64,000 bases of DNA from Candidatus Gastranaerophilales bacterium (GTDB taxonomy: Bacteria > Cyanobacteriota > Vampirovibrionia > Gastranaerophilales > Gastranaerophilaceae). The stretch spans positions 1 to 64,000 of the forward strand of contig CALUUP010000004.1 in assembly GCA_944323985.1 (NCBI GenBank). The letters are read 5' to 3'. Positions 1 through 64,000 of the stretch are shown piece by piece; the first letter of the stretch is position 1; every line of letters starts with the position of its first letter. The notes beneath the pieces are model-generated. The model saw nothing but the letters and a program-made list of their open reading frames with translations, made no database searches and was not told where the DNA came from. A program made the position numbers and the translations under genes.

Positions 1-141
1 TTTTGCCAGTTCAGGAATTTTATTTTTAGCAAATTCCGACTAAAAAAATCAAGATATATTTGAAACACACCCCTATTGGTTCAAAAAATTTAAATTCCTG
101 CAATGTCTGTCAAACCATAGATACCATAACTTTCTTCTCAA

Positions 142-178
142 AAAAATAAAAGCAAGGATGAACCCTGCTTTTATTTTT
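142..178 (-). terminator. Intrinsic terminator downstream of tRNA-Asn
   Basis: An A-rich arm ending in agca (142-154) pairs with tgcttttattttt (166-178). Two further G-C pairs and a 5-base loop close it. The U-run is present on both strands. On the minus strand it lies just after the tRNA 3' end, so it most likely ends tRNA-Asn transcription. Confidence 0.75.
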
Positions 179-189
179 CCAATAAAAAA

Positions 190-261
190 CTCCCCAGGTT
201 GGACTCGAACCAACAACCTACCGGTTAACAGCCGGTTGCTCCGCCATTGAGCTACTGAGGA
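190..261 (-). tRNA. tRNA-Asn (anticodon GTT)
   Basis: Read on the minus strand, the sequence folds as a full cloverleaf. The acceptor stem is TCCTCAG with CTGGGGA, and the D-stem is GCTC/GAGC. The anticodon stem-loop contains CTGTTAA with GTT in the centre, and the T-arm carries GGTTCGAGTCC. The discriminator base is G. CCA is not encoded. The decoded amino acid is asparagine. The 5' end abuts a tandem repeat that carries further copies of the first 13 bases of this tRNA, which is unusual. Confidence 0.95.
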
Positions 262-471
262 TTATTTCTTTAAACTTATTCAATTGTCAAATCCTCAATG
301 TCGTCGCAACCGCTCCGATATCTGTAACTCACGTTCGTAAACTCACCGTGGGAGCTACTGAGGATTATTTCTTTAAACTTATTCAATTGTCAAATCCTCA
401 ATGTCGTCGCAACCGCTCCGATATCTGTAACTCACGTTCGTAAACTCACCGTGGGAGCTACTGAGGATTAT
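249..471. repeat. 103-bp tandem repeat containing the tRNA-Asn 5' end
   Basis: The string gagctactgagga, which is the first 13 bases of tRNA-Asn on the other strand, occurs at 249, 352 and 455, so the period is exactly 103. Two full units look identical by eye, and the third copy decays at about 471 (attatttc becomes attatctc). Inside each unit, tcctca (first at 292-297) and tgagga (to 364) bound a 73-base segment. That is tRNA-sized, with complementary ends and a possible D-arm but no proper T-arm. The arrays lie in what would be the tRNA precursor leader. They could be tRNA remnants left by a duplication or by a mobile element that targets tRNA genes. Confidence 0.9.
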
Positions 472-502
472 CTCGATTTATTATTTAATTGTCATCTCCT
501 TT

Positions 503-533
503 ATTATAGTAACAAATAAATTTTTTTTGTAAA
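503..533 (-). promoter_or_regulatory. Candidate promoter for the tRNA-Asn transcript
   Basis: On the minus strand there is TTTACA (528-533) and a perfect TATAAT (503-508), separated by 19 bases. The spacing is longer than ideal. Transcription from here would run through the tandem repeat into tRNA-Asn. The region 472-560 holds no gene that I can see. Confidence 0.5.
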
Positions 534-549
534 GGGGTTTTTTATTTTA

Positions 550-558
550 TGTTAAAAT
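550..558 (+). promoter_or_regulatory. Extended -10 promoter of mrnC
   Basis: TGtTAAAAT at 550-558 is an extended -10 element ending 6 bases before the mrnC ATG at 565. The predicted transcript would therefore begin at or next to the start codon. No good -35 is seen; TTGTAA at 527 is 20 bases away. Confidence 0.5.
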
Positions 559-564
559 TTTTAT

Positions 565-933
565 ATGAACGATTGTCTGAATCTTAAAAATTATGCACAT
601 ATTGGTGATGCTGTTTGGGAAATTTTTGTTAGAAAGTATGTTATTTATAAGACTTCTAATTCTAAAATTATGCATAAAATGACTACTGATAGAGTAAATG
701 CTCATTTTCAAAAAAGCATGCTCGATTTTTTATATTCATACCTAACTGATGAAGAGATTGAGCTTGTAAGAAGAGCTAGAAATCTTTCTATTCCTGTTGC
801 AAGAAAATCTATTCAAGCTGATTATAGAATGGCAACTGCCTTTGAAGTTCTTTGTGGGTATTGGTATATTAATGATCAAGATAGGTTAAATAAGATTTTT
901 TCAATATTATCTAGTGTAGATGATTTTAGATAA
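565..933 (+). CDS. mrnC: Mini-ribonuclease III
   Basis: This is an RNase III-like endonuclease that lacks the double-stranded RNA-binding domain. In Firmicutes and cyanobacteria this family matures 23S rRNA ends. At 122 residues it has the usual family length. The signature HIGDAVWE (residues 12-19) contains the catalytic Asp15, and TAFEVLCGYWY near residue 91 supplies the second acidic cluster. The positively charged middle part (VRRARN...RKSIQADYR) matches the family. No Shine-Dalgarno precedes the ATG; instead a -10 element lies 6 bases upstream, so the mRNA may be leaderless. The gene converges with the TPR gene on the other strand and their ends overlap by 8 bases. Confidence 0.92.
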   Translation: MNDCLNLKNYAHIGDAVWEIFVRKYVIYKTSNSKIMHKMTTDRVNAHFQKSMLDFLYSYLTDEEIELVRRARNLSIPVARKSIQADYRMATAFEVLCGYWYINDQDRLNKIFSILSSVDDFR

Positions 934-1963
934 AACCTAATTCCATGTTTATTTTTTCTTGATATTCTTTAATTATTTCATTATCTGGTTGAATTTTTGA
1001 TAATCTCGTTAATTCTTGTTTTGCTAGTGCTAGATAGCCTGTTTCATATAATATGATTGATTTTAAGATGTTTCCTTCTATAAAATCTTCGGTTAATTCT
1101 TCTAAAGCTTTTTTGTAATGTTTTTGTAAATAATATAAGTTGGCGAGGGCGAAGTGGTAATTATGGTTTTTAGGTGCAAGTGATATTGCTAGATTATAAT
1201 ACCTTTTGGCTATTTCTAATTCACCCTCTTTTAAATATACGTTAGCTAAATTATAGTAATATGAGCTTTCTTTATTTTTTTTTATTGCTTCTAAAAAGTA
1301 TGATTCGGCTTCTTTTAATTTGTTTTGGAAAGTTTTTATTAAACCGATAAAATTGAGCGTTTCACTATCTTTGTTTTCTTCCTTATTTAATTGATCTAAT
1401 AGTTCTACACATTTTTCTTTTTTATTTTGGGTATAATAAATTTTTCCTAGTAATAGTAGTCCTTTATGATCGTTCTGATATGTATTTAGATATTTTAATA
1501 TTTCTTGTTCTGCATTTGCATAATCTTGTTTGTTGAAATAGGCGTAAGCATATTCATAACTCATTTTATCAGAGTATTCTATGCTTTTATATTCAAATAT
1601 TTCATCATATTTGCATTGTTTATTTAATAATTTAAAAATTTCTAATAAATCTTTTGATTTATGCGTTATGCAGTAAATATTTTTTGCAGTCTGTTCTGCT
1701 TCAGAGTATGCTGATTTATCTATAAAAATTTGTTTTAATAGTTCTAAAGATTTGATATGTGTAGGATTTTTATCTAAAATTTTTTCTATATATCCTAAAG
1801 CTTTTTCTTCATTATGTATTAAATAATATAGTTCGGCAATTTCTATTAAAAGTTCCAAGCTCGTATTATCTTGTTCAATTGCTTTGTAAAAAAATTCTAT
1901 TGCTTTTTTGTAATAACCTTGTTCTTTGAGTATAAAGCCTTCTTTTATTAAATCTTTAATCAT
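926..1963 (-). CDS. TPR-repeat protein
   Basis: A 345-residue protein made almost entirely of tetratricopeptide repeats. The 34-residue pattern is visible, for example YYKKAIEFFYKAIEQD near residue 17, EKALGYIEKILDKNP near 53, and EIAKRYYNLAISLAPKNHNYHFALANLYYLQKHYKKALEEL near 255-295. There is no signal peptide and no membrane segment, so it is probably a cytoplasmic scaffold. It starts 2 bases from the stop of the FtsB/DivIC-like gene upstream and is probably translated from the same mRNA, which hints at a role in division or envelope assembly. The partner is unknown and no catalytic domain is present. Confidence 0.8.
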   Translation of the reverse strand: MIKDLIKEGFILKEQGYYKKAIEFFYKAIEQDNTSLELLIEIAELYYLIHNEEKALGYIEKILDKNPTHIKSLELLKQIFIDKSAYSEAEQTAKNIYCITHKSKDLLEIFKLLNKQCKYDEIFEYKSIEYSDKMSYEYAYAYFNKQDYANAEQEILKYLNTYQNDHKGLLLLGKIYYTQNKKEKCVELLDQLNKEENKDSETLNFIGLIKTFQNKLKEAESYFLEAIKKNKESSYYYNLANVYLKEGELEIAKRYYNLAISLAPKNHNYHFALANLYYLQKHYKKALEELTEDFIEGNILKSIILYETGYLALAKQELTRLSKIQPDNEIIKEYQEKINMELGFI

Positions 1964-2375
1964 GTTTTATTAATCCGATAAATTTATTTTTTTCATTATT
2001 TTTTTCTTTTTCATCTGAAGAATTTATAATTACTAAAACTTCATCTTCACTTGACATTTTTAAGTTATTTCTTGCAATTGCTTCTAAGCCTTTTACGTCA
2101 GAAAAATTTTTAATATTATCTTTTAATTGCTCATTTAGAGCTAAAGCAGCATCTCTTGTATTTTTTATTTGAATTATTTTTGCATTGTAAGATATTATTT
2201 TAGAAATATTTAAAACCGCGCTTATTGTTATTTGTATCAAGCACAATAAAAGTATTATTGTCAAAAAAGAATAATAAAATCCTGAATTGTTATTATTTTT
2301 TTTTAGCTCTTTTTCTTTATTTTGTTTAATTTTAGTATTTTGAGAATATTTATTTTTATTTGTTTTTTGTTTCAT
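1956..2375 (-). CDS. FtsB/DivIC-family septum formation protein
   Basis: A 139-residue bitopic membrane protein. It has a basic Asn/Lys-rich cytoplasmic tail (residues 1-30), one membrane helix (about 33-57), a coiled coil (60-95) and then LEAIARNNLKMSSEDEVLVI. That last stretch is the diagnostic C-terminal motif of FtsB and DivIC. Proteins of this family link FtsL and FtsQ/DivIB in the divisome, with the coiled coil outside the cytoplasm. The long basic N-terminus is not typical of E. coli FtsB and is more like DivIC. It forms a two-gene operon with the TPR protein. Confidence 0.8.
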   Translation of the reverse strand: MKQKTNKNKYSQNTKIKQNKEKELKKNNNNSGFYYSFLTIILLLCLIQITISAVLNISKIISYNAKIIQIKNTRDAALALNEQLKDNIKNFSDVKGLEAIARNNLKMSSEDEVLVIINSSDEKEKNNEKNKFIGLIKHD

Positions 2376-2407
2376 AATAAATTAATTATATATAAATTTG
2401 CAGATAT

Positions 2408-3115
2408 TTACAATTTAAAACCTGTAGTAAAACTCACTGCCGAACTCTGTCTGCCATTTGCGTAGTAAGATTGTGCCAAGCCTAATTCAAACTTTAAAGA
2501 TTCAGCATATTTTTTTAATGAAGGACAATAAACCAATGTTATTTCATTTTTGTTTTTAGTGGCATTGACATAATTTGTAAAAGTATCTTTTACTGTTAAT
2601 TTATCAGTTATATGCCATTCAGGAATTATTTTTGTTGTTCCATACAAAGAACCTACATCTTGAGAAGCTGATTGTTGAAATATTGTTGAAATTGAGAATT
2701 TTTTTGGAGTATCATATCTGACGAAAACTCCGGTAGAAGATTCCATTTGAGATAATGACAATTCTTCTCCCCAAATAGTACCGTATGTAAAACCGTGAAA
2801 TTGTTCCGAAAGACTTGCACTTAAAGGTAATATATCTTTCAAATTATTTCTATTTACTGACGCCCTTGCAAGGGCACTCCTGGGAGTGTTGGTATTCGTC
2901 ATAATATTTAAAACTCCGACAGGTAGGGTTAATGTTTTTTGAGGGATATTAACTGTAGGTTTTTCAATGTTTTCATCTAAATAGATAGTTTCGACTGGGT
3001 TGTCATCATATTCTATTTGACCATTCAATTTATAAGTTTCTTTGACTTGTTCTTCGGAAAAACAAGTTGTAATATTTACAAATAATAAAAGAAGTATAAA
3101 AATAATCTTTTTCAT
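2408..3115 (-). CDS. Secreted protein of unknown function, probably outer-membrane
   Basis: The 235-residue product begins with a clear Sec signal peptide (basic KK, hydrophobic core, cleavage after FSE or nearby). From about residue 90 it alternates polar and hydrophobic residues as beta strands do, and it ends in SAVSFTTGFKL, a terminal strand like those of outer-membrane barrels. I do not recognise a named family. The gene is divergent from the Skp-like gene at 3232, which fits an envelope role. An outer-membrane or surface location is an inference. Confidence 0.6.
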   Translation of the reverse strand: MKKIIFILLLLFVNITTCFSEEQVKETYKLNGQIEYDDNPVETIYLDENIEKPTVNIPQKTLTLPVGVLNIMTNTNTPRSALARASVNRNNLKDILPLSASLSEQFHGFTYGTIWGEELSLSQMESSTGVFVRYDTPKKFSISTIFQQSASQDVGSLYGTTKIIPEWHITDKLTVKDTFTNYVNATKNKNEITLVYCPSLKKYAESLKFELGLAQSYYANGRQSSAVSFTTGFKL

Positions 3116-3231
3116 AGCAACATTTTAAATTAAATTAATATATATTTCAATGAATTTTTCTCCACTTAGTGAATGTTTTTTTTACTAATACAAATTATAA
3201 ATTTATAGTGAGATTTATTATGAGGTATATT

Positions 3232-3663
3232 ATGAAAAAAAGTTTTTTAATTTTAATTTTATGTCTAATTTGTACATCAAATTTCGTAAAAGCAGCTGAT
3301 TCAATTGCAGTTGTTGATTTACAGAAAATAGTTTCTAATTCTAGTCAAGTTAAAGCTTTAAAACAAGAACATTCTAAGAAAATGGATGAATTAGATAAAA
3401 TCATTGTAAACGCAAGAGGTGCAATTGCAAATGAAACAGATAGCGCTAAAATATTGCAACTTGAAGAAAAGTATACAAAAGAGTTTAATGCAAAGAAAAC
3501 TGCTTTAGAAAATGATTATAATACACGCTTGAGTGCTATAGAAAAAAATATCAAAGATGAAATAAGTAAAAAAGCCCAAAAAGATAAATACGATTATGTA
3601 TTTGCTAAAAGTGTTGTTTTATATGGTGGTAAAGATATAACAAATGAAATTAATGTAAAATAG
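3232..3663 (+). CDS. OmpH/Skp-family periplasmic chaperone (first copy)
   Basis: Skp-type proteins hold unfolded outer-membrane proteins in the periplasm. This 143-residue form has a signal peptide ending near VKAAD, then SIAVVDLQKIVSNSSQVKAL, the usual Skp opening with a beta strand and first helix. A long charged coiled coil follows, and then DYVFAKSVVLYGGKDITNEI, which matches the family end. I chose the ATG at 3232 because GAGG lies 6 bases before it. The in-frame ATG at 3169 would put 21 extra residues before the signal peptide. A second family member lies beside bamA at 39.6 kb. Confidence 0.85.
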   Translation: MKKSFLILILCLICTSNFVKAADSIAVVDLQKIVSNSSQVKALKQEHSKKMDELDKIIVNARGAIANETDSAKILQLEEKYTKEFNAKKTALENDYNTRLSAIEKNIKDEISKKAQKDKYDYVFAKSVVLYGGKDITNEINVK

Positions 3664-3736
3664 TAAATCATTATTTATATTCTTCTATAAATGTTGTATA
3701 ATATTATAAAAGATAGTTTTAAAAGGAGAACATGTT

Positions 3737-4174
3737 ATGTTAAAAAGAATACTCTTTTCATTATCAGTTGTATTAATAGCAAATTCAGCGATTGCAAATA
3801 CAACAATTTATACAGATGATTTAGGCAGAATGCATTTTTTAGGTAAAGATGCTGCTTCAGTTATGCAAACTTCCAGAATGGAAATGATGCAAAAAGAAAA
3901 AAATGAATTATCTGACATTATTTATAAAAATGAACAAAATTCAGAATCTTCTACTGTAACAGAGGAAACTGCTGCTCCAGAAGAAGTTAAAGTTAATGTA
4001 AAAGAACAACATTCTAATAAATCAAAAGGTTCTTTTACATTTAATAAAGGTGCTATGGATGCTTCTGATCCATTCACTTATGGAGAGACAAATATTGCAC
4101 CAAAACAAGTTGATCCGAAGCTAGAACAAAAAGAACTTGATAAAAAACGTTTTTGGGATAATTGGTTACAATAA
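3737..4174 (+). CDS. Small secreted protein of unknown function
   Basis: The product is 145 residues with a signal peptide (residues 1-20, ending AIAN). After that it is polar and Lys/Glu-rich and probably largely disordered. A short start such as TTIYTDDLGRMHFLGKDAA resembles a small structured N-terminus, and the end is KRFWDNWLQ. No family is recognised. A strong AAAGGAG lies 10 bases before the ATG, and TATAAT at 3697-3702 could serve as its own -10. A strong two-way terminator follows the stop. Confidence 0.6.
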   Translation: MLKRILFSLSVVLIANSAIANTTIYTDDLGRMHFLGKDAASVMQTSRMEMMQKEKNELSDIIYKNEQNSESSTVTEETAAPEEVKVNVKEQHSNKSKGSFTFNKGAMDASDPFTYGETNIAPKQVDPKLEQKELDKKRFWDNWLQ

Positions 4175-4192
4175 ATTGTTAAATTAAATTAA

Positions 4193-4220
4193 AAAAGCCT
4201 TCTCGATTGAGAAGGCTTTT
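4193..4220. terminator. Bidirectional intrinsic terminator
   Basis: A 12-bp stem, aaaagccttctc / gagaaggctttt, closes on the loop gatt. T-runs are present on both strands. It sits between two convergent genes and can serve both. Confidence 0.92.
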
Positions 4221-4224
4221 GTTG

Positions 4225-5745
4225 TTATTTTAGGCTTTTAAATCCGACAGGTTTTCTTTGAGAATCCTTTTTGCTTGTAGAAAAATCATTTATAGCTTTT
4301 GTAAAGTCTTCGGGAAGTATTCTAAATTCTTCTAAGTCATTGTTAGTAAGAGTTTTGTCTTCCATTTTTTTGAAAATACCAGCTCTTTCATATCCATTAT
4401 TATGAGCTTCGTTTATGATATATCTAATATCAGCTCCACTTACTTTTAATTCAGACAATTGATTTACTAAGTTTTCTTTAGAAACTGAATTATCCAAAGG
4501 TTTATTTTTAGAATGAATATCAAAAATTTTAGAGATACCATCTTTATCTGGAAGGGCTACTTCTAAATGCTTACCAAATCTTCCGGAACGAGTAATTGCA
4601 GAATCCAATGCCTTAAAATTATTAGTAGCACCAATTACAAAGATGTTATCAGCTTCATTATCTATATCAGTCATTAAAGTTAATATTTGATTAACAACCT
4701 TGTTTCCATATTCATCATGGCTATCCCTGCTTCTTGCAACAGCATCAAATTCATCTATAAATATTATAGTAGGTTGATTAGCTTTAGCTTCTGCAAAAAG
4801 ATTTCTCCAATTTGCTTCAGATTCTCCAACCCACTTAGACTCTAAGTCTAACCCGTTAAGACTAATAAAATTAGCATCTGCTTCATTTGCCAAAGCTCTG
4901 GCAATGTGAGTTTTACCGGTACCAGGAGGCCCATATAAAATAAAGCCGTGATTTACGTCAAAATTATTGTAGCCGTCTGGGTATCTGAGAGGATAAATAA
5001 TACTTTTTTTCATTTCATTTATTAACTTGTCTTGTCCTCCAACATCAGCAAATGTAATTTTTGAAACTTGTTTTTTCCCTTCTGCTGTTAAACTTGATAT
5101 AGATTTTTTGTTAATCTTATCAATCTCAGGTTTTACTTGATTTTCAAAATCAAAAGCTTTCGCAAAACTTTTTCTAAAAAAACTTAAATCTCTATGTGGT
5201 TCATTTTTTATTGGCAATAAAAAACCATTTATTTCAATATTATCACCTTCTATTACATAAAAACTTTCATCTGGCTTTAATTCATAAACCTTATTTTCAG
5301 AAATTAATTTAATATTATCCTTATTTAAATTTATAACCTCATTCTCTCCTGAAAGAGTTTTTGCAAAACCTAAATATCCTTTTATATTATTATCTTCAAG
5401 GAAAAATGCTCTTTTAATAACATTTTTAATATTATCAGTAGCATTATACATAGACTTCTTTGCTTCTTTCAAATTTTCACCAATCAATATTAAATCTCCG
5501 GTTTTAAAATTTTGAAAAAGAGATGCTAACCTTTCTTCTAAAGGAATTTTCTTTAAAACCTGTAATGTAGTATTTTGAGTTCCTCTAAAATTTATTCCTA
5601 CATTATTATAATTCTTATTTAATAAATTCAAATCCATAGATTTATAAGCTTGAGGATGAGTTTTGACATTAGAATAGTTATGCATAACTTCTTTGTTAGA
5701 AGTTTTAGTCAAAGTTGTTTGATAATTGATTGGATTAATTCTCAT
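4225..5745 (-). CDS. AAA+ ATPase with lineage-specific N-terminus
   Basis: A 506-residue protein whose C-terminal half is a classical AAA module of the CDC48/FtsH/spastin type. Walker A GPPGTGKT is at about 271, Walker B IIFIDEFDA at about 326, and a second-region-of-homology segment ATNNFKALDSAITRSGRFGKHLEV at about 372-395. A C-terminal helical lid follows. It has no FtsH protease motif and no membrane helix. The N-terminal 230 residues are not recognised. They begin with a Asn-rich leader ending INFRGTQN. ATP-driven remodelling of an unknown protein substrate is the likely role. A Shine-Dalgarno (GGAGGG) precedes the ATG, and a long structured leader lies upstream. Confidence 0.85.
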   Translation of the reverse strand: MRINPINYQTTLTKTSNKEVMHNYSNVKTHPQAYKSMDLNLLNKNYNNVGINFRGTQNTTLQVLKKIPLEERLASLFQNFKTGDLILIGENLKEAKKSMYNATDNIKNVIKRAFFLEDNNIKGYLGFAKTLSGENEVINLNKDNIKLISENKVYELKPDESFYVIEGDNIEINGFLLPIKNEPHRDLSFFRKSFAKAFDFENQVKPEIDKINKKSISSLTAEGKKQVSKITFADVGGQDKLINEMKKSIIYPLRYPDGYNNFDVNHGFILYGPPGTGKTHIARALANEADANFISLNGLDLESKWVGESEANWRNLFAEAKANQPTIIFIDEFDAVARSRDSHDEYGNKVVNQILTLMTDIDNEADNIFVIGATNNFKALDSAITRSGRFGKHLEVALPDKDGISKIFDIHSKNKPLDNSVSKENLVNQLSELKVSGADIRYIINEAHNNGYERAGIFKKMEDKTLTNNDLEEFRILPEDFTKAINDFSTSKKDSQRKPVGFKSLK

Positions 5746-5779
5746 TTTTCCCTCCTATAATACCTACGTACAAAATTAA

Positions 5780-5850
5780 AGGCTTGTAATTTCTAGTGTG
5801 AATTTACAAGCCTCTTTGAAATATTACACTTCTACTTTATAAATTCACAC
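5780..5850 (-). promoter_or_regulatory. Leader with two competing hairpins before the AAA+ gene
   Basis: Two inverted repeats overlap. Arms gtgtgaattta (5796-5806) and taaattcacac (5840-5850) form an 11-bp stem. Arms aggcttgtaa (5780-5789) and ttacaagcct (5804-5813) form a 10-bp stem followed on the minus strand by TTTAATTTT. The two share bases 5804-5806 and the first arm lies in the loop of the second, so both cannot form fully together. This is the layout of a transcription attenuator. The rest of the 310-base gap (5746-6055) holds a promoter at 5981-6009 and no gene that I can see. Confidence 0.55.
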
Positions 5851-5980
5851 AAAATTCCCCACAAAAATCACCGAAACCAAATGTTTTCGAACGACAATAC
5901 ATAAATTAAGCATTAATAAGTACCAATTTTTAATCATTAACTATTTCCATTTAAACAATTGTATTTTTTACACTTTTTGT

Positions 5981-6009
5981 ACTATATAGTATTTTTTATG
6001 ATCTGTCAA
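5981..6009 (-). promoter_or_regulatory. Sigma-70-type promoter of the AAA+ gene
   Basis: On the minus strand, TTGACA (6004-6009) and TATAGT (5981-5986) are separated by exactly 17 bases. It implies a leader of roughly 230 bases before the ATG at 5745. Confidence 0.8.
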
Positions 6010-6055
6010 TACTCGATTAGGATATTTAATTTAATAAAGATTTTTTTTCGGGAAT

Positions 6056-6472
6056 TTAATCGTTATTATTTTTTGTTTTTAGATAGGAATTAAAATTTTT
6101 TTCTTCAATTTTATATCCACATCCCTTGTGTAATTTACCAGGATAGTTGATTGATTTTGCCGGGTAGTTTTTGCACATTTTTAAACGTTTGTTATAAACA
6201 GAACAAAGTCCTTCTTTTGTAACATATTTACAAGCAAATATTAGATTTCCAAATTCATCTTTTCCCCTGATATAGAATCTTTTGTAAGAAGGAAACAAGA
6301 ATTGCATAATTTTAAAATCTGTAGTTGTGTATGTATCAAAACTGTACATGTAATTGCAGCATTTTCCGCATTTTAAGCATTTTCCTGTTATTTTATATTT
6401 TACTTTTTCAGGAACAAAATATGATAAGATTTCATTTTTTAAATTTGTCAAAAAACTTAACATAAATGTCAA
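6056..6472 (-). CDS. YkgJ-family CxxCxxCC metal-binding protein
   Basis: The 138-residue protein has CLKCGKCCNY near residue 33, the CxxCxxCC signature of the YkgJ/UPF0153 family, thought to bind zinc or an iron-sulfur cluster. Further family cysteines follow in CKYVTKEGLCSVYNKRLKMCKNYP and HKGCGY. Its biochemical role is not established. The start is uncertain: TTG at 6472 sits close to AAAGGA, while the ATG at 6463 gives a product three residues shorter. It is divergent from the PBP1A gene. Confidence 0.8.
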   Translation of the reverse strand: MTFMLSFLTNLKNEILSYFVPEKVKYKITGKCLKCGKCCNYMYSFDTYTTTDFKIMQFLFPSYKRFYIRGKDEFGNLIFACKYVTKEGLCSVYNKRLKMCKNYPAKSINYPGKLHKGCGYKIEEKNFNSYLKTKNNND

Positions 6473-6495
6473 AAATCCTTTGTTAGTTTTTTATT

Positions 6496-6504
6496 TGGTA
6501 AAAT
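6496..6504 (+). promoter_or_regulatory. Extended -10 promoter before PBP1A
   Basis: TGgTAAAAT at 6496-6504 is an extended -10 element about 65 bases before the ATG. No convincing -35 is visible at 16-18 bases. The pattern resembles those before mrnC, the alcohol dehydrogenase and the Ycf45-like gene. Confidence 0.5.
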
Positions 6505-6568
6505 ATTAATATAATAAGCTTATAAAAATAGAATTTCAATATAATTAATTTTGGATACGAGGTAAATT

Positions 6569-8716
6569 ATGGCAAATTATAATATTCCTAAAAATAGAAA
6601 AAAAACTAATACAAAGCGTTTACAGGTTGATAATCCGATTTTGGGTATTATATCTGGGATTTTTGTGTTTTCATTAGGTGTTTTTTTAGCTGGGATGATT
6701 GCACTTCAATTATATTTAATGTCATTGCCTCCAATAAAGAATTTAAATACTTTGAAGCCGAATATAGTAACAACATTTTGTGCAAGTGATGGAGAAGTAA
6801 TAAAGACTTTTGCGGCTTACACCTATTCAAATGTAGAGTTAAAAGAAGTTCCTGAGAATCTAATAAAAGCATTAATTGCTACTGAAGATAAGAATTTTTA
6901 TAAGCATCCGGGCTATGATATTTTGGGTTTAGCAAGGTCTATGGTTGCAAATTTATTAGCCGGGCATGTTGTACAGGGTGCTAGTACAATAACTCAACAA
7001 TTGTCTAGGATTTTATTTTTGTCTAATGAAAAGACTTTTACAAGGAAAATTAAGGAATTACAGGTCGCTGCTCAGATAGAAAAAACAATTTCTAAAGATA
7101 AGATTTTGGAAATGTATTTGAATAATGTTTATTTAGGATCCGGTGCTTATGGTGTAAAAGGTGCTGCTAGAATTTATTTCAATAAAAATTTGAATCAATT
7201 AACATTACCGGAGATGGCATTAATAGCAGGATTGCCACAAGCTCCTTCTGTTTATTCTCCATACAATAACAAAAAATTGGCAGAGCAAAGAAGGAATCAA
7301 GTTCTTTTAAGAATGTATAAAATGAAGTACATAGATAAGAAAACATATGAGGATGCAAAGAAGGCTCCTATTGTTCTTTCTACGATGCCAATAATGTATG
7401 CAACAAATAAAGCTCCATATTTTTGTGATTATGTAATGAAAGAATTGCAAAAATTAGGTTTTAGTGAAGATGAAATCGTAAATGGTGGCTATAAGGTTAT
7501 AACAACATTAGATTATAAAGCTCAAGTAAAAGCTAATGAATCAATATTAAAGAATCTTAGTGCTTGGGGTTTAACGAAAGATAAAAATCAAGGAGCTGTT
7601 TTTTCATTTAGTCCTATAGATGGCAGAATTTTGGTGTATGCAGGAGGAAAAGATTATTCAAAAAGTCAGTATGATAGAGTGACTCAATCTGCACGACCAT
7701 CAGGTTCCGCGTTTAAACCTTTTATTTATACTGCAGCGATTGAAAAAGGTTTTTCACCAAATGATATGATAGATGATTTACCTTTTAGAGCTGGAAATTG
7801 GACTCCTAAAAATTATGGAAATAAGTATAGAGGTCCAATTCCAATGTATACAGCATTGATGGTTTCATCAAATGTTTGTACTGCAAGATTGATGGAAATG
7901 GTTGGAGTAAGACCTGTTATTCAATTAGCGAGAGTAATGGGGATAACAACTCCAATACCTTATGATTATACAATATCTTTAGGTTCTAATAGTGTAAAGT
8001 TGTTTGAGATGACTAGAGCTTATGGTGTATTTGCAAATGGTGGATATAGAGTTGAACCATATGCAATAGAGCGAGTAGAGTCATCTAGAGGTACAATTTT
8101 ATATGAGGCAAAGAAGGCTAGAACAAGTAAAGTACTTAATTTGAATACAGCAGCAACAATGACTGCAATAATGAAGACAGTTATAACAAATGGAACAGGT
8201 AGAGCTGCAAGTATAGGAAAACCGGCAGCAGGAAAAACAGGAACTACCGATGATAGTAGAGATGCTTATTTTATAGGTTTTACTCCTGATGTAGTTACAG
8301 GTGTTTGGGTTGGAAATGATGATAACTCTCAAATGGGTGGGGTTACCGGAGGTACTATTCCTGCTTTGATATGGAAAGATGTAATGCAAGTTGCTACTGC
8401 TTCTTATGGAAATGTAGATTTTGAGTATCCGGAAATAATATTAAATCCGTTTAAGTCATCGAATGTTTCTATAATTCCTCAAAATGAAGCAAAAAAAGTT
8501 TTAGATGAAAAAGATAAAGAACAAGAAAAGGCTGATGAAATTAAGGATAAAAGTTTAAATCCAATTGTAAAACCGGATTCAATAAAGCCATCTGATGTTA
8601 TTCCTTTTAGAAAAAAAGAGGTACCAACAATAGATGTAAAACAAGAGCGTGTTGAGGAAGTAAATAATAATCAATTTGCTCCGATACCAATGACAACAGC
8701 TCCAATTGGACAGTAA
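6569..8716 (+). CDS. Class A penicillin-binding protein 1A
   Basis: A bifunctional peptidoglycan synthase of 715 residues. It has a basic cytoplasmic tail, one membrane anchor (about 28-50) and a GT51 glycosyltransferase domain with EDKNFYKHPG near 105 and QGASTITQQL near 137. The penicillin-binding transpeptidase domain follows, with SGSAFKPF (SxxK serine near 378), SSN near 433 and KTGTT near 555. The C-terminal 80 residues are a charged, Pro-rich tail. It polymerises lipid II and cross-links stem peptides outside the inner membrane. It leads a same-strand row of envelope genes; the next gene starts 9 bases after its stop. Confidence 0.95.
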   Translation: MANYNIPKNRKKTNTKRLQVDNPILGIISGIFVFSLGVFLAGMIALQLYLMSLPPIKNLNTLKPNIVTTFCASDGEVIKTFAAYTYSNVELKEVPENLIKALIATEDKNFYKHPGYDILGLARSMVANLLAGHVVQGASTITQQLSRILFLSNEKTFTRKIKELQVAAQIEKTISKDKILEMYLNNVYLGSGAYGVKGAARIYFNKNLNQLTLPEMALIAGLPQAPSVYSPYNNKKLAEQRRNQVLLRMYKMKYIDKKTYEDAKKAPIVLSTMPIMYATNKAPYFCDYVMKELQKLGFSEDEIVNGGYKVITTLDYKAQVKANESILKNLSAWGLTKDKNQGAVFSFSPIDGRILVYAGGKDYSKSQYDRVTQSARPSGSAFKPFIYTAAIEKGFSPNDMIDDLPFRAGNWTPKNYGNKYRGPIPMYTALMVSSNVCTARLMEMVGVRPVIQLARVMGITTPIPYDYTISLGSNSVKLFEMTRAYGVFANGGYRVEPYAIERVESSRGTILYEAKKARTSKVLNLNTAATMTAIMKTVITNGTGRAASIGKPAAGKTGTTDDSRDAYFIGFTPDVVTGVWVGNDDNSQMGGVTGGTIPALIWKDVMQVATASYGNVDFEYPEIILNPFKSSNVSIIPQNEAKKVLDEKDKEQEKADEIKDKSLNPIVKPDSIKPSDVIPFRKKEVPTIDVKQERVEEVNNNQFAPIPMTTAPIGQ

Positions 8717-8725
8717 GGAGATAGT

Positions 8726-9613
8726 ATGAATTGTAAGAATTTAAAAATAAGTAGTGGTGAAAATATTTTTCAAAAGGCTTATATTGAAGTAGATGAAAGC
8801 AATATTGACTATGAAATTAATGGAGAGCTTTCTTATGTCGATATATTGGCAATTTCAAAGGGCTTGAGAGTAGTAAGTGAATTTTTTGATGTAAATGCAG
8901 TAGTTTCAGTTTCTGGTGTAGATGTTAATTCAGTAGCATTAGGAAAATCTATTGAGGAGGCTTTGGTAAAGGTTATAGAAAGTAATCCTTTAGAGTATAT
9001 GTCTGCTATAATTGTAAGTTCTTCAGAAGTTGATAGCGATGTAGTAAAAAGATTGAAAAATACTAATAAAATTGTTGCACCAAACTTTACTAAAAATGCT
9101 ATGGAATATATGGAGACACAGGGTATTTGTTATGTAAAAATAAATACTCCATTAAAAGATTATAAAAAATATTTATCAGAAGATATAAAAATAACTCCTT
9201 TAGGAGTTTTGCACCAAGCTCCTAATATGAAAGAATTAGATAAAGAGACTTTTAAAGTAGTTTCTCAACAAAAACCATCTGTAGAACAAATTGAAGATGC
9301 TGTCTTTGCGTGGAAAATTGCAAAACATGTTAGAACTCATGCGATTGTAATAGCGAAAGATTTGCACACATCTGCAATTTCTCAAGGAATGCAGGAAACA
9401 TCTGTTGAATATGCTTTAGATTTTTCTTGTGATATGTCTAAGGATTCGGTGTTGGCATCTGATAAGAATATATCAATTCATGATTTAAACGTGGCAGCTC
9501 AAGGTAGAATTGCGTTATTAATAGTCCCTTTTGCAGATTCAAATTTGGTAAAAACTGCAGATAAATATGGAATAATTGTTATAGAAACAGGGTTTACAAA
9601 TATTCTTTATTAG
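8726..9613 (+). CDS. AICAR transformylase-like pseudoenzyme (PurH C-terminal domain only)
   Basis: The 295-residue protein aligns by eye with the AICARFT half of PurH. SSGENIFQKA stands for RYGENPHQ, ELSYVDILA for ALSYNNIAD, PSVEQIEDAVFAWKIAKHVRTHAIV for the matching PurH block, and DSVLASD...ADKYGIIVIETG for the end. The IMP cyclohydrolase domain is absent. The catalytic Lys-His of the family KHANPCG motif is replaced: here the same-length segment is SGVDVNS. The conserved SN of the substrate site reads TH. Catalysis is therefore unlikely. AAGGAG precedes the ATG, and it sits 9 bases after PBP1A, suggesting a structural or ligand-sensing role in the envelope operon. That role is inference. 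Confidence 0.75.
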   Translation: MNCKNLKISSGENIFQKAYIEVDESNIDYEINGELSYVDILAISKGLRVVSEFFDVNAVVSVSGVDVNSVALGKSIEEALVKVIESNPLEYMSAIIVSSSEVDSDVVKRLKNTNKIVAPNFTKNAMEYMETQGICYVKINTPLKDYKKYLSEDIKITPLGVLHQAPNMKELDKETFKVVSQQKPSVEQIEDAVFAWKIAKHVRTHAIVIAKDLHTSAISQGMQETSVEYALDFSCDMSKDSVLASDKNISIHDLNVAAQGRIALLIVPFADSNLVKTADKYGIIVIETGFTNILY

Positions 9614-9654
9614 ATTATTAAATATTTCGTGTAAGCTTAAAATATATTACAAAA

Positions 9655-9683
9655 TTGATTTAAAGAAGTATTTGTAATATTAT
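9655..9683 (+). promoter_or_regulatory. Weak candidate promoter before the small membrane ORF
   Basis: TTGATT (9655-9660), a 17-base spacer and TATTAT (9678-9683) precede the small ORF at 9702. Each box has two mismatches, so this is tentative. Confidence 0.35.
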
Positions 9684-9701
9684 TATACAAGAGAGGTATG
9701 T

Positions 9702-9815
9702 ATGGATTTTTTTAGAACATATAAGAAGTTTATAGTGGGTTTGATAGCTGTTTCTTTTGTTTTATGGACGTTTGGAATGGGTGTTCTATTAATTTTGCCT
9801 AGCTTGGGTAAGTAA
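9702..9815 (+). CDS. Small single-pass membrane peptide (37 residues)
   Basis: The ORF begins ATG at 9702 after GAGAGG (9691-9696) and ends TAA at 9813-9815. The product starts MDFFRTYKKF, continues as one long hydrophobic helix (about residues 11-33, IVGLIAVSFVLWTFGMGVLL) and ends PSLGK. The basic N-terminus suggests it stays inside. No family is recognised. The M23 peptidase gene begins 15 bases downstream with its own GGAGG, so the two are probably co-transcribed. The good ribosome-binding site and clean topology support it as real. Confidence 0.55.
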   Translation: MDFFRTYKKFIVGLIAVSFVLWTFGMGVLLILPSLGK

Positions 9816-9830
9816 TTCTGGAGGTATTGG

Positions 9831-10937
9831 TTGAAAAAAATATTAAGCATATTAATGTTTTTGTCTGTTCTTGTAGTTCAAGCTGCGAGTATAGATGTTT
9901 ATGCTAATACTGATATAGAAGTTAAAAAGAAACAAACAAGAGCTAAGATTAATCATTTAAAGTGGTTAGAAAGTCTTGAAACGAATAAATTGTATAAAAA
10001 CCAACAAAAATTAGAAAATGCAAATAATACTCTTATACAATCGAAATCTCAAATTGAGACTACACAAAGAGAACTTTATGGTATGCAAGCTAAATTAGAT
10101 CGAGCAATTTCTGATTATACAGCTTTAAATTTAGCTTTGGCTAATAGAATTCGTTTAGTATATAAATCTCAACGAAAAGCATTTTTTGAATTATTGATAT
10201 CTGCAGAGGATATTAATATGTTGGTGGATAGGATATATTTTCAGAAGATTATATTAAAGAATGATTATGAGAAAATGGCTGCCGCTAAGAATAAAGCTCG
10301 TGAGATACGATTATTAACATTGAATATACAAGCAAAGAAGCAAAATTTAGAACGTTCAGTAGCTTCAATAAATTCACAAAAAGCTTATATTGATAGAGCT
10401 ATTGCAAAAAATGAGAGTATGATAAATAAGCTAAGAACTGATAGAGTTGCTTATGAAAGAGCGGAAAAAGAATTAGCAAAACAGTCTGCAAGTATAGGTT
10501 CATATATAAATAAAACAACAAAGGACACTAGTGTTCAGGTAGCATCAGGTTTTATAAAGCCAATACAAGGTCGTATAACATCACCTTTTGGTTGGAGAAC
10601 TCATCCTATATTTAATAGTAAATCTTTCCATTCAGGTATAGATATAGGGGGACCTAATTTAGGAGCAATCAGAGCTTCTAATTCCGGTAAAGTTATATAT
10701 TCCGGTTGGTATGGAGGGTATGGAAAAGTTGTTATTTTAGAGCACGGTATAATTAATGGAAAGCCTATAACAACTTTATATGCACATATGAATTCTATAG
10801 CCGTTACCAATGGTCAGAGAGTAAGTAAAGGACAATTATTAGGTTATGAAGGTACTACAGGCTATAGTACTGGTCCACATTGTCATTTTGAGGTTAGAGT
10901 TAATGGACAACCAAATAATCCATTGAATTATATATAA
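9831..10937 (+). CDS. M23 peptidase with coiled coil (EnvC/NlpD type)
   Basis: A secreted 368-residue protein with a signal peptide (to about AAS or VYA), a coiled coil (about 27-225) and a C-terminal LytM/M23 domain. The zinc ligands are all present: FHSGIDIGG (His267 and Asp271), and GPHCHFEV near 348-355. It is therefore probably an active endopeptidase on peptidoglycan cross-links, unlike EnvC, which only activates amidases. The start is TTG with GGAGG (9820-9824) 6 bases before it. It lies in the row from PBP1A to LptD. Confidence 0.9.
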   Translation: MKKILSILMFLSVLVVQAASIDVYANTDIEVKKKQTRAKINHLKWLESLETNKLYKNQQKLENANNTLIQSKSQIETTQRELYGMQAKLDRAISDYTALNLALANRIRLVYKSQRKAFFELLISAEDINMLVDRIYFQKIILKNDYEKMAAAKNKAREIRLLTLNIQAKKQNLERSVASINSQKAYIDRAIAKNESMINKLRTDRVAYERAEKELAKQSASIGSYINKTTKDTSVQVASGFIKPIQGRITSPFGWRTHPIFNSKSFHSGIDIGGPNLGAIRASNSGKVIYSGWYGGYGKVVILEHGIINGKPITTLYAHMNSIAVTNGQRVSKGQLLGYEGTTGYSTGPHCHFEVRVNGQPNNPLNYI

Positions 10938-10951
10938 TAGGAATTTAGATT

Positions 10952-13132
10952 TTGAAAAAAAAGATAATAATATTATTAATATCATTGATCGTAAGTAATT
11001 CAGTATTTGCTGAGTCAGTTTTTGTTGATCCTTCAGATTTTACAGGCGATGCTTTTTTTACACCTCCAGCTTTAAATGAGAAGCAAGAAAGTTCGGAAAC
11101 TTCAGCTTCTTCTGGAAGAGAAGCGACAACACCTCCTATAAAAAAAGTTAGGTTGTTAGTAAAAAAGAAGTTAAAAGAGAAGAATGCTAAAAAGATGGAA
11201 TTAGCTCCTGTTGCTCCTCAAGATAGTGTGTTTGTTGGGGGTACAGAAACGTCTGAATATGCTTCTAAAGATGTAAAAGAAGAGTTTGAAGACGATATGG
11301 TTTCTGATGGTTTTGAAGCTGATGAGGCTTTGGTTGAAGATAGTAAAAATACAAGAAAGTTTTGGAATAAAAAGAAAAAAAATGAGGTAAATACAGAAGA
11401 ATCTGAAGATAAGGAAAATATAATTTTAGATTGTGAAAATATGGATTATGATTCGGATTCTTATTGTTTGATAGCAACAGGAAATGTAAATGTTGAATTC
11501 GTAAAACAGCAAACAGTTGTTAAGGCTGATAAAATAATTTACGATAGAATGAATAATACTATTAAAGCAGAAGGTAATGTTCAGATTTTAAAAAATGGAC
11601 AAACTATAACAGGTGATTATATTTTTGTTGATATGAATGAAGAGAATGCTTTAATAGAAAATCCTCTTACAAGGACTGCAACTATTGAAATAAAAGCAAA
11701 AAAAGGTTATGTATATGGTGATAAGATTGTTCAGGAGAATGGTTCTATTACAGTAGATGAATCCTTTCCTATAAATTTTAGGTCAGGCATGGCAGGACCG
11801 AGAATGCAAAGTATGATGCTTCCAAAAGATCAAACTTTAACTGATGATTTGGAAAAAGGTCTTATAAGAGTTGAAGCAAAGGATTTAAAAATAACTCAAA
11901 AAGGTGATTTGGAAGTATTGGCGATTAAAAAAGCTACTGTTTTTAAAGGTAGAAGAAAAATTGTAAAAATTCCTGGTTTAAAACTTTATACAAATAAAAA
12001 TAATGATTATGCAGAAACAAATTCTTGGGAATTAGGCTCTTTGCGTGGGCTTGGTATGTATATTGGTCCTGGGTTTGTTTTTGAGATGCCAAGAGGAGCT
12101 GTATTAAAAGCTATTCCTATATTAAATTATAAGAGCGGATTTGGCATTGGTGGTATAGGTCGCTATCAAAGTGCTACTAATAAAACACAAGTAGCTTATG
12201 GTACTGCAGGTAGTAAGATTTTAGTTCGAGGTAAACAACGTCTGGATGACAATTTATATTTGCAATACGGTATGAATGATTATATGAATGAATGGTTTTT
12301 AGGTAGAAGAAGACCTAAGTACGGTATCGATCTGGTTTATCAAAATGCGTATTCAAGTAGTGATTTTTTGTTAAAGGGTAAAGCTTCTACTTTTGCTCAT
12401 CGTTTAGATTTAGGTTATTATCACGATATTGAAGAAGATGTTAATTTTAAAGCATTAAATGGTGCTCAAATTGGTACATTTAGAGCACGTTATATGGCCG
12501 AGGCAGATCAAAATTTCTTTAAATATAAGAATGAAGAAAAGCAAACAGCGTTTTATTTTGACTTGTCTTCTCAATTGTCGGCTGCTATATATGGAACAGG
12601 GGATACTCAAATTATTGGAAGAATTGGTCCAAGAATTCATACTCAGTATAAGAGGTGGATGCAAGATATAGGATATTTCCATTCTGTGTATGATGATAAT
12701 TCGCCATTGCCGGTTTTCGATGCTTATCGTTATGGTAAGTCTAATGTTTATTTACGTGAAACATTTAGATTTAGTAGATACTTTGCTCTGTCTTGGTTTG
12801 GTTCTATTAATTTGTCAGGGGATTCTCCAAATGAAAGGGCTTTTCAAGAAAATTCTTTCTATTTATCCGTTGGTCCTGATGATGTAAAATTTCATATAGG
12901 ATATGATTTTATAAGAGAGAATACTTATTTTATGGTAGAAGTGATGATGAATGCTAAGGGGACTAAAGTTGATTACGAACGTTTAGAGATAAAGCAAGAT
13001 AAAAAGGCACAAAAGAAAGATGAAAATATAAAAGATGAAGATAAAGAGGATAGTTTTGAAAAATCAAAACAAACGCCTGAACTTCAATATGCCCAAGTAG
13101 AGGATGTGAAAAACGTTGAAGATGTTTTATAA
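10952..13132 (+). CDS. lptD: LPS-assembly protein LptD/OstA homologue
   Basis: A 726-residue outer-membrane protein. It has a signal peptide (1-20), a low-complexity acidic segment (35-150) and an OstA/LptA-like jellyroll (about 155-255, IILDCENMDYD...IATGNVNV...VKADKIIYDRMNNTIKAEGNVQI). A large beta-rich domain follows to residue 690, then a charged tail. In the family this protein receives lipopolysaccharide from LptA and inserts it in the outer leaflet with LptE. The barrel part is divergent, as it is in cyanobacteria, and the charged tail after the barrel is unusual. The start is TTG after ATAGGA. Its end overlaps the aldolase gene. Confidence 0.8.
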   Translation: MKKKIIILLISLIVSNSVFAESVFVDPSDFTGDAFFTPPALNEKQESSETSASSGREATTPPIKKVRLLVKKKLKEKNAKKMELAPVAPQDSVFVGGTETSEYASKDVKEEFEDDMVSDGFEADEALVEDSKNTRKFWNKKKKNEVNTEESEDKENIILDCENMDYDSDSYCLIATGNVNVEFVKQQTVVKADKIIYDRMNNTIKAEGNVQILKNGQTITGDYIFVDMNEENALIENPLTRTATIEIKAKKGYVYGDKIVQENGSITVDESFPINFRSGMAGPRMQSMMLPKDQTLTDDLEKGLIRVEAKDLKITQKGDLEVLAIKKATVFKGRRKIVKIPGLKLYTNKNNDYAETNSWELGSLRGLGMYIGPGFVFEMPRGAVLKAIPILNYKSGFGIGGIGRYQSATNKTQVAYGTAGSKILVRGKQRLDDNLYLQYGMNDYMNEWFLGRRRPKYGIDLVYQNAYSSSDFLLKGKASTFAHRLDLGYYHDIEEDVNFKALNGAQIGTFRARYMAEADQNFFKYKNEEKQTAFYFDLSSQLSAAIYGTGDTQIIGRIGPRIHTQYKRWMQDIGYFHSVYDDNSPLPVFDAYRYGKSNVYLRETFRFSRYFALSWFGSINLSGDSPNERAFQENSFYLSVGPDDVKFHIGYDFIRENTYFMVEVMMNAKGTKVDYERLEIKQDKKAQKKDENIKDEDKEDSFEKSKQTPELQYAQVEDVKNVEDVL

Positions 13133-13745
13133 AAAAAATTTGGTTAAAAAAATTATAAAATACGGTAAAATGTGTGGAGAAAAAAATTTTACTCCTGGAT
13201 ATTCAGGTAATATTTCTGCTCGATATAAAAATGGGTTATTAATTACTACTTCAGGCTCTTCTAATTCATATCTTACTGATAAAGAGATTGTTTACACTGA
13301 TTTTAACGGAAAATCTTTGGAATTTAAGAAAAAACCTTCTAGTGAAAAATTTTTACATATTGAAATTTATAAAAGAAGACCTGAAATAAATTATATAATA
13401 CACGTACATGCTCCTTATTTAAGTTCTTTTGCTTCGAGCGGTAAAGATTTAATGGAGCCTATAATGGCGGAGAATGTTTTTTACTTTGGTGGGATTCCTT
13501 TGGCAAAGTATGCTTTACCATCTTCAATGGATTTAGTTAATAATACTGTGAAATATTTTGATAATTATGATGCCGTTTTAATGGAAAATCACGGGTTCAT
13601 AGTAGCTTCAAAATCTATTGAAGATGCTTATATGAAATTAGAATTGGCTGAATCTTATGCGCAAGTTGTTGTAAATACTATTGTTTTAGGAGGTCCTAAA
13701 TTATTATCAGATAATGATGTTTCTAAAATATTGGAATTACGATAA
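13116..13745 (+). CDS. Class II aldolase/adducin-family protein
   Basis: The 209-residue protein matches the FucA/AraD/MtnB fold. GYSGNISARY and ITTSGSSNSYL form the phosphate site, SSEKFLHIEIYKRRPE supplies the catalytic Glu, HVHAP has two zinc histidines and ENHGF the third. It probably cleaves or isomerises a sugar phosphate; the substrate cannot be told. The start is either TTG 13116 or ATG 13122, both inside the end of lptD, so translation is probably coupled. A metabolic enzyme at the end of an envelope row is odd and might supply a surface sugar. Confidence 0.85.
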   Translation: MKMFYKKNLVKKIIKYGKMCGEKNFTPGYSGNISARYKNGLLITTSGSSNSYLTDKEIVYTDFNGKSLEFKKKPSSEKFLHIEIYKRRPEINYIIHVHAPYLSSFASSGKDLMEPIMAENVFYFGGIPLAKYALPSSMDLVNNTVKYFDNYDAVLMENHGFIVASKSIEDAYMKLELAESYAQVVVNTIVLGGPKLLSDNDVSKILELR

Positions 13746-13751
13746 TTGTAT

Positions 13752-13800
13752 ACATAAATAAAAAAAATCCGGTATTACCGGATTTTTTTTATTTATGTAT
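13752..13800. terminator. Long bidirectional terminator
   Basis: A near-perfect inverted repeat of about 24-base arms (tacataaat, A-run, atccggt / accggat, T-run, atttatgta) lies between the convergent aldolase and clpP genes. Both strands have a T-run after the GC-rich core. Confidence 0.93.
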
Positions 13801-13802
13801 TT

Positions 13803-14414
13803 TTATCCATTTGTAGAAGTTACAACTTTGTCAATTAATCCATATTCAACGGCTTCAGCAGCAGATAGGTAATGATCTCTTTCGCAATCAGCTTTTACTT
13901 TTTCAAAATCTTGTCCAGAATTTTCTGCCATAATTCCTATTAACATATCTTTCATTCTTAAAATTTCTTTGGCTTCAAGCTCAATATCAGTAGCTTGCCC
14001 TTTTGCACCTCCTAATGGTTGGTGAATCATTATTCTTGCACTAGGAAGAGCCATTCTTTTACCTTTAGCTCCTGCTGAAAGTAAAAATGCGCCCATAGAT
14101 GCAGCTTCGCCTAAACAAATCGTCTGAACATCTGCTTTTATAAGATTCATAGTATCATAAATTGCCATACCTGCTGTTATTACACCACCTGGAGAATTTA
14201 TATAAAGCATAATATCTTTTTCAGGATTTTCACTATCCAATAAAAGAAGTTGAGCAACAACTGAATTTGCAACATCATCATCTATTTCTGTTCCTAAAAA
14301 TATAATTCTTTCTCTTAATAATCTTGAAAATATATCAAAAGACTTCTCGCCTCTTGATGATGATTCAATTACTGTTGGTACATAACTTAATATTTTTTTA
14401 TAATCAGCTGTCAT
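13803..14414 (-). CDS. clpP: ATP-dependent Clp protease proteolytic subunit
   Basis: A 203-residue serine protease. The catalytic triad is visible: Ser in GEAASMGAF (about 103), His in MIHQPLGG (about 128) and Asp in [11 protein letters not shown] (about 177). Its length is standard. ClpP forms a double heptameric chamber that degrades substrates unfolded by ClpX or ClpA/C; no ATPase partner gene is nearby. A purine-rich Shine-Dalgarno (GGAGAGA) precedes the ATG. It stands alone, separated from the LapA-like gene by 72 bases. Confidence 0.97.
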
Positions 14415-14486
14415 TCTATCTCTCCTTTTATTTAAGCTTATTCTACTATAAAATTAGCTTTTCTTCAAATAGGATAAATATATGAT

Positions 14487-14780
14487 TTATTTTTTTAAGG
14501 CATTTTCTAAAGCTTTTTCTAAAACTTCAATTTTTGCTTCCAAAACCTTTACTTTAGAACTATTTTCTATAGAATTAATACTTTCTTTTTCTAATTCCCT
14601 TTTATAAGAATTAATTTTCTGATTTTTGACATTTAATATCAAATTCATTAAAAATATTCCTAAAAGAACACCACAACAAAAAATACAAGCTAGTCCCACT
14701 TTTCCACTTAAATTTAAATAAACATAACCTGATAAAATAAATAATATAACTATTACTAAATTTGAGATAAATTGTTTCAT
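14487..14780 (-). CDS. LapA-like small membrane protein
   Basis: The 97-residue protein has two membrane helices (about 8-25 and 30-52, the second with ILNVK after it) and a cytoplasmic coiled coil ending KALENALKK. This is the layout of the LapA/DUF1049 family. E. coli LapA works with LapB in control of LPS synthesis, but many bacteria have the domain with no known role. No LapB-like gene is adjacent. A Shine-Dalgarno (AAGGAG) precedes the ATG. Confidence 0.65.
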   Translation of the reverse strand: MKQFISNLVIVILFILSGYVYLNLSGKVGLACIFCCGVLLGIFLMNLILNVKNQKINSYKRELEKESINSIENSSKVKVLEAKIEVLEKALENALKK

Positions 14781-14865
14781 AAAAATACTCCTTAATATTT
14801 ATTTTACACTAAAATAAAAGTTTATGATAGAATGTCAATATAAAATCCAACTAAGGTACAAATAA

Positions 14866-15927
14866 ATGGGTGATGAAGATAAACAATTTGATGCCACGCC
14901 CCAAAAGTTAGAAAGAGCAAGAAAAGAAGGGCAAGTTGTAAAATCAAAAGATGTGTCTACGGCATTATCTTTATTGGTAATGTTTTCATTCATAAACCTA
15001 TTAGCTCCTGTTATGTGGAAGCTTATTGTCGGTTTGTTTCGAACTTTGTATGAGCAAATTCCTAATCAACACTTATCAGAAATAGGTCTTCCTTATATGT
15101 TTACGGTTTCTATAATTCCTACAGTTGCTATAATAGGTTCTATTTTATTTGTTGCAGCTTTTGTAGCGATAATAGGAGATTTTATACAAGTTGGACCTTT
15201 AGTTGCTACAGCACCACTAGTTCCAAAACTTGATAAATTAAATCCTACTAAATATTTTAAAAATTTATTTCAAGTAAAAACTTTATTCGAACTTGGAAAA
15301 AATATTGTTAAGGTATTGGTATTAGGTTTAGTAGGTTGGACTGTTTATCGAGACCATTTAGAAAGTATACTGATGCTAGCAGCTATTGATAATCATTTTG
15401 CTATTATGATAGAATTTGGTAAATTAATAGTTGAATTTATATATAAAGCTTGTATTGCTTTTTTAATAATAGCAGCTGCCGATTATGGTGTTACAAAATG
15501 GAAATTTTTAAAAGATCAAAAAATGTCTTTTAAGGAAATTAAAGATGAATATAAAAACTCTGAAGGTGACCCTCACGTAAAAGCTGCTCTTAGACAAAGA
15601 CGTATGCAAATGTTACAACAAGGAGCTATGGATTCTGTGCCTGATGCAGATTTTGTTGTAAGAAATCCTACCCACGTTGCTTGTGCTTTAAAATATGATG
15701 CAGAAACTATGCAATCTCCTACTTTAACAGCAAAAGGAACAGAACTTATTGCTAAAAAAATTATTGATATTGCAATTCAACATAATGTACCTGTTATTGA
15801 CAATGCTCCTGTTGCTAGAGCTTTATTCCGAATGGTGGATTTGAATCAAGAAATTCCTCCGGAATTATATAAAGCTGTTGCTGAAATCTTATTATTTGTT
15901 TATGGTTTAAAAAACAAACAGAATTAG
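14866..15927 (+). CDS. flhB: FlhB/SctU-family type III export switch protein
   Basis: A complete 353-residue FlhB homologue. It opens DATPQKLERARKEGQVVKSKD, the family N-terminal signature, and has four membrane segments between about 30 and 215. The linker is KMSFKEIKDEYKNSEGDPHVK, and the autocleaving NPTH motif is at about 267-270. The tail DNAPVARALF...EIPPELYKAVAEILLFVY also matches. FlhB sits at the flagellar or type III export gate and switches substrate class after self-cleavage. No other flagellar membrane gene is nearby, but a FlhA-like cytoplasmic domain is encoded at 36.9-38.3 kb. A sigma factor gene follows. Confidence 0.92.
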   Translation: MGDEDKQFDATPQKLERARKEGQVVKSKDVSTALSLLVMFSFINLLAPVMWKLIVGLFRTLYEQIPNQHLSEIGLPYMFTVSIIPTVAIIGSILFVAAFVAIIGDFIQVGPLVATAPLVPKLDKLNPTKYFKNLFQVKTLFELGKNIVKVLVLGLVGWTVYRDHLESILMLAAIDNHFAIMIEFGKLIVEFIYKACIAFLIIAAADYGVTKWKFLKDQKMSFKEIKDEYKNSEGDPHVKAALRQRRMQMLQQGAMDSVPDADFVVRNPTHVACALKYDAETMQSPTLTAKGTELIAKKIIDIAIQHNVPVIDNAPVARALFRMVDLNQEIPPELYKAVAEILLFVYGLKNKQN

Positions 15928-16008
15928 GTTTTAAAACAATAAATAGTTTTACTTGAAAAAATATTTAAAACAATGTAATATAGAGTAAGGTTAGTTTAAT
16001 AAGAGAAG

Positions 16009-16707
16009 ATGGATAATAAAACTTTAATTAAACAATACGTTGGTATTGTGCAAAAAATAGCGAAGATTGAGCATAGACGAATTCCAAATCATATGATTGA
16101 GTATGAAGAATTGGTTAGTATTGGTGTGCTTGCGATACAATCTCTTATAAAAGGTAAAACCGAAGAACAATTAGCTCATTATAATGATGCATATATTGGG
16201 ACTGCTGTAAAATGGGCGATAAGAAATGAATTAAGACATCGTTATAAATGGTATACTTTAAAACATAAAAAAGAAGACAACGAGGCTTCTGACTACACAA
16301 CAGATGCTATATCAGGAAGTAATAATGAAGATTCTTCAGAAGATATGGGCTTTAGTATTTCACCTACAAAAGTCAGAGAAGCTGTTTATGAAACAATTTT
16401 ATCTATTGATGGGTTAGCAGCCGCTGCAACTGATAATGCTTCTCCGTTTGATTTTATTAAAGACCCTTCTGCAATGCCTGATGAAAAAGCAGAAATTGTT
16501 GAAATGAGTCGTTTAATAAAACAAGCTATTGCAAAATTACCTCAAAAAGAACGTACTGTTGTTGAATATAGATTTTATAGAAATATGCAAGCTAAAGATA
16601 TTGCAACTATGGTGGGGCTTTCACCTTCTAGAATTACAAGAATTGTACAATATTCTTTAAACCAAATTAGAGAATATTTAAAAAGTAGAGGGCGAGAAGA
16701 TTATTAA
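16009..16707 (+). CDS. Sigma-70-family RNA polymerase sigma factor
   Basis: A 232-residue sigma factor with region 2 (EYEELVSIGVLAIQSLI...YIGTAVKWAIRNELRHRY, about 25-85) and region 4 (LPQKERTVVEYRFYRNMQAKDIATMVGLSPSRITRIVQYSLNQIREYL, about 175-225). The middle is acidic and poorly conserved. It is closest in layout to FliA/WhiG-type group 3 factors, and it follows flhB by 81 bases on the same strand, which fits a motility or export regulon. A role in flagellar gene control is inference. AAGAGAAG directly precedes the ATG. Confidence 0.8.
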   Translation: MDNKTLIKQYVGIVQKIAKIEHRRIPNHMIEYEELVSIGVLAIQSLIKGKTEEQLAHYNDAYIGTAVKWAIRNELRHRYKWYTLKHKKEDNEASDYTTDAISGSNNEDSSEDMGFSISPTKVREAVYETILSIDGLAAAATDNASPFDFIKDPSAMPDEKAEIVEMSRLIKQAIAKLPQKERTVVEYRFYRNMQAKDIATMVGLSPSRITRIVQYSLNQIREYLKSRGREDY

Positions 16708-16740
16708 AAAAGCATATTGAATTATTTATTTCGATATGCT
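16706..16740 (-). terminator. Candidate terminator for the methyltransferase transcript
   Basis: Arms agcatat (16711-16717) and atatgct (16734-16740) form a 7-bp stem with a 16-base loop. On the minus strand the stem is followed by five T. It overlaps the stop codon of the methyltransferase gene. Confidence 0.5.
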
Positions 16741-17291
16741 ATCAATATACCACCAGGAACTTCTACTATTTCATATTGAAATTCGTCATCTTTATCAATT
16801 GCATCAATAAAAGTTTGAACTTTTTCTGCATGAGATGTTATATTATCAGCTACGATAAGAGCTTTCTCGGTTAAATGAGGCTTTATAAGTTCAAAATATT
16901 TTACATATTCTCTTTTATTTGCATCGATAAACACAAAATCAAATTTTTCATTTTCATCAAAACTTTCAAGTATATCACATGCCGAACCTTGTATAGGTCT
17001 TACTAAATCAAAAATTCCACACTTTTTGAAATTTTCAATCGCAGCACTTTGTCTTTTTTCATAGTATTCTATTGTAGTAAGTTTACCACCAGTTTCTTTT
17101 AAAGCCTTAGAAAGCCAAATTCCTGAATATCCATTCGAAGTGCCTATTTCTAAAGCATTTTTAGCATTCATCATTTTTATAAACATATTTAATAAAACAC
17201 CTGTTTTTCTTGGAATATTCCAAAAATCTTTTTGTGTTTTTTCTAATTCTTTTAAAGTATTTGTTGTTATTTCGTCAAATATAATATCCAT
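16722..17291 (-). CDS. SAM-dependent O-methyltransferase (COMT-like family 3)
   Basis: A 189-residue enzyme with the SAM-binding motif ALEIGTSNGYSGIWLSKAL near residue 51, TTIEYYEKR for the second acidic contact, and FDFVFIDANKREYVKYFE for the metal-binding aspartate. This is the pattern of the catechol/caffeoyl-CoA O-methyltransferase family. The substrate is unknown. I chose the ATG at 17291, preceded by GAGAAGG; an in-frame TTG at 17318 would overlap the upstream gene. It is the last gene of the grpE-dnaJ row. Confidence 0.82.
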   Translation of the reverse strand: MDIIFDEITTNTLKELEKTQKDFWNIPRKTGVLLNMFIKMMNAKNALEIGTSNGYSGIWLSKALKETGGKLTTIEYYEKRQSAAIENFKKCGIFDLVRPIQGSACDILESFDENEKFDFVFIDANKREYVKYFELIKPHLTEKALIVADNITSHAEKVQTFIDAIDKDDEFQYEIVEVPGGILIAYRNK

Positions 17292-17301
17292 AAAACCTTC
17301 T

Positions 17302-18741
17302 CTAATCAAATAAATCAACTTTATTAGTTATTATTACGTTTTTTATAGGAACGTTTAATATATATGTTTTTAGTAATTTACCTTTGGTTAAATCTATTAT
17401 AGAATATTGATTTTTCTTTAAATCAGTAACTACTGCATATGAAGAATTATCAATTCTGCTAAATCCGGAAGAAAAACCTCCTGTGCCTAAGTCTATGTAT
17501 CCGATAATTGAATTATCTTTTGTATCTATTTTTTGTATTGAATTACTTTCAGCACCCAAAACATACAAATACTTATCTTCAAGTAACATATTTAAAGGCT
17601 TATTAACAGTAGTAAACTCACTTAATAATCCTAAAGTCGTATAATCAATTACTGCAATCCTACTTTTAGTTCTACTTGCTATATATAATTTGTCATTTAT
17701 AAAAGCTAAAGATGATACATTTGGGAATTTGCCGATATCTTTTAATTCATAATTATTTTTAAGTTCAATTGCCCAGATTTCATTTTTTAATTTATCTACA
17801 TAAAAGATTTTATCCTGTAGAAGTAATAAATTTTCACAATAACCGTTAATTTTTATTTTTTGAGTTAAAGACATTGTTTTTAAATCTATTACAAAAATTG
17901 TAGATGCTGTTGGTGATGTAACATAAGCTTTGTTGTTAATGTTATCTATTATAATTTCTTCAGGGTTAGAAGAAACATTGATTTGTTTAATAAATCTTGA
18001 ATCAGCTACCGAAATAACATCTACAAATGGTCTGTCGTAAGTTGTAACTAATAAAAATTTTCCATTTTCTACCGCTTTTACATCTATAGGAATAGATTTT
18101 TGAGCTAATGAATAACTAGGAACAGCTTTGGCTGGCTCAACTATTTGAATATTTTTAGAATAATTTGTAGTTACAAATAATATTTTATTTTTTAATTGCG
18201 GAATTAGTGATTGTGGTGTAGTAGGTTCTGATTCAGATAAAAAATTTTCATATGAATCTTTGTTTTCAACTTTGATTATATCTTCACTTTTTGTGTCAAT
18301 TTTTAAATTTCCAATAATCCCTTTGATATTTTCAGGAATGATAAGTCCGCTAGGAACAAGCATGTCTTGAGGCAAAAGACCTGTCCTTACCTGAAGAGGC
18401 GGGGTTGCTAAATGAGCAACTGTTCTGTGACCTTCTCCATCTGTTAAAACTTTTAATAATGTAAAATCATTGTTGAAAATTACAACATCAGGTTCTTGCT
18501 TTAAATCCTTATTTGCAGGAAATGTTTCCTTTATTTCTAATTTTTTTATATCAGAAAACAAAGAAGGATATAAAGGTAAATAAATTGTGTTATCAGGGAA
18601 AATAATTACACCGTCAAACCTAATATCAGTATTAGGTATTTTTTCTAAAATATAATTTTTTACTTCTTCAGGGATTTTAGCTGCAAAAGCGTTTGTACAA
18701 CTTAAAATCAATATTCCTAATACTAACAATAACTTCCGCAT
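17302..18741 (-). CDS. Secreted YVTN-type beta-propeller protein
   Basis: The product is 479 residues with a signal peptide (1-20, AFA). From about residue 190 it shows repeated blades of about 40 residues of the YVTN type: KAYVTSPTASTIFVIDLKTMSLTQKI, KLYIASRTKSRIAVIDYTTLG, KYLYVLGAESNSIQKIDTKDNSIIGYI and SYAVVTDLKKNQYSIIDLTKGKLLKTY. The N-terminal part (20-160) is not recognised. Such propellers usually bind proteins or ligands at the cell surface or in the periplasm. It lies between dnaJ and a methyltransferase gene with short spacers. Confidence 0.75.
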   Translation of the reverse strand: MRKLLLVLGILILSCTNAFAAKIPEEVKNYILEKIPNTDIRFDGVIIFPDNTIYLPLYPSLFSDIKKLEIKETFPANKDLKQEPDVVIFNNDFTLLKVLTDGEGHRTVAHLATPPLQVRTGLLPQDMLVPSGLIIPENIKGIIGNLKIDTKSEDIIKVENKDSYENFLSESEPTTPQSLIPQLKNKILFVTTNYSKNIQIVEPAKAVPSYSLAQKSIPIDVKAVENGKFLLVTTYDRPFVDVISVADSRFIKQINVSSNPEEIIIDNINNKAYVTSPTASTIFVIDLKTMSLTQKIKINGYCENLLLLQDKIFYVDKLKNEIWAIELKNNYELKDIGKFPNVSSLAFINDKLYIASRTKSRIAVIDYTTLGLLSEFTTVNKPLNMLLEDKYLYVLGAESNSIQKIDTKDNSIIGYIDLGTGGFSSGFSRIDNSSYAVVTDLKKNQYSIIDLTKGKLLKTYILNVPIKNVIITNKVDLFD

Positions 18742-18786
18742 CTTCTCTCCAATAATTTAACTTATTATATTTTATCACAATAAGCT

Positions 18787-19911
18787 TTATTTAAAAACAC
18801 CTTTAAGTCTTTCTTTAACAGATTCTTTGTTTTTTCTTCCGTTTTGAATCTCATAAAGTTTTTGATATAAAGTTTTTTCTTCATTAGAAATATGTGTAGG
18901 AGTTTTTATTCCGACAACAACGATATGATCACCTCTTACGCTAGGTTTTGAAAGGTTTGGTACCCCAGCTCCTCTTAGTTTAACAGCTTCGCCGTGTTGT
19001 ATGCCCGCCGGAATTGAAATTTCTTTATTTCCATCTAAAGTTTTTATTGTAATAACATCTCCAAGAACGGCTTGGGCAGGTGATATATCAATTTTAGTAA
19101 AAATATTAGTTCCTTCTCTTTTGTAGTACATGGAAGGTTTTACATGAATTACAACATAAAGATCTCCTGCAACACCTCCATTTGTACCGGCATCTCCTTC
19201 ATGCGATAATCTCATTTTAGAACCAGTATCAACTCCTGCAGGAATTTTTAATTCAATTTTCTTTTCTACAGACTTTCTACCTTCACCATTGCAATCAGGA
19301 CAAGGATCTGAAATTATTGTACCTTTACCGTGGCAGTGAGGACAAGTTACAATTTGAGTAAAATGACCTAATACAGTTTTTGTAGTTTGTTGCACCCTAC
19401 CTGTACCACCACAAGTTTTACAAGTTGTAGGCTTTGAACCAGATTTTGCTCCGGTTCCGTTACAAGTTGAACACTTTTCTAAATGGTCAATTTTTATTTC
19501 TCTTGTTAATCCAAACACTGCTTCTTCAAATTCAAGTTCTATGTCAAGTCTTAAATCATCACCTCTTTGAGGAGCATTTGGATCTTGCCTTCTGGATCCG
19601 CCTCCAAAACCAAATCCGCCAAAGAATGAGCTGAAAACTTCATCTAAATCTCCAAAACCATTCGCAAAAGGTCCTTGAGTATTGAATCCTGCATTTTGTA
19701 AACCCTCTTCGCCAAATCTGTCATAAGTTGCACGCTTATCGTCATCCATCAATGTTTCATAAGCTTTACCTAATTCTTTGAATTTAGCTTCTGCTTCCGG
19801 AGCTTTATTGACGTCCGGATGCCACTTTCTTGCCATTTTTCTGAAAGCACTTTTTATTTCATCTTTGCTTGCGTCTTTACTTACGCCTAATATTTCATAA
19901 TAATCACTCAT
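18787..19911 (-). CDS. dnaJ: Chaperone protein DnaJ
   Basis: A full 374-residue type I DnaJ. It has a J domain with HPD (about 33-35), a Gly/Phe-rich linker (about 75-110) and four CxxCxGxG zinc repeats ([32 protein letters not shown], about 147-210). A C-terminal substrate-binding and dimer region follows. It delivers substrates to DnaK and stimulates its ATPase. The gene follows grpE by 9 bases. No dnaK gene is in the window, so the usual grpE-dnaK-dnaJ order is broken. Confidence 0.97.
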
Positions 19912-19920
19912 TGCTATTTT

Positions 19921-20532
19921 TTATTCCTGTGTTGCTACATTTACTAGTGTCGGTCTTAAAACTTTATCTCCTAATTTATAACCCTTTTGTAATTCCGCTA
20001 TAATAGTATGTTCCGGTTTTTCTGAAGTTGGAGTTTGCATTACTGCTTCATGAAAATTAGGATCAAAAATTTCACCTTCCGCTGGTATAACTTCTAAGCC
20101 TGCTTTAGTTAATACATCTGTAAAGTTTTTATAAGCTAAATTATAACATTCTTTTACTTTTTCACAATCTTCTACGGTTTCTATTGCTTTCAAACCTCTT
20201 TCAAAATTATCAATTACCTCTAACATTTTTTTTAGTGTTGATTCTGCACCATATTTCAAAAGAGCTTCTCTTTCCTGTTCTTGTCTTTTTCTATAATTAT
20301 CAAAATCAGCTGCTAATCTAATATACTGATTATTCAATTGTTCATATTTTTCTTGATATGGATCTTTTATGTCTTCTTCTTTTTCAGACGATTCGTTTTT
20401 ATCATTATCTAATTCTTCTTGTTGAGAATTTTCTGAAACATCTTGTTCTTCTTGATTAACAACATTTTCTGTTTCGTCTTTAACTTCATTATTTTCTGTA
20501 TTTTCTACAGCTTTCTTAAATGGATTTTCCAT
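19921..20532 (-). CDS. grpE: Nucleotide exchange factor GrpE
   Basis: The 203-residue protein has a disordered acidic N-terminus (about 1-60), a long helix (QEKYEQLNNQYIRLAADFDNYRKRQEQEREAL) and the conserved ending FDPNFHEAVMQTPTSEKPEHTIIAELQKGYKLGDKVLRPTLVNVA. It releases ADP from DnaK. I see no CIRCE inverted repeat in the 86 bases upstream, so HrcA control is not evident here. Confidence 0.96.
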   Translation of the reverse strand: MENPFKKAVENTENNEVKDETENVVNQEEQDVSENSQQEELDNDKNESSEKEEDIKDPYQEKYEQLNNQYIRLAADFDNYRKRQEQEREALLKYGAESTLKKMLEVIDNFERGLKAIETVEDCEKVKECYNLAYKNFTDVLTKAGLEVIPAEGEIFDPNFHEAVMQTPTSEKPEHTIIAELQKGYKLGDKVLRPTLVNVATQE

Positions 20533-20618
20533 AATATCTCCCCTTTTATTATCATTATATAAAATAATTATAAGTTATCAAATCAGATATACAATGAATA
20601 TTTATTTTTTTTTAACAA

Positions 20619-21302
20619 TTAATCAAAAAAACGATACTTAACTAATGTGAAAATAGCTTGAACACCATCTCTCCAAGTTATTTTTTTCCCTTCACTATTT
20701 TTTCTTGCATTATATGAAATTGGTAATTCCTTGAATCTAACTTTTTGTTTTAAAATTTTTGCTGTTATTTCGGGTTCAAAATCAAATCTATTAGATTTTA
20801 TTGAAATATTCTTTATAATTTCAGATTTAAAAGCTTTATAACAAGTTTCCATATCTGTAATTTTGGTATTGAATAGTAATCTTGTGATTTTTGTTAAAAC
20901 TATGTTGGCAATATAACTTAAAAATAAAAAATTTGATCTATTGTTTTTATTAGAAAGTCTGGATCCATATACAACATCTGCTATATTATTAACAATTAAT
21001 TCAACCATAGGTTTATAATCTTCCGGATTATATTCTAAATCTGCATCCTGAATGATTATAATATCTCCAGTGGCAGCTTGAAAACCTGTCCTTAAAGCGG
21101 CGCCTTTTCCCATATTTTGAGAGTGATACAATATTTTGTATGGTAGATTTTTGTATAATTCTTTTGTTCCGTCAGTAGAATAATCATCAATTAGAATTAT
21201 TTCTTTTTCTAATCCAAAATTAACTGCCTCGATTTTTTCTAATATTTTTAAAAGCAACTCTTTTTCATTATATACGGGTATAACAATAGATATCTTTTTC
21301 AA
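20619..21302 (-). CDS. Family 2 glycosyltransferase (polyprenyl-phosphate type)
   Basis: A 227-residue GT-A enzyme starting SIVIPVYNEKELLLKIL, with IDDYSTDGT, NMGKGAALRTGFQAATGD and the DxD-like QDADLEYNPED. It resembles dolichyl- or undecaprenyl-phosphate sugar transferases but lacks the C-terminal membrane helices. It would move a sugar from a nucleotide donor to a lipid carrier at the inner face of the membrane. The gene stands alone and is divergent from the GAF/HD-GYP gene. Confidence 0.85.
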   Translation of the reverse strand: MKKISIVIPVYNEKELLLKILEKIEAVNFGLEKEIILIDDYSTDGTKELYKNLPYKILYHSQNMGKGAALRTGFQAATGDIIIIQDADLEYNPEDYKPMVELIVNNIADVVYGSRLSNKNNRSNFLFLSYIANIVLTKITRLLFNTKITDMETCYKAFKSEIIKNISIKSNRFDFEPEITAKILKQKVRFKELPISYNARKNSEGKKITWRDGVQAIFTLVKYRFFD

Positions 21303-21365
21303 AATTTTTCCTTTGCCAAAATGTAAATTTTATTATATTATAATACATAAATAAGAGAGGGCGAA

Positions 21366-23033
21366 ATGACTTTAGAAAATTTTATTTATGAGTCAGTTTC
21401 AGAGATATTAGATGGAAAATATGAAGAAGTTAAGACTGGAATTGAGAAGCATAAAGAAATCTATCTCAATGATACAGCTATTTGTTTAACTCTTTTAGCT
21501 TTAGGGGCTTTTATTCAAAAAGACTATGATGCTTATTATCAATTTATGAATGATACGTCTTTTTTAATAGAACAGGCTAAGGATTCAATAACTTCAATTT
21601 TTCACGAAATGATCCTCGGTTTTATAAATTTTAGTGAAAAAAATTCATCTTTATATTCAATTAATTACAACAAAGCTAGAAAATTGTCGATAAAAAATCA
21701 GAAAACAGAATTTTTTGAAAAATTAAATAAAATTTTAAAATGCCCGCCTATTACACATAGTTTTAGTAATGGTCAATCAAAAGATCCTTTGATAGCTCTA
21801 GTTAATATAGGGCAGGCTGTTGCGGCAGAAAAAGATATAAATACTCTTATCAAAACAATAGCAGAAGAAACAAAGACTGCTTTGAATGCAGATAGATGTA
21901 CTGTGTTTTTATATGATAAGGATAAGGATGAACTTTATTCAAAGGTTGCGACAGGTATTGATATAAAAGAATTACGAATTCCTGCTAACAAAGGTTTAGC
22001 TGGACATGTTGTTCATACTGGAGAAACTATTAATATAAAAGATGCTTATAACGATGATAGGTTTAATCCTGAAGTAGATAAAAAAACAGGATACAGGACT
22101 AAAACTATTTTATGTATGCCGATTAAAAACTTTAATCAAGAAATAATTGGTGTATTTCAAGTTTTGAATAAATTTGATGAATATTTTACTCCAGATGATG
22201 AAGACTTATTAGTTGCAATTGCTTCAAGTGCGGGTATATCATTAGAAAATGCTCAATTATTTGAAAAACAAAGGAAATTATTAGAAGAACAAAAAGTTGT
22301 ATTGGATAGTTTTATAGAAACTCTTGCAACTTCTATTGACGCTAGAGATAAAATAACATCTGGTCATTCTTCAAGAGTAAAAATGTTCTCATCTCTTATA
22401 GCTCAAGAATTTGGAATGGAGAAAAAGGATTTATATATTTTAGAAAAAGCTGCTGCTCTACACGATATTGGAAAAATCGGAATTAGAGATTCTGTATTGC
22501 AAAAAGAAGGAAAATTAACTCCTGAAGAATATAAGCATATTCAAGAACACGTTGAAATAACACATCATATTTTAGAAAAAATTCACTCATCCGAAGATTT
22601 TCAAAAAATAACAGAAATCGCGTGTTCGCATCACGAAAAATTTGATGGAACTGGATATTACAGGCATTTGAAAGGAGAAGAAATTCCTTTTGGGGGTAGA
22701 ATTTTAGCTGTTTCAGATGTTTTTGATGCAATTACTTCTAAAAGGCATTATCGTGATAAAATGCCGATTGAAAAAGTTGTTGATATTATTAAAAATGGGG
22801 CTGGTTCTCATTTTGATCCTTTAGTTGTAGAAAAATTTTTAGAAATAAAATTAGATAAAATAGTAGGGGTTTTTTGCACAGAAAATCACTTAAAAATTAC
22901 AAAAACAGATATTAAAACGTTAGAAAAATATAACCTACTTGATTTATACTACTCAATCGTAAATAATTGTAGTAATAAGTTACTTCAAGTTTTTAATAAA
23001 TATTATGTAGGAATAGACTTAGAGCATGAATAA
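21366..23033 (+). CDS. GAF and HD-GYP domain signalling phosphodiesterase
   Basis: A 555-residue cytoplasmic protein. The first 135 residues are helical and not recognised. A GAF sensor domain follows (about 145-305, ALNADRCTVFLYDKDKDEL...NKGLAGHVVHTGETINI), then an HD-GYP domain (about 315-480): HDIGKIGIRD, HVEITHHILE, HHEKFDGTGYYRHLKGEEIPFGGRI. HD-GYP enzymes hydrolyse cyclic di-GMP. The metal ligands look intact, but the GYP signature reads GYY. Its stop overlaps the next start by 8 bases, so it opens a signalling operon. Confidence 0.88.
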   Translation: MTLENFIYESVSEILDGKYEEVKTGIEKHKEIYLNDTAICLTLLALGAFIQKDYDAYYQFMNDTSFLIEQAKDSITSIFHEMILGFINFSEKNSSLYSINYNKARKLSIKNQKTEFFEKLNKILKCPPITHSFSNGQSKDPLIALVNIGQAVAAEKDINTLIKTIAEETKTALNADRCTVFLYDKDKDELYSKVATGIDIKELRIPANKGLAGHVVHTGETINIKDAYNDDRFNPEVDKKTGYRTKTILCMPIKNFNQEIIGVFQVLNKFDEYFTPDDEDLLVAIASSAGISLENAQLFEKQRKLLEEQKVVLDSFIETLATSIDARDKITSGHSSRVKMFSSLIAQEFGMEKKDLYILEKAAALHDIGKIGIRDSVLQKEGKLTPEEYKHIQEHVEITHHILEKIHSSEDFQKITEIACSHHEKFDGTGYYRHLKGEEIPFGGRILAVSDVFDAITSKRHYRDKMPIEKVVDIIKNGAGSHFDPLVVEKFLEIKLDKIVGVFCTENHLKITKTDIKTLEKYNLLDLYYSIVNNCSNKLLQVFNKYYVGIDLEHE

Positions 23034-24552
23034 AAAAAGTATAAATAAAATTGTAATATCGTTATTTATAATAAGTTCTTTTGCAATAACAGGCGTATTA
23101 GCAGATGAACAAAAACCATTGAAGATAAAAGCAGAAACAACTTCTGCTAATATGGATATGGTTATAAAAGATAATTTTATAAAAGCTAAATATGCTTCTG
23201 CAGAAAATCGTTTTGCACAAGGAAATGTTAAAGCGGCTTATGATGATTTTAATGATTTAGTAGATAGAGCAAATCATGATGATTATGTTTTTTTATCTTA
23301 TGTTATAAAAATGGCAGAATATGGTTTTTTTGATCTTTCTGATAAGTTAATTAATAAACTGGATGCGAATGGTTTTACAAATCAGTATGTAAAAGATATA
23401 AAAAAATATTATTATCCGTCTGCTATTGTAAAGGATAAAGATTTTATATATTTAGCAGATGCATATTCAAATATTATGTATAACAATATGGCTATAGAAA
23501 CAACTTCAGAACTATTAAATTCTAATGTTGCTGATAATAGTGATTATAAAAACTATTTAATAGCTTTAGGCTACTATAAATCGAATAATTTGAATAAAGC
23601 TTTAAAATATATAAATAATGCAATAACACAAAATGATTTAAATATAAATTACTTAACTTTAAAAACTAAGATATTAGCAGATTTAGATAAGGATAAACAA
23701 GCTCAAAAATTATTAGATAAAGTTAAAAAAGAAACTTTTTATACTTTAGAATTTCAACAAAAAATTCAAAGTTTAGATGAATATATTCAATATAAAACCG
23801 CTAAAAATGAAGCTTTAAAAGATTATCATTTAGCATATTATTATCATTTGCAAAATAAAAGTTTATTGGCAACAAAAGTTTTACAGTCTGCAATTTTGCA
23901 AGCTAAGCAATATAGCCCTTTAATATTTTCTTTATTAGCAAAAATTTATTATGAGAATGATGAACCATTAAAGGCTCAAGAATTTGCAGGAAGAGCTTAT
24001 AAAGAAGATCATAACAATTATTTAGCAAGTTTAACATTGGCAGATTTAAGTTATGATAATAGAAAATACGAAGATGCTTTAAAATATTATAAAAAAGCAA
24101 AGAATAATTCAAAAGATATAGAGCCCCTTGTTGGTATTGCTAAAACTTATTATGCTTTAGAAAAAGATAAAAAATCTCAGAAAATGTATGAAAAATTGTT
24201 GAAAAAAAATCAATATGAAGAAACTTTGTTAATAGAAGCATTACAAGCAATGCCTTATAAAGCAGATTATTATTTACCAAAGGTGGTATCAATTGATATT
24301 ACTAATATAGATGTATGGTTAAGTTTAGCTAATATAGCAATTCGTGATAAAAATTTTAATATGGCAATTACGTATTTAAATAATGCGTTTTATATAGATT
24401 CAAATAACTTTAAATATTATTACTATTTAAGCTTGGTTTTAAGAGCTCGAGGAGAATTAGATAAAGCTAATCAATCATTAATAAAGTGTACAAGATTAAA
24501 TTCTGATTATATGTCTGATATAAATGCAGGGTATACAAATTATGAAAAATAA
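23026..24552 (+). CDS. Exported TPR-repeat protein
   Basis: This is a 508-residue protein with an N-terminal signal or anchor (KIVISLFIISSFAITGVLA) and many tetratricopeptide repeats, best seen at about 325-480, for example KYEDALKYYKKAKNNSKDIEPLVGIAKTYYALEKDKKSQKMYEKLL. The rest is helical and Lys/Tyr/Asn-rich. A periplasmic scaffold is likely. It overlaps the HD-GYP gene by 8 bases and the response regulator start by 11, so the genes are translated together. Confidence 0.75.
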   Translation: MNKKSINKIVISLFIISSFAITGVLADEQKPLKIKAETTSANMDMVIKDNFIKAKYASAENRFAQGNVKAAYDDFNDLVDRANHDDYVFLSYVIKMAEYGFFDLSDKLINKLDANGFTNQYVKDIKKYYYPSAIVKDKDFIYLADAYSNIMYNNMAIETTSELLNSNVADNSDYKNYLIALGYYKSNNLNKALKYINNAITQNDLNINYLTLKTKILADLDKDKQAQKLLDKVKKETFYTLEFQQKIQSLDEYIQYKTAKNEALKDYHLAYYYHLQNKSLLATKVLQSAILQAKQYSPLIFSLLAKIYYENDEPLKAQEFAGRAYKEDHNNYLASLTLADLSYDNRKYEDALKYYKKAKNNSKDIEPLVGIAKTYYALEKDKKSQKMYEKLLKKNQYEETLLIEALQAMPYKADYYLPKVVSIDITNIDVWLSLANIAIRDKNFNMAITYLNNAFYIDSNNFKYYYYLSLVLRARGELDKANQSLIKCTRLNSDYMSDINAGYTNYEK

Positions 24553-25186
24553 AATTTTAATAGTAGAAGATCATGAATTGACAAGATTTGGTTTGAAAAC
24601 AGCTTTTGAAAATTGTGAATATGTTGATACAATTTTTGAAGCCGAATCTGCAGAACGTTCAATAGAAATAATATTATCTAATCCTGTAGATTTAGTAATT
24701 ATGGATTTAGGATTGCCTGGTATTGATGGTATTGAAGCTACCCGTAAGATAAAAGAGTTTAATAAAGATATAAAGGTTGTTATTTTAACTTCTCATAATG
24801 ATGAGCAAGAAGTTTTAAATAGTTTAAAAGCAGGAGCAAATGCTTATTGCTCAAAAGAAATCAATCCAAAACGTTTAACACAAGTTGTTCAATCTGTTTT
24901 AGACGGAGCAGCTTGGTTTGATCCTTCTATTTCTCATATTGTGTTAGAAGCCGCAACAAAAATTCAAGAAGAAAAACAGAAACCTGATAAAGATTATGGC
25001 TTAACTTTAAGAGAGGCTCAAATTTTAAAATTAATAACCCAGGGTTATAGTAATAATGAAATAGCAAATGAATTGTTTGTTAGTATTAATACAACCAAAG
25101 CTCATGTGGCAAGTATCTTGCAAAAATTGGAAGTAGATGATAGACTACAAGCAGCACTAAAAGCTTTAAAGGAGAAATTAGTATAG
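24542..25186 (+). CDS. NarL/FixJ-family response regulator
   Basis: A 214-residue regulator with a receiver domain (ILIVEDHELTR; phospho-acceptor Asp in VIMDLGLPGIDG near residue 55; the conserved Ser-Lys in YCSKE) and a LuxR-type helix-turn-helix (LTLREAQILKLITQGYSNNEIANELFVSINTTKAHVASILQKL). I chose the ATG at 24542, which opens directly with the receiver; an ATG 18 bases earlier is possible. No histidine kinase gene is nearby. The stop is directly followed by the next start. Confidence 0.92.
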   Translation: MKNKILIVEDHELTRFGLKTAFENCEYVDTIFEAESAERSIEIILSNPVDLVIMDLGLPGIDGIEATRKIKEFNKDIKVVILTSHNDEQEVLNSLKAGANAYCSKEINPKRLTQVVQSVLDGAAWFDPSISHIVLEAATKIQEEKQKPDKDYGLTLREAQILKLITQGYSNNEIANELFVSINTTKAHVASILQKLEVDDRLQAALKALKEKLV

Positions 25187-25813
25187 ATGAATGGTATCGC
25201 ATCAATTTTAATAGTCGATGATAATCCAAAATACTTAGCGGATGCTCTTCCTATGTACGGATATGATGTAGAAGTTGCAAATGATGGGATCGAAGCTCTT
25301 AAAATTTTGGCTGATGAATCTAAAAATTTTGATTTAATTTTATTAGATGTAATGATGCCTAATATGGATGGTTGGGATACTTTAAAGGCAATAAGAAATA
25401 ATAAAAAATTTAAATATATTCCTGTTATTATGATAACAGCTGTTAGTGAAGAACAAAAAGTAGTATCAGGTTTAAAAATAGGAGCTGATGATTATATCGT
25501 TAAGCCGTTTATTTTGCCAAATTTATTAGCAAGAATAGAAGCCGTTTTAAGACGTTCTAATTGGCAAAATGAAACAAAAAAATCTAAAGAAATAAGTATA
25601 AATAAAGATGTCAATATAGATGCACTTACTCCAAAAGAAAAAGAAGTTTTGGTTTTAGTTGCAAAAGGGGCAAGTAATCAGGAAATAGCTGATAAATTAT
25701 TTGTAAGAGATGTTACAGTGAAAACACATTTAAATAGTATATTTAAAAAATTAAAAGTAACAAATAGAACTCAAGCTGTATTACTTGCTATGCAAACAAA
25801 TTTAATTAATTAA
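25187..25813 (+). CDS. Receiver-LuxR response regulator
   Basis: A 208-residue regulator. Its receiver is closest to the OmpR/CheY type (ILIVDDNPKYLADAL, LLDVMMPNMDGWDTL, IVKPF) and is joined to a LuxR helix-turn-helix (LTPKEKEVLVLVAKGASNQEIADKLFVRDVTVKTHLNSIFKKL). This mixed layout is common in cyanobacteria. The start codon immediately follows the stop of the previous regulator gene, and GGAGAAA lies upstream. It may act with or against its neighbour on shared promoters. The kinase is not in the window. Confidence 0.9.
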   Translation: MNGIASILIVDDNPKYLADALPMYGYDVEVANDGIEALKILADESKNFDLILLDVMMPNMDGWDTLKAIRNNKKFKYIPVIMITAVSEEQKVVSGLKIGADDYIVKPFILPNLLARIEAVLRRSNWQNETKKSKEISINKDVNIDALTPKEKEVLVLVAKGASNQEIADKLFVRDVTVKTHLNSIFKKLKVTNRTQAVLLAMQTNLIN

Positions 25814-25829
25814 TAGAAGGATGATAAAA

Positions 25830-26357
25830 ATGTTGTCAAAAGATGAATTGATCGATTTATTAACTAATGATGTAAAAACTTTTAACCAAGAGATTAAAAC
25901 GTGTAATGGATCAGTAGATTTTAGTGAAACAGATTTTTCAGGGATAAATGTTTCAGGAGCAGAGTTTTTCAATCTTGATTTAACTTCTTCGTCATTTTCG
26001 GACTCTCATTTGGCAGAAGTAAAATTTGAAGGTTGTGATTTAACATCAGTAGATTTTACAAGAGCTGAGTTAGTGGAGTGTTCTTTTACTGAATCAGTAT
26101 TAAATGGTACGGATTTTAGCTATTCAACAGTAAATTATGGAAATTTCACAGATGCGGATTTAGCAGGATCTATTTTTCAAGGAGCAGATTTAACTAATTC
26201 AGATTTTTCAGCTTCAGAAAATTTAAATGCTTGTAGATTTGATGAAGAAACAATCTGGCCTGATAATGAATATTTACCGGAAGACTTTGATTCTAACTAT
26301 TCTTCAGACTTATCATCTTTACAAGATGAAGATGAATATGAAAATTCTGATTATTAA
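25830..26357 (+). CDS. Pentapeptide-repeat protein
   Basis: The protein has 175 residues, with the middle (about 30-130) built from pentapeptides of the A(D/N)LxF type, for example DFSETDFSGINVSGAEF, DFTRAELVECSF, NFTDADLAGSIFQGADLTNSDF. These form a right-handed quadrilateral beta helix. The end is an acidic tail. I chose the ATG at 25830 because AGAAGG abuts the ATG at 25821 with no spacing. Some such proteins mimic DNA; its acidity allows that, but function is unknown. It closes the signalling operon. Confidence 0.85.
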   Translation: MLSKDELIDLLTNDVKTFNQEIKTCNGSVDFSETDFSGINVSGAEFFNLDLTSSSFSDSHLAEVKFEGCDLTSVDFTRAELVECSFTESVLNGTDFSYSTVNYGNFTDADLAGSIFQGADLTNSDFSASENLNACRFDEETIWPDNEYLPEDFDSNYSSDLSSLQDEDEYENSDY

Positions 26358-26446
26358 TTGTTACAATAAATTACAAAGACTACTTGTAAAATAAAACCTT
26401 TTAATGTAGACTAGAATTACACTGGTAGAAAGAAGGAAATAGAATT

Positions 26447-26638
26447 ATGTCAAAAAAATGTGAAGTATGCGGAAAAACACCTTTAAAAGCAGCTAAATTA
26501 ACATTCTCTCATAAACAAATTGTAAAAAGACAATCTCCAAATTTACAAGAAATCAGAGTTAATGTAAATGGTCAAACTAAAAAAATGACAGTTTGTACTT
26601 CTTGCCTAAGAGCTGGTAAAGTTCAAAAAGCTGTTTAG
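26447..26638 (+). CDS. rpmB: 50S ribosomal protein L28
   Basis: A 63-residue protein opening KKCEVCGKTPLKAAKLTFSHKQ and ending CTSCLRAGKVQKA. Both CxxC pairs of the zinc-binding form are present. The length fits bacterial L28. AGAAGG precedes the ATG, and a strong terminator follows, so it is a single-gene unit. Confidence 0.95.
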   Translation: MSKKCEVCGKTPLKAAKLTFSHKQIVKRQSPNLQEIRVNVNGQTKKMTVCTSCLRAGKVQKAV

Positions 26639-26658
26639 ATAAAGATTTAATTGAATAC

Positions 26659-26692
26659 AAAAAAGCCTAAGTTTAATGACTTAGGCTTTTTT
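26659..26692 (+). terminator. Intrinsic terminator of rpmB
   Basis: A 14-bp stem (A-run, gcctaagt / acttaggc, T-run) with a 6-base loop follows the rpmB stop by 20 bases. Confidence 0.93.
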
Positions 26693-26785
26693 GTTAAGAT
26701 TTGTAACAAAATAATTTCTTGTTGAAATCAATAAAAAAAAGAATACTTTATATAGATGTAAGATATAAAAGATGAGGTATAAAAA

Positions 26786-27085
26786 ATGTCAACAGAAATT
26801 AATGCAAATTTATTAAAAAACTTTATAATCAAAACAATTGGCGGTAACAAACTAACAGAAACAAACGCACAAAAATATGGCATTGATGAAGGAAAATATG
26901 TTGAAGCAAATAAAGATGAAAATACATACTTAGAATTAGATGAAATTATCGCAGATTCTGATTTGTATGAACAATTTGCGACTATGTATATTGAAGATAA
27001 AGAAGAAAAAGCTTCTGTAGCAGATAAAGAAAAAGAGAAAGAAGAGCAGGCTAAAGTTCAAGAGAAAAGCGAAAGTGGAGTTTAG
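26786..27085 (+). CDS. Small acidic protein of unknown function
   Basis: The product has 99 residues and no signal peptide or membrane segment. Residues 1-70 look folded (LLKNFIIKTIGGNKLTETNAQKYGIDEGKYVEANKDEN...LELDEIIADSDLYEQFATMYIEDK), and the last 30 are a Lys/Glu-rich helix. I recognise no family. GATGAGG lies 12 bases before the ATG, and an intrinsic terminator follows, so it is a single-gene unit. Confidence 0.6.
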   Translation: MSTEINANLLKNFIIKTIGGNKLTETNAQKYGIDEGKYVEANKDENTYLELDEIIADSDLYEQFATMYIEDKEEKASVADKEKEKEEQAKVQEKSESGV

Positions 27086-27104
27086 AAAATAAAATTAATG
27101 AGGT

Positions 27105-27133
27105 AAAAGCGAGATTTTTAAATCTCGCTTTTT
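27105..27133 (+). terminator. Intrinsic terminator
   Basis: Stem aaaagcgagatt (27105-27116) with aatctcgctttt (27121-27132), loop of 4, then a T-run. It ends the small acidic protein gene. Confidence 0.92.
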
Positions 27134-27159
27134 AGTTTTATAGCATTCCATAAAAAATA

Positions 27160-27168
27160 TGTTATAAT
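27160..27168 (+). promoter_or_regulatory. Extended -10 promoter of the Ycf45-like gene
   Basis: TGtTATAAT at 27160-27168 has a perfect -10 hexamer with the TG extension. No clear -35 is seen. The implied leader is about 60 bases. Confidence 0.65.
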
Positions 27169-27235
27169 TAAATTAGGAGATTTAATTGAATAGTAAATAG
27201 CCAAATGCAAATAGCAGAAAGGCATTAAGATAAGA

Positions 27236-28825
27236 ATGACAGATAAAATACAATTTCAGAATGACCTTGATAAGTTAATTAGTATTATGCCCCCAAAGGT
27301 ATTGTCTAATTTGTCTAGAGAGAAATTAGAAGATGTAATTGAAATTGTTTTAGATATAGGAAGAGTCCCCGAAGTTCGACATTCAGGCGGCAAAATAGAA
27401 AAACTTAATTGCGAAATAGTAAATGATGAAGATATTTCGTTTATAACATCGCATTTGCAAGAATTTACACATGATAATCGTTCAGGGATACCTGGAACTC
27501 TTCATAGAATAAGTGCTATTAGAAACAGGCAAGGAAAAGTCATAGGTTTGACTTGTCGTATTGGTAGAGTTGTAACCGGTACAATTGCTTGTATAAAAGA
27601 TATTTGTACTCAGGGAAAAAGTATATTGTTTTTAGGTCCTCCTGGAGTTGGTAAAACAACGAAATTAAGAGAAATCTCAAGACTTGTCGCGGATGAGTTA
27701 GGTAAAAGAGTAGTAATTGTAGATACATCTAATGAAATTGCCGGAGATGGAGATGTTCCTCATCCAGCAGTTGGTTCTGCAAGAAGAATGCAGGTTGCAC
27801 AGCCTGAATATCAAAAAGATATTATGATAGAGGCTGTAGAGAATCATACACCGGAAGTTATTGTTGTTGATGAAATTGGTACAGAGGAAGAAGCTCAAGC
27901 AGCCAGAACAATTGCAGAGCGTGGAGTTATGTTAATAGCGACTGCTCATGGTAATTGTTTAGAAAGTTTAATAAAAAACCCGACATTATCTGATTTAGTT
28001 GGGGGAATTCAATCTGTAACATTAGGTGATGATGAAGCTAAGAGAAGAGCTTCTCAAAAAACGGTTTTAGAAAGAGAAAAGCAACCTACTTTTGATATTG
28101 TTATTGAAATTTTAGATAGAAATACTTTGGCGGTGTATAAAAATACTTCTGAAGCAGTTGATTATATTTTAAGAGGCTGGCCAATCAGGCCAGAAATAAG
28201 AAAGGTAGAACAGCATAAAGAAGTCGAAATAAAACCTATAGTAGCACCTGTTATAGAAGTAGAAAAACACGAAATAAAAGATGCTACAGGTAACAGTATG
28301 AATTTTTCATTCTCAAGACAAAAATATGTTGAGCAAACTAAACCAATGCGAAAATTGTATTTGTATGCGGTTTCCAGAACTATTGTTGAAAAAATAATTG
28401 AACGTTTAGATTTAAATGTTGAAATAATAAGAAATGTAGAAGATGCTGATATCGTTCTTGCACACAAAAATTTTGCTAAAGGTGGTGCAAAAATTTTAAA
28501 TACAGCAAAAGAATATAGAGTTCAAATTTTTTATGTAAAAACTAACTCAATGGCACAAATTCAAAAAGTTTTAAAAGATGCCTTAGATATACAACCTGGA
28601 GATGTTGAATCTACACAAGGATATAAAGATGAAGCGGAAAAAGCTTTAGATGAAACTAAAGAGGCTATAAATAAAATAATAAAAAATGAAGAAGATTTTA
28701 TTGAATTAGCACCTCAATCTCAACAAATAAGAAAACTACAGCATGAATTAGTTGAACAATATAATTTAAAAAGTTCTTCGGTTGGAGAAGGGCATACAAG
28801 ACATTTAAGAATTTATAAAAACTAA
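27236..28825 (+). CDS. Ycf45/SpoIIIAA-type AAA ATPase with R3H domain
   Basis: A 529-residue protein of the cyanobacterial and chloroplast Ycf45 family. The ATPase core has Walker A GPPGVGKTTKLRE (about 132-140), VIVDTSNEIAGDGD, and Walker B VIVVDEIGTEEEA. It is related to SpoIIIAA and secretion ATPases. A linker (about 320-400) leads to a second conserved block (KLYLYAVSRTIVEKIIERL...ADIVLAHKNF), and the end, IRKLQHELVEQYNLKSSSVGEGHTRHLRIY, is an R3H nucleic-acid-binding domain. Binding of single-stranded nucleic acid is expected; the biological role is poorly known. The Shine-Dalgarno (AGAAAGG) is 13 bases from the ATG, rather far. Confidence 0.88.
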   Translation: MTDKIQFQNDLDKLISIMPPKVLSNLSREKLEDVIEIVLDIGRVPEVRHSGGKIEKLNCEIVNDEDISFITSHLQEFTHDNRSGIPGTLHRISAIRNRQGKVIGLTCRIGRVVTGTIACIKDICTQGKSILFLGPPGVGKTTKLREISRLVADELGKRVVIVDTSNEIAGDGDVPHPAVGSARRMQVAQPEYQKDIMIEAVENHTPEVIVVDEIGTEEEAQAARTIAERGVMLIATAHGNCLESLIKNPTLSDLVGGIQSVTLGDDEAKRRASQKTVLEREKQPTFDIVIEILDRNTLAVYKNTSEAVDYILRGWPIRPEIRKVEQHKEVEIKPIVAPVIEVEKHEIKDATGNSMNFSFSRQKYVEQTKPMRKLYLYAVSRTIVEKIIERLDLNVEIIRNVEDADIVLAHKNFAKGGAKILNTAKEYRVQIFYVKTNSMAQIQKVLKDALDIQPGDVESTQGYKDEAEKALDETKEAINKIIKNEEDFIELAPQSQQIRKLQHELVEQYNLKSSSVGEGHTRHLRIYKN

Positions 28826-28942
28826 TATTATACCCGATTGGTTTCTTGATTTATAATATTATTTTTGTTAGTATCATAATTAAAATAAAGCATGATACTT
28901 TAATTTTGGGCTATGTAAGTATTTTATGTACTTGGAGAGAAG

Positions 28943-30151
28943 ATGAGAAAAAAAATAATATTAATAATATTAATAGCTGTAGCTTTAGTGTTTATAAGAT
29001 GGGCGATTTCAGCTTCGTCAAAATCTCAAACAGCAAAAATGAGAGAATTAAGTAGAATTCCATCAGTTACGGTCGAACAAGTTAAATCAAAAAGTGTAAT
29101 AAGAGAATACACATCAACGGCAAGGGTAACCGCAAAATATAGAGTTGAAATTATAGCTCGTATAAGTGGTTATTTGTTAAGAAGTTATTTTAAAGAAGGA
29201 GATTTTGTAAGGGCAGGTCAGTTATTATTTGAAATAGAACCTCAAGAATATCAATATGCTGCAAGTAAAGCAAAAGCAAATATTGATAATACAAAAGCTC
29301 AATATGAATATTATCAAAAACAATTAGAACGATATAAAGAACTAGTAAGCAAAGATTATATAGCAAAATCAGATTATGATAATATTTATTCACAAAGAAA
29401 CGCATATAGAGCACAATTAGAGAGTGCCGATAGTGCTTATAAAGACGCACAAAGAAATTTAAGCTATACAAAGATTAAATCTCCAGTTGAAGGGCGAGTT
29501 GGTATGATATCTGTAACTGAAGGAAACTTTGTTTCAATGAATAGCGGACCTTTAACAACAATAAACAGTTATGATCCAATGTATGTTACATTTCCTTTAA
29601 CATCAAAAGATTATGCAGATTTAGCAAGGATTGATTCAACAAATGAAATAAATCGGAAAGTAGAATTTATATTTAGTAGTGGTAAAAAATATCCATATTC
29701 AGGAGTTCAAGACTTTTTAGACAACAAAATCGATGAATCAACCGGAACTATAACAATGCGTGCAACATTCCCAAATCCAAAAAATGAATTAATACATGGA
29801 GATTTTGGGAAAATTATAATTTATTCTAATAATAAAGATATAATGCCAATAGTTCCACAAACAGCAACAATGGAAAACCAAGAAGGAAGATATATTTATG
29901 TATTAGATAAGGATAAACTTCCAAGAATGGTATACATAAAAACAATGGGACAAACTGATGACGGGTACTGGATTGTAAGCGAAGGTGTTAAAGTTGGCGA
30001 TACGATTTTAACAAGCGGTATTCAAAAAGTTATACCAGGAAACCCTGTAAAAATTGTTCAAAGTGCAGTTACAGAAAATACTGCAAAAGTCAAAAAAGAT
30101 AGTTTATTTAATATTTTGAAACAAAAAATAAAAAATTTTATAAAAAAATAG
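28943..30151 (+). CDS. RND efflux membrane-fusion protein
   Basis: A 402-residue periplasmic adaptor with an N-terminal membrane anchor (about 4-20). The barrel-sandwich half-motifs are visible (YRVEIIARISGYLLRSYFKEGDFVRAGQLLFEIEP and YTKIKSPVEGRVGMISVTEGNFV) around a helical hairpin (90-150). A beta-barrel and membrane-proximal domain follow. It bridges the inner-membrane pump encoded next and a TolC channel. GGAGAG precedes the ATG, and the pump gene starts 9 bases after its stop. Confidence 0.93.
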   Translation: MRKKIILIILIAVALVFIRWAISASSKSQTAKMRELSRIPSVTVEQVKSKSVIREYTSTARVTAKYRVEIIARISGYLLRSYFKEGDFVRAGQLLFEIEPQEYQYAASKAKANIDNTKAQYEYYQKQLERYKELVSKDYIAKSDYDNIYSQRNAYRAQLESADSAYKDAQRNLSYTKIKSPVEGRVGMISVTEGNFVSMNSGPLTTINSYDPMYVTFPLTSKDYADLARIDSTNEINRKVEFIFSSGKKYPYSGVQDFLDNKIDESTGTITMRATFPNPKNELIHGDFGKIIIYSNNKDIMPIVPQTATMENQEGRYIYVLDKDKLPRMVYIKTMGQTDDGYWIVSEGVKVGDTILTSGIQKVIPGNPVKIVQSAVTENTAKVKKDSLFNILKQKIKNFIKK

Positions 30152-30160
30152 GAATATAAA

Positions 30161-33100
30161 ATGGCAGGTAATTTATTCATAAAACGACCTAAATTAGCAA
30201 TAGTAATATCACTAGCAATAATTTTAGCAGGATTAATTTCTTTAACAACATTGCCGTTAGAGGAATATCCTTCAATCACCCCTCCACAAGTTGTAGTAAA
30301 TGCTACTTATAGTGGGGCAAGTTCTGATGTAATAGCATCAACAATTGCAGCACCTGTAGAATTACAACTTAATGGTATTGAAGATATGCTTTATATGTAT
30401 TCCGAATCAAAAAACGGTTCATATAGGCTAACATTATTCTTTGAAGTCGGAGCTGATCCTGATATGGCATTAGTCAATGTCCAAAACCAACTCCAACTTG
30501 TAACTCCAAGATTACCGGAAGAAGTTAAGCGTTATGGTTTAACTGTAAAAAAATCAACCGGAGGTGCAGGATGTTTGATGATGGCATTAACTTCTCCACA
30601 TGGGACTTATGATTCTTTATATTTAGCTAATTATGCAACTATGTTTTTAAAAGATGAGTTAGCCAGAATTAAAGGTTGCGGAAGTGTTTCCATTTATGGT
30701 GCGGGAGACTATTCTATGCGAGTTTGGCTAAAACCTGATAGAATGGCTAGTTTAGGAGTTTCAACTTCTGACATAAACTCTGCAATTGCATCTCAAAACA
30801 CTCAAACACCTGCTGGTAATATTGGTGTAGAACCTATGGAAAATCCTCAATTAATGAAATTTACTCTTAGAACAAAAGGACGTTTAAAAACAGTTGAGGA
30901 ATTTGAAAATATAGTTATAAAATCTAATTTAGATGGTTCGAATGTTAAGTTAAAAGATGTAGCTAGAGTAGAATTAGGAGCTGAAAATTATTCATCTTCT
31001 GTAAAAATAGGTAATAACAGTGCGGCGATGATTTCTATTGCTCAACTTCCTGAAGCTAATACGATTGATTTAGTTAATAAAGTTAAAGCAAGAATGGAAG
31101 AATTGAGTAAAAAATTTCCTAATGATGTAGAATATAGGGTTCAATATGATACTACTGAATTTGTAAGAGAATCTATTCATGAAGTTATAAGTGCAATTAT
31201 TCTTGCAATTATTTTAGTTAGTGCTGTTACTTATTTATTTTTAGGAACTGCAAGAGCTGCGTTTATTCCATTTTGTGCAATACCGGTTTCTTTAATTGGT
31301 GTTTTTATATTTATGGCAATGATAGGTTTTTCAATAAATTTGTTAATCTTATTTGGTTTGGTACTTGCAGTAGGGCTTGTAGTTGATGATGCTATAGTAG
31401 TTTTAGAAAATACTCAAAGACATATTCAAGAAGGTAAAGATAAAAAAGAAGCCACTGAAATTACGATGAAAGAAGTTTTTGGCGCTGTAGTTGCTACTTC
31501 ATTAGTTTTAATGGCGGTTTTTGTACCTGTTTCTTTTATGACAGGTATTACCGGACAAATGTATAGACAATTTGCTGTTTGTATTGCGACATCAATTGGT
31601 CTTTCAACTGTAGTTGCTCTTACTCTTTCTCCTGCTCTTTGTTCTATTATTCTAAAGTCAGGTGAAGAAAAAACTGATTTTGAATTTATACAAAAATTTG
31701 AAGATTGGTTTAATGGAGTAAGAATAAAATATTTAACGATTGTAGAATATTTCGTAAAATCACCTAAAAAAACATTATTGACTCTATTGGGTATAGTTTT
31801 TGCAATTTTAATAATGTTTAAAATAACCCCAACAGGTTTTTTACCGGATGAAGATAGAGGTGCTTTGTTTGTCCAAGTGCAACTTCCTGATGGTGCGACA
31901 TTAACAAGAACCGCAGGAATAGTTCAAAAAATATCAGATGATTTAGCTCAAATAAATGGGGTTGTTTCTGTTTTACAAATTAATGGTTTCTCTGGAGAAA
32001 ATACTGCTTTTGTAGTCGTAAAATTAGATTCTTGGAGTAAAAGAAAATCTAAAAAGTTATCAATTGACAGTATAATGGCTCAAGCAAGAAATATAACTTC
32101 TAAATATACAGAAACAACATGTTTTGTAACACAACCTCCTGCAATTACAGGCATGGGTATGTTTGGAGGTTTTGAATATCAATTATTAGATAAGGGTGAT
32201 AGAACGACAGATGAATTGTTTACAGAAGCTCAAAATCTTTTGGGAGTAGCAAGACAAAATCCAGCTTTTGCAAGCTTGTATACTTCTTATACTTCTTCTT
32301 TGCCTCAAGTAATTGTTACTGTTCAGGAAGAAAAAGCTTTAGCTCAAGGAGTTTCAATTTCTGAAATATATAGTACTTTAGCAGCTCAATTTGGTGCGAC
32401 TTATGTTAACGACTTTAATAAATTCGGACGTGTTTATCGTGTTTATATGCAAGCTGATGCGCCTTATAGAGAAACTTTAGATGATTTAAGTAAAATTTAT
32501 GTAAAAAATAACCAAGGGAAAATGGTTCCAATTACAACAGTTATATCAACGACAAATATAGTTGGACCTTATCTTTTAAATAGATTCAATATGTATCCGT
32601 CAATTGTAATAAATGGTAACCCTGCTCCTGGCGTAAGTTCTGGGGATGCTATGAAAGCGATGACTAAGATATCAGATGAAATATTGCCAAAAGATATGGA
32701 CTTTGCTTGGTCAGGAACATCGCTTCAAGAACAAAAATCTGCGGGACAAATGGGACCAATTTTAGCAATGGCATTAACTTTCGTATATCTATTTTTAGTA
32801 GCATTATATGAAAGCTGGACTTTGCCTATAGCGGTATTATTAATTTCACCTGTAGCGTTATTAGGCGCATTATTTTTCCAATATGTATCCGGATTATCAT
32901 TAGATATTTACGCTCAAGTTGGATTAGTTATGTTAATTGGTTTAAGTACTAAACAAGCTATCTTAATTGTAGAATTCGCTAAGGATGCGATGGAAAACGA
33001 GGGGTTAAATTATTATGAAGCTGCTATTCAAGCTGCTAAATTAAGATTTAGAGCGGTTATGATGACGAATATTGCATTTATTTTGGGCTTATTACCATTA

Positions 33101-33289
33101 GTTTTTGCAAAAGGGGCTGGTGCCGGTAGTCGAAATTCTATTGGGGTTTCTGTTTTTGGTGGAATGATGGCTGTTGCATTTTTTGGTAGTATTCTTGTTC
33201 CTGCATTTTTTGTTATGACTAATAGAATGAAAGAAAAATTTAGTTTATTTATAAACAAATTAAAGGCAAATAAAAATGAAAAAATTTAA
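30161..33289 (+). CDS. RND-family multidrug efflux pump (AcrB type)
   Basis: A full-length 1042-residue proton-driven transporter of the HAE1 subfamily. It opens GNLFIKRPKLAIVISLAIILAG and has two repeats of six membrane helices with two large periplasmic loops each. The proton-relay residues are present: paired Asp in LVVDDAIVVLENTQRH (about 407-408) and Lys in GLSTKQAILIVEFAKDA (about 935). It exports hydrophobic compounds through the adaptor and the TolC protein encoded on either side. It overlaps the tolC-like start by 14 bases. Confidence 0.96.
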   Translation: MAGNLFIKRPKLAIVISLAIILAGLISLTTLPLEEYPSITPPQVVVNATYSGASSDVIASTIAAPVELQLNGIEDMLYMYSESKNGSYRLTLFFEVGADPDMALVNVQNQLQLVTPRLPEEVKRYGLTVKKSTGGAGCLMMALTSPHGTYDSLYLANYATMFLKDELARIKGCGSVSIYGAGDYSMRVWLKPDRMASLGVSTSDINSAIASQNTQTPAGNIGVEPMENPQLMKFTLRTKGRLKTVEEFENIVIKSNLDGSNVKLKDVARVELGAENYSSSVKIGNNSAAMISIAQLPEANTIDLVNKVKARMEELSKKFPNDVEYRVQYDTTEFVRESIHEVISAIILAIILVSAVTYLFLGTARAAFIPFCAIPVSLIGVFIFMAMIGFSINLLILFGLVLAVGLVVDDAIVVLENTQRHIQEGKDKKEATEITMKEVFGAVVATSLVLMAVFVPVSFMTGITGQMYRQFAVCIATSIGLSTVVALTLSPALCSIILKSGEEKTDFEFIQKFEDWFNGVRIKYLTIVEYFVKSPKKTLLTLLGIVFAILIMFKITPTGFLPDEDRGALFVQVQLPDGATLTRTAGIVQKISDDLAQINGVVSVLQINGFSGENTAFVVVKLDSWSKRKSKKLSIDSIMAQARNITSKYTETTCFVTQPPAITGMGMFGGFEYQLLDKGDRTTDELFTEAQNLLGVARQNPAFASLYTSYTSSLPQVIVTVQEEKALAQGVSISEIYSTLAAQFGATYVNDFNKFGRVYRVYMQADAPYRETLDDLSKIYVKNNQGKMVPITTVISTTNIVGPYLLNRFNMYPSIVINGNPAPGVSSGDAMKAMTKISDEILPKDMDFAWSGTSLQEQKSAGQMGPILAMALTFVYLFLVALYESWTLPIAVLLISPVALLGALFFQYVSGLSLDIYAQVGLVMLIGLSTKQAILIVEFAKDAMENEGLNYYEAAIQAAKLRFRAVMMTNIAFILGLLPLVFAKGAGAGSRNSIGVSVFGGMMAVAFFGSILVPAFFVMTNRMKEKFSLFINKLKANKNEKI

Positions 33290-34742
33290 AATATTAATAT
33301 TATTATTTTTAATATTTTTAACTCTACAACATTCTGTAGAGGCTGCTCTGTTTGGGAAAAATAATTCTAATTTAGGTAATAAAATTAAAGTAGAAGAATA
33401 TCCAGAAAGTAAAGATGTTGAGCCTAAAAATATAAAAGATGAAGTTACTGTTATAAAAGGTGGAGTAGAAAATACGATAGAAGTAAGTTTGGAAGATTGT
33501 TTAAAGTTTGCATTAGGAAATAATCCAAGAATACAAGCTTCTATGCAAGATGTTTTTGCGGCAGATGCAAGAATTAGAGAAGCTTGGTCTGCTTATTTCC
33601 CTCAATTTGGATGGCAAACTGGATATACCAGAATAAAACAACTTCAATTGTCTGATGTTTTTGGGAGGAATTTAATATTTAACTACTTTGTATTAGGTCA
33701 AATTAGTGCTTCACAAATGTTATATGATTTCGGAGTAACACAAAATCAAGTAACGATAAGGAAATTAGATAGTCAAGGTTATAAAATAAACTTAACTAGC
33801 ACTGTTAATGATGTTATTTGTGAGGTGAAAAAAGCTTATTATAATCTTCAATATGCAATAGAGGCTAAAAAAGTTGCAGAAGATATGGTTGCAAAATATT
33901 CTATCTCATATGAACAAGCAAAAGGATTTTATCAAGCTGGGATAAAACCAAAAGTTGAAGTAACAATTGCAGAAGTTAATCTTAGTAATTCTAAACTTAA
34001 TTTGATACAAGCAGAAAATGCTGTAGATATTGCTATGGCTAAACTTAATAATACAATGGGCTTACCATACACCAATAAATACAAAATTACTGATAACTTA
34101 AAATTTGATTCTTGTGACATTACACTTGAAGATGCCATAAAAACAGCACAAGAATCTAGACCGGAATTTTTATTAGCAGAAGTTAAAGTAGAAGGAGCAA
34201 AACAAAACGTTAAATTAATTAAAAAATCTTACTTTCCTCAATTAAGTGTAGAAGGACAATTCCAAATTGGGGGTAAAACTTTTACATCAAATTATGGTTA
34301 TAATTTTGGTGGATATTTAAATTTTCCGACAATAAACGGAATGCTTATTAAAAATGAAATAAAAGAAGCAAAAGCTATTTATTCAAGAGAACAAGCTAAT
34401 GCTATTAATACACAAAATAATATTTATTATGAAGTACAAGAGAATTTTTATACTCTAACAGAACAAAAAAATAAAATTCCTGTTGCATATCTTAGCCTAA
34501 AAAAAGCAAAAGAAAATTACGATTTATCGGCTGGCAGATATGAAGTTGGAGTGGGAGACCCAATAGAATTAAAAGAAGCTCAAATTCAATATCAAAATGC
34601 AATGTTAACTTACTATCAAACAATGTGCGATTATAATACGGCAAGAGCAACTTTAGAAAAAGCTATTGGAAAAAATATTGCGAATAATGAAGTCAATTTA
34701 GAAAACGGGTGTAATAAGAAAAGTAAAAAATTAAAAAAATAA
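33276..34742 (+). CDS. TolC-family outer-membrane channel of the RND operon
   Basis: The 488-residue protein has a signal peptide (LILLFLIFLTLQHSVEA) and two OEP repeats: ISLEDCLKFAL-type start near 72, coiled-coil segments at 90-210 and 300-450, and DAIKTAQESRPEFLLAEVKVEGAKQNVKL marking the second repeat. Trimers form the exit duct through the outer membrane and periplasm. It is the third gene of a pump operon and is translated from inside the end of the pump gene. Confidence 0.92.
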   Translation: MKKFKILILLFLIFLTLQHSVEAALFGKNNSNLGNKIKVEEYPESKDVEPKNIKDEVTVIKGGVENTIEVSLEDCLKFALGNNPRIQASMQDVFAADARIREAWSAYFPQFGWQTGYTRIKQLQLSDVFGRNLIFNYFVLGQISASQMLYDFGVTQNQVTIRKLDSQGYKINLTSTVNDVICEVKKAYYNLQYAIEAKKVAEDMVAKYSISYEQAKGFYQAGIKPKVEVTIAEVNLSNSKLNLIQAENAVDIAMAKLNNTMGLPYTNKYKITDNLKFDSCDITLEDAIKTAQESRPEFLLAEVKVEGAKQNVKLIKKSYFPQLSVEGQFQIGGKTFTSNYGYNFGGYLNFPTINGMLIKNEIKEAKAIYSREQANAINTQNNIYYEVQENFYTLTEQKNKIPVAYLSLKKAKENYDLSAGRYEVGVGDPIELKEAQIQYQNAMLTYYQTMCDYNTARATLEKAIGKNIANNEVNLENGCNKKSKKLKK

Positions 34743-34818
34743 CTAAATAAATGAACTATTGTATTAAATTTAATTATAAGTTATACTAAATTGTACTAAG
34801 AAAGTAGGAGAGAGAAGT

Positions 34819-35070
34819 ATGTTACCAATCATAACAGAGGATATATCTGCAGAAGTTTTTTCAGAAGTGTTTCCAGATCCACAAAATTGGCGTAAAAATA
34901 TGGTGCAATATTTAAAAGATGAAAATCCCGAGATAAATGCTGCTATATTAGAAGTCGCAAAACACAATGAAACGATTGACTTGAAAGCTGTTGCTTTGGG
35001 GGCTTATCTTACATATAGATTGCTTGATATTGCAAATAATTCTGAATCTAATGAAGATTTAGAGGTATAG
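34819..35070 (+). CDS. Small conserved-looking protein of unknown function
   Basis: The product is 83 residues, acidic and soluble, predicted mostly helical (NWRKNMVQYLKDENPEINAAILEVAKHNETIDLKAVALGAYLTYRLLDIANN). No signal peptide, membrane segment or known motif is visible. AGGAGAGAG precedes the ATG at good distance, which supports it as real. I recognise no family. Confidence 0.6.
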   Translation: MLPIITEDISAEVFSEVFPDPQNWRKNMVQYLKDENPEINAAILEVAKHNETIDLKAVALGAYLTYRLLDIANNSESNEDLEV

Positions 35071-35179
35071 TTTGTAAACTTTTATTAAAATATTTTATGT
35101 AATAAGCAAAAATATTATTTATGTGTGTTATATATTTTGAAAGTAATTCGTATTATGTTATAGAAAGGAATATTTAATT

Positions 35180-35479
35180 ATGCAAATTTCAAAAATTTCA
35201 ACATTTAACTTTATGGGTGTAAATAAAAAAGTTGTTGCGAATGTTGCAAAAAAAGAAGCTCAAGTAAACCCTATGAAACAATTTGTAGAAGAAACTCCTG
35301 GTTTTCATGAATTTTATCCTCCAAGAAATTTAATACATGATACTAAGAAAGATGTTTCAGTAGATTTTTATTCTCCAAGAGATATTATTGATTTTGATAG
35401 AGAAGGTAAATCAAAGAGTGCTTCTATTAAAGAAGTAAATGATTGGGTTGCTCAAAAAAGAAGCGAAATAAAAGAATAA
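35180..35479 (+). CDS. Small protein with a duplicated FYxPRxxI motif
   Basis: A 99-residue soluble protein. It contains two similar segments about 21 residues apart, FHEFYPPRNLIHDTKK and VDFYSPRDIIDFDREG, sharing FYxPRxxI. It opens MQISKISTFNFMG, a short start reminiscent of that of the AAA+ protein at 4.2 kb (NVGINFRG). The end is charged and helical. AGAAAGG precedes the ATG, and a terminator follows. No known family. Confidence 0.6.
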   Translation: MQISKISTFNFMGVNKKVVANVAKKEAQVNPMKQFVEETPGFHEFYPPRNLIHDTKKDVSVDFYSPRDIIDFDREGKSKSASIKEVNDWVAQKRSEIKE

Positions 35480-35497
35480 GAACTATTTAATGTAAAC

Positions 35498-35534
35498 AAA
35501 AATAAGAGTAGATTATTATTCTACTCTTATTTTT
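35498..35534 (+). terminator. Intrinsic terminator
   Basis: Stem aaaaataagagtag (35498-35511) with ctactcttattttt (35521-35534), 9-base loop. It ends the small-protein gene at 35180. Confidence 0.9.
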
Positions 35535-35562
35535 TATTTCATCATGATACAATGTTGGAATA

Positions 35563-36852
35563 ATGAAAAAGTTTTATTTAATAATATTATTATTGATAAC
35601 ACAAATTGCAGGTTATGCTGAAGAGAAGAAAGTGTATTTGAATGAGGCAATTAATATTGCTTTAAAGAATAATATTGATTTACAGGCTGCACAAATAAAT
35701 ACAAATATCGCTAAAAATGAAATAAAAACAGCTAATAGACTTCAAAATCCAAGTTTTGACATTTATTCCTTTATTGGAGCTTCAGGTAATAGTGAACCAA
35801 AACAAATTGGTTTAAGTGAAGAAATCGAAATTGCAAAAAGAAAAGCCAGAAAAAATTATGCTGAATCAAATTTAAAATTAGTTGAAAAAAATTTAGACTA
35901 CACAATATTTGATCTCAAAATGGATGTAAGAGAAGCTTATATAAATTTAGTTGAAGCTAAATCAATATTAGACACTTTAGAGCAACAAAAAGAATTACAA
36001 GAGGAATTATTAGAAGTTGCACAAAATAGAGTAAAAACTAATAAATCTCCAGAAATAGATGCTATTCAAGCTGAAATAGCACTAAATCAATTAATAACTC
36101 AGGTTAACAGTGCTAAGGTTGTAGTAAAAAAAGCTCTAGCGAATTTTAATAAAGTTATTAATACACCAGATAATGTCCAATATGATAGTAAAGATAATAT
36201 ATTTTCTGAAGAAAATAACTTTGAAGAGATGTTAACGCCATCTCCCAATAAAAAATTTCCGAATTTTAGTGAAATAGAAGAAAAAGCCTTAGAAAATAGA
36301 TATGATTTACAAATAGCAAAGCAAGAAATTGATTTAGCAGAGAAGAATTTATCAGTAATTATTAGGCAAAGAATTCCTGATTTGCAAATATCTGCTGGGT
36401 ACGCTTATAAACTTGCAAAATATGCGGATAATGGGAATTTTAATAATGGTGCTTATATAGGGGCAAATTTGGTGAATTTACCTTTATTTTATAACTATAC
36501 TCCAGAAATACAAAATGCACGACTTAGAATAGAACAGGCTGAATTAAAATATATTTCAGTACGTAATAAAGCTATTAGAGATATAAGTGCTTCATATGAG
36601 AGATTTCTAACTGCTGCAGACAACCTTAATCATTATGAATCAAAAATAATCACAGGTTCTGAAAATTTAATTGATACTTCAATAAAAAATTACGAAGCCG
36701 GAAAATCTGACATAACATCTTTAATTGTCATGAAACAATCTTATAAATCAATTATTATTGGTTACACTCAAGCCTTAGCAGAATATTATAATAGTTGGAC
36801 GAACTTCTTACGAGAAGTTAACAACGAAAAATTTATTGTGTCAGACATTTAG
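35563..36852 (+). CDS. TolC-family outer-membrane efflux protein (CusC/CzcC-like)
   Basis: A 429-residue secreted protein with a signal peptide (to GYA). It has two OEP repeats with long helices (YLNEAINIALKNNIDLQAAQINTNIAKNEI near 22 and KALENRYDLQIAKQEIDLAEKNLSVI near 243). The segment QIGLSEEIEIAKRKARKNYAE resembles the metal-efflux CzcC/CusC group. No adaptor or pump gene accompanies it, so it may share the RND pump upstream or work with distant partners. The promoter would lie in the terminator gap. It converges with the FlhA_C fusion gene, 3 bases apart. Confidence 0.85.
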   Translation: MKKFYLIILLLITQIAGYAEEKKVYLNEAINIALKNNIDLQAAQINTNIAKNEIKTANRLQNPSFDIYSFIGASGNSEPKQIGLSEEIEIAKRKARKNYAESNLKLVEKNLDYTIFDLKMDVREAYINLVEAKSILDTLEQQKELQEELLEVAQNRVKTNKSPEIDAIQAEIALNQLITQVNSAKVVVKKALANFNKVINTPDNVQYDSKDNIFSEENNFEEMLTPSPNKKFPNFSEIEEKALENRYDLQIAKQEIDLAEKNLSVIIRQRIPDLQISAGYAYKLAKYADNGNFNNGAYIGANLVNLPLFYNYTPEIQNARLRIEQAELKYISVRNKAIRDISASYERFLTAADNLNHYESKIITGSENLIDTSIKNYEAGKSDITSLIVMKQSYKSIIIGYTQALAEYYNSWTNFLREVNNEKFIVSDI

Positions 36853-36855
36853 ATA

Positions 36856-38325
36856 TTAAATTTTTCCTATAAATTTAATATTTGCACTACTTACAAGCTC
36901 TTCATAAGCTAAAACATTTATATTTGGAATAAATTCTGATAATATAACAAAAAACATATGTCTAATATCAACAGGAACTACTATAGTCGGTTGTATTATT
37001 TTTTTTGTTTTTATATATTTTAAAATTTTTGAAGCAATTTCCTCTACTTCAGAAGCTTCGATTCTTACAATCATTTCACTTTCATCTTCTTTGAAAAAGG
37101 AATAAACTTTATCTAGAATAGAATCACTTAATTCAAAAACTTTTAATTCTCCATCAGTAGCTAAATCTTTTATTATATGTTTTGATAGTGCTAATCGAAC
37201 TTTATCTAACAAATCTTCTTTTGTTGGCTCATTTGCGTAGTCATTAATTTTTTCGAAAATATAAACTATATTTTTTACAGAAACATTTTCTCTTATAAGA
37301 CAGGTTAATAAATATTTCAAATCAGATGCTGTTATAAAATCAGGAATGATGTTATCCACTAAAAAAGAATTTGTCTCGATAACCTTTTCAACGTACTTAT
37401 TGACATCATTATAATCCATAATATCAGATACTTCTTTTATAGCAACATACTCTATAGCTTTAGCAATATATTCAGAAGCACTAAATCCAGTTGCCCAAAA
37501 GTCCTTAACTTTTTCTTTAGAAATCCATACTAGTTTTTTTCCGGTAATACAATCTTCAATAACATAATCATTTTCTGTTATTTTGTAACCTTTTATTTCA
37601 TCTTTGTAAAAGGCCATAAATTCCGGAAAAACAATAGATCTAAAAACTTCTATATCATGTATTTTTATACAAAATTCATTTTGCATAAGCTCATCACTAT
37701 TATGAAAATGAATATGTGGAATCACATAACCTAATTTTTCTGCTAGATTTTGTCTAACTTTCACGGTTTCGGCTAACAAATTATCATCTGTAGCTTCCAT
37801 TGAAATTACTTCTAATATTTCTTCTGATAAATTAACAACAAATTTTTCTTCTTTTAAATTTGAATACATTGCTTCAGGAGAAATTTCATTTATCAACTGT
37901 TGTTTTAATATAGATAATTGTTTTAGTTCGTCAGACATTTGATTGTTTAGTTGATTTTTCTTTTCAGGAGAAAGATTATCATTTTCTAATTGAGATTTGA
38001 TTTTTTTTATTCTTTCTTTTTGATTAGAAATTTTTAATTGAATTTCTTTACAAGAAGCATAAGGACTAGATGGTGCTGCTAACATTTTTTCCATTCTGTA
38101 TTTAAAACTGGTAATATTTACAATATCATCTAAATCAGTAGAATCTTCTTCTTGTTTTTCCTTCATAAAAATACAATTGAAATCAAAAGAAGAATCTGTT
38201 TCAACTTCATGCATAGTATATAAATCCCAACCGGCATCTGACATTTCATTTAGTAGGTTTTCTAGAGCCTGTTTGTCATCAGTAGGTACAGATTTTATAA
38301 TATACTGCATTTTTTTGTTAAACAT
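36856..38325 (-). CDS. DUF4177 domain fused to soluble FlhA C-terminal domain
   Basis: A 489-residue cytoplasmic protein. Residues 5-50 (QYIIKSVPTDDKQALENLLNEMSDAGWDLY) match DUF4177; 85-135 are coiled coil; 150-489 match FlhA_C. The FlhA-like blocks are VRQNLAEKLGYVIPHIHFHN, NEFCIKIHDIEV, WISKEKVKDFWATGFSASEYI, VDNIIPDFITASDLKYLLTCLIRENVSVKNIVYIFEKI, VRLALSKHI and the ending VVPVDIRHMFFVILSEFIPNINVLAYEEL. FlhA_C is the docking ring for export chaperones. The eight-helix FlhA channel domain is absent. I chose ATG 38325, with GAGG 6 bases upstream; it begins inside deoA. It is the last gene of bamA-skp-deoA. Function is unknown. Confidence 0.8.
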   Translation of the reverse strand: MFNKKMQYIIKSVPTDDKQALENLLNEMSDAGWDLYTMHEVETDSSFDFNCIFMKEKQEEDSTDLDDIVNITSFKYRMEKMLAAPSSPYASCKEIQLKISNQKERIKKIKSQLENDNLSPEKKNQLNNQMSDELKQLSILKQQLINEISPEAMYSNLKEEKFVVNLSEEILEVISMEATDDNLLAETVKVRQNLAEKLGYVIPHIHFHNSDELMQNEFCIKIHDIEVFRSIVFPEFMAFYKDEIKGYKITENDYVIEDCITGKKLVWISKEKVKDFWATGFSASEYIAKAIEYVAIKEVSDIMDYNDVNKYVEKVIETNSFLVDNIIPDFITASDLKYLLTCLIRENVSVKNIVYIFEKINDYANEPTKEDLLDKVRLALSKHIIKDLATDGELKVFELSDSILDKVYSFFKEDESEMIVRIEASEVEEIASKILKYIKTKKIIQPTIVVPVDIRHMFFVILSEFIPNINVLAYEELVSSANIKFIGKI

Positions 38326-39649
38326 CTTCTTCCTCATCTTCTGTTTTTATAATTTTAAATATTAAATTATTATGAATTGGCTTATTATCATTAATTAAAA
38401 ACGCTTCGTCACAAACTTTTTGAGCAACTCTTGTTTTATCTTCATCATTTGAATATATAGTATAAAGTATTTCTCCTTTATTTACATACTCTCCACTTTT
38501 TTTATTTAAGAATATTCCAACACTGCAGTCAATTTTATCATTAGAATTTTCTCTGCTTGCGCCTAATATTTTTGAAGCTTTTGCAATATTAAAGGCGTTA
38601 ATTTTTTGAACATAACCGCTTTTTTTTGATTCACATTCTATTTTAAATTCAGGTAATTCAAATTTATCATAATTATCTACCACATCAGGATTTCCACCTT
38701 GAGCAGATATTAATTCCTTGCATTTATCAATTGCTTTTCCTGAATCAATTAAATTATGTAAAAACATTTCAGCTTCTTTTTTATCATCATAAAGACCTAA
38801 GTTTATTAATATAATTTTAGCAATAGCAAAAGTAAGATCTGCTAAATCCCCTGATTTAATATTTCCTTTTAGAAATTCCATTGATTCAATAACTTCAATA
38901 GAGTTTCCAATTGCTCTACCCAAAGGTTCTTCCATAGAAGTAACTATAGCTAATATTTTTCTATCCAAAATTTTTCCTATATTAACCATCATTTTTGACA
39001 AACTAACAGCCTCTTCTGGAGTTTTCATAAAAGCTCCAGAACCATATTTTACATCTAAAACAATATTACTCGCTCCAGAAGCAATTTTTTTAGATAGAAT
39101 TGAAGATGCAATTAAAGAAATATTATCAGTAGTAGTTGTTAAATTTCTCAATGCTTGTAATTTTTTATCTGCAGGTGCTAAATTTTCATTTTGAGATGCA
39201 ATTACAGCATTATGTTCTTTTACCATAGATATTATGTTCTCAATTGTTAAAACAGAATCAAATCCAGGAATAGATTCTAATTTATCAACGGTTCCGGCAG
39301 CGTGCCCAATACCTCTGTCTGAAATTTTTGCTATTGGTATTCCTGCAGCAGCAAGTAAAGGTATTAATGTTATTGTAACTTTATCACCAACACCACCTGT
39401 AGAATGTTTATCTACAATAGAATCTTTTAATTCTTCAAAATCAATGACTTTACCCGAAAAAGCCAAAGCTTCTGTTAAATAAGCAGTTTCTAATTCTGTT
39501 AATCCATTAAATGTTACAGCCATTAGCCAGGCTGACATTTGTGAATCAGCAATAATACCATTTACAAAAGAATTTATTAAATAATTAATTTCTTCTTTTG
39601 TGTGCGTTTTACCTTTTTTCTTTTTTTCTATTATATCAATAATTTTCAT
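38318..39649 (-). CDS. deoA: Pyrimidine-nucleoside/thymidine phosphorylase
   Basis: A 443-residue enzyme that splits thymidine or uridine with phosphate into base and (deoxy)ribose 1-phosphate. The family signature is clear: KHSTGGVGDKVTITLIPLLAAAGIPIAKISDRGIGHAAGTVDKLESIPGF (about 80-130), and LDVKYGSGAFMKT near 198. The C-terminal domain is standard. Its start overlaps the stop of the skp-like gene as TAATG, indicating coupling. A salvage enzyme downstream of bamA-skp is an unusual context. Confidence 0.95.
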   Translation of the reverse strand: MKIIDIIEKKKKGKTHTKEEINYLINSFVNGIIADSQMSAWLMAVTFNGLTELETAYLTEALAFSGKVIDFEELKDSIVDKHSTGGVGDKVTITLIPLLAAAGIPIAKISDRGIGHAAGTVDKLESIPGFDSVLTIENIISMVKEHNAVIASQNENLAPADKKLQALRNLTTTTDNISLIASSILSKKIASGASNIVLDVKYGSGAFMKTPEEAVSLSKMMVNIGKILDRKILAIVTSMEEPLGRAIGNSIEVIESMEFLKGNIKSGDLADLTFAIAKIILINLGLYDDKKEAEMFLHNLIDSGKAIDKCKELISAQGGNPDVVDNYDKFELPEFKIECESKKSGYVQKINAFNIAKASKILGASRENSNDKIDCSVGIFLNKKSGEYVNKGEILYTIYSNDEDKTRVAQKVCDEAFLINDNKPIHNNLIFKIIKTEDEEEDV

Positions 39650-40098
39650 TATTTTTTAGCGCCTTTAAGCTTAGAAATAACACTGTCTGTTATATCTACA
39701 CCTCCAACAAAAACACCTCTTACATCCATAACAGCATCTAATTTTTGTTCTACCATAACAGCTTTTGCGGCATCTTTTATTTTTGTATAAACTTCTTGTT
39801 CTCTTTTATTTTTTAAAGCAACATAAGCAGCTTCTTTTGTTTTAAACTCTTGAGCGACTTTTTCTTCAAAAGTTTGTTTTTTTAACGGAGTATCTAAAGA
39901 TTTATATTCCTTTTCTTTGTCAACTAAAAATTGTTGCATTTCTAAACCTTTAGCATCAACTTCTTTTGTAACTTGTTTTGCATAATCATAATTATCAATA
40001 ACTTTAGCGTAATCAATATACCCAACACCTCCGGCAAAAGATAATCCGGTAGTTATCAACAATGATAAAGCAATAAGTCCTAATTTAAAATTTTTCAT
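39649..40098 (-). CDS. OmpH/Skp-family periplasmic chaperone (second copy)
   Basis: The 149-residue protein has a signal peptide (LIALSLLITTGLSFA), VGYIDYAKVIDNYDYAKQVTKEVDAKG, a coiled-coil middle and the ending LDAVMDVRGVFVGGVDITDSVISKLKG. This is the full Skp/OmpH pattern, here in its classical place after bamA. The end has the usual small hydrophobic strand. GGAGG precedes the ATG. It presumably carries outer-membrane proteins to BamA. Confidence 0.9.
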   Translation of the reverse strand: MKNFKLGLIALSLLITTGLSFAGGVGYIDYAKVIDNYDYAKQVTKEVDAKGLEMQQFLVDKEKEYKSLDTPLKKQTFEEKVAQEFKTKEAAYVALKNKREQEVYTKIKDAAKAVMVEQKLDAVMDVRGVFVGGVDITDSVISKLKGAKK

Positions 40099-40138
40099 AA
40101 TAAACCTCCTGATATCTATTTAACTATTATACACTATT

Positions 40139-42043
40139 TTAATACATCATGTCACCAACACCAAAAGTGAAGTAACCGTTAGGTGATCCATTTGGTCCCG
40201 GATTTGTAAGAGGGAAACCATAGTCTATTGATAAAGGTCCAATTCCAGGCATATTGATTTTTAAACCTATACCCGCTGTGATAGCTTGAATTGGTCTATC
40301 ATAAATTACACTTGATATGGTTGGATCAAATACTTTACCGGCATCAACCCAGAATGTTAATCTTAAATTCTGTAAGAAATTTACTTTTAGTCTATCAACA
40401 AAAGGTATTGGAGTTGCAAGTTCCGCAGAACCCATAATAAAAGCTGTACCTGTACCTACACCGTTGACTTTATAACCTCTTATAGTGTATGGACCTCCTA
40501 AACGATAAGCCATAACTTCCGGCATATCATCACCATGAACTTTTATACCACCTCTTCCAGTAAATGTTAATGATGATTTTTTAGCTATAGGAATATATTT
40601 TTTAGCCATACCTGTCAAACGCCCGTTTGTCTTTCCAAAACCATCTAAGCCGAAAGCTTCTTCATAACGTACGGATGCTAAAACACCATTTCTAGGATTT
40701 ACAGAAGAATCTCTTGAGTCATAAGCAAGTCCCGGTGCTAATCTTAAGAAGAATCCTCCTTCTAATTGTTTAGCTCTTTCTGCGATATCTAAACCGTGAT
40801 TTTTGTATAATTGAGCTATGTTGGCAGCATCTCCTTCACTTAGATGTATATATTCCACTCCTGAAGTAAATGTTGTTGACATATTTCTGTTAAATTTAAG
40901 TCTGTGAGCTACTGTTCCTTCTATTCCAATTCTTCTTTCTATTGCTAATGGAACTTGATAGCTACCTAAATCTCTGAAATAAATTTTGCTCATCAAAGAG
41001 TTGTCGGCATTTAAGAAATGTGGCTCAAAGAAACTTAATTCTGCCTGATAATTCATGTGACTTTTGATGGAAGAGTCACTCATTAAAATACCGGAACCAA
41101 CCATGCCTGTTAAAGAAACTCTTTGGTTCATTCCTCTAAAATTGTTATCAGAAATACCAACAGAACCAAAAGCCCCTGTTGCAGAATCTAAGCCGCCACC
41201 TATAGAAACGGATGCCGTTCTTTGTTCTTTTAGTTCAATAGTGACATCAAATTTATCAGGATCTTCTTCTGATACTTCAATAGTTCTATTAACATCTTTA
41301 AATGCTTGGGTAGAATATAATCTAACTAAATCTTGTTTAACTTGATTTTCATTATAAACAGAACCAGGTTCTGTCATTATATTTCTTTCAATGATATACT
41401 CTTTAGTTTTTTCATTTCCAGTAATCATTATTTTGTTAATTTTACCTTCGGTAATACTCAAATTTAATGTTCCGTCAGGATCATCATAAATAGAGTCTAT
41501 TTTGGAAAGAATATAACCTTTTGAATAATAACATTGATTAATTTGTTCCATTGCTTGATTAATAGCTGTTATATTTTGGGGTTTTCCTTTTAAAGGCAAT
41601 AAATACTGCATAATTTCATCACTTGAAACTACAGTATTACCTTCTATTGTAAAATCAGTAACAGGAATGTTTTCTTCAACAATTATTTTTAAAGAAATTG
41701 TACCATTAGAATTCTTTATAGGGATAGCTTTCATTCTTTCTGTAAAATATCCCATTCTGTAGATAGTTTTTAAATCTTGTTGCATAACATCTTTATCATA
41801 TAAACTTCCTTTTTGTAAAGTTAGCTTAGATAAAATGTATTCTGGTCTTATAATATTAGACCCCAATATTTCAATGTCATTTATGTAGGCAGTATTACTA
41901 TCATAGGTTGATTCTTCAATATAATCAAGTTCATTCTCATCAGGAATTTCTTCAGCACAAACAGAATTGGAATAAAGCCCTAAACTCCCTATTACAATTA
42001 AAAAAACTATTAAATTTTTATATAAAAACGATAGATTTTTCAA
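40139..42043 (-). CDS. bamA: BamA/Omp85 outer-membrane assembly factor
   Basis: A 634-residue protein with a signal peptide (to about CAEE) and then three POTRA domains (about 45-115, 116-195, 196-270; each with the YxxG... GxI pattern such as MEQINQCYYSKGYILSKI). A 16-strand barrel follows. The L6 motif VRGY-like IRGYKVNG near 515, and the final KINMPGIGPLSIDYGFPL...GYFTFGVGDMMY, are typical. Three POTRAs and a terminal methionine-tyrosine end resemble cyanobacterial Omp85. It folds barrels into the outer membrane. Confidence 0.95.
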   Translation of the reverse strand: MKNLSFLYKNLIVFLIVIGSLGLYSNSVCAEEIPDENELDYIEESTYDSNTAYINDIEILGSNIIRPEYILSKLTLQKGSLYDKDVMQQDLKTIYRMGYFTERMKAIPIKNSNGTISLKIIVEENIPVTDFTIEGNTVVSSDEIMQYLLPLKGKPQNITAINQAMEQINQCYYSKGYILSKIDSIYDDPDGTLNLSITEGKINKIMITGNEKTKEYIIERNIMTEPGSVYNENQVKQDLVRLYSTQAFKDVNRTIEVSEEDPDKFDVTIELKEQRTASVSIGGGLDSATGAFGSVGISDNNFRGMNQRVSLTGMVGSGILMSDSSIKSHMNYQAELSFFEPHFLNADNSLMSKIYFRDLGSYQVPLAIERRIGIEGTVAHRLKFNRNMSTTFTSGVEYIHLSEGDAANIAQLYKNHGLDIAERAKQLEGGFFLRLAPGLAYDSRDSSVNPRNGVLASVRYEEAFGLDGFGKTNGRLTGMAKKYIPIAKKSSLTFTGRGGIKVHGDDMPEVMAYRLGGPYTIRGYKVNGVGTGTAFIMGSAELATPIPFVDRLKVNFLQNLRLTFWVDAGKVFDPTISSVIYDRPIQAITAGIGLKINMPGIGPLSIDYGFPLTNPGPNGSPNGYFTFGVGDMMY

Positions 42044-42149
42044 CTATCTACTCCACAGCACTGTCTACAATATAATATCATAAATATATAATTTTTAAAA
42101 ATTAAGCAATTTTTTTTTACAAAAATACTTTATAAATGTAGAGGATAAT

Positions 42150-42668
42150 ATGACAGACGAAATAAGTTTTTTTGTAAAAAATGAAGCTTCTTACTCTATA
42201 CCAGATAAAAATTTCGGGGATTATTTAGGTAGAGGAGTAAAAATACAAAAATCTTCTGGAATCTATGAAGGCATGTTTGCAGTAAAATTCAACAAAGAAT
42301 CAGAAGGTGTTTTTGCTGAATTAAAATATACGACTCCTAAATTTTTTAAAGATTTTGCTTTTGAATCACGTTCTCGTTTACAATACGAGTCTACAGGAAG
42401 TTCTTTTAATACAAGATTGGCTGCTAAATATTCTAAAAATATTAATTCTAAATTCAATATATATGAAATTGCTGGTTCTACATTAAAAATACCTTTTAAG
42501 GCTGATAAAAAAAATACACTTTCTTCTATCACTGGAATTGGATACAATATTAATTCAAATACTAATATTTATGCCGAAGGTGAATTTAGTAAAACTTATA
42601 ACCTTAAAACGAATGAATGGGGGGATTTTTCTCCTGCTGTATATTTAGGAATTAAGTATACTTTTTAA
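42150..42668 (+). CDS. Beta-rich protein with barrel-like end but no signal peptide
   Basis: A 172-residue protein made of alternating beta-strand patterns throughout (FFVKNEASYSI, GMFAVKFN, GVFAELKYTTP, NTRLAAKYSK, TNIYAEGEFSKTYNL), ending AVYLGIKYTF. The terminal Phe and aromatic-polar alternation are those of an outer-membrane barrel's last strand. Yet it begins MTDEISFF with no signal peptide, and no upstream in-frame start would add one. It is divergent from bamA. AGAGGAT precedes the ATG. Export route and function are unknown. Confidence 0.6.
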   Translation: MTDEISFFVKNEASYSIPDKNFGDYLGRGVKIQKSSGIYEGMFAVKFNKESEGVFAELKYTTPKFFKDFAFESRSRLQYESTGSSFNTRLAAKYSKNINSKFNIYEIAGSTLKIPFKADKKNTLSSITGIGYNINSNTNIYAEGEFSKTYNLKTNEWGDFSPAVYLGIKYTF

Positions 42669-42761
42669 ATTTTCTTTAAAATTATTAGCTAGTTAGCTGA
42701 TAGACACTTTAACTAGGATAGTGTAAAAGAGAAATAGGTGATAAATAAAAGGTTTAAAGAT

Positions 42762-42992
42762 ATGGAAATTTTTACAACTAGAGAAAAAGAAGTTTTATAT
42801 TTGTTATTGTTAGGCTTAAATAATAGAGAAATTTCTAAAAAACTGGTTATTTCAAATCATACAACGAAAGCGCATGTTGCTTCAATTTATAAGAAATTAG
42901 GTGCAACTAATCGTGTTCAGGCAGCTATTAAAAGTATTAAATTAGGTGCAGATGTATACTTTAATTTGTATGCTAACAGTAATGCCTCTTAG
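42762..42992 (+). CDS. LuxR-type helix-turn-helix regulator without receiver
   Basis: The 76-residue protein is only a LuxR/GerE DNA-binding domain: FTTREKEVLYLLLLGLNNREISKKLVISNHTTKAHVASIYKKLGATNRVQAAI. It resembles the C-terminal part of the response regulator at 24.5 kb. It may be a constitutively active or oligomer-controlled regulator. I chose ATG 42762 after AAAAGG; a GTG at 42738 would add 8 residues. Confidence 0.85.
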   Translation: MEIFTTREKEVLYLLLLGLNNREISKKLVISNHTTKAHVASIYKKLGATNRVQAAIKSIKLGADVYFNLYANSNAS

Positions 42993-42997
42993 TTGAA

Positions 42998-45172
42998 TTA
43001 CATTCCATCAAAATTTCCTGCTAAAACCCTCAGTGCTTGATTTTCTGCTCTTTGAGCTCTATCTAAAGCTGACTGTAGGCCTGAATTATCAAAAGTTTTT
43101 TCTATATTTGCAGCTTGCTGAGAAGGTATATATTTTCTTTGCTTTTCAACATCTTTAGTACTTGGTGGAATTGTACATTTAGAAGATGGAATATAAGTAT
43201 AGTTATCTACATTATTTTTATTTATAGGATGTTTTATTATATTATTAGAAGACGGAATATATGTATAATTGTCTATTTTATTTTTTTTATTATCATTTTG
43301 AATAATATTATTAGAAGATGGAATATAAGTATAATTATCACCTTCATTGTTTACAATATTTTCAATCTTAACAGAGTTTAAATCTTGAATATCGTGATTT
43401 AAACCTTTTAGAGAAATTTGATTTTGATTTGTTTTATTTAAATGTTGATTTTGAATTATTTGTTTAGTTTTAGCGGCATTATATAACCTATCATTTAAAT
43501 CTTTTTTTAAATATTGTTTTTGCTCATTTAAAGCCGCTTTATGTTCATCTTGTTTTTCAGCATCATAAGATTTTCCAAAAATACTTGATGTAATTTTAGT
43601 CAACGTAGCACCTAATACACCCATTGATATAGCTCCCCAAACTCCAAATCTTAAAGGTACACCTACTATATTTCTTAACATATTAGGAACTTTTCTTACT
43701 AAATTTACAAAGATATTTTTATTTTGATAAGGCTTAAAAGTGCCTAAATCTAGAGTTAGTACTCCAATAATTTTTCTTAAACTTTTTGTAAAAATATTTT
43801 GTTTTTCTACAACTAATTTTTGTTTAACAAAATTTTTAGCAATATCATATTCAGCTTTCGTTGTAAATTTGCCAATTTTTACATTATTATTAAATTCGTT
43901 TAAAGCTTCTCTATATTTTTCTACATCAGATTTACTCATGCCTGCATATTTAATACCGCCTATTGCATGCATCATTTTTAAAGCTATAGGGAAAGTAAAT
44001 ACCCAAGAAATATTATCGACTAATCCATTTGCAAAAGTTCCTACTTTTTGGTCATTTTCAGCTTTTTTAGTATTAACAAATACTTCAGCCAATATTGGTG
44101 CAATAAAAACTAAAGCGCCTAATTTTCCATTGCCAAAAGTAAGTCCTCTGTGAATCACTTGAAGAGTTTTTGATAATGCTCTACCTGTAGCAGTCTTAGC
44201 TCCGCCTCCTTTTGTTATGCTATAAAGTTGATTATAAACTTCATCGCAACCTTTTGTTCTTTCAAACAGTTTAGTTAATGGTCCTAAGTAACTATAATGA
44301 CCAGCACCCATTTTGACTTTACCTTTTACTTTTTCACAAGCTTTCATGACATCGTCAATATATTTGCCGGTCATATCTTCTTTTATTAATTTTAATTTTG
44401 TAGAATCAAGTCCCATAGCTTTTAAGATTTCTGTTTTTGTAGCAGAAAGAGATTCGGCCGTATTCATAGCTAAAATTTTATTTATTTCAGCTTGAGGTTT
44501 TCCAAGACGATGTAATAAAATTTGATTTACTGCTTTTTCTTGTGGAATTTTAGAAATATTATCTACACTAAAAATTTTTTTGAGCATTTTCTTTTCAGCT
44601 TTTGTAATTCCTACATTTTTTAATTCTAAAGCACTATTATCACTAAGTTTTAGATTGTCTACAATTTTAATAAACTCTTGAACAACTTCCTGTTTTTGAT
44701 TAAACATTTGAGTTTTAACCATTTGCCATTCTGGCTGTGTCGGAGTATTTTTCATAGCACGTAAAATCGCACTATTATTAACAGCTTTTTCTCCTAAATT
44801 TCCAACTTTTTTAAAACCACTTAAAACTTTTTGAACAGGTTTATTTTGAATAAATCTTGATTCTTGTATATTATCACCTAATTTTGCAGCTTTCCCTACA
44901 AGACTTTTTTCATATTCTCCACTACAAGCTTTAGAATAACCATCCAACAAAGCACTTATACCTAACCAAGTTCCTAGAACTGTAAGAGGATATTCCTTAA
45001 AAGGTTTTACAGTCATTTGATAAATCGGATTATTATCTAAAGCTTCCTGAGCTGATTGTTTATTATCAGGAACATAATAATAGTTAGGTATACGAACAGG
45101 ATTAGCTTGAGGTTGATTTCCCTGTTGCATTAAAATAGGATATTTATCAAAATTTTGATTAATTTGTGTCAC
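42998..45172 (-). CDS. Large membrane-associated protein with 22-residue repeats
   Basis: The product is 724 residues. Hydrophobic segments occur near 55-75, 340-360 (LGALVFIAPILAEVFV), 375-395 and 535-560 (FGVWGAISMGVLGATLT); most of the rest is helical and Lys-rich. A C-terminal region (about 610-680) holds three tandem copies of a 22-residue unit with DNYTYIPSSNNII. No family is recognised. The general look, long helical with short Ala/Gly-rich membrane pieces, is shared with the protein at 50.8 kb. I chose GTG 45172, 9 bases after AAAAGG; a TTG at 45190 would add six residues. Confidence 0.65.
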   Translation of the reverse strand: MTQINQNFDKYPILMQQGNQPQANPVRIPNYYYVPDNKQSAQEALDNNPIYQMTVKPFKEYPLTVLGTWLGISALLDGYSKACSGEYEKSLVGKAAKLGDNIQESRFIQNKPVQKVLSGFKKVGNLGEKAVNNSAILRAMKNTPTQPEWQMVKTQMFNQKQEVVQEFIKIVDNLKLSDNSALELKNVGITKAEKKMLKKIFSVDNISKIPQEKAVNQILLHRLGKPQAEINKILAMNTAESLSATKTEILKAMGLDSTKLKLIKEDMTGKYIDDVMKACEKVKGKVKMGAGHYSYLGPLTKLFERTKGCDEVYNQLYSITKGGGAKTATGRALSKTLQVIHRGLTFGNGKLGALVFIAPILAEVFVNTKKAENDQKVGTFANGLVDNISWVFTFPIALKMMHAIGGIKYAGMSKSDVEKYREALNEFNNNVKIGKFTTKAEYDIAKNFVKQKLVVEKQNIFTKSLRKIIGVLTLDLGTFKPYQNKNIFVNLVRKVPNMLRNIVGVPLRFGVWGAISMGVLGATLTKITSSIFGKSYDAEKQDEHKAALNEQKQYLKKDLNDRLYNAAKTKQIIQNQHLNKTNQNQISLKGLNHDIQDLNSVKIENIVNNEGDNYTYIPSSNNIIQNDNKKNKIDNYTYIPSSNNIIKHPINKNNVDNYTYIPSSKCTIPPSTKDVEKQRKYIPSQQAANIEKTFDNSGLQSALDRAQRAENQALRVLAGNFDGM
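43181..43345. repeat. Three 66-bp in-frame tandem repeats
   Basis: agaagatgga or agaagacgga followed by atataagtat or atatatgtat starts at 43181, 43247 and 43313, so the period is exactly 66 bases, 22 codons. The copies have diverged at synonymous and spacer sites. They encode the repeated DNYTYIPSSNNII units of the large membrane-associated protein. Confidence 0.9.
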
Positions 45173-45269
45173 AATTATAAACCTTTTCAAACCTAACTAC
45201 TTATATAAAGTCAAATTATGAAAAAAAATTGCCTTCATTCACAAATTCACTATAAAAATCTTAATATTC

Positions 45270-46337
45270 TTAAATTTTAGGTTCCAATTCACAACAGAGT
45301 TGACAAGCTCCAAATGTTCCACCGGATGCTTTTAAATTTTTTCTAAAACAACAATAATGTGGAGAATTAAATAATTCTCTTAACGATTTCTCTTTTACAT
45401 TACCTATTTTTTGAGAAAGACAAGGATAAACAAAACCTTCCGGATTAATCATCATATTATTATATGGATATGTACAAGGTTTATAAATCTGGTTTACTGG
45501 AATATCTTCAGGTAATTGAAAAAATTTTTCAATAGCTTCGAGTGGATCTTTAGAATATTCAAACTTAGGAGAAAATCTTAATTTAGTTTTCCCTTTTATA
45601 CTTTCAATTTCTTTATATACTTCTTTAAAATGCTCAATATCAAAATATAATTTTATCGGATAATTTTCATTAAATTCTGGAATAAAGTTTTCTTGCAAAA
45701 TCGAATTTTGTTTCCAATGATTATTTCTTAAAAATGATATTGATAAAAATTCAAATCCCATTTTTTCGCATAATTTATAAAGTTTTGGTAAATCATCTAA
45801 ATTATTTTCTAATACGATAGTTTTAATATCTATCATTTGATTTTTTCTTTGAGATTTTAAATTTTCCAGATTAGAAATAATTTTATCGAAAATTCCATCT
45901 TTTGCTCTATTTATATTATGAGTTTCTCCATATCCATCAAGGGATACAGATAACAAAAGTAATTTATATTTTATAAAAGCCTTAATTATTTCATCATTAA
46001 TTAATATTCCATTTGATACAACATGAGTTTTATTAAAAACTTTTTTAGAAGTATAAGCAAAAATATCTATAAAATCTTTTCTTAAAAGAGGTTCTCCACC
46101 AACTAAAGTAACTATTGAATAAAAAGGAATTTGTTTAATAACATTTTTCCAATCTTCCAAGGTTAATTCTTGTTTATTCCTTTCTTTACCCACATAACAA
46201 TAAGGACAAGCTAAATTACAACGATAAGTAAGTTCTAAAAAATACCGAAATGGTATTTTTGCTCTCCCATATTTATCATTATAAGAAAAAGATGTATATA
46301 CATTTCTTGCTAAATCAAACAAAGATGAATAATTCAT
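45270..46337 (-). CDS. Radical SAM enzyme with SPASM-like C-terminus
   Basis: A 355-residue enzyme. YRCNLACPYCYVGKE (about 33-47) holds the CxxxCxxC that binds the SAM-cleaving 4Fe-4S cluster, and LVGGEPLLRKD and SVSLDGYGETHN are core motifs. The C-terminus has PCTYPYNNMMINPEGFVYPCLSQKIGNV and CQLCCELEP, cysteines of a SPASM or twitch domain for extra clusters. Such enzymes modify peptides or proteins, or serve in cofactor synthesis. No precursor peptide gene is adjacent. No clear Shine-Dalgarno is seen, and a terminator-like hairpin lies in the leader. Confidence 0.88.
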   Translation of the reverse strand: MNYSSLFDLARNVYTSFSYNDKYGRAKIPFRYFLELTYRCNLACPYCYVGKERNKQELTLEDWKNVIKQIPFYSIVTLVGGEPLLRKDFIDIFAYTSKKVFNKTHVVSNGILINDEIIKAFIKYKLLLLSVSLDGYGETHNINRAKDGIFDKIISNLENLKSQRKNQMIDIKTIVLENNLDDLPKLYKLCEKMGFEFLSISFLRNNHWKQNSILQENFIPEFNENYPIKLYFDIEHFKEVYKEIESIKGKTKLRFSPKFEYSKDPLEAIEKFFQLPEDIPVNQIYKPCTYPYNNMMINPEGFVYPCLSQKIGNVKEKSLRELFNSPHYCCFRKNLKASGGTFGACQLCCELEPKI

Positions 46338-46351
46338 ACATTACTTATAAC

Positions 46352-46382
46352 ATAAAAAAACCTCTCTTGAAAAAAAGAGAGG
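46352..46382 (-). terminator. Terminator-like hairpin upstream of the radical SAM gene
   Basis: Arms cctctctt (46361-46368) and aagagagg (46375-46382) form an 8-bp stem. On the minus strand it is followed by seven T. It lies 15-45 bases before the radical SAM start, with no minus-strand gene above it, so it is either a leader attenuator or the end of a short RNA. On the plus strand the downstream T-run is poor. Confidence 0.6.
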
Positions 46383-46467
46383 AAAGTTTGAGCGATGAGG
46401 ATTCTTTATCATAATAAGCTTATTTTTTACTATTTCATTAAACTTTTTGGTAATAGTAGTTGTAAAT

Positions 46468-46497
46468 TTGTTTAAAAATAAAAAATTGATGTATAAT
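46468..46497 (+). promoter_or_regulatory. Promoter of rfbC-rfbB-rfbA
   Basis: TTGTTT (46468-46473), an 18-base spacer and a perfect TATAAT (46492-46497), followed by the AGGAGG of rfbC. The leader would be about 14 bases. Confidence 0.65.
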
Positions 46498-46517
46498 AGA
46501 CAACATAGGAGGTCGTT

Positions 46518-47075
46518 TTGCCGTTTAAATTTGAAAAGTGTGATATAAAAGATTTAATAATTGTGACACCTCAAGTTTTTCTCGATAATAGAGGCTTTTT
46601 TTTAGAGAGTTATAAAGAAAGTGATTTTTTTAAAAATGGAATTAATGTAAAATTTAAACAAGACAATTATTCTAAATCATCAAAAGGAGTACTAAGAGGT
46701 TTGCATTTTCAAATAAAACCTTATGAGCAAGCTAAATTAGTAAGATGTGTAAAAGGAAAAATTTTGGATGTAGCTGTAGATATTCGTCCTAAATCAGAGA
46801 CTTTTAAGCGATATGTGATGATTGAACTTTCAGAAGAGAATAAAAAAATGTTTTTTATACCAAGTGGGTTTGCTCACGGTTTTGTTACGCTTTCTGATAG
46901 TGCTGAAATTCATTATAAAACGTCTGAAGAATATAATCCAAATTTTGATAGAGGTATTTTTTGGGCTGATGAAGAAATTAATATTGATTGGAACATTAAT
47001 TTCGAACCTATATTATCAGAAAAAGATTTAAAACAACCTCGATTAAGAGAACTTTCAATAAAGGAGCTTGAATAA
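46518..47075 (+). CDS. rfbC: dTDP-4-dehydrorhamnose 3,5-epimerase
   Basis: A 185-residue cupin-fold enzyme, the third step of dTDP-L-rhamnose synthesis. Landmarks: FLDNRGFFLESYKESDFF, QDNYSKSSKGVLRGLHFQ (with the catalytic His region), VRCVKGKILDVAVDIR, IPSGFAHGFVTLSD, and YNPNFDRGIFWADEEINIDW near the end. All match RfbC/RmlC. The start is TTG 5 bases after AGGAGG. It overlaps nothing but ends 2 bases before the rfbB ATG. Confidence 0.95.
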   Translation: MPFKFEKCDIKDLIIVTPQVFLDNRGFFLESYKESDFFKNGINVKFKQDNYSKSSKGVLRGLHFQIKPYEQAKLVRCVKGKILDVAVDIRPKSETFKRYVMIELSEENKKMFFIPSGFAHGFVTLSDSAEIHYKTSEEYNPNFDRGIFWADEEINIDWNINFEPILSEKDLKQPRLRELSIKELE

Positions 47076-47076
47076 T

Positions 47077-48051
47077 ATGAAATTATTGGTAACAGGTGGT
47101 GCTGGTTTTATTGGAAGTTGTTTTATAAAACATATTTTAAATAAATATCCAAGTTATAAAATTATAAATTTAGATGCTTTAACATATTGTGGAAATTTAA
47201 ATAATTTAATTAACGTCGAAAAGAATCCTAATTATAAATTTATAAAAGGCAATATTTGTGATAAAAATTTAGTCCGAGAAATTATTTCAGGAGTCGACTG
47301 TGTTATAAATTTTGCAGCAGAATCGCATGTCGATAACTCAATTAACAATCCTGAAATTTTTATTGAAACAAATATAAAAGGAACATTAAACTTATTACAA
47401 GCATCTAAAGAATGTAAAATTAAAAGATATCTTCAAATATCTACTGACGAAGTCTATGGGACTTTAGGCAGTAGCGGATATTTTTATGAGACAACGCCTT
47501 TAGCACCAAATAGTCCATATTCTGCTTCTAAGGCAAGTGCTGATTTGTTAGTTAGAGCTTTTTATGAAACATATAAATTTCCTGTGTTAATAACAAGATG
47601 TTCTAATAATTATGGACCTTATCAATATCCTGAAAAATTAATTCCATTTTTTATATTACGTCTTTTAAATAATCAGAAAGTTCCCGTTTACGGAGATGGT
47701 ATGAATGTTAGAGATTGGTTATATGTTTACGATCATTGTGAAGCTATTGATTTAGTTTTACATAAAGGTGTAGAAGGAGAAATTTATAATATTGGTGGAC
47801 ACAATGAAAAAACTAATTTAGAAATTACTAATCTAATATTAGAAAAAATGGGAAAAGATTCATCTTATATTGAATATGTGGAAGATAGGTTAGGACATGA
47901 TAGAAGATATGCAATTTCAAATGATAAAATAACTTCTCAATTAGGCTGGAGCCCTAAGATTACTTTTGAAGAAGGAATAAATAAAACCATTGATTGGTAT
48001 TTATCACACCAAAATTGGATAAAATCAATAGAAGAAAAAAAGAGGATTTAA
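47077..48051 (+). CDS. rfbB: dTDP-glucose 4,6-dehydratase
   Basis: A 324-residue short-chain dehydrogenase of the extended type. GGAGFIGSCF binds NAD, FAAESHVDNSI and STDEVYGTLG give active-site residues, and YSASKASADLLVRAF has the Tyr-x-x-x-Lys pair. RCSNNYGPYQYPEKLIP and DGMNVRDWLYVYDHCEAI are RmlB signatures. It makes dTDP-4-keto-6-deoxyglucose. I chose ATG 47077 after AAGGAG; a TTG at 47068 is possible. Confidence 0.96.
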   Translation: MKLLVTGGAGFIGSCFIKHILNKYPSYKIINLDALTYCGNLNNLINVEKNPNYKFIKGNICDKNLVREIISGVDCVINFAAESHVDNSINNPEIFIETNIKGTLNLLQASKECKIKRYLQISTDEVYGTLGSSGYFYETTPLAPNSPYSASKASADLLVRAFYETYKFPVLITRCSNNYGPYQYPEKLIPFFILRLLNNQKVPVYGDGMNVRDWLYVYDHCEAIDLVLHKGVEGEIYNIGGHNEKTNLEITNLILEKMGKDSSYIEYVEDRLGHDRRYAISNDKITSQLGWSPKITFEEGINKTIDWYLSHQNWIKSIEEKKRI

Positions 48052-48055
48052 TTAA

Positions 48056-48925
48056 ATGAAAGGAATTGTTCTTGCAGGGGGTACTGGTTCTAGATTATAT
48101 CCAAGTACAATTGCAATTTCTAAACAACTTTTACCTATATATGATAAACCAATGATTTATTATCCTATTTCAGTATTAATGCTTGCTGGAATTAGAGAAA
48201 TATTGATAATAACAACACCTCAAGATTCATCAAATTTTAAAAATTTATTAGGAGATGGCTCACAATTTGGAGTTAAATTCGTTTATAAAGAACAACCCAA
48301 GCCGGAAGGAATTGCTCAAGCTTTTATTTTAGCAGAAGATTTTATTGGAAAAGATTCGGTTGCTTTGGTTCTGGGTGATAATATTTTTTATGGTGCTGGA
48401 TTCAGTTCTATTCTGCAATCTGCTATAAAAAATGTTAATGAAAAAAATGAAGCAACTATATTTGGTTATTCTGTAAAAAATCCTGAAAGATTTGGTGTTA
48501 TTGAATTTGATAATAATAACAAAATTTTAAGTATCGAAGAAAAGCCTATATATCCTAAGTCAAATTACGCAGTTACAGGCTTATATTTTTATAATAATGA
48601 TGTTATAGAATATGCGAAACAATTAAAACCTTCTAACAGGAATGAATTAGAAATAACAGATTTAAATAAGATTTATTTAAAAGAAAATCGTTTAAATGTA
48701 GAATTATTCGGAAGAGGTTTTGTTTGGCTAGATACGGGGACTCATCGTTCTCTACTTCAAGCTGGTCAGTACATTCAAGCAATTGAAGAAAATCAAGGTA
48801 TTAAAGTTGCGTGCCTAGAAGAAATAGCATATCGAATGAATTTTTTAACTAAAGAAGAAATTCTTAATAATATTTCAAAATGTCAAAATAATGAGTATTA
48901 TAGTTATTTAAAAAATATCAACTAG
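48056..48925 (+). CDS. rfbA: Glucose-1-phosphate thymidylyltransferase
   Basis: A 289-residue nucleotidyltransferase opening [36 protein letters not shown], with [27 protein letters not shown] and [12 protein letters not shown]. These are all RmlA landmarks. It makes dTDP-glucose, the first step. It starts 4 bases after the rfbB stop. The reductase rfbD is not in the window, so either it is elsewhere or the product is another dTDP-sugar. Confidence 0.96.
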
Positions 48926-48930
48926 AATAA

Positions 48931-48959
48931 TTGAAGAACTAATAAAAATATGTTAAAAT
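48931..48959 (+). promoter_or_regulatory. Promoter of the alcohol dehydrogenase gene
   Basis: TTGAAG (48931-48936), a 17-base spacer and TAAAAT (48954-48959) with a TG extension (TGtTAAAAT). The leader would be about 40 bases and ends in AAAGGAGG. Confidence 0.75.
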
Positions 48960-49005
48960 AGTTTATTGGTCTAGTGTTTAGTATTAAAAATTAAAGGAGG
49001 CATTT

Positions 49006-50061
49006 ATGAAATGTTATGCAATGCTTTCAATTGGTCACACAGGTTGGATTAATAAAGATATACCAAAATGTGGTCCAATGGATGCAATATGTAAGCCAAT
49101 TGCATTAGCACCTTGTACATCTGATGTTCACACAGTTTGGGCCGGAGCTATTGGAGATAGGCACAATATGGTCTTAGGTCATGAAGCAGTCGGTGAAGTT
49201 GTTGAAGTCGGAAATTTAGTAAAAGATTTTAAAGTCGGAGATAAAGTTTTAGTATCCGCAATAACTCCTGATTGGAACTCTCTTGAAGCACAGGAAGGAT
49301 ACGCAATGCATTCTGGAGGTATGCTTTCAGGATGGAAATTTTCTAATTTCAAAGACGGCGTATTTGCTGAATATTTCCATGTAAATGATGCTGATGGTAA
49401 TTTAGCCCTACTTCCTGAAGGAATGGACTTAGGAGCAGCGTGTATGATTAGCGATATGGTACCTACTGGTTTTCACGGAGTAGAACTTGCTGATGTCCAA
49501 TTTGGAGATAATGTTGCAGTAATAGGTATTGGACCTGTCGGATTAATGTCAGTTGCAGCTGCTGCGATAAGAGGAGCTGCAAATATTTATGCCGTCGGTT
49601 CCAGAAAAAATTGTGCAGACTTAGCTCTAGAATTTGGTGCTACTGATATAATTAACTACAAAGAAGGTGATATTGTAGAACAAATTTTAGATAAAACTCA
49701 TGGTAAAGGAGTTGATAGAATTGTTGTAGCAGGTGGTAACAACGACACCTTTGACCAAGCATTCAAAATGCTAAAGCCTGGTGGAAAAATTGGCAACGTA
49801 AATTATCTAGGCGAGGGCGAATACGTAAAAATTCCTCGAATCGAATGGGGATGTGGCATGGGGCATAAACAAATTACAGGAGGACTCATGCCAGGTGGAC
49901 GTTTGCGTTCAGAAAAACTAGCAAGACTAGTTGAAACTGGAAGAATTCATCCAGAAAAGCTAATTACCCATAAATTCCAAGGTCTTGAAAATGTAGAGCA
50001 AGCTCTTATGCTTATGAAAGATAAACCTCGTGATTTAATTAAGCCTCTTGTAATAGTCTAA
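49006..50061 (+). CDS. NADP-dependent secondary alcohol dehydrogenase (zinc type)
   Basis: A 351-residue medium-chain dehydrogenase very close, as I recall the sequences, to the NADP alcohol dehydrogenases of Clostridium beijerinckii and Thermoanaerobacter brockii. Cys37 in CTSDVHT, His59 in LGHEAVGEV and Asp150 in MISDMVPTG are the zinc ligands; GIGPVGLMSVAAA binds NADP, with GSRKNC favouring the phosphate. TPDWNSLEAQEGYAMHSGGMLSGWKFSNFKDGVFAEYFHVNDAD is diagnostic. It interconverts ketones or aldehydes with alcohols in fermentation. Base composition is less AT-rich than its neighbours, suggesting transfer. Confidence 0.93.
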   Translation: MKCYAMLSIGHTGWINKDIPKCGPMDAICKPIALAPCTSDVHTVWAGAIGDRHNMVLGHEAVGEVVEVGNLVKDFKVGDKVLVSAITPDWNSLEAQEGYAMHSGGMLSGWKFSNFKDGVFAEYFHVNDADGNLALLPEGMDLGAACMISDMVPTGFHGVELADVQFGDNVAVIGIGPVGLMSVAAAAIRGAANIYAVGSRKNCADLALEFGATDIINYKEGDIVEQILDKTHGKGVDRIVVAGGNNDTFDQAFKMLKPGGKIGNVNYLGEGEYVKIPRIEWGCGMGHKQITGGLMPGGRLRSEKLARLVETGRIHPEKLITHKFQGLENVEQALMLMKDKPRDLIKPLVIV

Positions 50062-50066
50062 GCAAT

Positions 50067-50099
50067 AAAAAAAGGAATTCTAGTGGATTCCTTTTTTTT
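50067..50099 (+). terminator. Intrinsic terminator of the alcohol dehydrogenase gene
   Basis: Stem aaaaaaaggaat (50067-50078) with attcctttttttt (50087-50099), 8-base loop, U-run included. Confidence 0.88.
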
Positions 50100-50140
50100 A
50101 TGTTAAAATATCTCTAAAATAAACTACTGGAGATATGAAA

Positions 50141-50824
50141 ATGGAAAATCATGAACATTCTCATTCTGTATCTGAAAATAATGAGAAAAAAACTTTAGCT
50201 GTAATTATTTTTACAATAATAATGATGTGTGTAGAAATTGCATATGGATATATCACTCATTCTATGGCACTACTTGCTGATGGATACCATATGGGAACTC
50301 ACGCTCTCGCACTAGGGCTTACATATATTGCATATATTCTTACTAGAAAATTTGCAAATTCAGAAATTTTTCTAAATGGACCTGATAAAATTGGAACACT
50401 CGCAGGATACACCAGCTCTATTTTTCTTGGACTTACCGGTATTTGGATAATAATTGAAGCTCTGGAAAGATTTTTTAATCCTCTAAAAATTGATTTTAAT
50501 GATGCAATACTAGTTGCAATTATTGGATTAGTTGTAAATGCTGTTTGTATATTTATCATGGAAGGGAAACACTCCCATAACCATGAACACCAAGAAAAAG
50601 AACATAAAGAAGATTATAATTATAAAGCAGCTTATTACCACATTCTAGCTGATGCTCTTACTTCTTTGCTAGCAATTGGAGCGTTATTAATTGGAAAATC
50701 CTTCCATATAGTTTTCTTAGATTCAATTGTTGGTATTTTAGGAGGTATTCTAATATTGAGCTGGACAATCAATCTTTTAATAGGAACTGTAAAAATACTC
50801 TTAGATATGAAAGATTGCAAGTAA
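50141..50824 (+). CDS. Cation diffusion facilitator, short DmeF/ZitB-like form
   Basis: A 227-residue divalent metal exporter with six membrane helices. The metal site is ADGYHMGTH in helix 2 and HILADALTS in helix 5. A His-rich N-terminus (ENHEHSHSVSE) and a His-rich loop (GKHSHNHEHQEKEHKED) supply metal binding. The C-terminal cytoplasmic domain of most family members is missing, so the protein is shorter than the usual 300. I chose ATG 50141, 8 bases after GGAG, over 50135. A DtxR/MntR-type regulator gene is close by. The metal is not known. Confidence 0.85.
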   Translation: MENHEHSHSVSENNEKKTLAVIIFTIIMMCVEIAYGYITHSMALLADGYHMGTHALALGLTYIAYILTRKFANSEIFLNGPDKIGTLAGYTSSIFLGLTGIWIIIEALERFFNPLKIDFNDAILVAIIGLVVNAVCIFIMEGKHSHNHEHQEKEHKEDYNYKAAYYHILADALTSLLAIGALLIGKSFHIVFLDSIVGILGGILILSWTINLLIGTVKILLDMKDCK

Positions 50825-51832
50825 TCAGGAAGATTTTTCGCCATTACGATATCCAATACCTGCTCTATAGCCTGATATTGAATATAAAATAGGAAGAGCT
50901 GGTTCTATCCACTTAAGCCCAGATAGAACAGCTACTGTAGCTACATCATCCAGATGCAAGCCCAAATCCATAGCTTCAGGTTTTCTTTCTGAATATAGAT
51001 TTTGATTTTGTTTTTTATTTGAACAAATCAATGGTTCAATACACTTTTTACTAATCAAATTCGCGATTACACTTCCTCCAATAACACCTGTTAATATTAT
51101 CCCTGACACCATTCCTATTGCTCTTGCAGACTTTGACTTTATATTATTTTTTTCTAGAATCCCTAAAGCTATTCCTGCTCCTACATTACATAAAAATATA
51201 TTTGCTAAATATTGATAGACCCCTTCTTTTATTTTATTAGGAACTTTCTCTTTCCATTTATTATCAATTGCAGCATCACCTGAAACCCCACCAATTATTC
51301 CTCCTAACACTGGAATTAACCCCATAAGAGATAACCTTTTTATCTCTCCAAAGATGTCTTTTGAAGTTATATTATCAGGCTCAGGTATGAATTTATTCAA
51401 AAATTCCTTTCCAGTTTTATTACTATCTAATTCTTTATAGATTTTAGAAATTTCTGATATATTCAAAATCTTATTTTTTCCTTTTTCTAAAATTTTTTGA
51501 GACTCTTTACTTATTTTATTTGTCTTTACAAACTCATCTACTAGCTTTGAATTACTTACCTCCAAATCCTTTAAATTTATATTATTGCTAAGTCCTTTTA
51601 TACCAAGAGATTTTACACCTCTAGTAGATATCAAAGCCGATAGCATTGTAACAGACAGTACACTAAAAAGTCTAAATGTCTCATTTTTTTGCTTTTCTTT
51701 TTCTGTATTTTTAATATGATTACCCAACATAAAAGCTCCACCAAATCCCATAATCAAAGGAACCGACTGAGAAAATTTCCCAACTAATCTAGGCTGATCT
51801 AAAAATTTTCCAAGTGCTAAAATACGACTCAT
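50825..51832 (-). CDS. Membrane protein of unknown function
   Basis: A 335-residue protein with Gly/Ala-rich hydrophobic segments near 22-37, 58-75, 172-192, 205-232, 240-265 (AIGMVSGIILTGVIGGSVIANLI) and 295-320, plus a polar helical part (85-160). I recognise no family. Its start is preceded by AAAGGAG and, directly before that, by a perfect 16-bp palindrome. It lies 52 bases after the DtxR/MntR-type gene on the same strand and may be controlled by it. Its stop abuts the CDF stop. Confidence 0.6.
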   Translation of the reverse strand: MSRILALGKFLDQPRLVGKFSQSVPLIMGFGGAFMLGNHIKNTEKEKQKNETFRLFSVLSVTMLSALISTRGVKSLGIKGLSNNINLKDLEVSNSKLVDEFVKTNKISKESQKILEKGKNKILNISEISKIYKELDSNKTGKEFLNKFIPEPDNITSKDIFGEIKRLSLMGLIPVLGGIIGGVSGDAAIDNKWKEKVPNKIKEGVYQYLANIFLCNVGAGIALGILEKNNIKSKSARAIGMVSGIILTGVIGGSVIANLISKKCIEPLICSNKKQNQNLYSERKPEAMDLGLHLDDVATVAVLSGLKWIEPALPILYSISGYRAGIGYRNGEKSS

Positions 51833-51844
51833 TTTTCTCCTTTT

Positions 51845-51860
51845 GTTAGTTTAAACTAAC
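51845..51860. promoter_or_regulatory. Perfect 16-bp palindrome, candidate operator
   Basis: GTTAGTTTAAACTAAC reads identically on both strands. It sits between the regulator gene and the membrane-protein gene, 5 bases before the latter's Shine-Dalgarno. Its form resembles DtxR/MntR-family operators (TTAG...CTAA arms), and a gene of that family is next door. Binding is inference. Confidence 0.6.
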
Positions 51861-51884
51861 ATTTTATTCAAAAATTTTTCTTTT

Positions 51885-52268
51885 CTATTTTTCGATTTTT
51901 TCTACATAACTAATTAACTTTTCTAAAGCATTGTTAGAAATAACATGTTCAACTTTACAAGCATTTTCAGAAGCTTCAACAGTATCTAGACCTAAAATTT
52001 CGTAGAAAAATCTATACAAAATTTTATGCTTTTTTATAACCTCTTTTGCAACATCTTCACCTAATTTTGTAAAAGTAATTTCTTCATAACGGCCATGATT
52101 TATCAAACCTTTTGTTGCGAGATTTTTTAAAGCTTCTGTAACAGAAGAGCGTTTTACATTTAACCTCTTTGCAACCTCAACAGCTTTTACAGCTTGATTT
52201 TGCTCATAAATTTCATACAAAGCTTCTATATAGTCTTCTAAACTTGCAGATAAATTTAGTTCGTTCAT
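51885..52268 (-). CDS. DtxR/MntR-family metal-dependent repressor
   Basis: The 127-residue protein has a winged helix-turn-helix (SASLEDYIEALYEIYEQNQAVKAVEVAKRLNVKRSSVTEALKNLATKGLINH) and a dimerisation helix with candidate metal ligands (KHKILYRFFYEILGL...ENACKVEHVIS). The short length, without an SH3 domain, is like MntR. It would sense manganese or iron and repress transport genes. I chose ATG 52268 after GAGG; an in-frame ATG at 52304 is less likely. Confidence 0.88.
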   Translation of the reverse strand: MNELNLSASLEDYIEALYEIYEQNQAVKAVEVAKRLNVKRSSVTEALKNLATKGLINHGRYEEITFTKLGEDVAKEVIKKHKILYRFFYEILGLDTVEASENACKVEHVISNNALEKLISYVEKIEK

Positions 52269-52322
52269 ATTTACCTCAAGATAATTGTAAGGCAAACCTA
52301 ACAAATTTTCAAGGCAGAATAT

Positions 52323-53384
52323 TTATGATTTTAAATATTCTTCTATAAAACCATCTAAATCGCCATCCATAACGGCATCAACGTTACCAACTTCATATCC
52401 GGTACGATGGTCTTTTACCATTTTATAAGGATGGAATACATAAGAACGGATTTGAGAGCCAAAATTTATATCAAAATTTTCACCCTTTAGCTCTGCTAGT
52501 TTCTTTTCGTGTTCTCTTTGTCTTATTTCAAGTAATTTAGAAGCAAGCATTTGCATAGCATTTTCTTTATTTTGAAGTTGTGAGCGCTCTTGTTGACACT
52601 TTACAACAATTCCTGTAGGTTTGTGTAAAATTCTTACGGCAGTTTCTACCTTATTGACATTTTGTCCGCCTGCTCCACCTGAACGCATTGTATCTACTTC
52701 AATGTCTTCCGGAGGAATAGAAATAGTTTTTTCATAATCAGGTATTATTGGAGAAACTTCACAAGATGCAAAACTTGTTTGACGTTTTCCATTAGCATTA
52801 AAAGGAGAAATTCTTACAAGTCTATGAACACCTTTTTCTGCTTTAGCGTAACCATAAGCATACTTACCTGTAATCTTTATAGTAGCAGATTTTATCCCAG
52901 CTTCTTCACCATCAGACTTATCAATTAATTCAACTTTCCAACCTCTTGATTCAGCCCAGCGGGTATACATTCTAAGTAGCATATTTGCCCAATCCTGTGC
53001 GTCTGTCCCACCTGCTCCGGCATTGATTGAAAGAAAAGCATCAGCTTCGTCATAATCTCCTGATAACATTTTTTGTATATCATATTTTGCAAGTTCTTTT
53101 TCCAACTGAGCTAGCTGTATATTGCTCTCTGCAATCAATTCTTCATCAGCTATTTCTTGAGCAGTCTTTGCATCATCAATTATAGACTCCCACTTAGAAA
53201 ACATCTCTAGAGTTTCTTTGATTTCTCTTGATTTTTGTCCTAATTCTGACGCCAAATTTTGGTTTGACCAAACTTCCGGAGTCTGCAATTTAGACTCAAT
53301 TTCAGACAAATCTTTTTTTAATTTATCAAAATCGATATTTTTTTTATTCTGATTTACACTTTGTTCAAGTTCTTGCAAATTCAT
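52323..53384 (-). CDS. prfB: Peptide chain release factor 2
   Basis: The 353-residue protein has the class I release factor pattern. The GGQ tripeptide is in [19 protein letters not shown] (about 235), and the PCP/SPF loop is represented by [18 protein letters not shown], the RF2 type that reads UGA and UAA. The N-terminus ([25 protein letters not shown]) is intact in one frame, so the common RF2 programmed frameshift is absent here. The start overlaps the tmk stop as ATGA. Confidence 0.96.
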
Positions 53385-53989
53385 AATTTTTCCACTAACT
53401 CTACGACTTTTTTATGTATATTTTCTATTGTATCAGAAGAATTTATAACTTTTACTCTATCAGGCTCTTTTTTAGCAATCTCTAAATAACCATTTCTTAC
53501 TCTATTGAAAAATTCTATTCCGGCAGATTCCATTCTATCTTTCTGATTTCCAACTCTTTGCATTGAAGTTTCTATATCAATATCAAAAACAATAGTTAAA
53601 TCAGGCTTTAATCCCCCAGTTGCAATATTATTTAAATAGTTAATTCTATCCAAATCTAACTTTCTTCCATAACCTTGATAAGCAACAGTTGAGTCAGTAT
53701 GCCTATCACAAAGAATAATTTTACCCTCTTTTATTGCAGGCTTGATTATACAATCTATATGTTGCGCTCTATCTGCTAAAAACAAAAACGATTCAGCTTG
53801 AGGAGAGACCTCTCCATCATAGTTTAAAAGGATCTCTCGAAGTTTTACGCCTAGCCCGATAGCACCAGGTTCTCTAGTAAGCAAAGTTCTATTACCTTTA
53901 TTTTTTAAATATTCGTCCAGAAGTTTAATTTGTGTAGTTTTTCCACACCCATCAGCTCCTTCAAATGTTATAAATATACCTTTTTTCAT
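53381..53989 (-). CDS. tmk: Thymidylate kinase
   Basis: A 202-residue P-loop kinase that makes d[19 protein letters not shown] has Walker [21 protein letters not shown] binds dTMP, and [20 protein letters not shown] is the family DR(F/H)xxS motif. I chose ATG 53989, which gives the standard length. In-frame starts at 54031 and 54064 would overlap the transglycosylase gene. No Shine-Dalgarno is clear. Confidence 0.93.
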
Positions 53990-54014
53990 ATTTTTGATTT
54001 TATCATAAACATTA

Positions 54015-55976
54015 CTAATATATGTTTCCATACATCCAATATGTTCTAAAAACTTTTTTAACATAGTTTTTAGTTTCAGGATATGGAATTTGTTCTACAA
54101 ATTCATCCGCATCATTATAGATTAGTTTAGAAAACCAATTGTTAACAGAACCAATACCTCCATTATATGCTGATATTGCATATAAGTCCTTGTTTCCTAA
54201 AGCTTTTTTTAGATTTGTATAATATAAGCTTCCTGCGGTGATGTTAGCTACTTCTTTACTTAAATCAGTAGGTAAGCTATGTTGATTAACGACTTCATTA
54301 TATGTTGAAGGCATAAGTTGCATTAATCCACTTGCTCCAACTATGCTTTTAGCTTTTGGATTAAAGTGACTTTCTTCTTTTATAATAGATTCTATTATTA
54401 TTGGGTTATTAGAGCCTTTTACTTTATCAACAATATCGTAATAATGTGTTGGGTAGACTAATCTCCATCTTAAATCTTCAAAAGTAGGTTTAATTTCTAA
54501 TTCTTCCATAGCGTTTCTTGCTAGTACTGCAGAAATTGTATAATCTCCCTTCTCATACGCTATCCAGCTTTGTATAAATTTATCTTTTTTGCAAAGTTCT
54601 TCTACTAAATCATAGTCTCCAAGGTAAGCAAGTTTTACAACTAGATTATTATCTAAAGATTTTTTGTATGGAAAAACTACAGGTTTTTCATTTAATTCTA
54701 AAAATGGTAAAACCCCATCATCTTTATATAAATTATAATTTGCCCTGTATGCATAATAAGTATCAGGATATTTTTCTATTACTTGTTTAAAACGTAAGTT
54801 TGCGGAATCATAATGTTTTAATTTGTATGCAATTTTGCCCATAAAGTAGGTCACAGCAGGGCTTGAATTAACATTTTCGAATTTCTTTAAATGTAAAAAA
54901 CCAAGCCTTTGAGCATCATAGTATTTTTTTTGCAAATATTTTGCAATAAAAACATTGTACAAAGAGTCTGCAGAAAATTGTCCATCAGGATATTTTTCAT
55001 ATAAAGTCCTGAAGCACGCTTCTTTATAATTATTTTCAACAACTTCGTTACAATTTAGATATCCAATATAATCCGCTCCGGTTTGAGTTAAATTTAGGGA
55101 GTATAATTTTAAAATTCCATCTTTTCGAGAAGGAAATGTTGAAATATAGTTATCTATTACTTCAAAAACATCTTCTTGGGAAGTATTAACAGAGTGTTGT
55201 TTTAAACCTAGCTCTGTATAATAATTACCTTTTTCATTATTTCCTAATTTATATTCATTTTTGGCAAAATCTGACCAACTTTCGGCTAAAGTTGTTTTAT
55301 TTAAATAATCTTTTGCTTTCTCATATTCTCCGTTTTTATAATAAGCTTTTGCAATTAATAAATTATCATAATTTGTTAAATTAATATTTAATTTTTTTAT
55401 TTCATCAATACAAGATATTGCAAATCTTCCATCAGGAGCATTTTCTAAATATGTTTTGAAATATACTAAAGCTTTTTGTTTTGCTTTATTAATTCTATTT
55501 TCGTTTTTTGGCATTTTATTTAGTTGAATTAAACCAAGATAATAATTGGAAGCAATTGCATAATCACTTGTTGGATATTTTTTTATAATTTTAGAAAAGT
55601 GTTTTTTTGCATCATTATCTCCTAATTCATACATTAATGTTGCCATATTGTATTCACTTATTGGTAATATTGCTGTTTTAGAATTAGAACGAACAATTCT
55701 ATTGTATTTTTTTATACTTAACTCTTTTTTTCCCATATTAGTAGCACATCTTGCTTGTCTGAATAAGGCCGAATTTTTTAAAGTAGAACCGGACGGAACC
55801 TTATTAAATTTAGAATATGCTTTTTCGTAATCACTTTTTTTATAATCTTCTAATGCTGCTGCATAGTTCTCAACCCCTCTAGATTCCGCTGACATATGGC
55901 TATATACAAAATAACCTATAGACAATAATAATAATGTGATAACAAAATATAAATCATACTTTTTTCTTCTTCTCAT
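54015..55976 (-). CDS. Soluble lytic transglycosylase-like protein with TPRs
   Basis: The 653-residue protein has an N-terminal membrane anchor (about 8-25), a superhelix of TPR-like repeats (35-500; for example YEKAYSKFNKVPSGS and DSANLRFKQVIEKYPDTYYAYRANY) and a C-terminal SLT domain. In the last, KEESHFNPKAKS holds the catalytic Glu, followed by GASGLMQLMPSTYNEV and AISAYNGGIGSVNNWF. It cleaves peptidoglycan glycan strands to anhydro-ends. It precedes tmk and prfB on the same strand. Confidence 0.9.
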   Translation of the reverse strand: MRRRKKYDLYFVITLLLLSIGYFVYSHMSAESRGVENYAAALEDYKKSDYEKAYSKFNKVPSGSTLKNSALFRQARCATNMGKKELSIKKYNRIVRSNSKTAILPISEYNMATLMYELGDNDAKKHFSKIIKKYPTSDYAIASNYYLGLIQLNKMPKNENRINKAKQKALVYFKTYLENAPDGRFAISCIDEIKKLNINLTNYDNLLIAKAYYKNGEYEKAKDYLNKTTLAESWSDFAKNEYKLGNNEKGNYYTELGLKQHSVNTSQEDVFEVIDNYISTFPSRKDGILKLYSLNLTQTGADYIGYLNCNEVVENNYKEACFRTLYEKYPDGQFSADSLYNVFIAKYLQKKYYDAQRLGFLHLKKFENVNSSPAVTYFMGKIAYKLKHYDSANLRFKQVIEKYPDTYYAYRANYNLYKDDGVLPFLELNEKPVVFPYKKSLDNNLVVKLAYLGDYDLVEELCKKDKFIQSWIAYEKGDYTISAVLARNAMEELEIKPTFEDLRWRLVYPTHYYDIVDKVKGSNNPIIIESIIKEESHFNPKAKSIVGASGLMQLMPSTYNEVVNQHSLPTDLSKEVANITAGSLYYTNLKKALGNKDLYAISAYNGGIGSVNNWFSKLIYNDADEFVEQIPYPETKNYVKKVFRTYWMYGNIY

Positions 55977-56157
55977 TCAAATCTTTTCCATTCTTTAAAT
56001 TAATCTTCTTAGTTACAAATGTCTAAAGAAATCTTTATAAAAACATTTTATTATAATTTTATGCAAAAACAAAATAACGTAATAAAAAATTACATTTTAA
56101 TATCAGAACCAATTACAATTAACTATAACGATTTTTTCAAAAATACAGAATTTAAAA

Positions 56158-57165
56158 TTACTGATAACTTGAAATATCATAAACTCTTAATGCAAAATAA
56201 GGTTTAGATTTGTTTTTTTCCTTTACAAAAACAACAAATGTATCATCAAAATAAAATAATCTAGGTTCTTCTTGAGGTAATAAAGCTGTTGTCATAGCAG
56301 TTAAAGCCGCTTCACTTTTTAATTTTACCCCTGTATTATTCATTTCAAATTTTACAGATTCTAAAGCCTGCTCTATTATTAAATTAGTACCCTTAACTCT
56401 TTTATTAGCTAATTCTTCAAAATTCTTTTCTTCGAAAAATTTCAAATTAGGAACTCTTAGTTCATCGGTATCACTAAAAGAATTGTTTCCAGAATAAATA
56501 TTTGCTTTTTTTAGCATATCAGAATATATGTAATTAAAAGTCTTGGTATTGTGCGTTTTATATAAAAAGACCTCATCTTTAGAATTTGTATTTAAAACAA
56601 CTGCGAAATCTTCGGAATTATTGTAAAATAAAACTTTTACACCACTATCTAAAACTTTATCTGATTTTGAATCAATACCAAAATATTCAGCTTCTTTATC
56701 TCTGAAATTAAAAGTTCCTAACTTATCAAAAGGATTAACAAATTCAAAATCCTTTTTTAACATTGCATAAATTAAAAATCTATCGTCACTAGGTGTTAAA
56801 TCTAATTTATCGATTATATCACTTGTTTCGTTAAATTTTTTCTTTATAGCTTTAGTAATAGTTTTTTTAGTGTTTTTTTTGATTTTACCAACATATTTAT
56901 ATAGATATTTTTCTGAAATATCATCTTCTGTAAAATCTTGACGATTTAATTCATTTACAATAACAGGGGTTCCTGCTGGAAATTTAATTTGGTTAAAAGC
57001 TATTTTATCCATAAAATCATTCCAAACAAGCTGAAAAGTTCCCACCCAAACTCTATCTTGAATATTCGTTTTAGATTGCATTGTAGGTAATATTTCAATG
57101 TTGTTTGCTAAAACTGGTGATAAAAATAATAAATTTAATAATAACGATAAAAATATTCTCTTCAT
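56158..57165 (-). CDS. Secreted serpin-like protein
   Basis: A 335-residue protein with a signal peptide (LSLLLNLLFLSPVLA). I see a distant serpin pattern. LIYAMLKKDFEFVNPFDKLGTFNF is like the s3A/s4C segment, LRVPNLKFFEEKNF like strand s2B region, and the C-terminal block VKFEMNNTGVKLKSEAALTAMTTALLPQEEPRLFYFDDTFVVFVKEKNKSKPYFALRVYD resembles the hinge, reactive-centre loop and final strands. The hinge residues are not canonical (small residues partly replaced by Lys/Ser), so inhibition is uncertain. The family call is by eye. The 180 bases downstream hold no gene I trust. Confidence 0.5.
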   Translation of the reverse strand: MKRIFLSLLLNLLFLSPVLANNIEILPTMQSKTNIQDRVWVGTFQLVWNDFMDKIAFNQIKFPAGTPVIVNELNRQDFTEDDISEKYLYKYVGKIKKNTKKTITKAIKKKFNETSDIIDKLDLTPSDDRFLIYAMLKKDFEFVNPFDKLGTFNFRDKEAEYFGIDSKSDKVLDSGVKVLFYNNSEDFAVVLNTNSKDEVFLYKTHNTKTFNYIYSDMLKKANIYSGNNSFSDTDELRVPNLKFFEEKNFEELANKRVKGTNLIIEQALESVKFEMNNTGVKLKSEAALTAMTTALLPQEEPRLFYFDDTFVVFVKEKNKSKPYFALRVYDISSYQ

Positions 57166-57225
57166 AATAAATAATTTTAGCAGAAATTGCTAAATTATAC
57201 AAATTTTTTATGCTAGGATGTTTTT

Positions 57226-58314
57226 ATGAAAATTGCAAATTTTAAAGTTGAAGAATGGATGAATAACTATACAGCATCTGCTAAATATGATTTAACAACA
57301 ACTTGTATAGCTCCATTAAGTATTAATGAATTAGATTACGGTACAGAAATTTTTAATAAGCATTTGGATTATGGGGAAATTAAAGGTTCCAAAGCTTTAA
57401 GAGAAGAAATAAAAAAACTTTATAAAAATCAAGAAATAGATAATATAACAACTGCTCATGGAGCAATTGGCGCAAATCAGTTGGTATTTTTTTCGTTATT
57501 AGAAAGTGGAGATGAAGTTGTATCAATAGTTCCAACATATCAGCAACATTATTCAATTCCGGAATCTTTGGGTTGTAATGTAAAATTATATTTTTTAAAA
57601 GAGGAAAATAATTGGCTTCCTGATGTAGAAGAATTAGAAAAGGTTCTTTCTTCTAGAACAAAATTACTATGTTTAAATAATCCAAATAACCCGACAGGAA
57701 GTGTTATTCCAGATTATATGTTGTCTGAAATAGTTGATTTAGCAAAAAAATATAATTTTTGGATTTTATCAGATGAGGTTTATAGAGGGTTAAATTTATA
57801 TGGTAAATCTTATTCTTTATCCATAGCTGATATTTATGATAAAGGAATATCTGTAGGAAGTATGTCTAAAACTTATTCTTTACCAGGTTTAAGAGTAGGT
57901 TGGATTGTTGCCAGAGAAGATTTAATAAATGAAATAAATCATCAAAGGCAATATAATACTATAAGTATAAGTATTTTGGATGATTATTTTGCGACGATAG
58001 CTTTAAAAAATAAAGATAATATTGCAACTAGAAATTTTAAGATACTTAAAAATAACTTAGAGATATTAAAACTTTGGTTAAATGCAAATCCTAATTTTAC
58101 TTGTGTTTTACCAACTGGCGGAACGACAATTTTATTAAAATATAATCAAGAACTTTCCTCAAAAAAATTCTGTTATAATTTATTAAAACAAACGGGAGTA
58201 GCTTTACTTCCAGGAGAAACTTTTGAAATGGAAGGTTTTGTTAGATTAGGATATTGTGCTTCAGATTTGAGTAAGGCTTTGAACCTAATATCATTTTACA
58301 CAAATACTTATTAA
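57226..58314 (+). CDS. PLP-dependent class I/II aminotransferase
   Basis: A 362-residue fold type I aminotransferase. NNPNNPTGS and ILSDEVYRGL position the cofactor; SVGSMSKTYSLPGLRVGW has the PLP lysine; VRLGYC carries the substrate-carboxylate Arg. It resembles aspartate or aromatic aminotransferases, but the substrate cannot be told. AGGA is 7 bases before the ATG. Its end overlaps the gatD end by 4 bases. Confidence 0.9.
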   Translation: MKIANFKVEEWMNNYTASAKYDLTTTCIAPLSINELDYGTEIFNKHLDYGEIKGSKALREEIKKLYKNQEIDNITTAHGAIGANQLVFFSLLESGDEVVSIVPTYQQHYSIPESLGCNVKLYFLKEENNWLPDVEELEKVLSSRTKLLCLNNPNNPTGSVIPDYMLSEIVDLAKKYNFWILSDEVYRGLNLYGKSYSLSIADIYDKGISVGSMSKTYSLPGLRVGWIVAREDLINEINHQRQYNTISISILDDYFATIALKNKDNIATRNFKILKNNLEILKLWLNANPNFTCVLPTGGTTILLKYNQELSSKKFCYNLLKQTGVALLPGETFEMEGFVRLGYCASDLSKALNLISFYTNTY

Positions 58315-59015
58315 TATTTTTTATTTATAAGAGAATAATGAGTTTTAAATTCTATTTCACTATTTATATCATCAGGTTTAGTTCCAAGAGCTAATTCGAT
58401 TAAATAATCTGCGAAATGAGGATTTTTAGGTAAAAAAGAACCGTGCAAATATGTGCCAAAAACATTTTTATATCTTGCACCTTCTGAAAAGTCTTTTCCA
58501 TTATTACCATATCCTACCGCTACAGTTCCAAGCGGAATGGTTTCACCTTCTAAAAACGTTAATCCACTATGATTTTCAAAACCAACAAGAGAATTTGGTT
58601 CTACAAAATCTGTTTTTACCGTGACATTCCCAATAAATCTTTTTTCTCCGGCAACAGTATATGCATCAATTAATTCTATTCCAAGAATTTTTTCTTCATT
58701 TTTAGGCTGATAATAGTTTCCAAATAATTGGTAACCACCACAAATTCCAAGAAATACTGCTAATTTATCTCGTTGTTCAAGCAAGAAATCTTTATGTTTT
58801 AACAATTCTTTTGAAACTTCAATCTGTTGTTTATCCTGACCACCGCCAATGAAATAAATATCATGTTCTTTTATAGGATCTCCAATATTTATTTCATTAA
58901 TTTCAACGTTTAAATTTCGCCATTCACACCTTTTTTTTAATGTAATTATATTGCCGATATCACCATATATATTTAGTAATTTAGGATATAAATGAGCTAT
59001 TTTTATAGTTTTCAC
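58311..59015 (-). CDS. gatD: Lipid II glutaminyl amidotransferase subunit GatD-like
   Basis: A 234-residue class I glutamine amidotransferase of the CobB/CobQ-like type. IAHLYPKLLNIYGDIGNIITLKKRCEWRNL opens it, FLGICGGYQLFGNY has the nucleophile Cys, and GTYLHGSFLPKNP the catalytic His. GatD makes ammonia for MurT, which amidates the D-Glu of lipid II. No murT gene is near, which is unusual because the two are normally adjacent. The start is GTG, overlapping the recO stop as GTGA. Confidence 0.85.
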   Translation of the reverse strand: MKTIKIAHLYPKLLNIYGDIGNIITLKKRCEWRNLNVEINEINIGDPIKEHDIYFIGGGQDKQQIEVSKELLKHKDFLLEQRDKLAVFLGICGGYQLFGNYYQPKNEEKILGIELIDAYTVAGEKRFIGNVTVKTDFVEPNSLVGFENHSGLTFLEGETIPLGTVAVGYGNNGKDFSEGARYKNVFGTYLHGSFLPKNPHFADYLIELALGTKPDDINSEIEFKTHYSLINKKY

Positions 59016-59776
59016 GCCAAGTTTTCCTTAATTAATTTAATAGATTTTTGTTTTTTATTTGTATGAGTTTTTATGTATTCATCAAGAAGGTTAAAACAAA
59101 CCTGACAAACTTTTTCATTTGCTTTTTTATCATAATCACTCTCAAAATCAAAATCAAATTGTAACATTGCTTGTAAAAAATCTCTAATTTTATAATGCAT
59201 TTTTAATTTTACTCCGAGATGTTCATTGCAATCTTCGCAAATAATACCTCCCATTTTTGAAGAGAAATACATATTTTCGTTTAAGACTTGTTCTCTGCAG
59301 CATAGGCAACTATCAAGTTCTACACAAAATCCCATTATTAATAGTATTTTTAATTGAAATTTTATTGTTGCGATAAGCATTTCTTTTTTGTTAGAAGAAT
59401 TCGCAATTTTATTTAAAGCTTTATATAGTAAGCTATAAATTTCTTCAGAAGCATTTTCAGAACCTTCACCAAGGTTAATAATTATTTCTGATACGTAAGA
59501 AGAAAGCATAAGTTTATCAAAATCTTCTCTTGATTTTTTAAAATTATTAATTGTTTGAGCTTGAATTATTGTATCTAAGGAACGTCCTTTTAATAACTGA
59601 ATTGTATTAGCAACAAGAAGATCCATTCTTGCACCCAATTTACTTTTTGGTTTTTTAATTCCTTTGGCAACACCTTTAATAAGTCCGTTTTCTTTTGAAT
59701 ACATTACAATAATTTTGTCGGCATCATTCAAATTGTAAGATTTTAAATTTATAGCTTCTGTCACGTAATTATTCAT
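59012..59776 (-). CDS. recO: DNA repair protein RecO
   Basis: A 254-residue protein with an N-terminal OB fold (EAINLKSYNLNDADKIIVMYSKENGLIKGVAKGIKKPKSKLGARMDLL), a helical core, and a zinc finger (CVELDSCLCCREQ...MGGIICEDC). It helps RecR load RecA at gaps. I chose ATG 59776, which gives the standard start; an ORF upstream in frame overlaps pilT. It overlaps pilT by 8 bases and gatD by 4. Confidence 0.93.
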   Translation of the reverse strand: MNNYVTEAINLKSYNLNDADKIIVMYSKENGLIKGVAKGIKKPKSKLGARMDLLVANTIQLLKGRSLDTIIQAQTINNFKKSREDFDKLMLSSYVSEIIINLGEGSENASEEIYSLLYKALNKIANSSNKKEMLIATIKFQLKILLIMGFCVELDSCLCCREQVLNENMYFSSKMGGIICEDCNEHLGVKLKMHYKIRDFLQAMLQFDFDFESDYDKKANEKVCQVCFNLLDEYIKTHTNKKQKSIKLIKENLA

Positions 59777-60866
59777 AATAAGCTTTAGTTCCCTGATATG
59801 CTCCTCTAAATATTTTTTCCAGTTCATTTTTATCGTTTGAATTGGCAATAGCTTCTTCTTTTGAGATAAGTCCTTTATCAACAAGAATGGCTAGTGAAGT
59901 ATTTAATGATATCATATCATCAATATTGTTCTCTCTAAGAAGATTGTAAATTTCTTCGGAGTTATCTTTTATTAAGTAATCTTTAACAGTAGGTGTTACA
60001 ACCATAATTTCGCAAGCCGGGTATCTTGTATCTTTACTTTCTGAGTATATTAATTTTTGAGCTATTGTAGCTCTAAGAGTTTCACTAAGTTGTTTTCTTA
60101 TGAGTTGTCTATTTGATTCTTCGTACATATTCACAATTCTGTTTATAGTTTGAACTGCATCATTTGTATGAAGCGTTGATAATACAAGATGACCTGTTTC
60201 GGAAGCTTTAAGTGCAGCATCCATTGTTTCTTTATCTCTTATTTCTCCAATAAATATAACATCAGGATCTTGTCTAAGAGCATATTTAAGACCGTCAGAG
60301 AAATTTTTTGTATCGACGCCAATTTGTCTTTGCGAAACAATACTATTCTTACATTCAAAAATATATTCAATAGGATCTTCAACTGTAATTACGTGTTTTG
60401 CGTATTTCAAGTTTATTTGGTTTATAAGAGCAGCGATAGTAGTAGATTTACCGCAACCAGTAGGTCCTGTGACAAGTATAATTCCGTTTTTGTATTCAAT
60501 AAAATTTTCAAGCATATTAGGAAGAGATAATTCAGATAATAAAGAAATATTGTAAGGGATATTTCTTATTACGAGACCTGGATATCCAACTTGTCTATTG
60601 TAATTGATTCTAAATCTTGAGCAGCCTTTAATTTCAAACATAAAGTCAACATCGCAAAGAGTTAGGATTTCATCTCTAATTGCAGTAGGAGCAATTTCAA
60701 GAATTGCGTTGTCAATTTCTTCTTTTGTTAAAGGTGCAGCATTAGTTTTTTTGATAAATCCGTTTTTTCTAATATACGGGACTTGTCCGACTTTTAAGTG
60801 TTCGTCAGAAGCTCCTATCGCGACAGCATTTTTTAAAAATTGTAAAATGTTAAACTTCTCTTCCAT
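59769..60866 (-). CDS. pilT: Twitching motility ATPase PilT
   Basis: A 365-residue hexameric ATPase that retracts type IV pili. GPTGCGKSTTIAALI is Walker A (about 128-136), VEDPIEYIFE the Asp box, VIFIGEIRDKETMDAAL Walker B, and GHLVLSTLHTNDAVQTINRI the His box. The AIRNLIREGK-type retraction motif is not obvious at the C-terminus, so PilU or a paralogue is possible. AGGAG precedes the ATG. No other pilus gene is in the window. Confidence 0.93.
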   Translation of the reverse strand: MEEKFNILQFLKNAVAIGASDEHLKVGQVPYIRKNGFIKKTNAAPLTKEEIDNAILEIAPTAIRDEILTLCDVDFMFEIKGCSRFRINYNRQVGYPGLVIRNIPYNISLLSELSLPNMLENFIEYKNGIILVTGPTGCGKSTTIAALINQINLKYAKHVITVEDPIEYIFECKNSIVSQRQIGVDTKNFSDGLKYALRQDPDVIFIGEIRDKETMDAALKASETGHLVLSTLHTNDAVQTINRIVNMYEESNRQLIRKQLSETLRATIAQKLIYSESKDTRYPACEIMVVTPTVKDYLIKDNSEEIYNLLRENNIDDMISLNTSLAILVDKGLISKEEAIANSNDKNELEKIFRGAYQGTKAYYE

Positions 60867-60967
60867 ACATAATCTCCTAGTTAAAGGATATCATTATAAA
60901 CTTAATTTGACAATAATGTAAAAAAAGATTTAAAAAGGAAGAGTTTTATAATAACTAAAAGATTTTT

Positions 60968-61327
60968 TTAGCAGGAGTAGCTACAGCTGCTGCTAAAAGA
61001 AGAAACGCTAGAAGAAGAGAATGAGCTGAAAGAAGCAGACGCAATAGAACCGCAAGATTCTCCACCTCCAACATATGCTATAGAACCACAAGATTCTCCG
61101 GCATTAGAATAAGCAATAGAACCATTAGTTTCACAGCTTTCAGCAAAAGTCATGATAGTAGAATCACTTGGTCCTGAATAGAAGCTGCAAGTGTCCATAT
61201 TGTTTTCTGAATTAGTAAAAATTAAACTTGAGTTATCTGAAATCAAATGAGTTGATTTAGGAGTTACATCAGCTCCGATAAATTTAAAGCAAGTTGATTT
61301 GTTTTCGTCAGTTGTTAAAGTTAGCAT
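60968..61327 (-). CDS. Ser/Cys-rich small protein, possible modified-peptide precursor
   Basis: A 119-residue protein with GAGG 9 bases before the ATG. Residues 1-60 look like a folded or leader segment (LTLTTDENKSTCFKFIGADVTPKSTHLISDNSSLIFT). The rest is low complexity, with repeats ESCETNGSIAYSNAG, ESCGSIAYVGGG, ESCGSIAS and then a Ser/Phe tail ending SSCSYSC. Seven Cys, few charges and Gly/Ser/Cys repeats recall RiPP core regions or a cross-linked surface protein. No maturase is adjacent; a radical SAM/SPASM gene lies 15 kb away. I recognise no family. Confidence 0.6.
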   Translation of the reverse strand: MLTLTTDENKSTCFKFIGADVTPKSTHLISDNSSLIFTNSENNMDTCSFYSGPSDSTIMTFAESCETNGSIAYSNAGESCGSIAYVGGGESCGSIASASFSSFSSSSVSSFSSSCSYSC

Positions 61328-61355
61328 ATTTATTATCCTCAGAATTTAAATCATC

Positions 61356-61378
61356 ATCTACATATATATAAAGTAGAT
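61356..61378. promoter_or_regulatory. Inverted repeat over the -10 region of the Ser/Cys-rich gene
   Basis: atctac (61356-61361) and gtagat (61373-61378) flank an AT-rich centre containing TATATA, which on the minus strand is a plausible -10 about 30 bases above the start. A further 9-bp inverted repeat, tttacaaat/atttgtaaa, lies at 61412-61441. Either could be an operator. Confidence 0.35.
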
Positions 61379-61477
61379 AAAAAAATTGTGATTTCAGAAA
61401 AGGTTGATATCTTTACAAATTTTAACAAAACGATTTGTAAATTTTTGTAAATTCTTAAAGTAAAAGAAAAACGAATA

Positions 61478-61506
61478 TTGACACTGATTTATGTTTGGAT
61501 TACGAT
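61478..61506 (+). promoter_or_regulatory. Promoter of the S10 ribosomal protein operon
   Basis: TTGACA (61478-61483), a 17-base spacer and TACGAT (61501-61506). The predicted leader of about 100 bases contains a stem-loop. Confidence 0.75.
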
Positions 61507-61508
61507 TG

Positions 61509-61545
61509 TACTGCTATAGTCGAAAGTAATAGCCGGATTGCAGTA
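61509..61545 (+). ncRNA. S10 operon leader stem-loop
   Basis: The arms tactgc (61509-61514) and gcagta (61540-61545) form an outer stem, with ctat/atag inside closing on agtcgaaagta. It starts at or just before the predicted start of transcription. S10 leaders in other bacteria bind L4 for feedback control; a similar role here is inference. Confidence 0.45.
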
Positions 61546-61612
61546 GGAAAGTGATTTTGCTACATAATTGCAATTTGAGAAGGTAAATACATAAAACAAA
61601 AAGGAATGAAAA

Positions 61613-61930
61613 ATGACAACAGCTAAAAGACAAAGAATTAGAGTTTGTTTAAGATCTTACGAACACAAATTAGTTGACGTATCAGCTGAGAAAATCGTAG
61701 AAACAGCAAAAAGAACAGACGCTAAAGTAGCGGGTCCAATTCCTTTACCTACAAAGAGACGTATATATTGTGTATTGCGTTCACCACACGTAGATAAGAA
61801 ATCAAGAGAACATTTCGAAATACGTACACACAAACGCATTATCGATATTTACGAACCTACTCAACAAACAACAGAAGAATTGAGTAGATTAGATTTGCCA
61901 GCTGGCGTAGATATTGAAGTTAAGTTATAA
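61613..61930 (+). CDS. rpsJ: 30S ribosomal protein S10
   Basis: A 105-residue protein with the S10 landmarks: [73 protein letters not shown]. It is part of the 30S head and also the NusE antitermination factor. It opens the S10 operon. AAAAGGA precedes the ATG. Confidence 0.98.
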
Positions 61931-61984
61931 TTTTAGATTTCTGTAAAAGAGCGAATTAGCAGAAATAAGATTGTAATCAAATTG

Positions 61985-62150
61985 AAAACTTAATAAGCAT
62001 TATGCATATAATGTGAACTACGACGTCCAAGCGGCGGGAGGTGAAAACCCTCAGGGGCAACCCAAATAGGTAAAGAGTAAGATAGTAGCGCTCGCAAGAA
62101 GAAAGGCATATTGGTACTAGGCATTTTGCTGAGTATATATGTCGGAAAGG
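61985..62150 (+). ncRNA. Structured GC-rich spacer between rpsJ and rplC
   Basis: The 228-base gap has no ORF of note, but 62020-62095 is far richer in G and C than its surroundings. It holds gggaggtgaaaaccctc (stem gagg/cctc) directly followed by ggggcaaccc, a hairpin with a GCAA (GNRA) tetraloop, then taggtaaagagtaaga. Two adjacent stem-loops suggest a folded RNA, perhaps a ribosomal-protein binding site or cis-regulator of rplC. I cannot match it to a known class. Confidence 0.45.
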
Positions 62151-62158
62151 AAAGACAC

Positions 62159-62794
62159 ATGACACTAGGTGTAATAGGTAAAAAAGTAGGGATGACTCAA
62201 ATCTTTGATTCAGAAGGTTTGGCAGTTCCTGTTACAGTAATCAAGGTTGACAAAACAGTTGTAACACAAGTTAAGACTGTAGAAACTGATGGTTACAATG
62301 CTATACAAGTTGGTACAATTGCAGCAAAGGAAAAACATTTAACAAAGGCTGAAATTGGACACTTCAAGAAAAACGGATTGGATAACTACAGACATTTGCA
62401 AGAATTCAGAGTAGAAAATCCATCTGACTATAAAGTTGGTCAAGAAATCGATTTATCAGTATTGAATGATGTTCAAAAAGTTGATGTAACAGGTACATCA
62501 ATAGGTAAAGGTTTCCAAGGTACAGTAAAAAGATGGAACTTTGGAAGAGGGCCAATGGCACACGGTTCAAAGAATCATAGAGAACCAGGTTCAATTGGTG
62601 CAGGTACAACTCCAAGCCGTGTTATCAAAGGTAAAAGAATGGCTGGAAATATGGGTAATGAAAGAGTTACTATTACAAAATTAAAACTAGTTAAGGTAGA
62701 TGCAGAAAACGGTTTAGTTTTAGTAAAAGGTTCAGTACCAGGTTGTGAAGGAAGATTAGTAACAATTGTTCCAACAAGAACAAAATGGAATTAA
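62159..62794 (+). CDS. rplC: 50S ribosomal protein L3
   Basis: A 211-residue protein: LGVIGKKVGMTQIFDSEGLAVPVTVIK, then the central KGKGFQGTVKRW-like block (IGKGFQGTVKRWNFGRGPMAHGSKNHREPGSIGAGTTPSRVIKGKRMAGNMGNERVT), the most conserved part of L3 that reaches the peptidyl-transferase centre. I chose ATG 62159 after GGAAAGGAAAG; an ATG at 62111 would add residues not found in L3. Confidence 0.98.
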   Translation: MTLGVIGKKVGMTQIFDSEGLAVPVTVIKVDKTVVTQVKTVETDGYNAIQVGTIAAKEKHLTKAEIGHFKKNGLDNYRHLQEFRVENPSDYKVGQEIDLSVLNDVQKVDVTGTSIGKGFQGTVKRWNFGRGPMAHGSKNHREPGSIGAGTTPSRVIKGKRMAGNMGNERVTITKLKLVKVDAENGLVLVKGSVPGCEGRLVTIVPTRTKWN

Positions 62795-62814
62795 TAATTA
62801 GGTAATATACAACC

Positions 62815-62856
62815 GATCTTGCCATATAAAGCCTAGAGATAGGCAAGGGGTAAGCG
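62815..62856 (+). ncRNA. Hairpin between rplC and rplD
   Basis: cttgcc (62819-62824) pairs with ggcaag (62843-62848), and the loop can fold further through gcctagagataggc. It lies in the 84-base gap before rplD, with no T-run after it, so it is not a terminator. L4 or processing could use it. Confidence 0.4.
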
Positions 62857-62878
62857 GAAATCAAAAGGAAAAAAGAAA

Positions 62879-63505
62879 ATGTCAAAACAATTATTAAATA
62901 CAAACGGAGAAAAGTTAGGTGAAATTTCATTAAGCGAAGCAGTTTTTGGAGTTGAACCAAACTTACATGTAATGCATTTGGCACTAAGAAGACAATTAAA
63001 CAATGCAAGACAAGGTTCTGCTTGTGCAAAAACAAGAGCAGAAGTATCTGGTGGTGGTAAAAAACCTTGGAAACAAAAAGGTACAGGCCGTGCAAGAGCA
63101 GGTTCTTTAAGATCACCTTTATTTGCAGGTGGTGGTGTAGTATTTGGACCAAAACCAAGAAGTTTTGAAATCAATATGCCACAAAAAGCAAGAAAGTTAG
63201 CATTAAAATCTGCATTGTCTGCAAGAGAAGAACAAATCGTAGTAGTAAAAGATTTTTCTGCTATAACTGAGCCAAAAACAAAATTAATGGCAGGAATTAT
63301 CAAATCATTAAATTTAGCAGGAAAAATTTTAGTTATAGCTGATACAACAGCAGAAGAAAATAAGTATTTAAGTTTAGCAGCAGGAAACATTCCTTCAGTT
63401 AAGCTTTTATTACCTACAAACTTAAATGTAAAAGACTTACTAGAAGCTGATTTCGTTGTAATGACAGAAAAAGCTGTAAATGATATTACAGAAAGGTTGC
63501 AATAA
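62879..63505 (+). CDS. rplD: 50S ribosomal protein L4
   Basis: A 208-residue protein with VFGVEPNLHVMHLALRRQLNNARQGSACAKTRAEVSGGGKKPWKQKGTGRARAGSLRSPLFAGGGVVFGPKPR, the conserved L4 core including the loop that lines the exit tunnel. The rest is the usual alpha/beta domain. L4 also represses its own operon in some bacteria. Confidence 0.98.
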   Translation: MSKQLLNTNGEKLGEISLSEAVFGVEPNLHVMHLALRRQLNNARQGSACAKTRAEVSGGGKKPWKQKGTGRARAGSLRSPLFAGGGVVFGPKPRSFEINMPQKARKLALKSALSAREEQIVVVKDFSAITEPKTKLMAGIIKSLNLAGKILVIADTTAEENKYLSLAAGNIPSVKLLLPTNLNVKDLLEADFVVMTEKAVNDITERLQ

Positions 63506-63813
63506 TGAGTAAAGAAAGATCAAATGTAGAAAAGTTATATGATGTTATTAAAAAACCAATCATAACTGAAAAATCAATGATGGCAACAGCTTTAGGTCAA
63601 TACACTTTTGAAGTTAATAAAGATGCAACAAAAGTTGAAATCGCACAAGCTGTAGAATTAGCTTTTCCGGGAAGAAAAGTTAAAAAAGTAAGAACAGTTT
63701 ATATGCCATCTCACGAAAAAAGAATGGGTCTAAAATTTGGTAGAACAGATTCTTCTAAAAAAGCAATAGTAACTATCGAAGGTGATCCAATCGAAGAATT
63801 AACTGCTATTTAG
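63505..63813 (+). CDS. rplW: 50S ribosomal protein L23
   Basis: A 102-residue protein with YDVIKKPIITEKSMMATALGQYTFEVNKDATKVEIAQAVELAFPGRKVKKVRTVYMP. It sits at the tunnel exit and docks SRP and trigger factor. The start overlaps the rplD stop as TAATG. Confidence 0.97.
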   Translation: MSKERSNVEKLYDVIKKPIITEKSMMATALGQYTFEVNKDATKVEIAQAVELAFPGRKVKKVRTVYMPSHEKRMGLKFGRTDSSKKAIVTIEGDPIEELTAI

Positions 63814-63877
63814 TAGAATAATTCAGAGAAATTAAGTAATAAAAAGCCAAAAAAAGATATGAATAGGAGAAAATAAA

Positions 63878-64000
63878 ATGGCAATTCGTAAAATTAATCC
63901 GACATCTCCGGGACAAAGAGGTATGACAAAAAGTGATTATCAAGAAATCACAACATCAACTCCTGAAAAATCTTTATTAAAGAAGTTAAAAAAGACTTCT
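63878..64000 (+). CDS. rplB: 50S ribosomal protein L2 (partial, 5' end)
   Basis: The first 41 codons are in the window ([39 protein letters not shown]), which match the L2 start, and the gene runs off the right edge. AGGAGAA precedes the ATG. The gene order S10-L3-L4-L23-L2 is standard. Confidence 0.95.

Follow-up and report, generated by a model that had tools for sequence, protein, structure and literature searches.

FlhA has so far been studied as a nine-fold ring tethered beneath a membrane channel, and FlhX of the Campylobacterota is a soluble homologue or paralogue of FlhB_C, the cytoplasmic domain of FlhB. FlhX has been listed among secretion-system proteins (PMC9321776). The nine-fold ring of the cytoplasmic domain of FlhA (FlhA_C) is built by D1-D3 and D3-D3 contacts (PMC7911332); FliJ binds in the D4 cleft, chaperones use a dimple with residues Asp-456, Phe-459 and Thr-490 (PMC8166844), and the GYXLI motif is required for domain motion of FlhA_C (PMC10965912). 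The protein described here, designated sFlhA, resembles the cytoplasmic part of the FlhA/SctV family (FHIPEP) in its full D1-D4 fold and in a linker motif of the PxxMY type that it has in common with FlhA2, one of the full FlhA proteins of the same genome. It differs from the family in lacking the membrane channel, in the addition of a DUF4177-like domain and a coiled coil, in the loss of GYXLI, in an altered dimple and in a relaxed D4. Like FlhX, it is a free cytoplasmic-domain paralogue of an export-gate protein present beside the full-length one, but it derives from FlhA rather than FlhB, is fused to another domain and belongs to a different phylum. No description of a soluble FlhA_C paralogue like sFlhA was found in the literature searched, in which FlhA is nowhere mentioned together with DUF4177.

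The window, by which we mean the whole 64-kb stretch of DNA that was analysed, contains sFlhA as an open reading frame of 493 amino acids on the minus strand (38337-36856). The start at the ATG at 38325, which gives 489 amino acids with the same end coordinate as in the preliminary description of this DNA, is preferred because the Shine-Dalgarno stretch AGGAAGAAG lies just 5' of it, because it overlaps the stop codon of the upstream deoA-like gene as ATGTTTAA, and because this Met is nearly invariant among the 29 sFlhA relatives compared. That description was right about the gene and its architecture and wrong about the strand. Residue numbers of the domains refer to the 493-residue frame. The features of the window are as follows.

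14866-15927, plus strand: flhB2, the switch protein of the second export set (PF01312, 7e-110), not adjacent to sFlhA
16009-16707, plus strand: sigma-70-like factor directly 3' of flhB2
36856-38325, minus strand: coding sequence of sFlhA (489 amino acids from the preferred start)
36859-37182, minus strand: FlhA_C D4 and C terminus (residues 386-493), relaxed, 21-22% identity to FlhA2
37183-37419, minus strand: FlhA_C D3 (residues 307-385), ring-building, the best kept relative to FlhA2 (38% identity)
37420-37845, minus strand: FlhA_C D1 and D2 (residues 165-306), with SEEIL at the GYXLI site, dimple residue Asp-456 kept and Phe-459 replaced by Thr
37882-38064, minus strand: helical hairpin or coiled coil (residues 92-152), its second helix aligning with the FlhA linker region
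38065-38154, minus strand: tether (residues 62-91), modelled with low confidence and probably disordered (residues 62-94 have a pLDDT below 50)
38158-38310, minus strand: N-terminal β-α-β-β domain, DUF4177-like (residues 10-60)
38318-39649, minus strand: deoA-like pyrimidine nucleoside phosphorylase gene, upstream of sFlhA and overlapping its preferred start by 8 bases
39649-40098, minus strand: skp/OmpH-like gene, upstream of the deoA-like gene
40139-42043, minus strand: bamA (POTRA and Omp85)

The FHIPEP profile (PF00771) matches residues 133-484 with an E value of 5.3e-46 and begins only at profile position 321, running to 655 of 657. The NCBIfam scores, 140.7 bits for TIGR01398 (cut-off 772) and 90.8 bits for TIGR01399 (cut-off 692), lie below the FlhA/SctV equivalog cut-offs, and the PDB chains matched in a sequence search were those of FlhA_C and SctV_C. 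In an AlphaFold2 monomer model (43 relatives in the alignment, mean pLDDT 79), two long helices at residues 92-117 and 124-152 precede a mixed domain that extends from residue 165. Foldseek placed the C-terminal part of the model on FlhA_C/SctV_C chains with an E value of 1e-20 and a target TM score of 0.75-0.84 for most of the top hits, and a second aligner superimposed 339 residues on the nonameric Vibrio FlhA_C (7amy) with a Z score of 30.0 at 16% identity. Residues 165-493 are therefore predicted to be a complete FlhA_C/SctV_C fold comprising D1-D4, in keeping with the preliminary description, which had assigned the C-terminal residues to the whole FlhA cytoplasmic domain and had reported the membrane helices missing. 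The N-terminal membrane domain of FlhA/SctV, with about eight helices, is indeed absent: no segment of sFlhA reaches the hydropathy of a membrane helix (best value 1.67, versus 2.87-2.89 in the two full FlhA proteins), and no FlhA membrane domain or remnant of one was found elsewhere in the window near the gene.

When modelled alone, the N-terminal domain has a β-α-β-β structure with a pLDDT of about 92 over its core, and at 53% mean pairwise identity it is the most conserved part of the sFlhA family. DUF4177 (PF13783), a β-α-β-β domain of about 55 residues, matches this region in all 29 members compared, more than any other Pfam family (best E value 0.0014). The window protein scores 14.4 bits, below the curated gathering cut-off of 25, and for this reason the identity as DUF4177 is regarded as probable rather than proven; fusion to FlhA_C is a further difference from DUF4177. 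Foldseek returned no significant structural match for the domain (best E value 0.055), and its sequence profile found no relative in the PDB. The second structure aligner gave Z scores of 6.0 at most against the PDB, and the matches at that level, to KCTD5, GNAT and similar small α/β pieces, are uninformative, so that assignment of a function from structure was rejected. The earlier division of residues 1-135 into a DUF4177-like domain and a coiled coil is borne out by the β-α-β-β unit and the helices, with a DUF4177 match that is consistent but weak.

Nearly all genomes searched within the genus contain an orthologue of sFlhA of the same length and layout, and such orthologues occur at 30-40% identity in six further families of the Gastranaerophilales, the gut and rumen Melainabacteria. 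A search of 386 genomes of the phylum with the N-terminal part found sFlhA across the whole family and in both other families of the order that were sampled, and nowhere outside the Gastranaerophilales in this sample of class and phylum; the weak matches in G066 and G092 fall within the range of full FlhA. Relative to close relatives, sFlhA has a dN/dS of about 0.03-0.045. It is confirmed as a genuine conserved gene across nearly all Gastranaerophilales searched, an unbroken fusion of a soluble FlhA_C to a DUF4177-like domain as first proposed, and its range and conservation exceed what the preliminary description could know. It is also less exotic than the title of that description suggests, since full FlhA is present in the same genome. 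The closest relative of the window's genome (G042; C26, L054) has sFlhA, one FliP and one FlhB and no match to a full FlhA, which could reflect a gap in an assembly that is 93% complete.

Searches of the window's genome for canonical FlhA and flagellar genes revealed two full FlhA, two FlhB, two FliP and two FliF. FlhA1 is grouped with FliO, FliP and FlhB1 and belongs to the flagellum, a true form of which is marked by FlgD and flagellins. FlhA2 is grouped with FliE, FliF, an unrecognised 346-residue protein and FliH, and belongs to a second flagellar-type export set, designated Sys2, which persists in genomes that lack flagellin and FlgD. The composition of Sys2 was reconstructed from matches to protein families and from individual stretches of sequence, and the set is present throughout the Gastranaerophilales. 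Four genomes of the order (G065, G066, G067 and G081) and the class relative G095 contain FliF, and neither flagellin nor FlgD was found in them; proteins of the size of the rod proteins FlgB and FlgC remain in most flagellum-less members of the order. In G065, a short unknown gene lies between a FliJ2-like and an FlgE/G-like gene, all three in a row, and FlgB/C/F/G-like genes are also present. The full FlhB noted earlier at a distance of 21 kb from sFlhA is real; it is FlhB2, part of this second, non-flagellar set and not of the flagellum. The sigma-70-like factor beside flhB2, a pair also kept in the flagellum-less G065 (L184:7860-8519), may control Sys2.

Several observations bear on the make-up of the two sets. 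Two complete-looking export gates occur in one genome (G000:C11 7580-13600, in L035:7535-13614; G000:C10, in L034; and 14866-15927 of the window). The parts of Sys2 are FliE, FliF, the 346-residue protein, FliH, FlhA2, FliP2, FlhB2, and rod-type and FliJ/FliK-like proteins, with G065 loci at L178, L181, L184, L200 and L206. The 346-residue protein (L035:10428-11468, orthologues in L177-L180) has no family match above the family's cut-off and lies between FliF2 and FliH2, the usual place of FliG; two adjacent relatives of it occupy this gap in G074. In G078 (L154, C11:11700-16300), flhA1 and flhA2 are side by side and convergent. Matches to the flagellin N terminus lie within very long frames in G032 (C16:11447-11854, 2085 amino acids), G074 (C2:401045-401440, 1557 amino acids) and G079 (C1:803692-804087, 951 amino acids), and these three genomes have eight or nine flagellin-type matches each. 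According to Soo et al. (PMC4040986), six of the nine genomes available in 2014 had only a subset of the flagellar genes, which was taken as loss of the flagellum; FlhA and type III appear nowhere in that text, and neither Sys2 nor sFlhA is described there. Sys2 probably explains that subset. No type III system of the Gastranaerophilales is described in the literature searched, part of which consisted of titles and the beginnings of abstracts.

In a tree of FlhA_C sequences with E. coli FlhA as the outgroup, sFlhA falls into one group with the FlhA2 of the order and that of G092 (support 99/97), and this group joins the FlhA of four members of the class (G093, G095, G103 and G105) at 100/100, and FlhA1 is separate at 100/100. 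sFlhA has a single origin (100/100) and a stem of 1.1-1.3 changes per site, and it descends from the FlhA2 lineage. Eight genomes (G065, G081, G124, G126, G127, G129, G132 and G133) have FlhA2 and sFlhA with no match to FlhA1; sFlhA is therefore independent of the flagellum. FlhA2 is found alone, without sFlhA, in G066 and G067, so that sFlhA is not strictly co-inherited with Sys2 and Sys2 can apparently exist without it. Because Sys2 occurs throughout the order, the co-occurrence of FlhA2 and sFlhA is weak evidence of a link between them, and descent is the stronger.

The four domains of FlhA_C have fared differently in sFlhA. With domain limits and ring contacts taken from PMC7911332, the mean identity between sFlhA and FlhA2 is 35% in D1, 18% in D2, 38% in D3 and 21% in D4, as compared with 34, 21, 32 and 35%, respectively, between FlhA1 and FlhA2. 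The drop in D4 exceeds the contrast between FlhA1 and FlhA2 (bootstrap P 0.002), and D4 is therefore specifically relaxed; the same proposal for D2 was rejected, since its drop is comparable to that contrast (P 0.26). D1 and D3 of sFlhA are as conserved relative to FlhA2 as those of FlhA1, which suggests that ring or gate contacts are still under selection.

The reading that we tentatively favour, as plausible if still short of probable, is that sFlhA is a non-transporting, ring-capable, soluble accessory or regulator of the Sys2 gate. sFlhA is a genuine and ancient paralogue of the cytoplasmic domain of FlhA2, in which the DUF4177-like domain, the flexible tether and the helical hairpin have taken the place of the membrane channel. 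D1 and D3 would enable sFlhA to assemble into a ring of its own, or else to enter or cap that of FlhA2_C, and D2 and D4 would have given up the docking of FliJ and the usual chaperones. The N-terminal domain would act as an input through which a further ligand or partner reaches the gate, and sFlhA would thereby tune export by Sys2. Computation supports the fold, the architecture, the selection, the descent, the taxonomic range, the presence without a flagellum and the pattern of kept and relaxed domains, whereas ring formation, contact with FlhA2 and a regulatory role are inferred. The preliminary description had offered a decoy regulator among its suggestions, which is possible and close to this reading.

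The main rival is exaptation, in which duplication was followed by recruitment of the FlhA_C fold to a task outside type III export, such as one in envelope biogenesis or nucleotide metabolism, and the DUF4177-like domain would be the working end of an adaptor; we consider it somewhat unlikely but a serious contender. It would account for the strong conservation of the N-terminal domain, where dN over the first 156 codons is 3-4.5 times lower than in the remainder, for the loss of export-specific motifs, and for the two genomes that keep Sys2 without sFlhA. The neighbourhood also seems to favour it at first: sFlhA does follow bamA-skp-deoA in the window, as was claimed, and the order bamA-skp-(deoA)-sFlhA recurs in nearly all of the 80 named loci of family f1. 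The linkage fails beyond this one family, however, and within it many rumen species lack deoA in the cluster but retain sFlhA there. In family f7, sFlhA follows infC-rplT, and in the other families its neighbours are infC-rplT or unrelated genes. Because it is retained in one family only, the bamA-skp operon was set aside as a functional clue; the outer-membrane assembly context stressed in the preliminary description is thus family-specific, and, with neighbours that differ between families, the neighbourhood does not fix the function. A flagellar link was rejected likewise. In G074 and G079, of one genus, fliJ-fliK-flgD-flgE come next after sFlhA; this linkage is treated as local, because the sister genus G082 does not show it and because genomes without FlgD or flagellin retain sFlhA. 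These flagellar genes are the sole export-gene neighbours seen, and in none of the genomes read does sFlhA lie in a Sys2 operon or linked to Sys2 genes, which counts against the favoured reading, as does its absence from G066 and G067. Besides the limits of the bamA-skp linkage, the conservation of D1 and D3 relative to FlhA2, which equals that of FlhA1, speaks against exaptation.

Next in order is a docking hub in the cytosol, where FlhA_C, as a free ring, would gather export chaperones and substrates and pass them to the gate. The complete four-domain fold and the retention of the dimple residue Asp-456 in 11 of 12 sFlhA sequences are in its favour, but Asp-456 is the only one of the three dimple residues that remains: position 459 is Thr, Asn, Ser or Leu in the 12 sequences compared, and position 490 is variable, mostly Ser, Glu, Lys or Arg. 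The GYXLI motif (368-372) has also gone, with Ser at 368 and Glu at 370 in 12 of 12 (S-x-E). Given the roles of these residues (PMC8166844, PMC10965912) and the relaxed D4, the export-chaperone hub of the preliminary description, in its canonical sense, is weakened to the point of being unlikely; a different docking surface for Sys2 chaperones on sFlhA is possible. We regard as more doubtful still a decoy or dominant-negative brake, whereby sFlhA subunits would be built into the FlhA ring of one or the other system and obstruct it. The ring-building D1 and D3 are kept and the channel is absent, and dominance over the wild type is known in Salmonella for defective alleles of full-length FlhA (PMC3139655), but the stem length cited above places sFlhA far from both FlhA_C, and a simple blocker that occurs in almost all genomes would have to be regulated, of which no sign was seen. 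That sFlhA is a broken flhA, whether by decay to a pseudogene or by a frameshift with loss of the membrane domain, has the missing membrane domain as its sole point and is rejected as scarcely credible: of about 90 members listed, nearly all have intact frames, dN/dS is about 0.03, the replacement N terminus is conserved, no membrane-domain remnant lies nearby and two intact full FlhA proteins are encoded elsewhere in the genome.

Other free or re-fused forms of FlhA_C occur in related genomes. A protein of 995 residues (L194:2197-5184, G011:C17) has an N terminus that by eye is like the 346-residue Sys2 protein, hydrophobic segments, FlhA_C and a FliI-like ATPase domain (PF00006, 1.9e-38; PF18269, 7e-14) whose P-loop looks degraded; a 598-residue relative (L195:2086-3882, G001:C30) is without the ATPase part. 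A 335-residue FlhA_C relative with hydrophobic segments (L174:3972-4979, G081:C24) comes right after two genes with Gate domains (PF07670). Small free FlhA_C proteins of 210-285 amino acids, most of them 210-220 with a further form of 285, have D1 and D3 without D2 and D4 (L197:848-1489, L198:3301-3954, L175:4407-5069 and L196:2567-3424), in line with a reuse of the ring part; those of L197 and L198 adjoin the same 810-residue gene. Small FlhA_C matches were also found in G005, G008, G017 and G001, and none, at the thresholds applied, in the genome of the window itself. In the tree the free and re-fused forms group with FlhA2 and sFlhA, in an order that is unsure and on long branches.

A wider picture, possible but doubtful as a whole, is that the Gastranaerophilales run a filament-less second flagellar-type export machine whose gate would be regulated by a soluble FlhA_C ring with a ligand-sensing DUF4177-like domain, and that FlhA_C has served more than once in this order as a free ring module, in sFlhA, in the small D1-D3 proteins and in the fusion to an unrecognised Sys2 protein and a FliI-like ATPase. 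Sys2 in gut Melainabacteria probably lies behind the earlier reports of incomplete flagella. An order-wide, strongly selected FlhA_C without a channel would separate the docking-ring function from the transport function in nature, and sFlhA would suggest that a type III gate can be controlled by a soluble protein.
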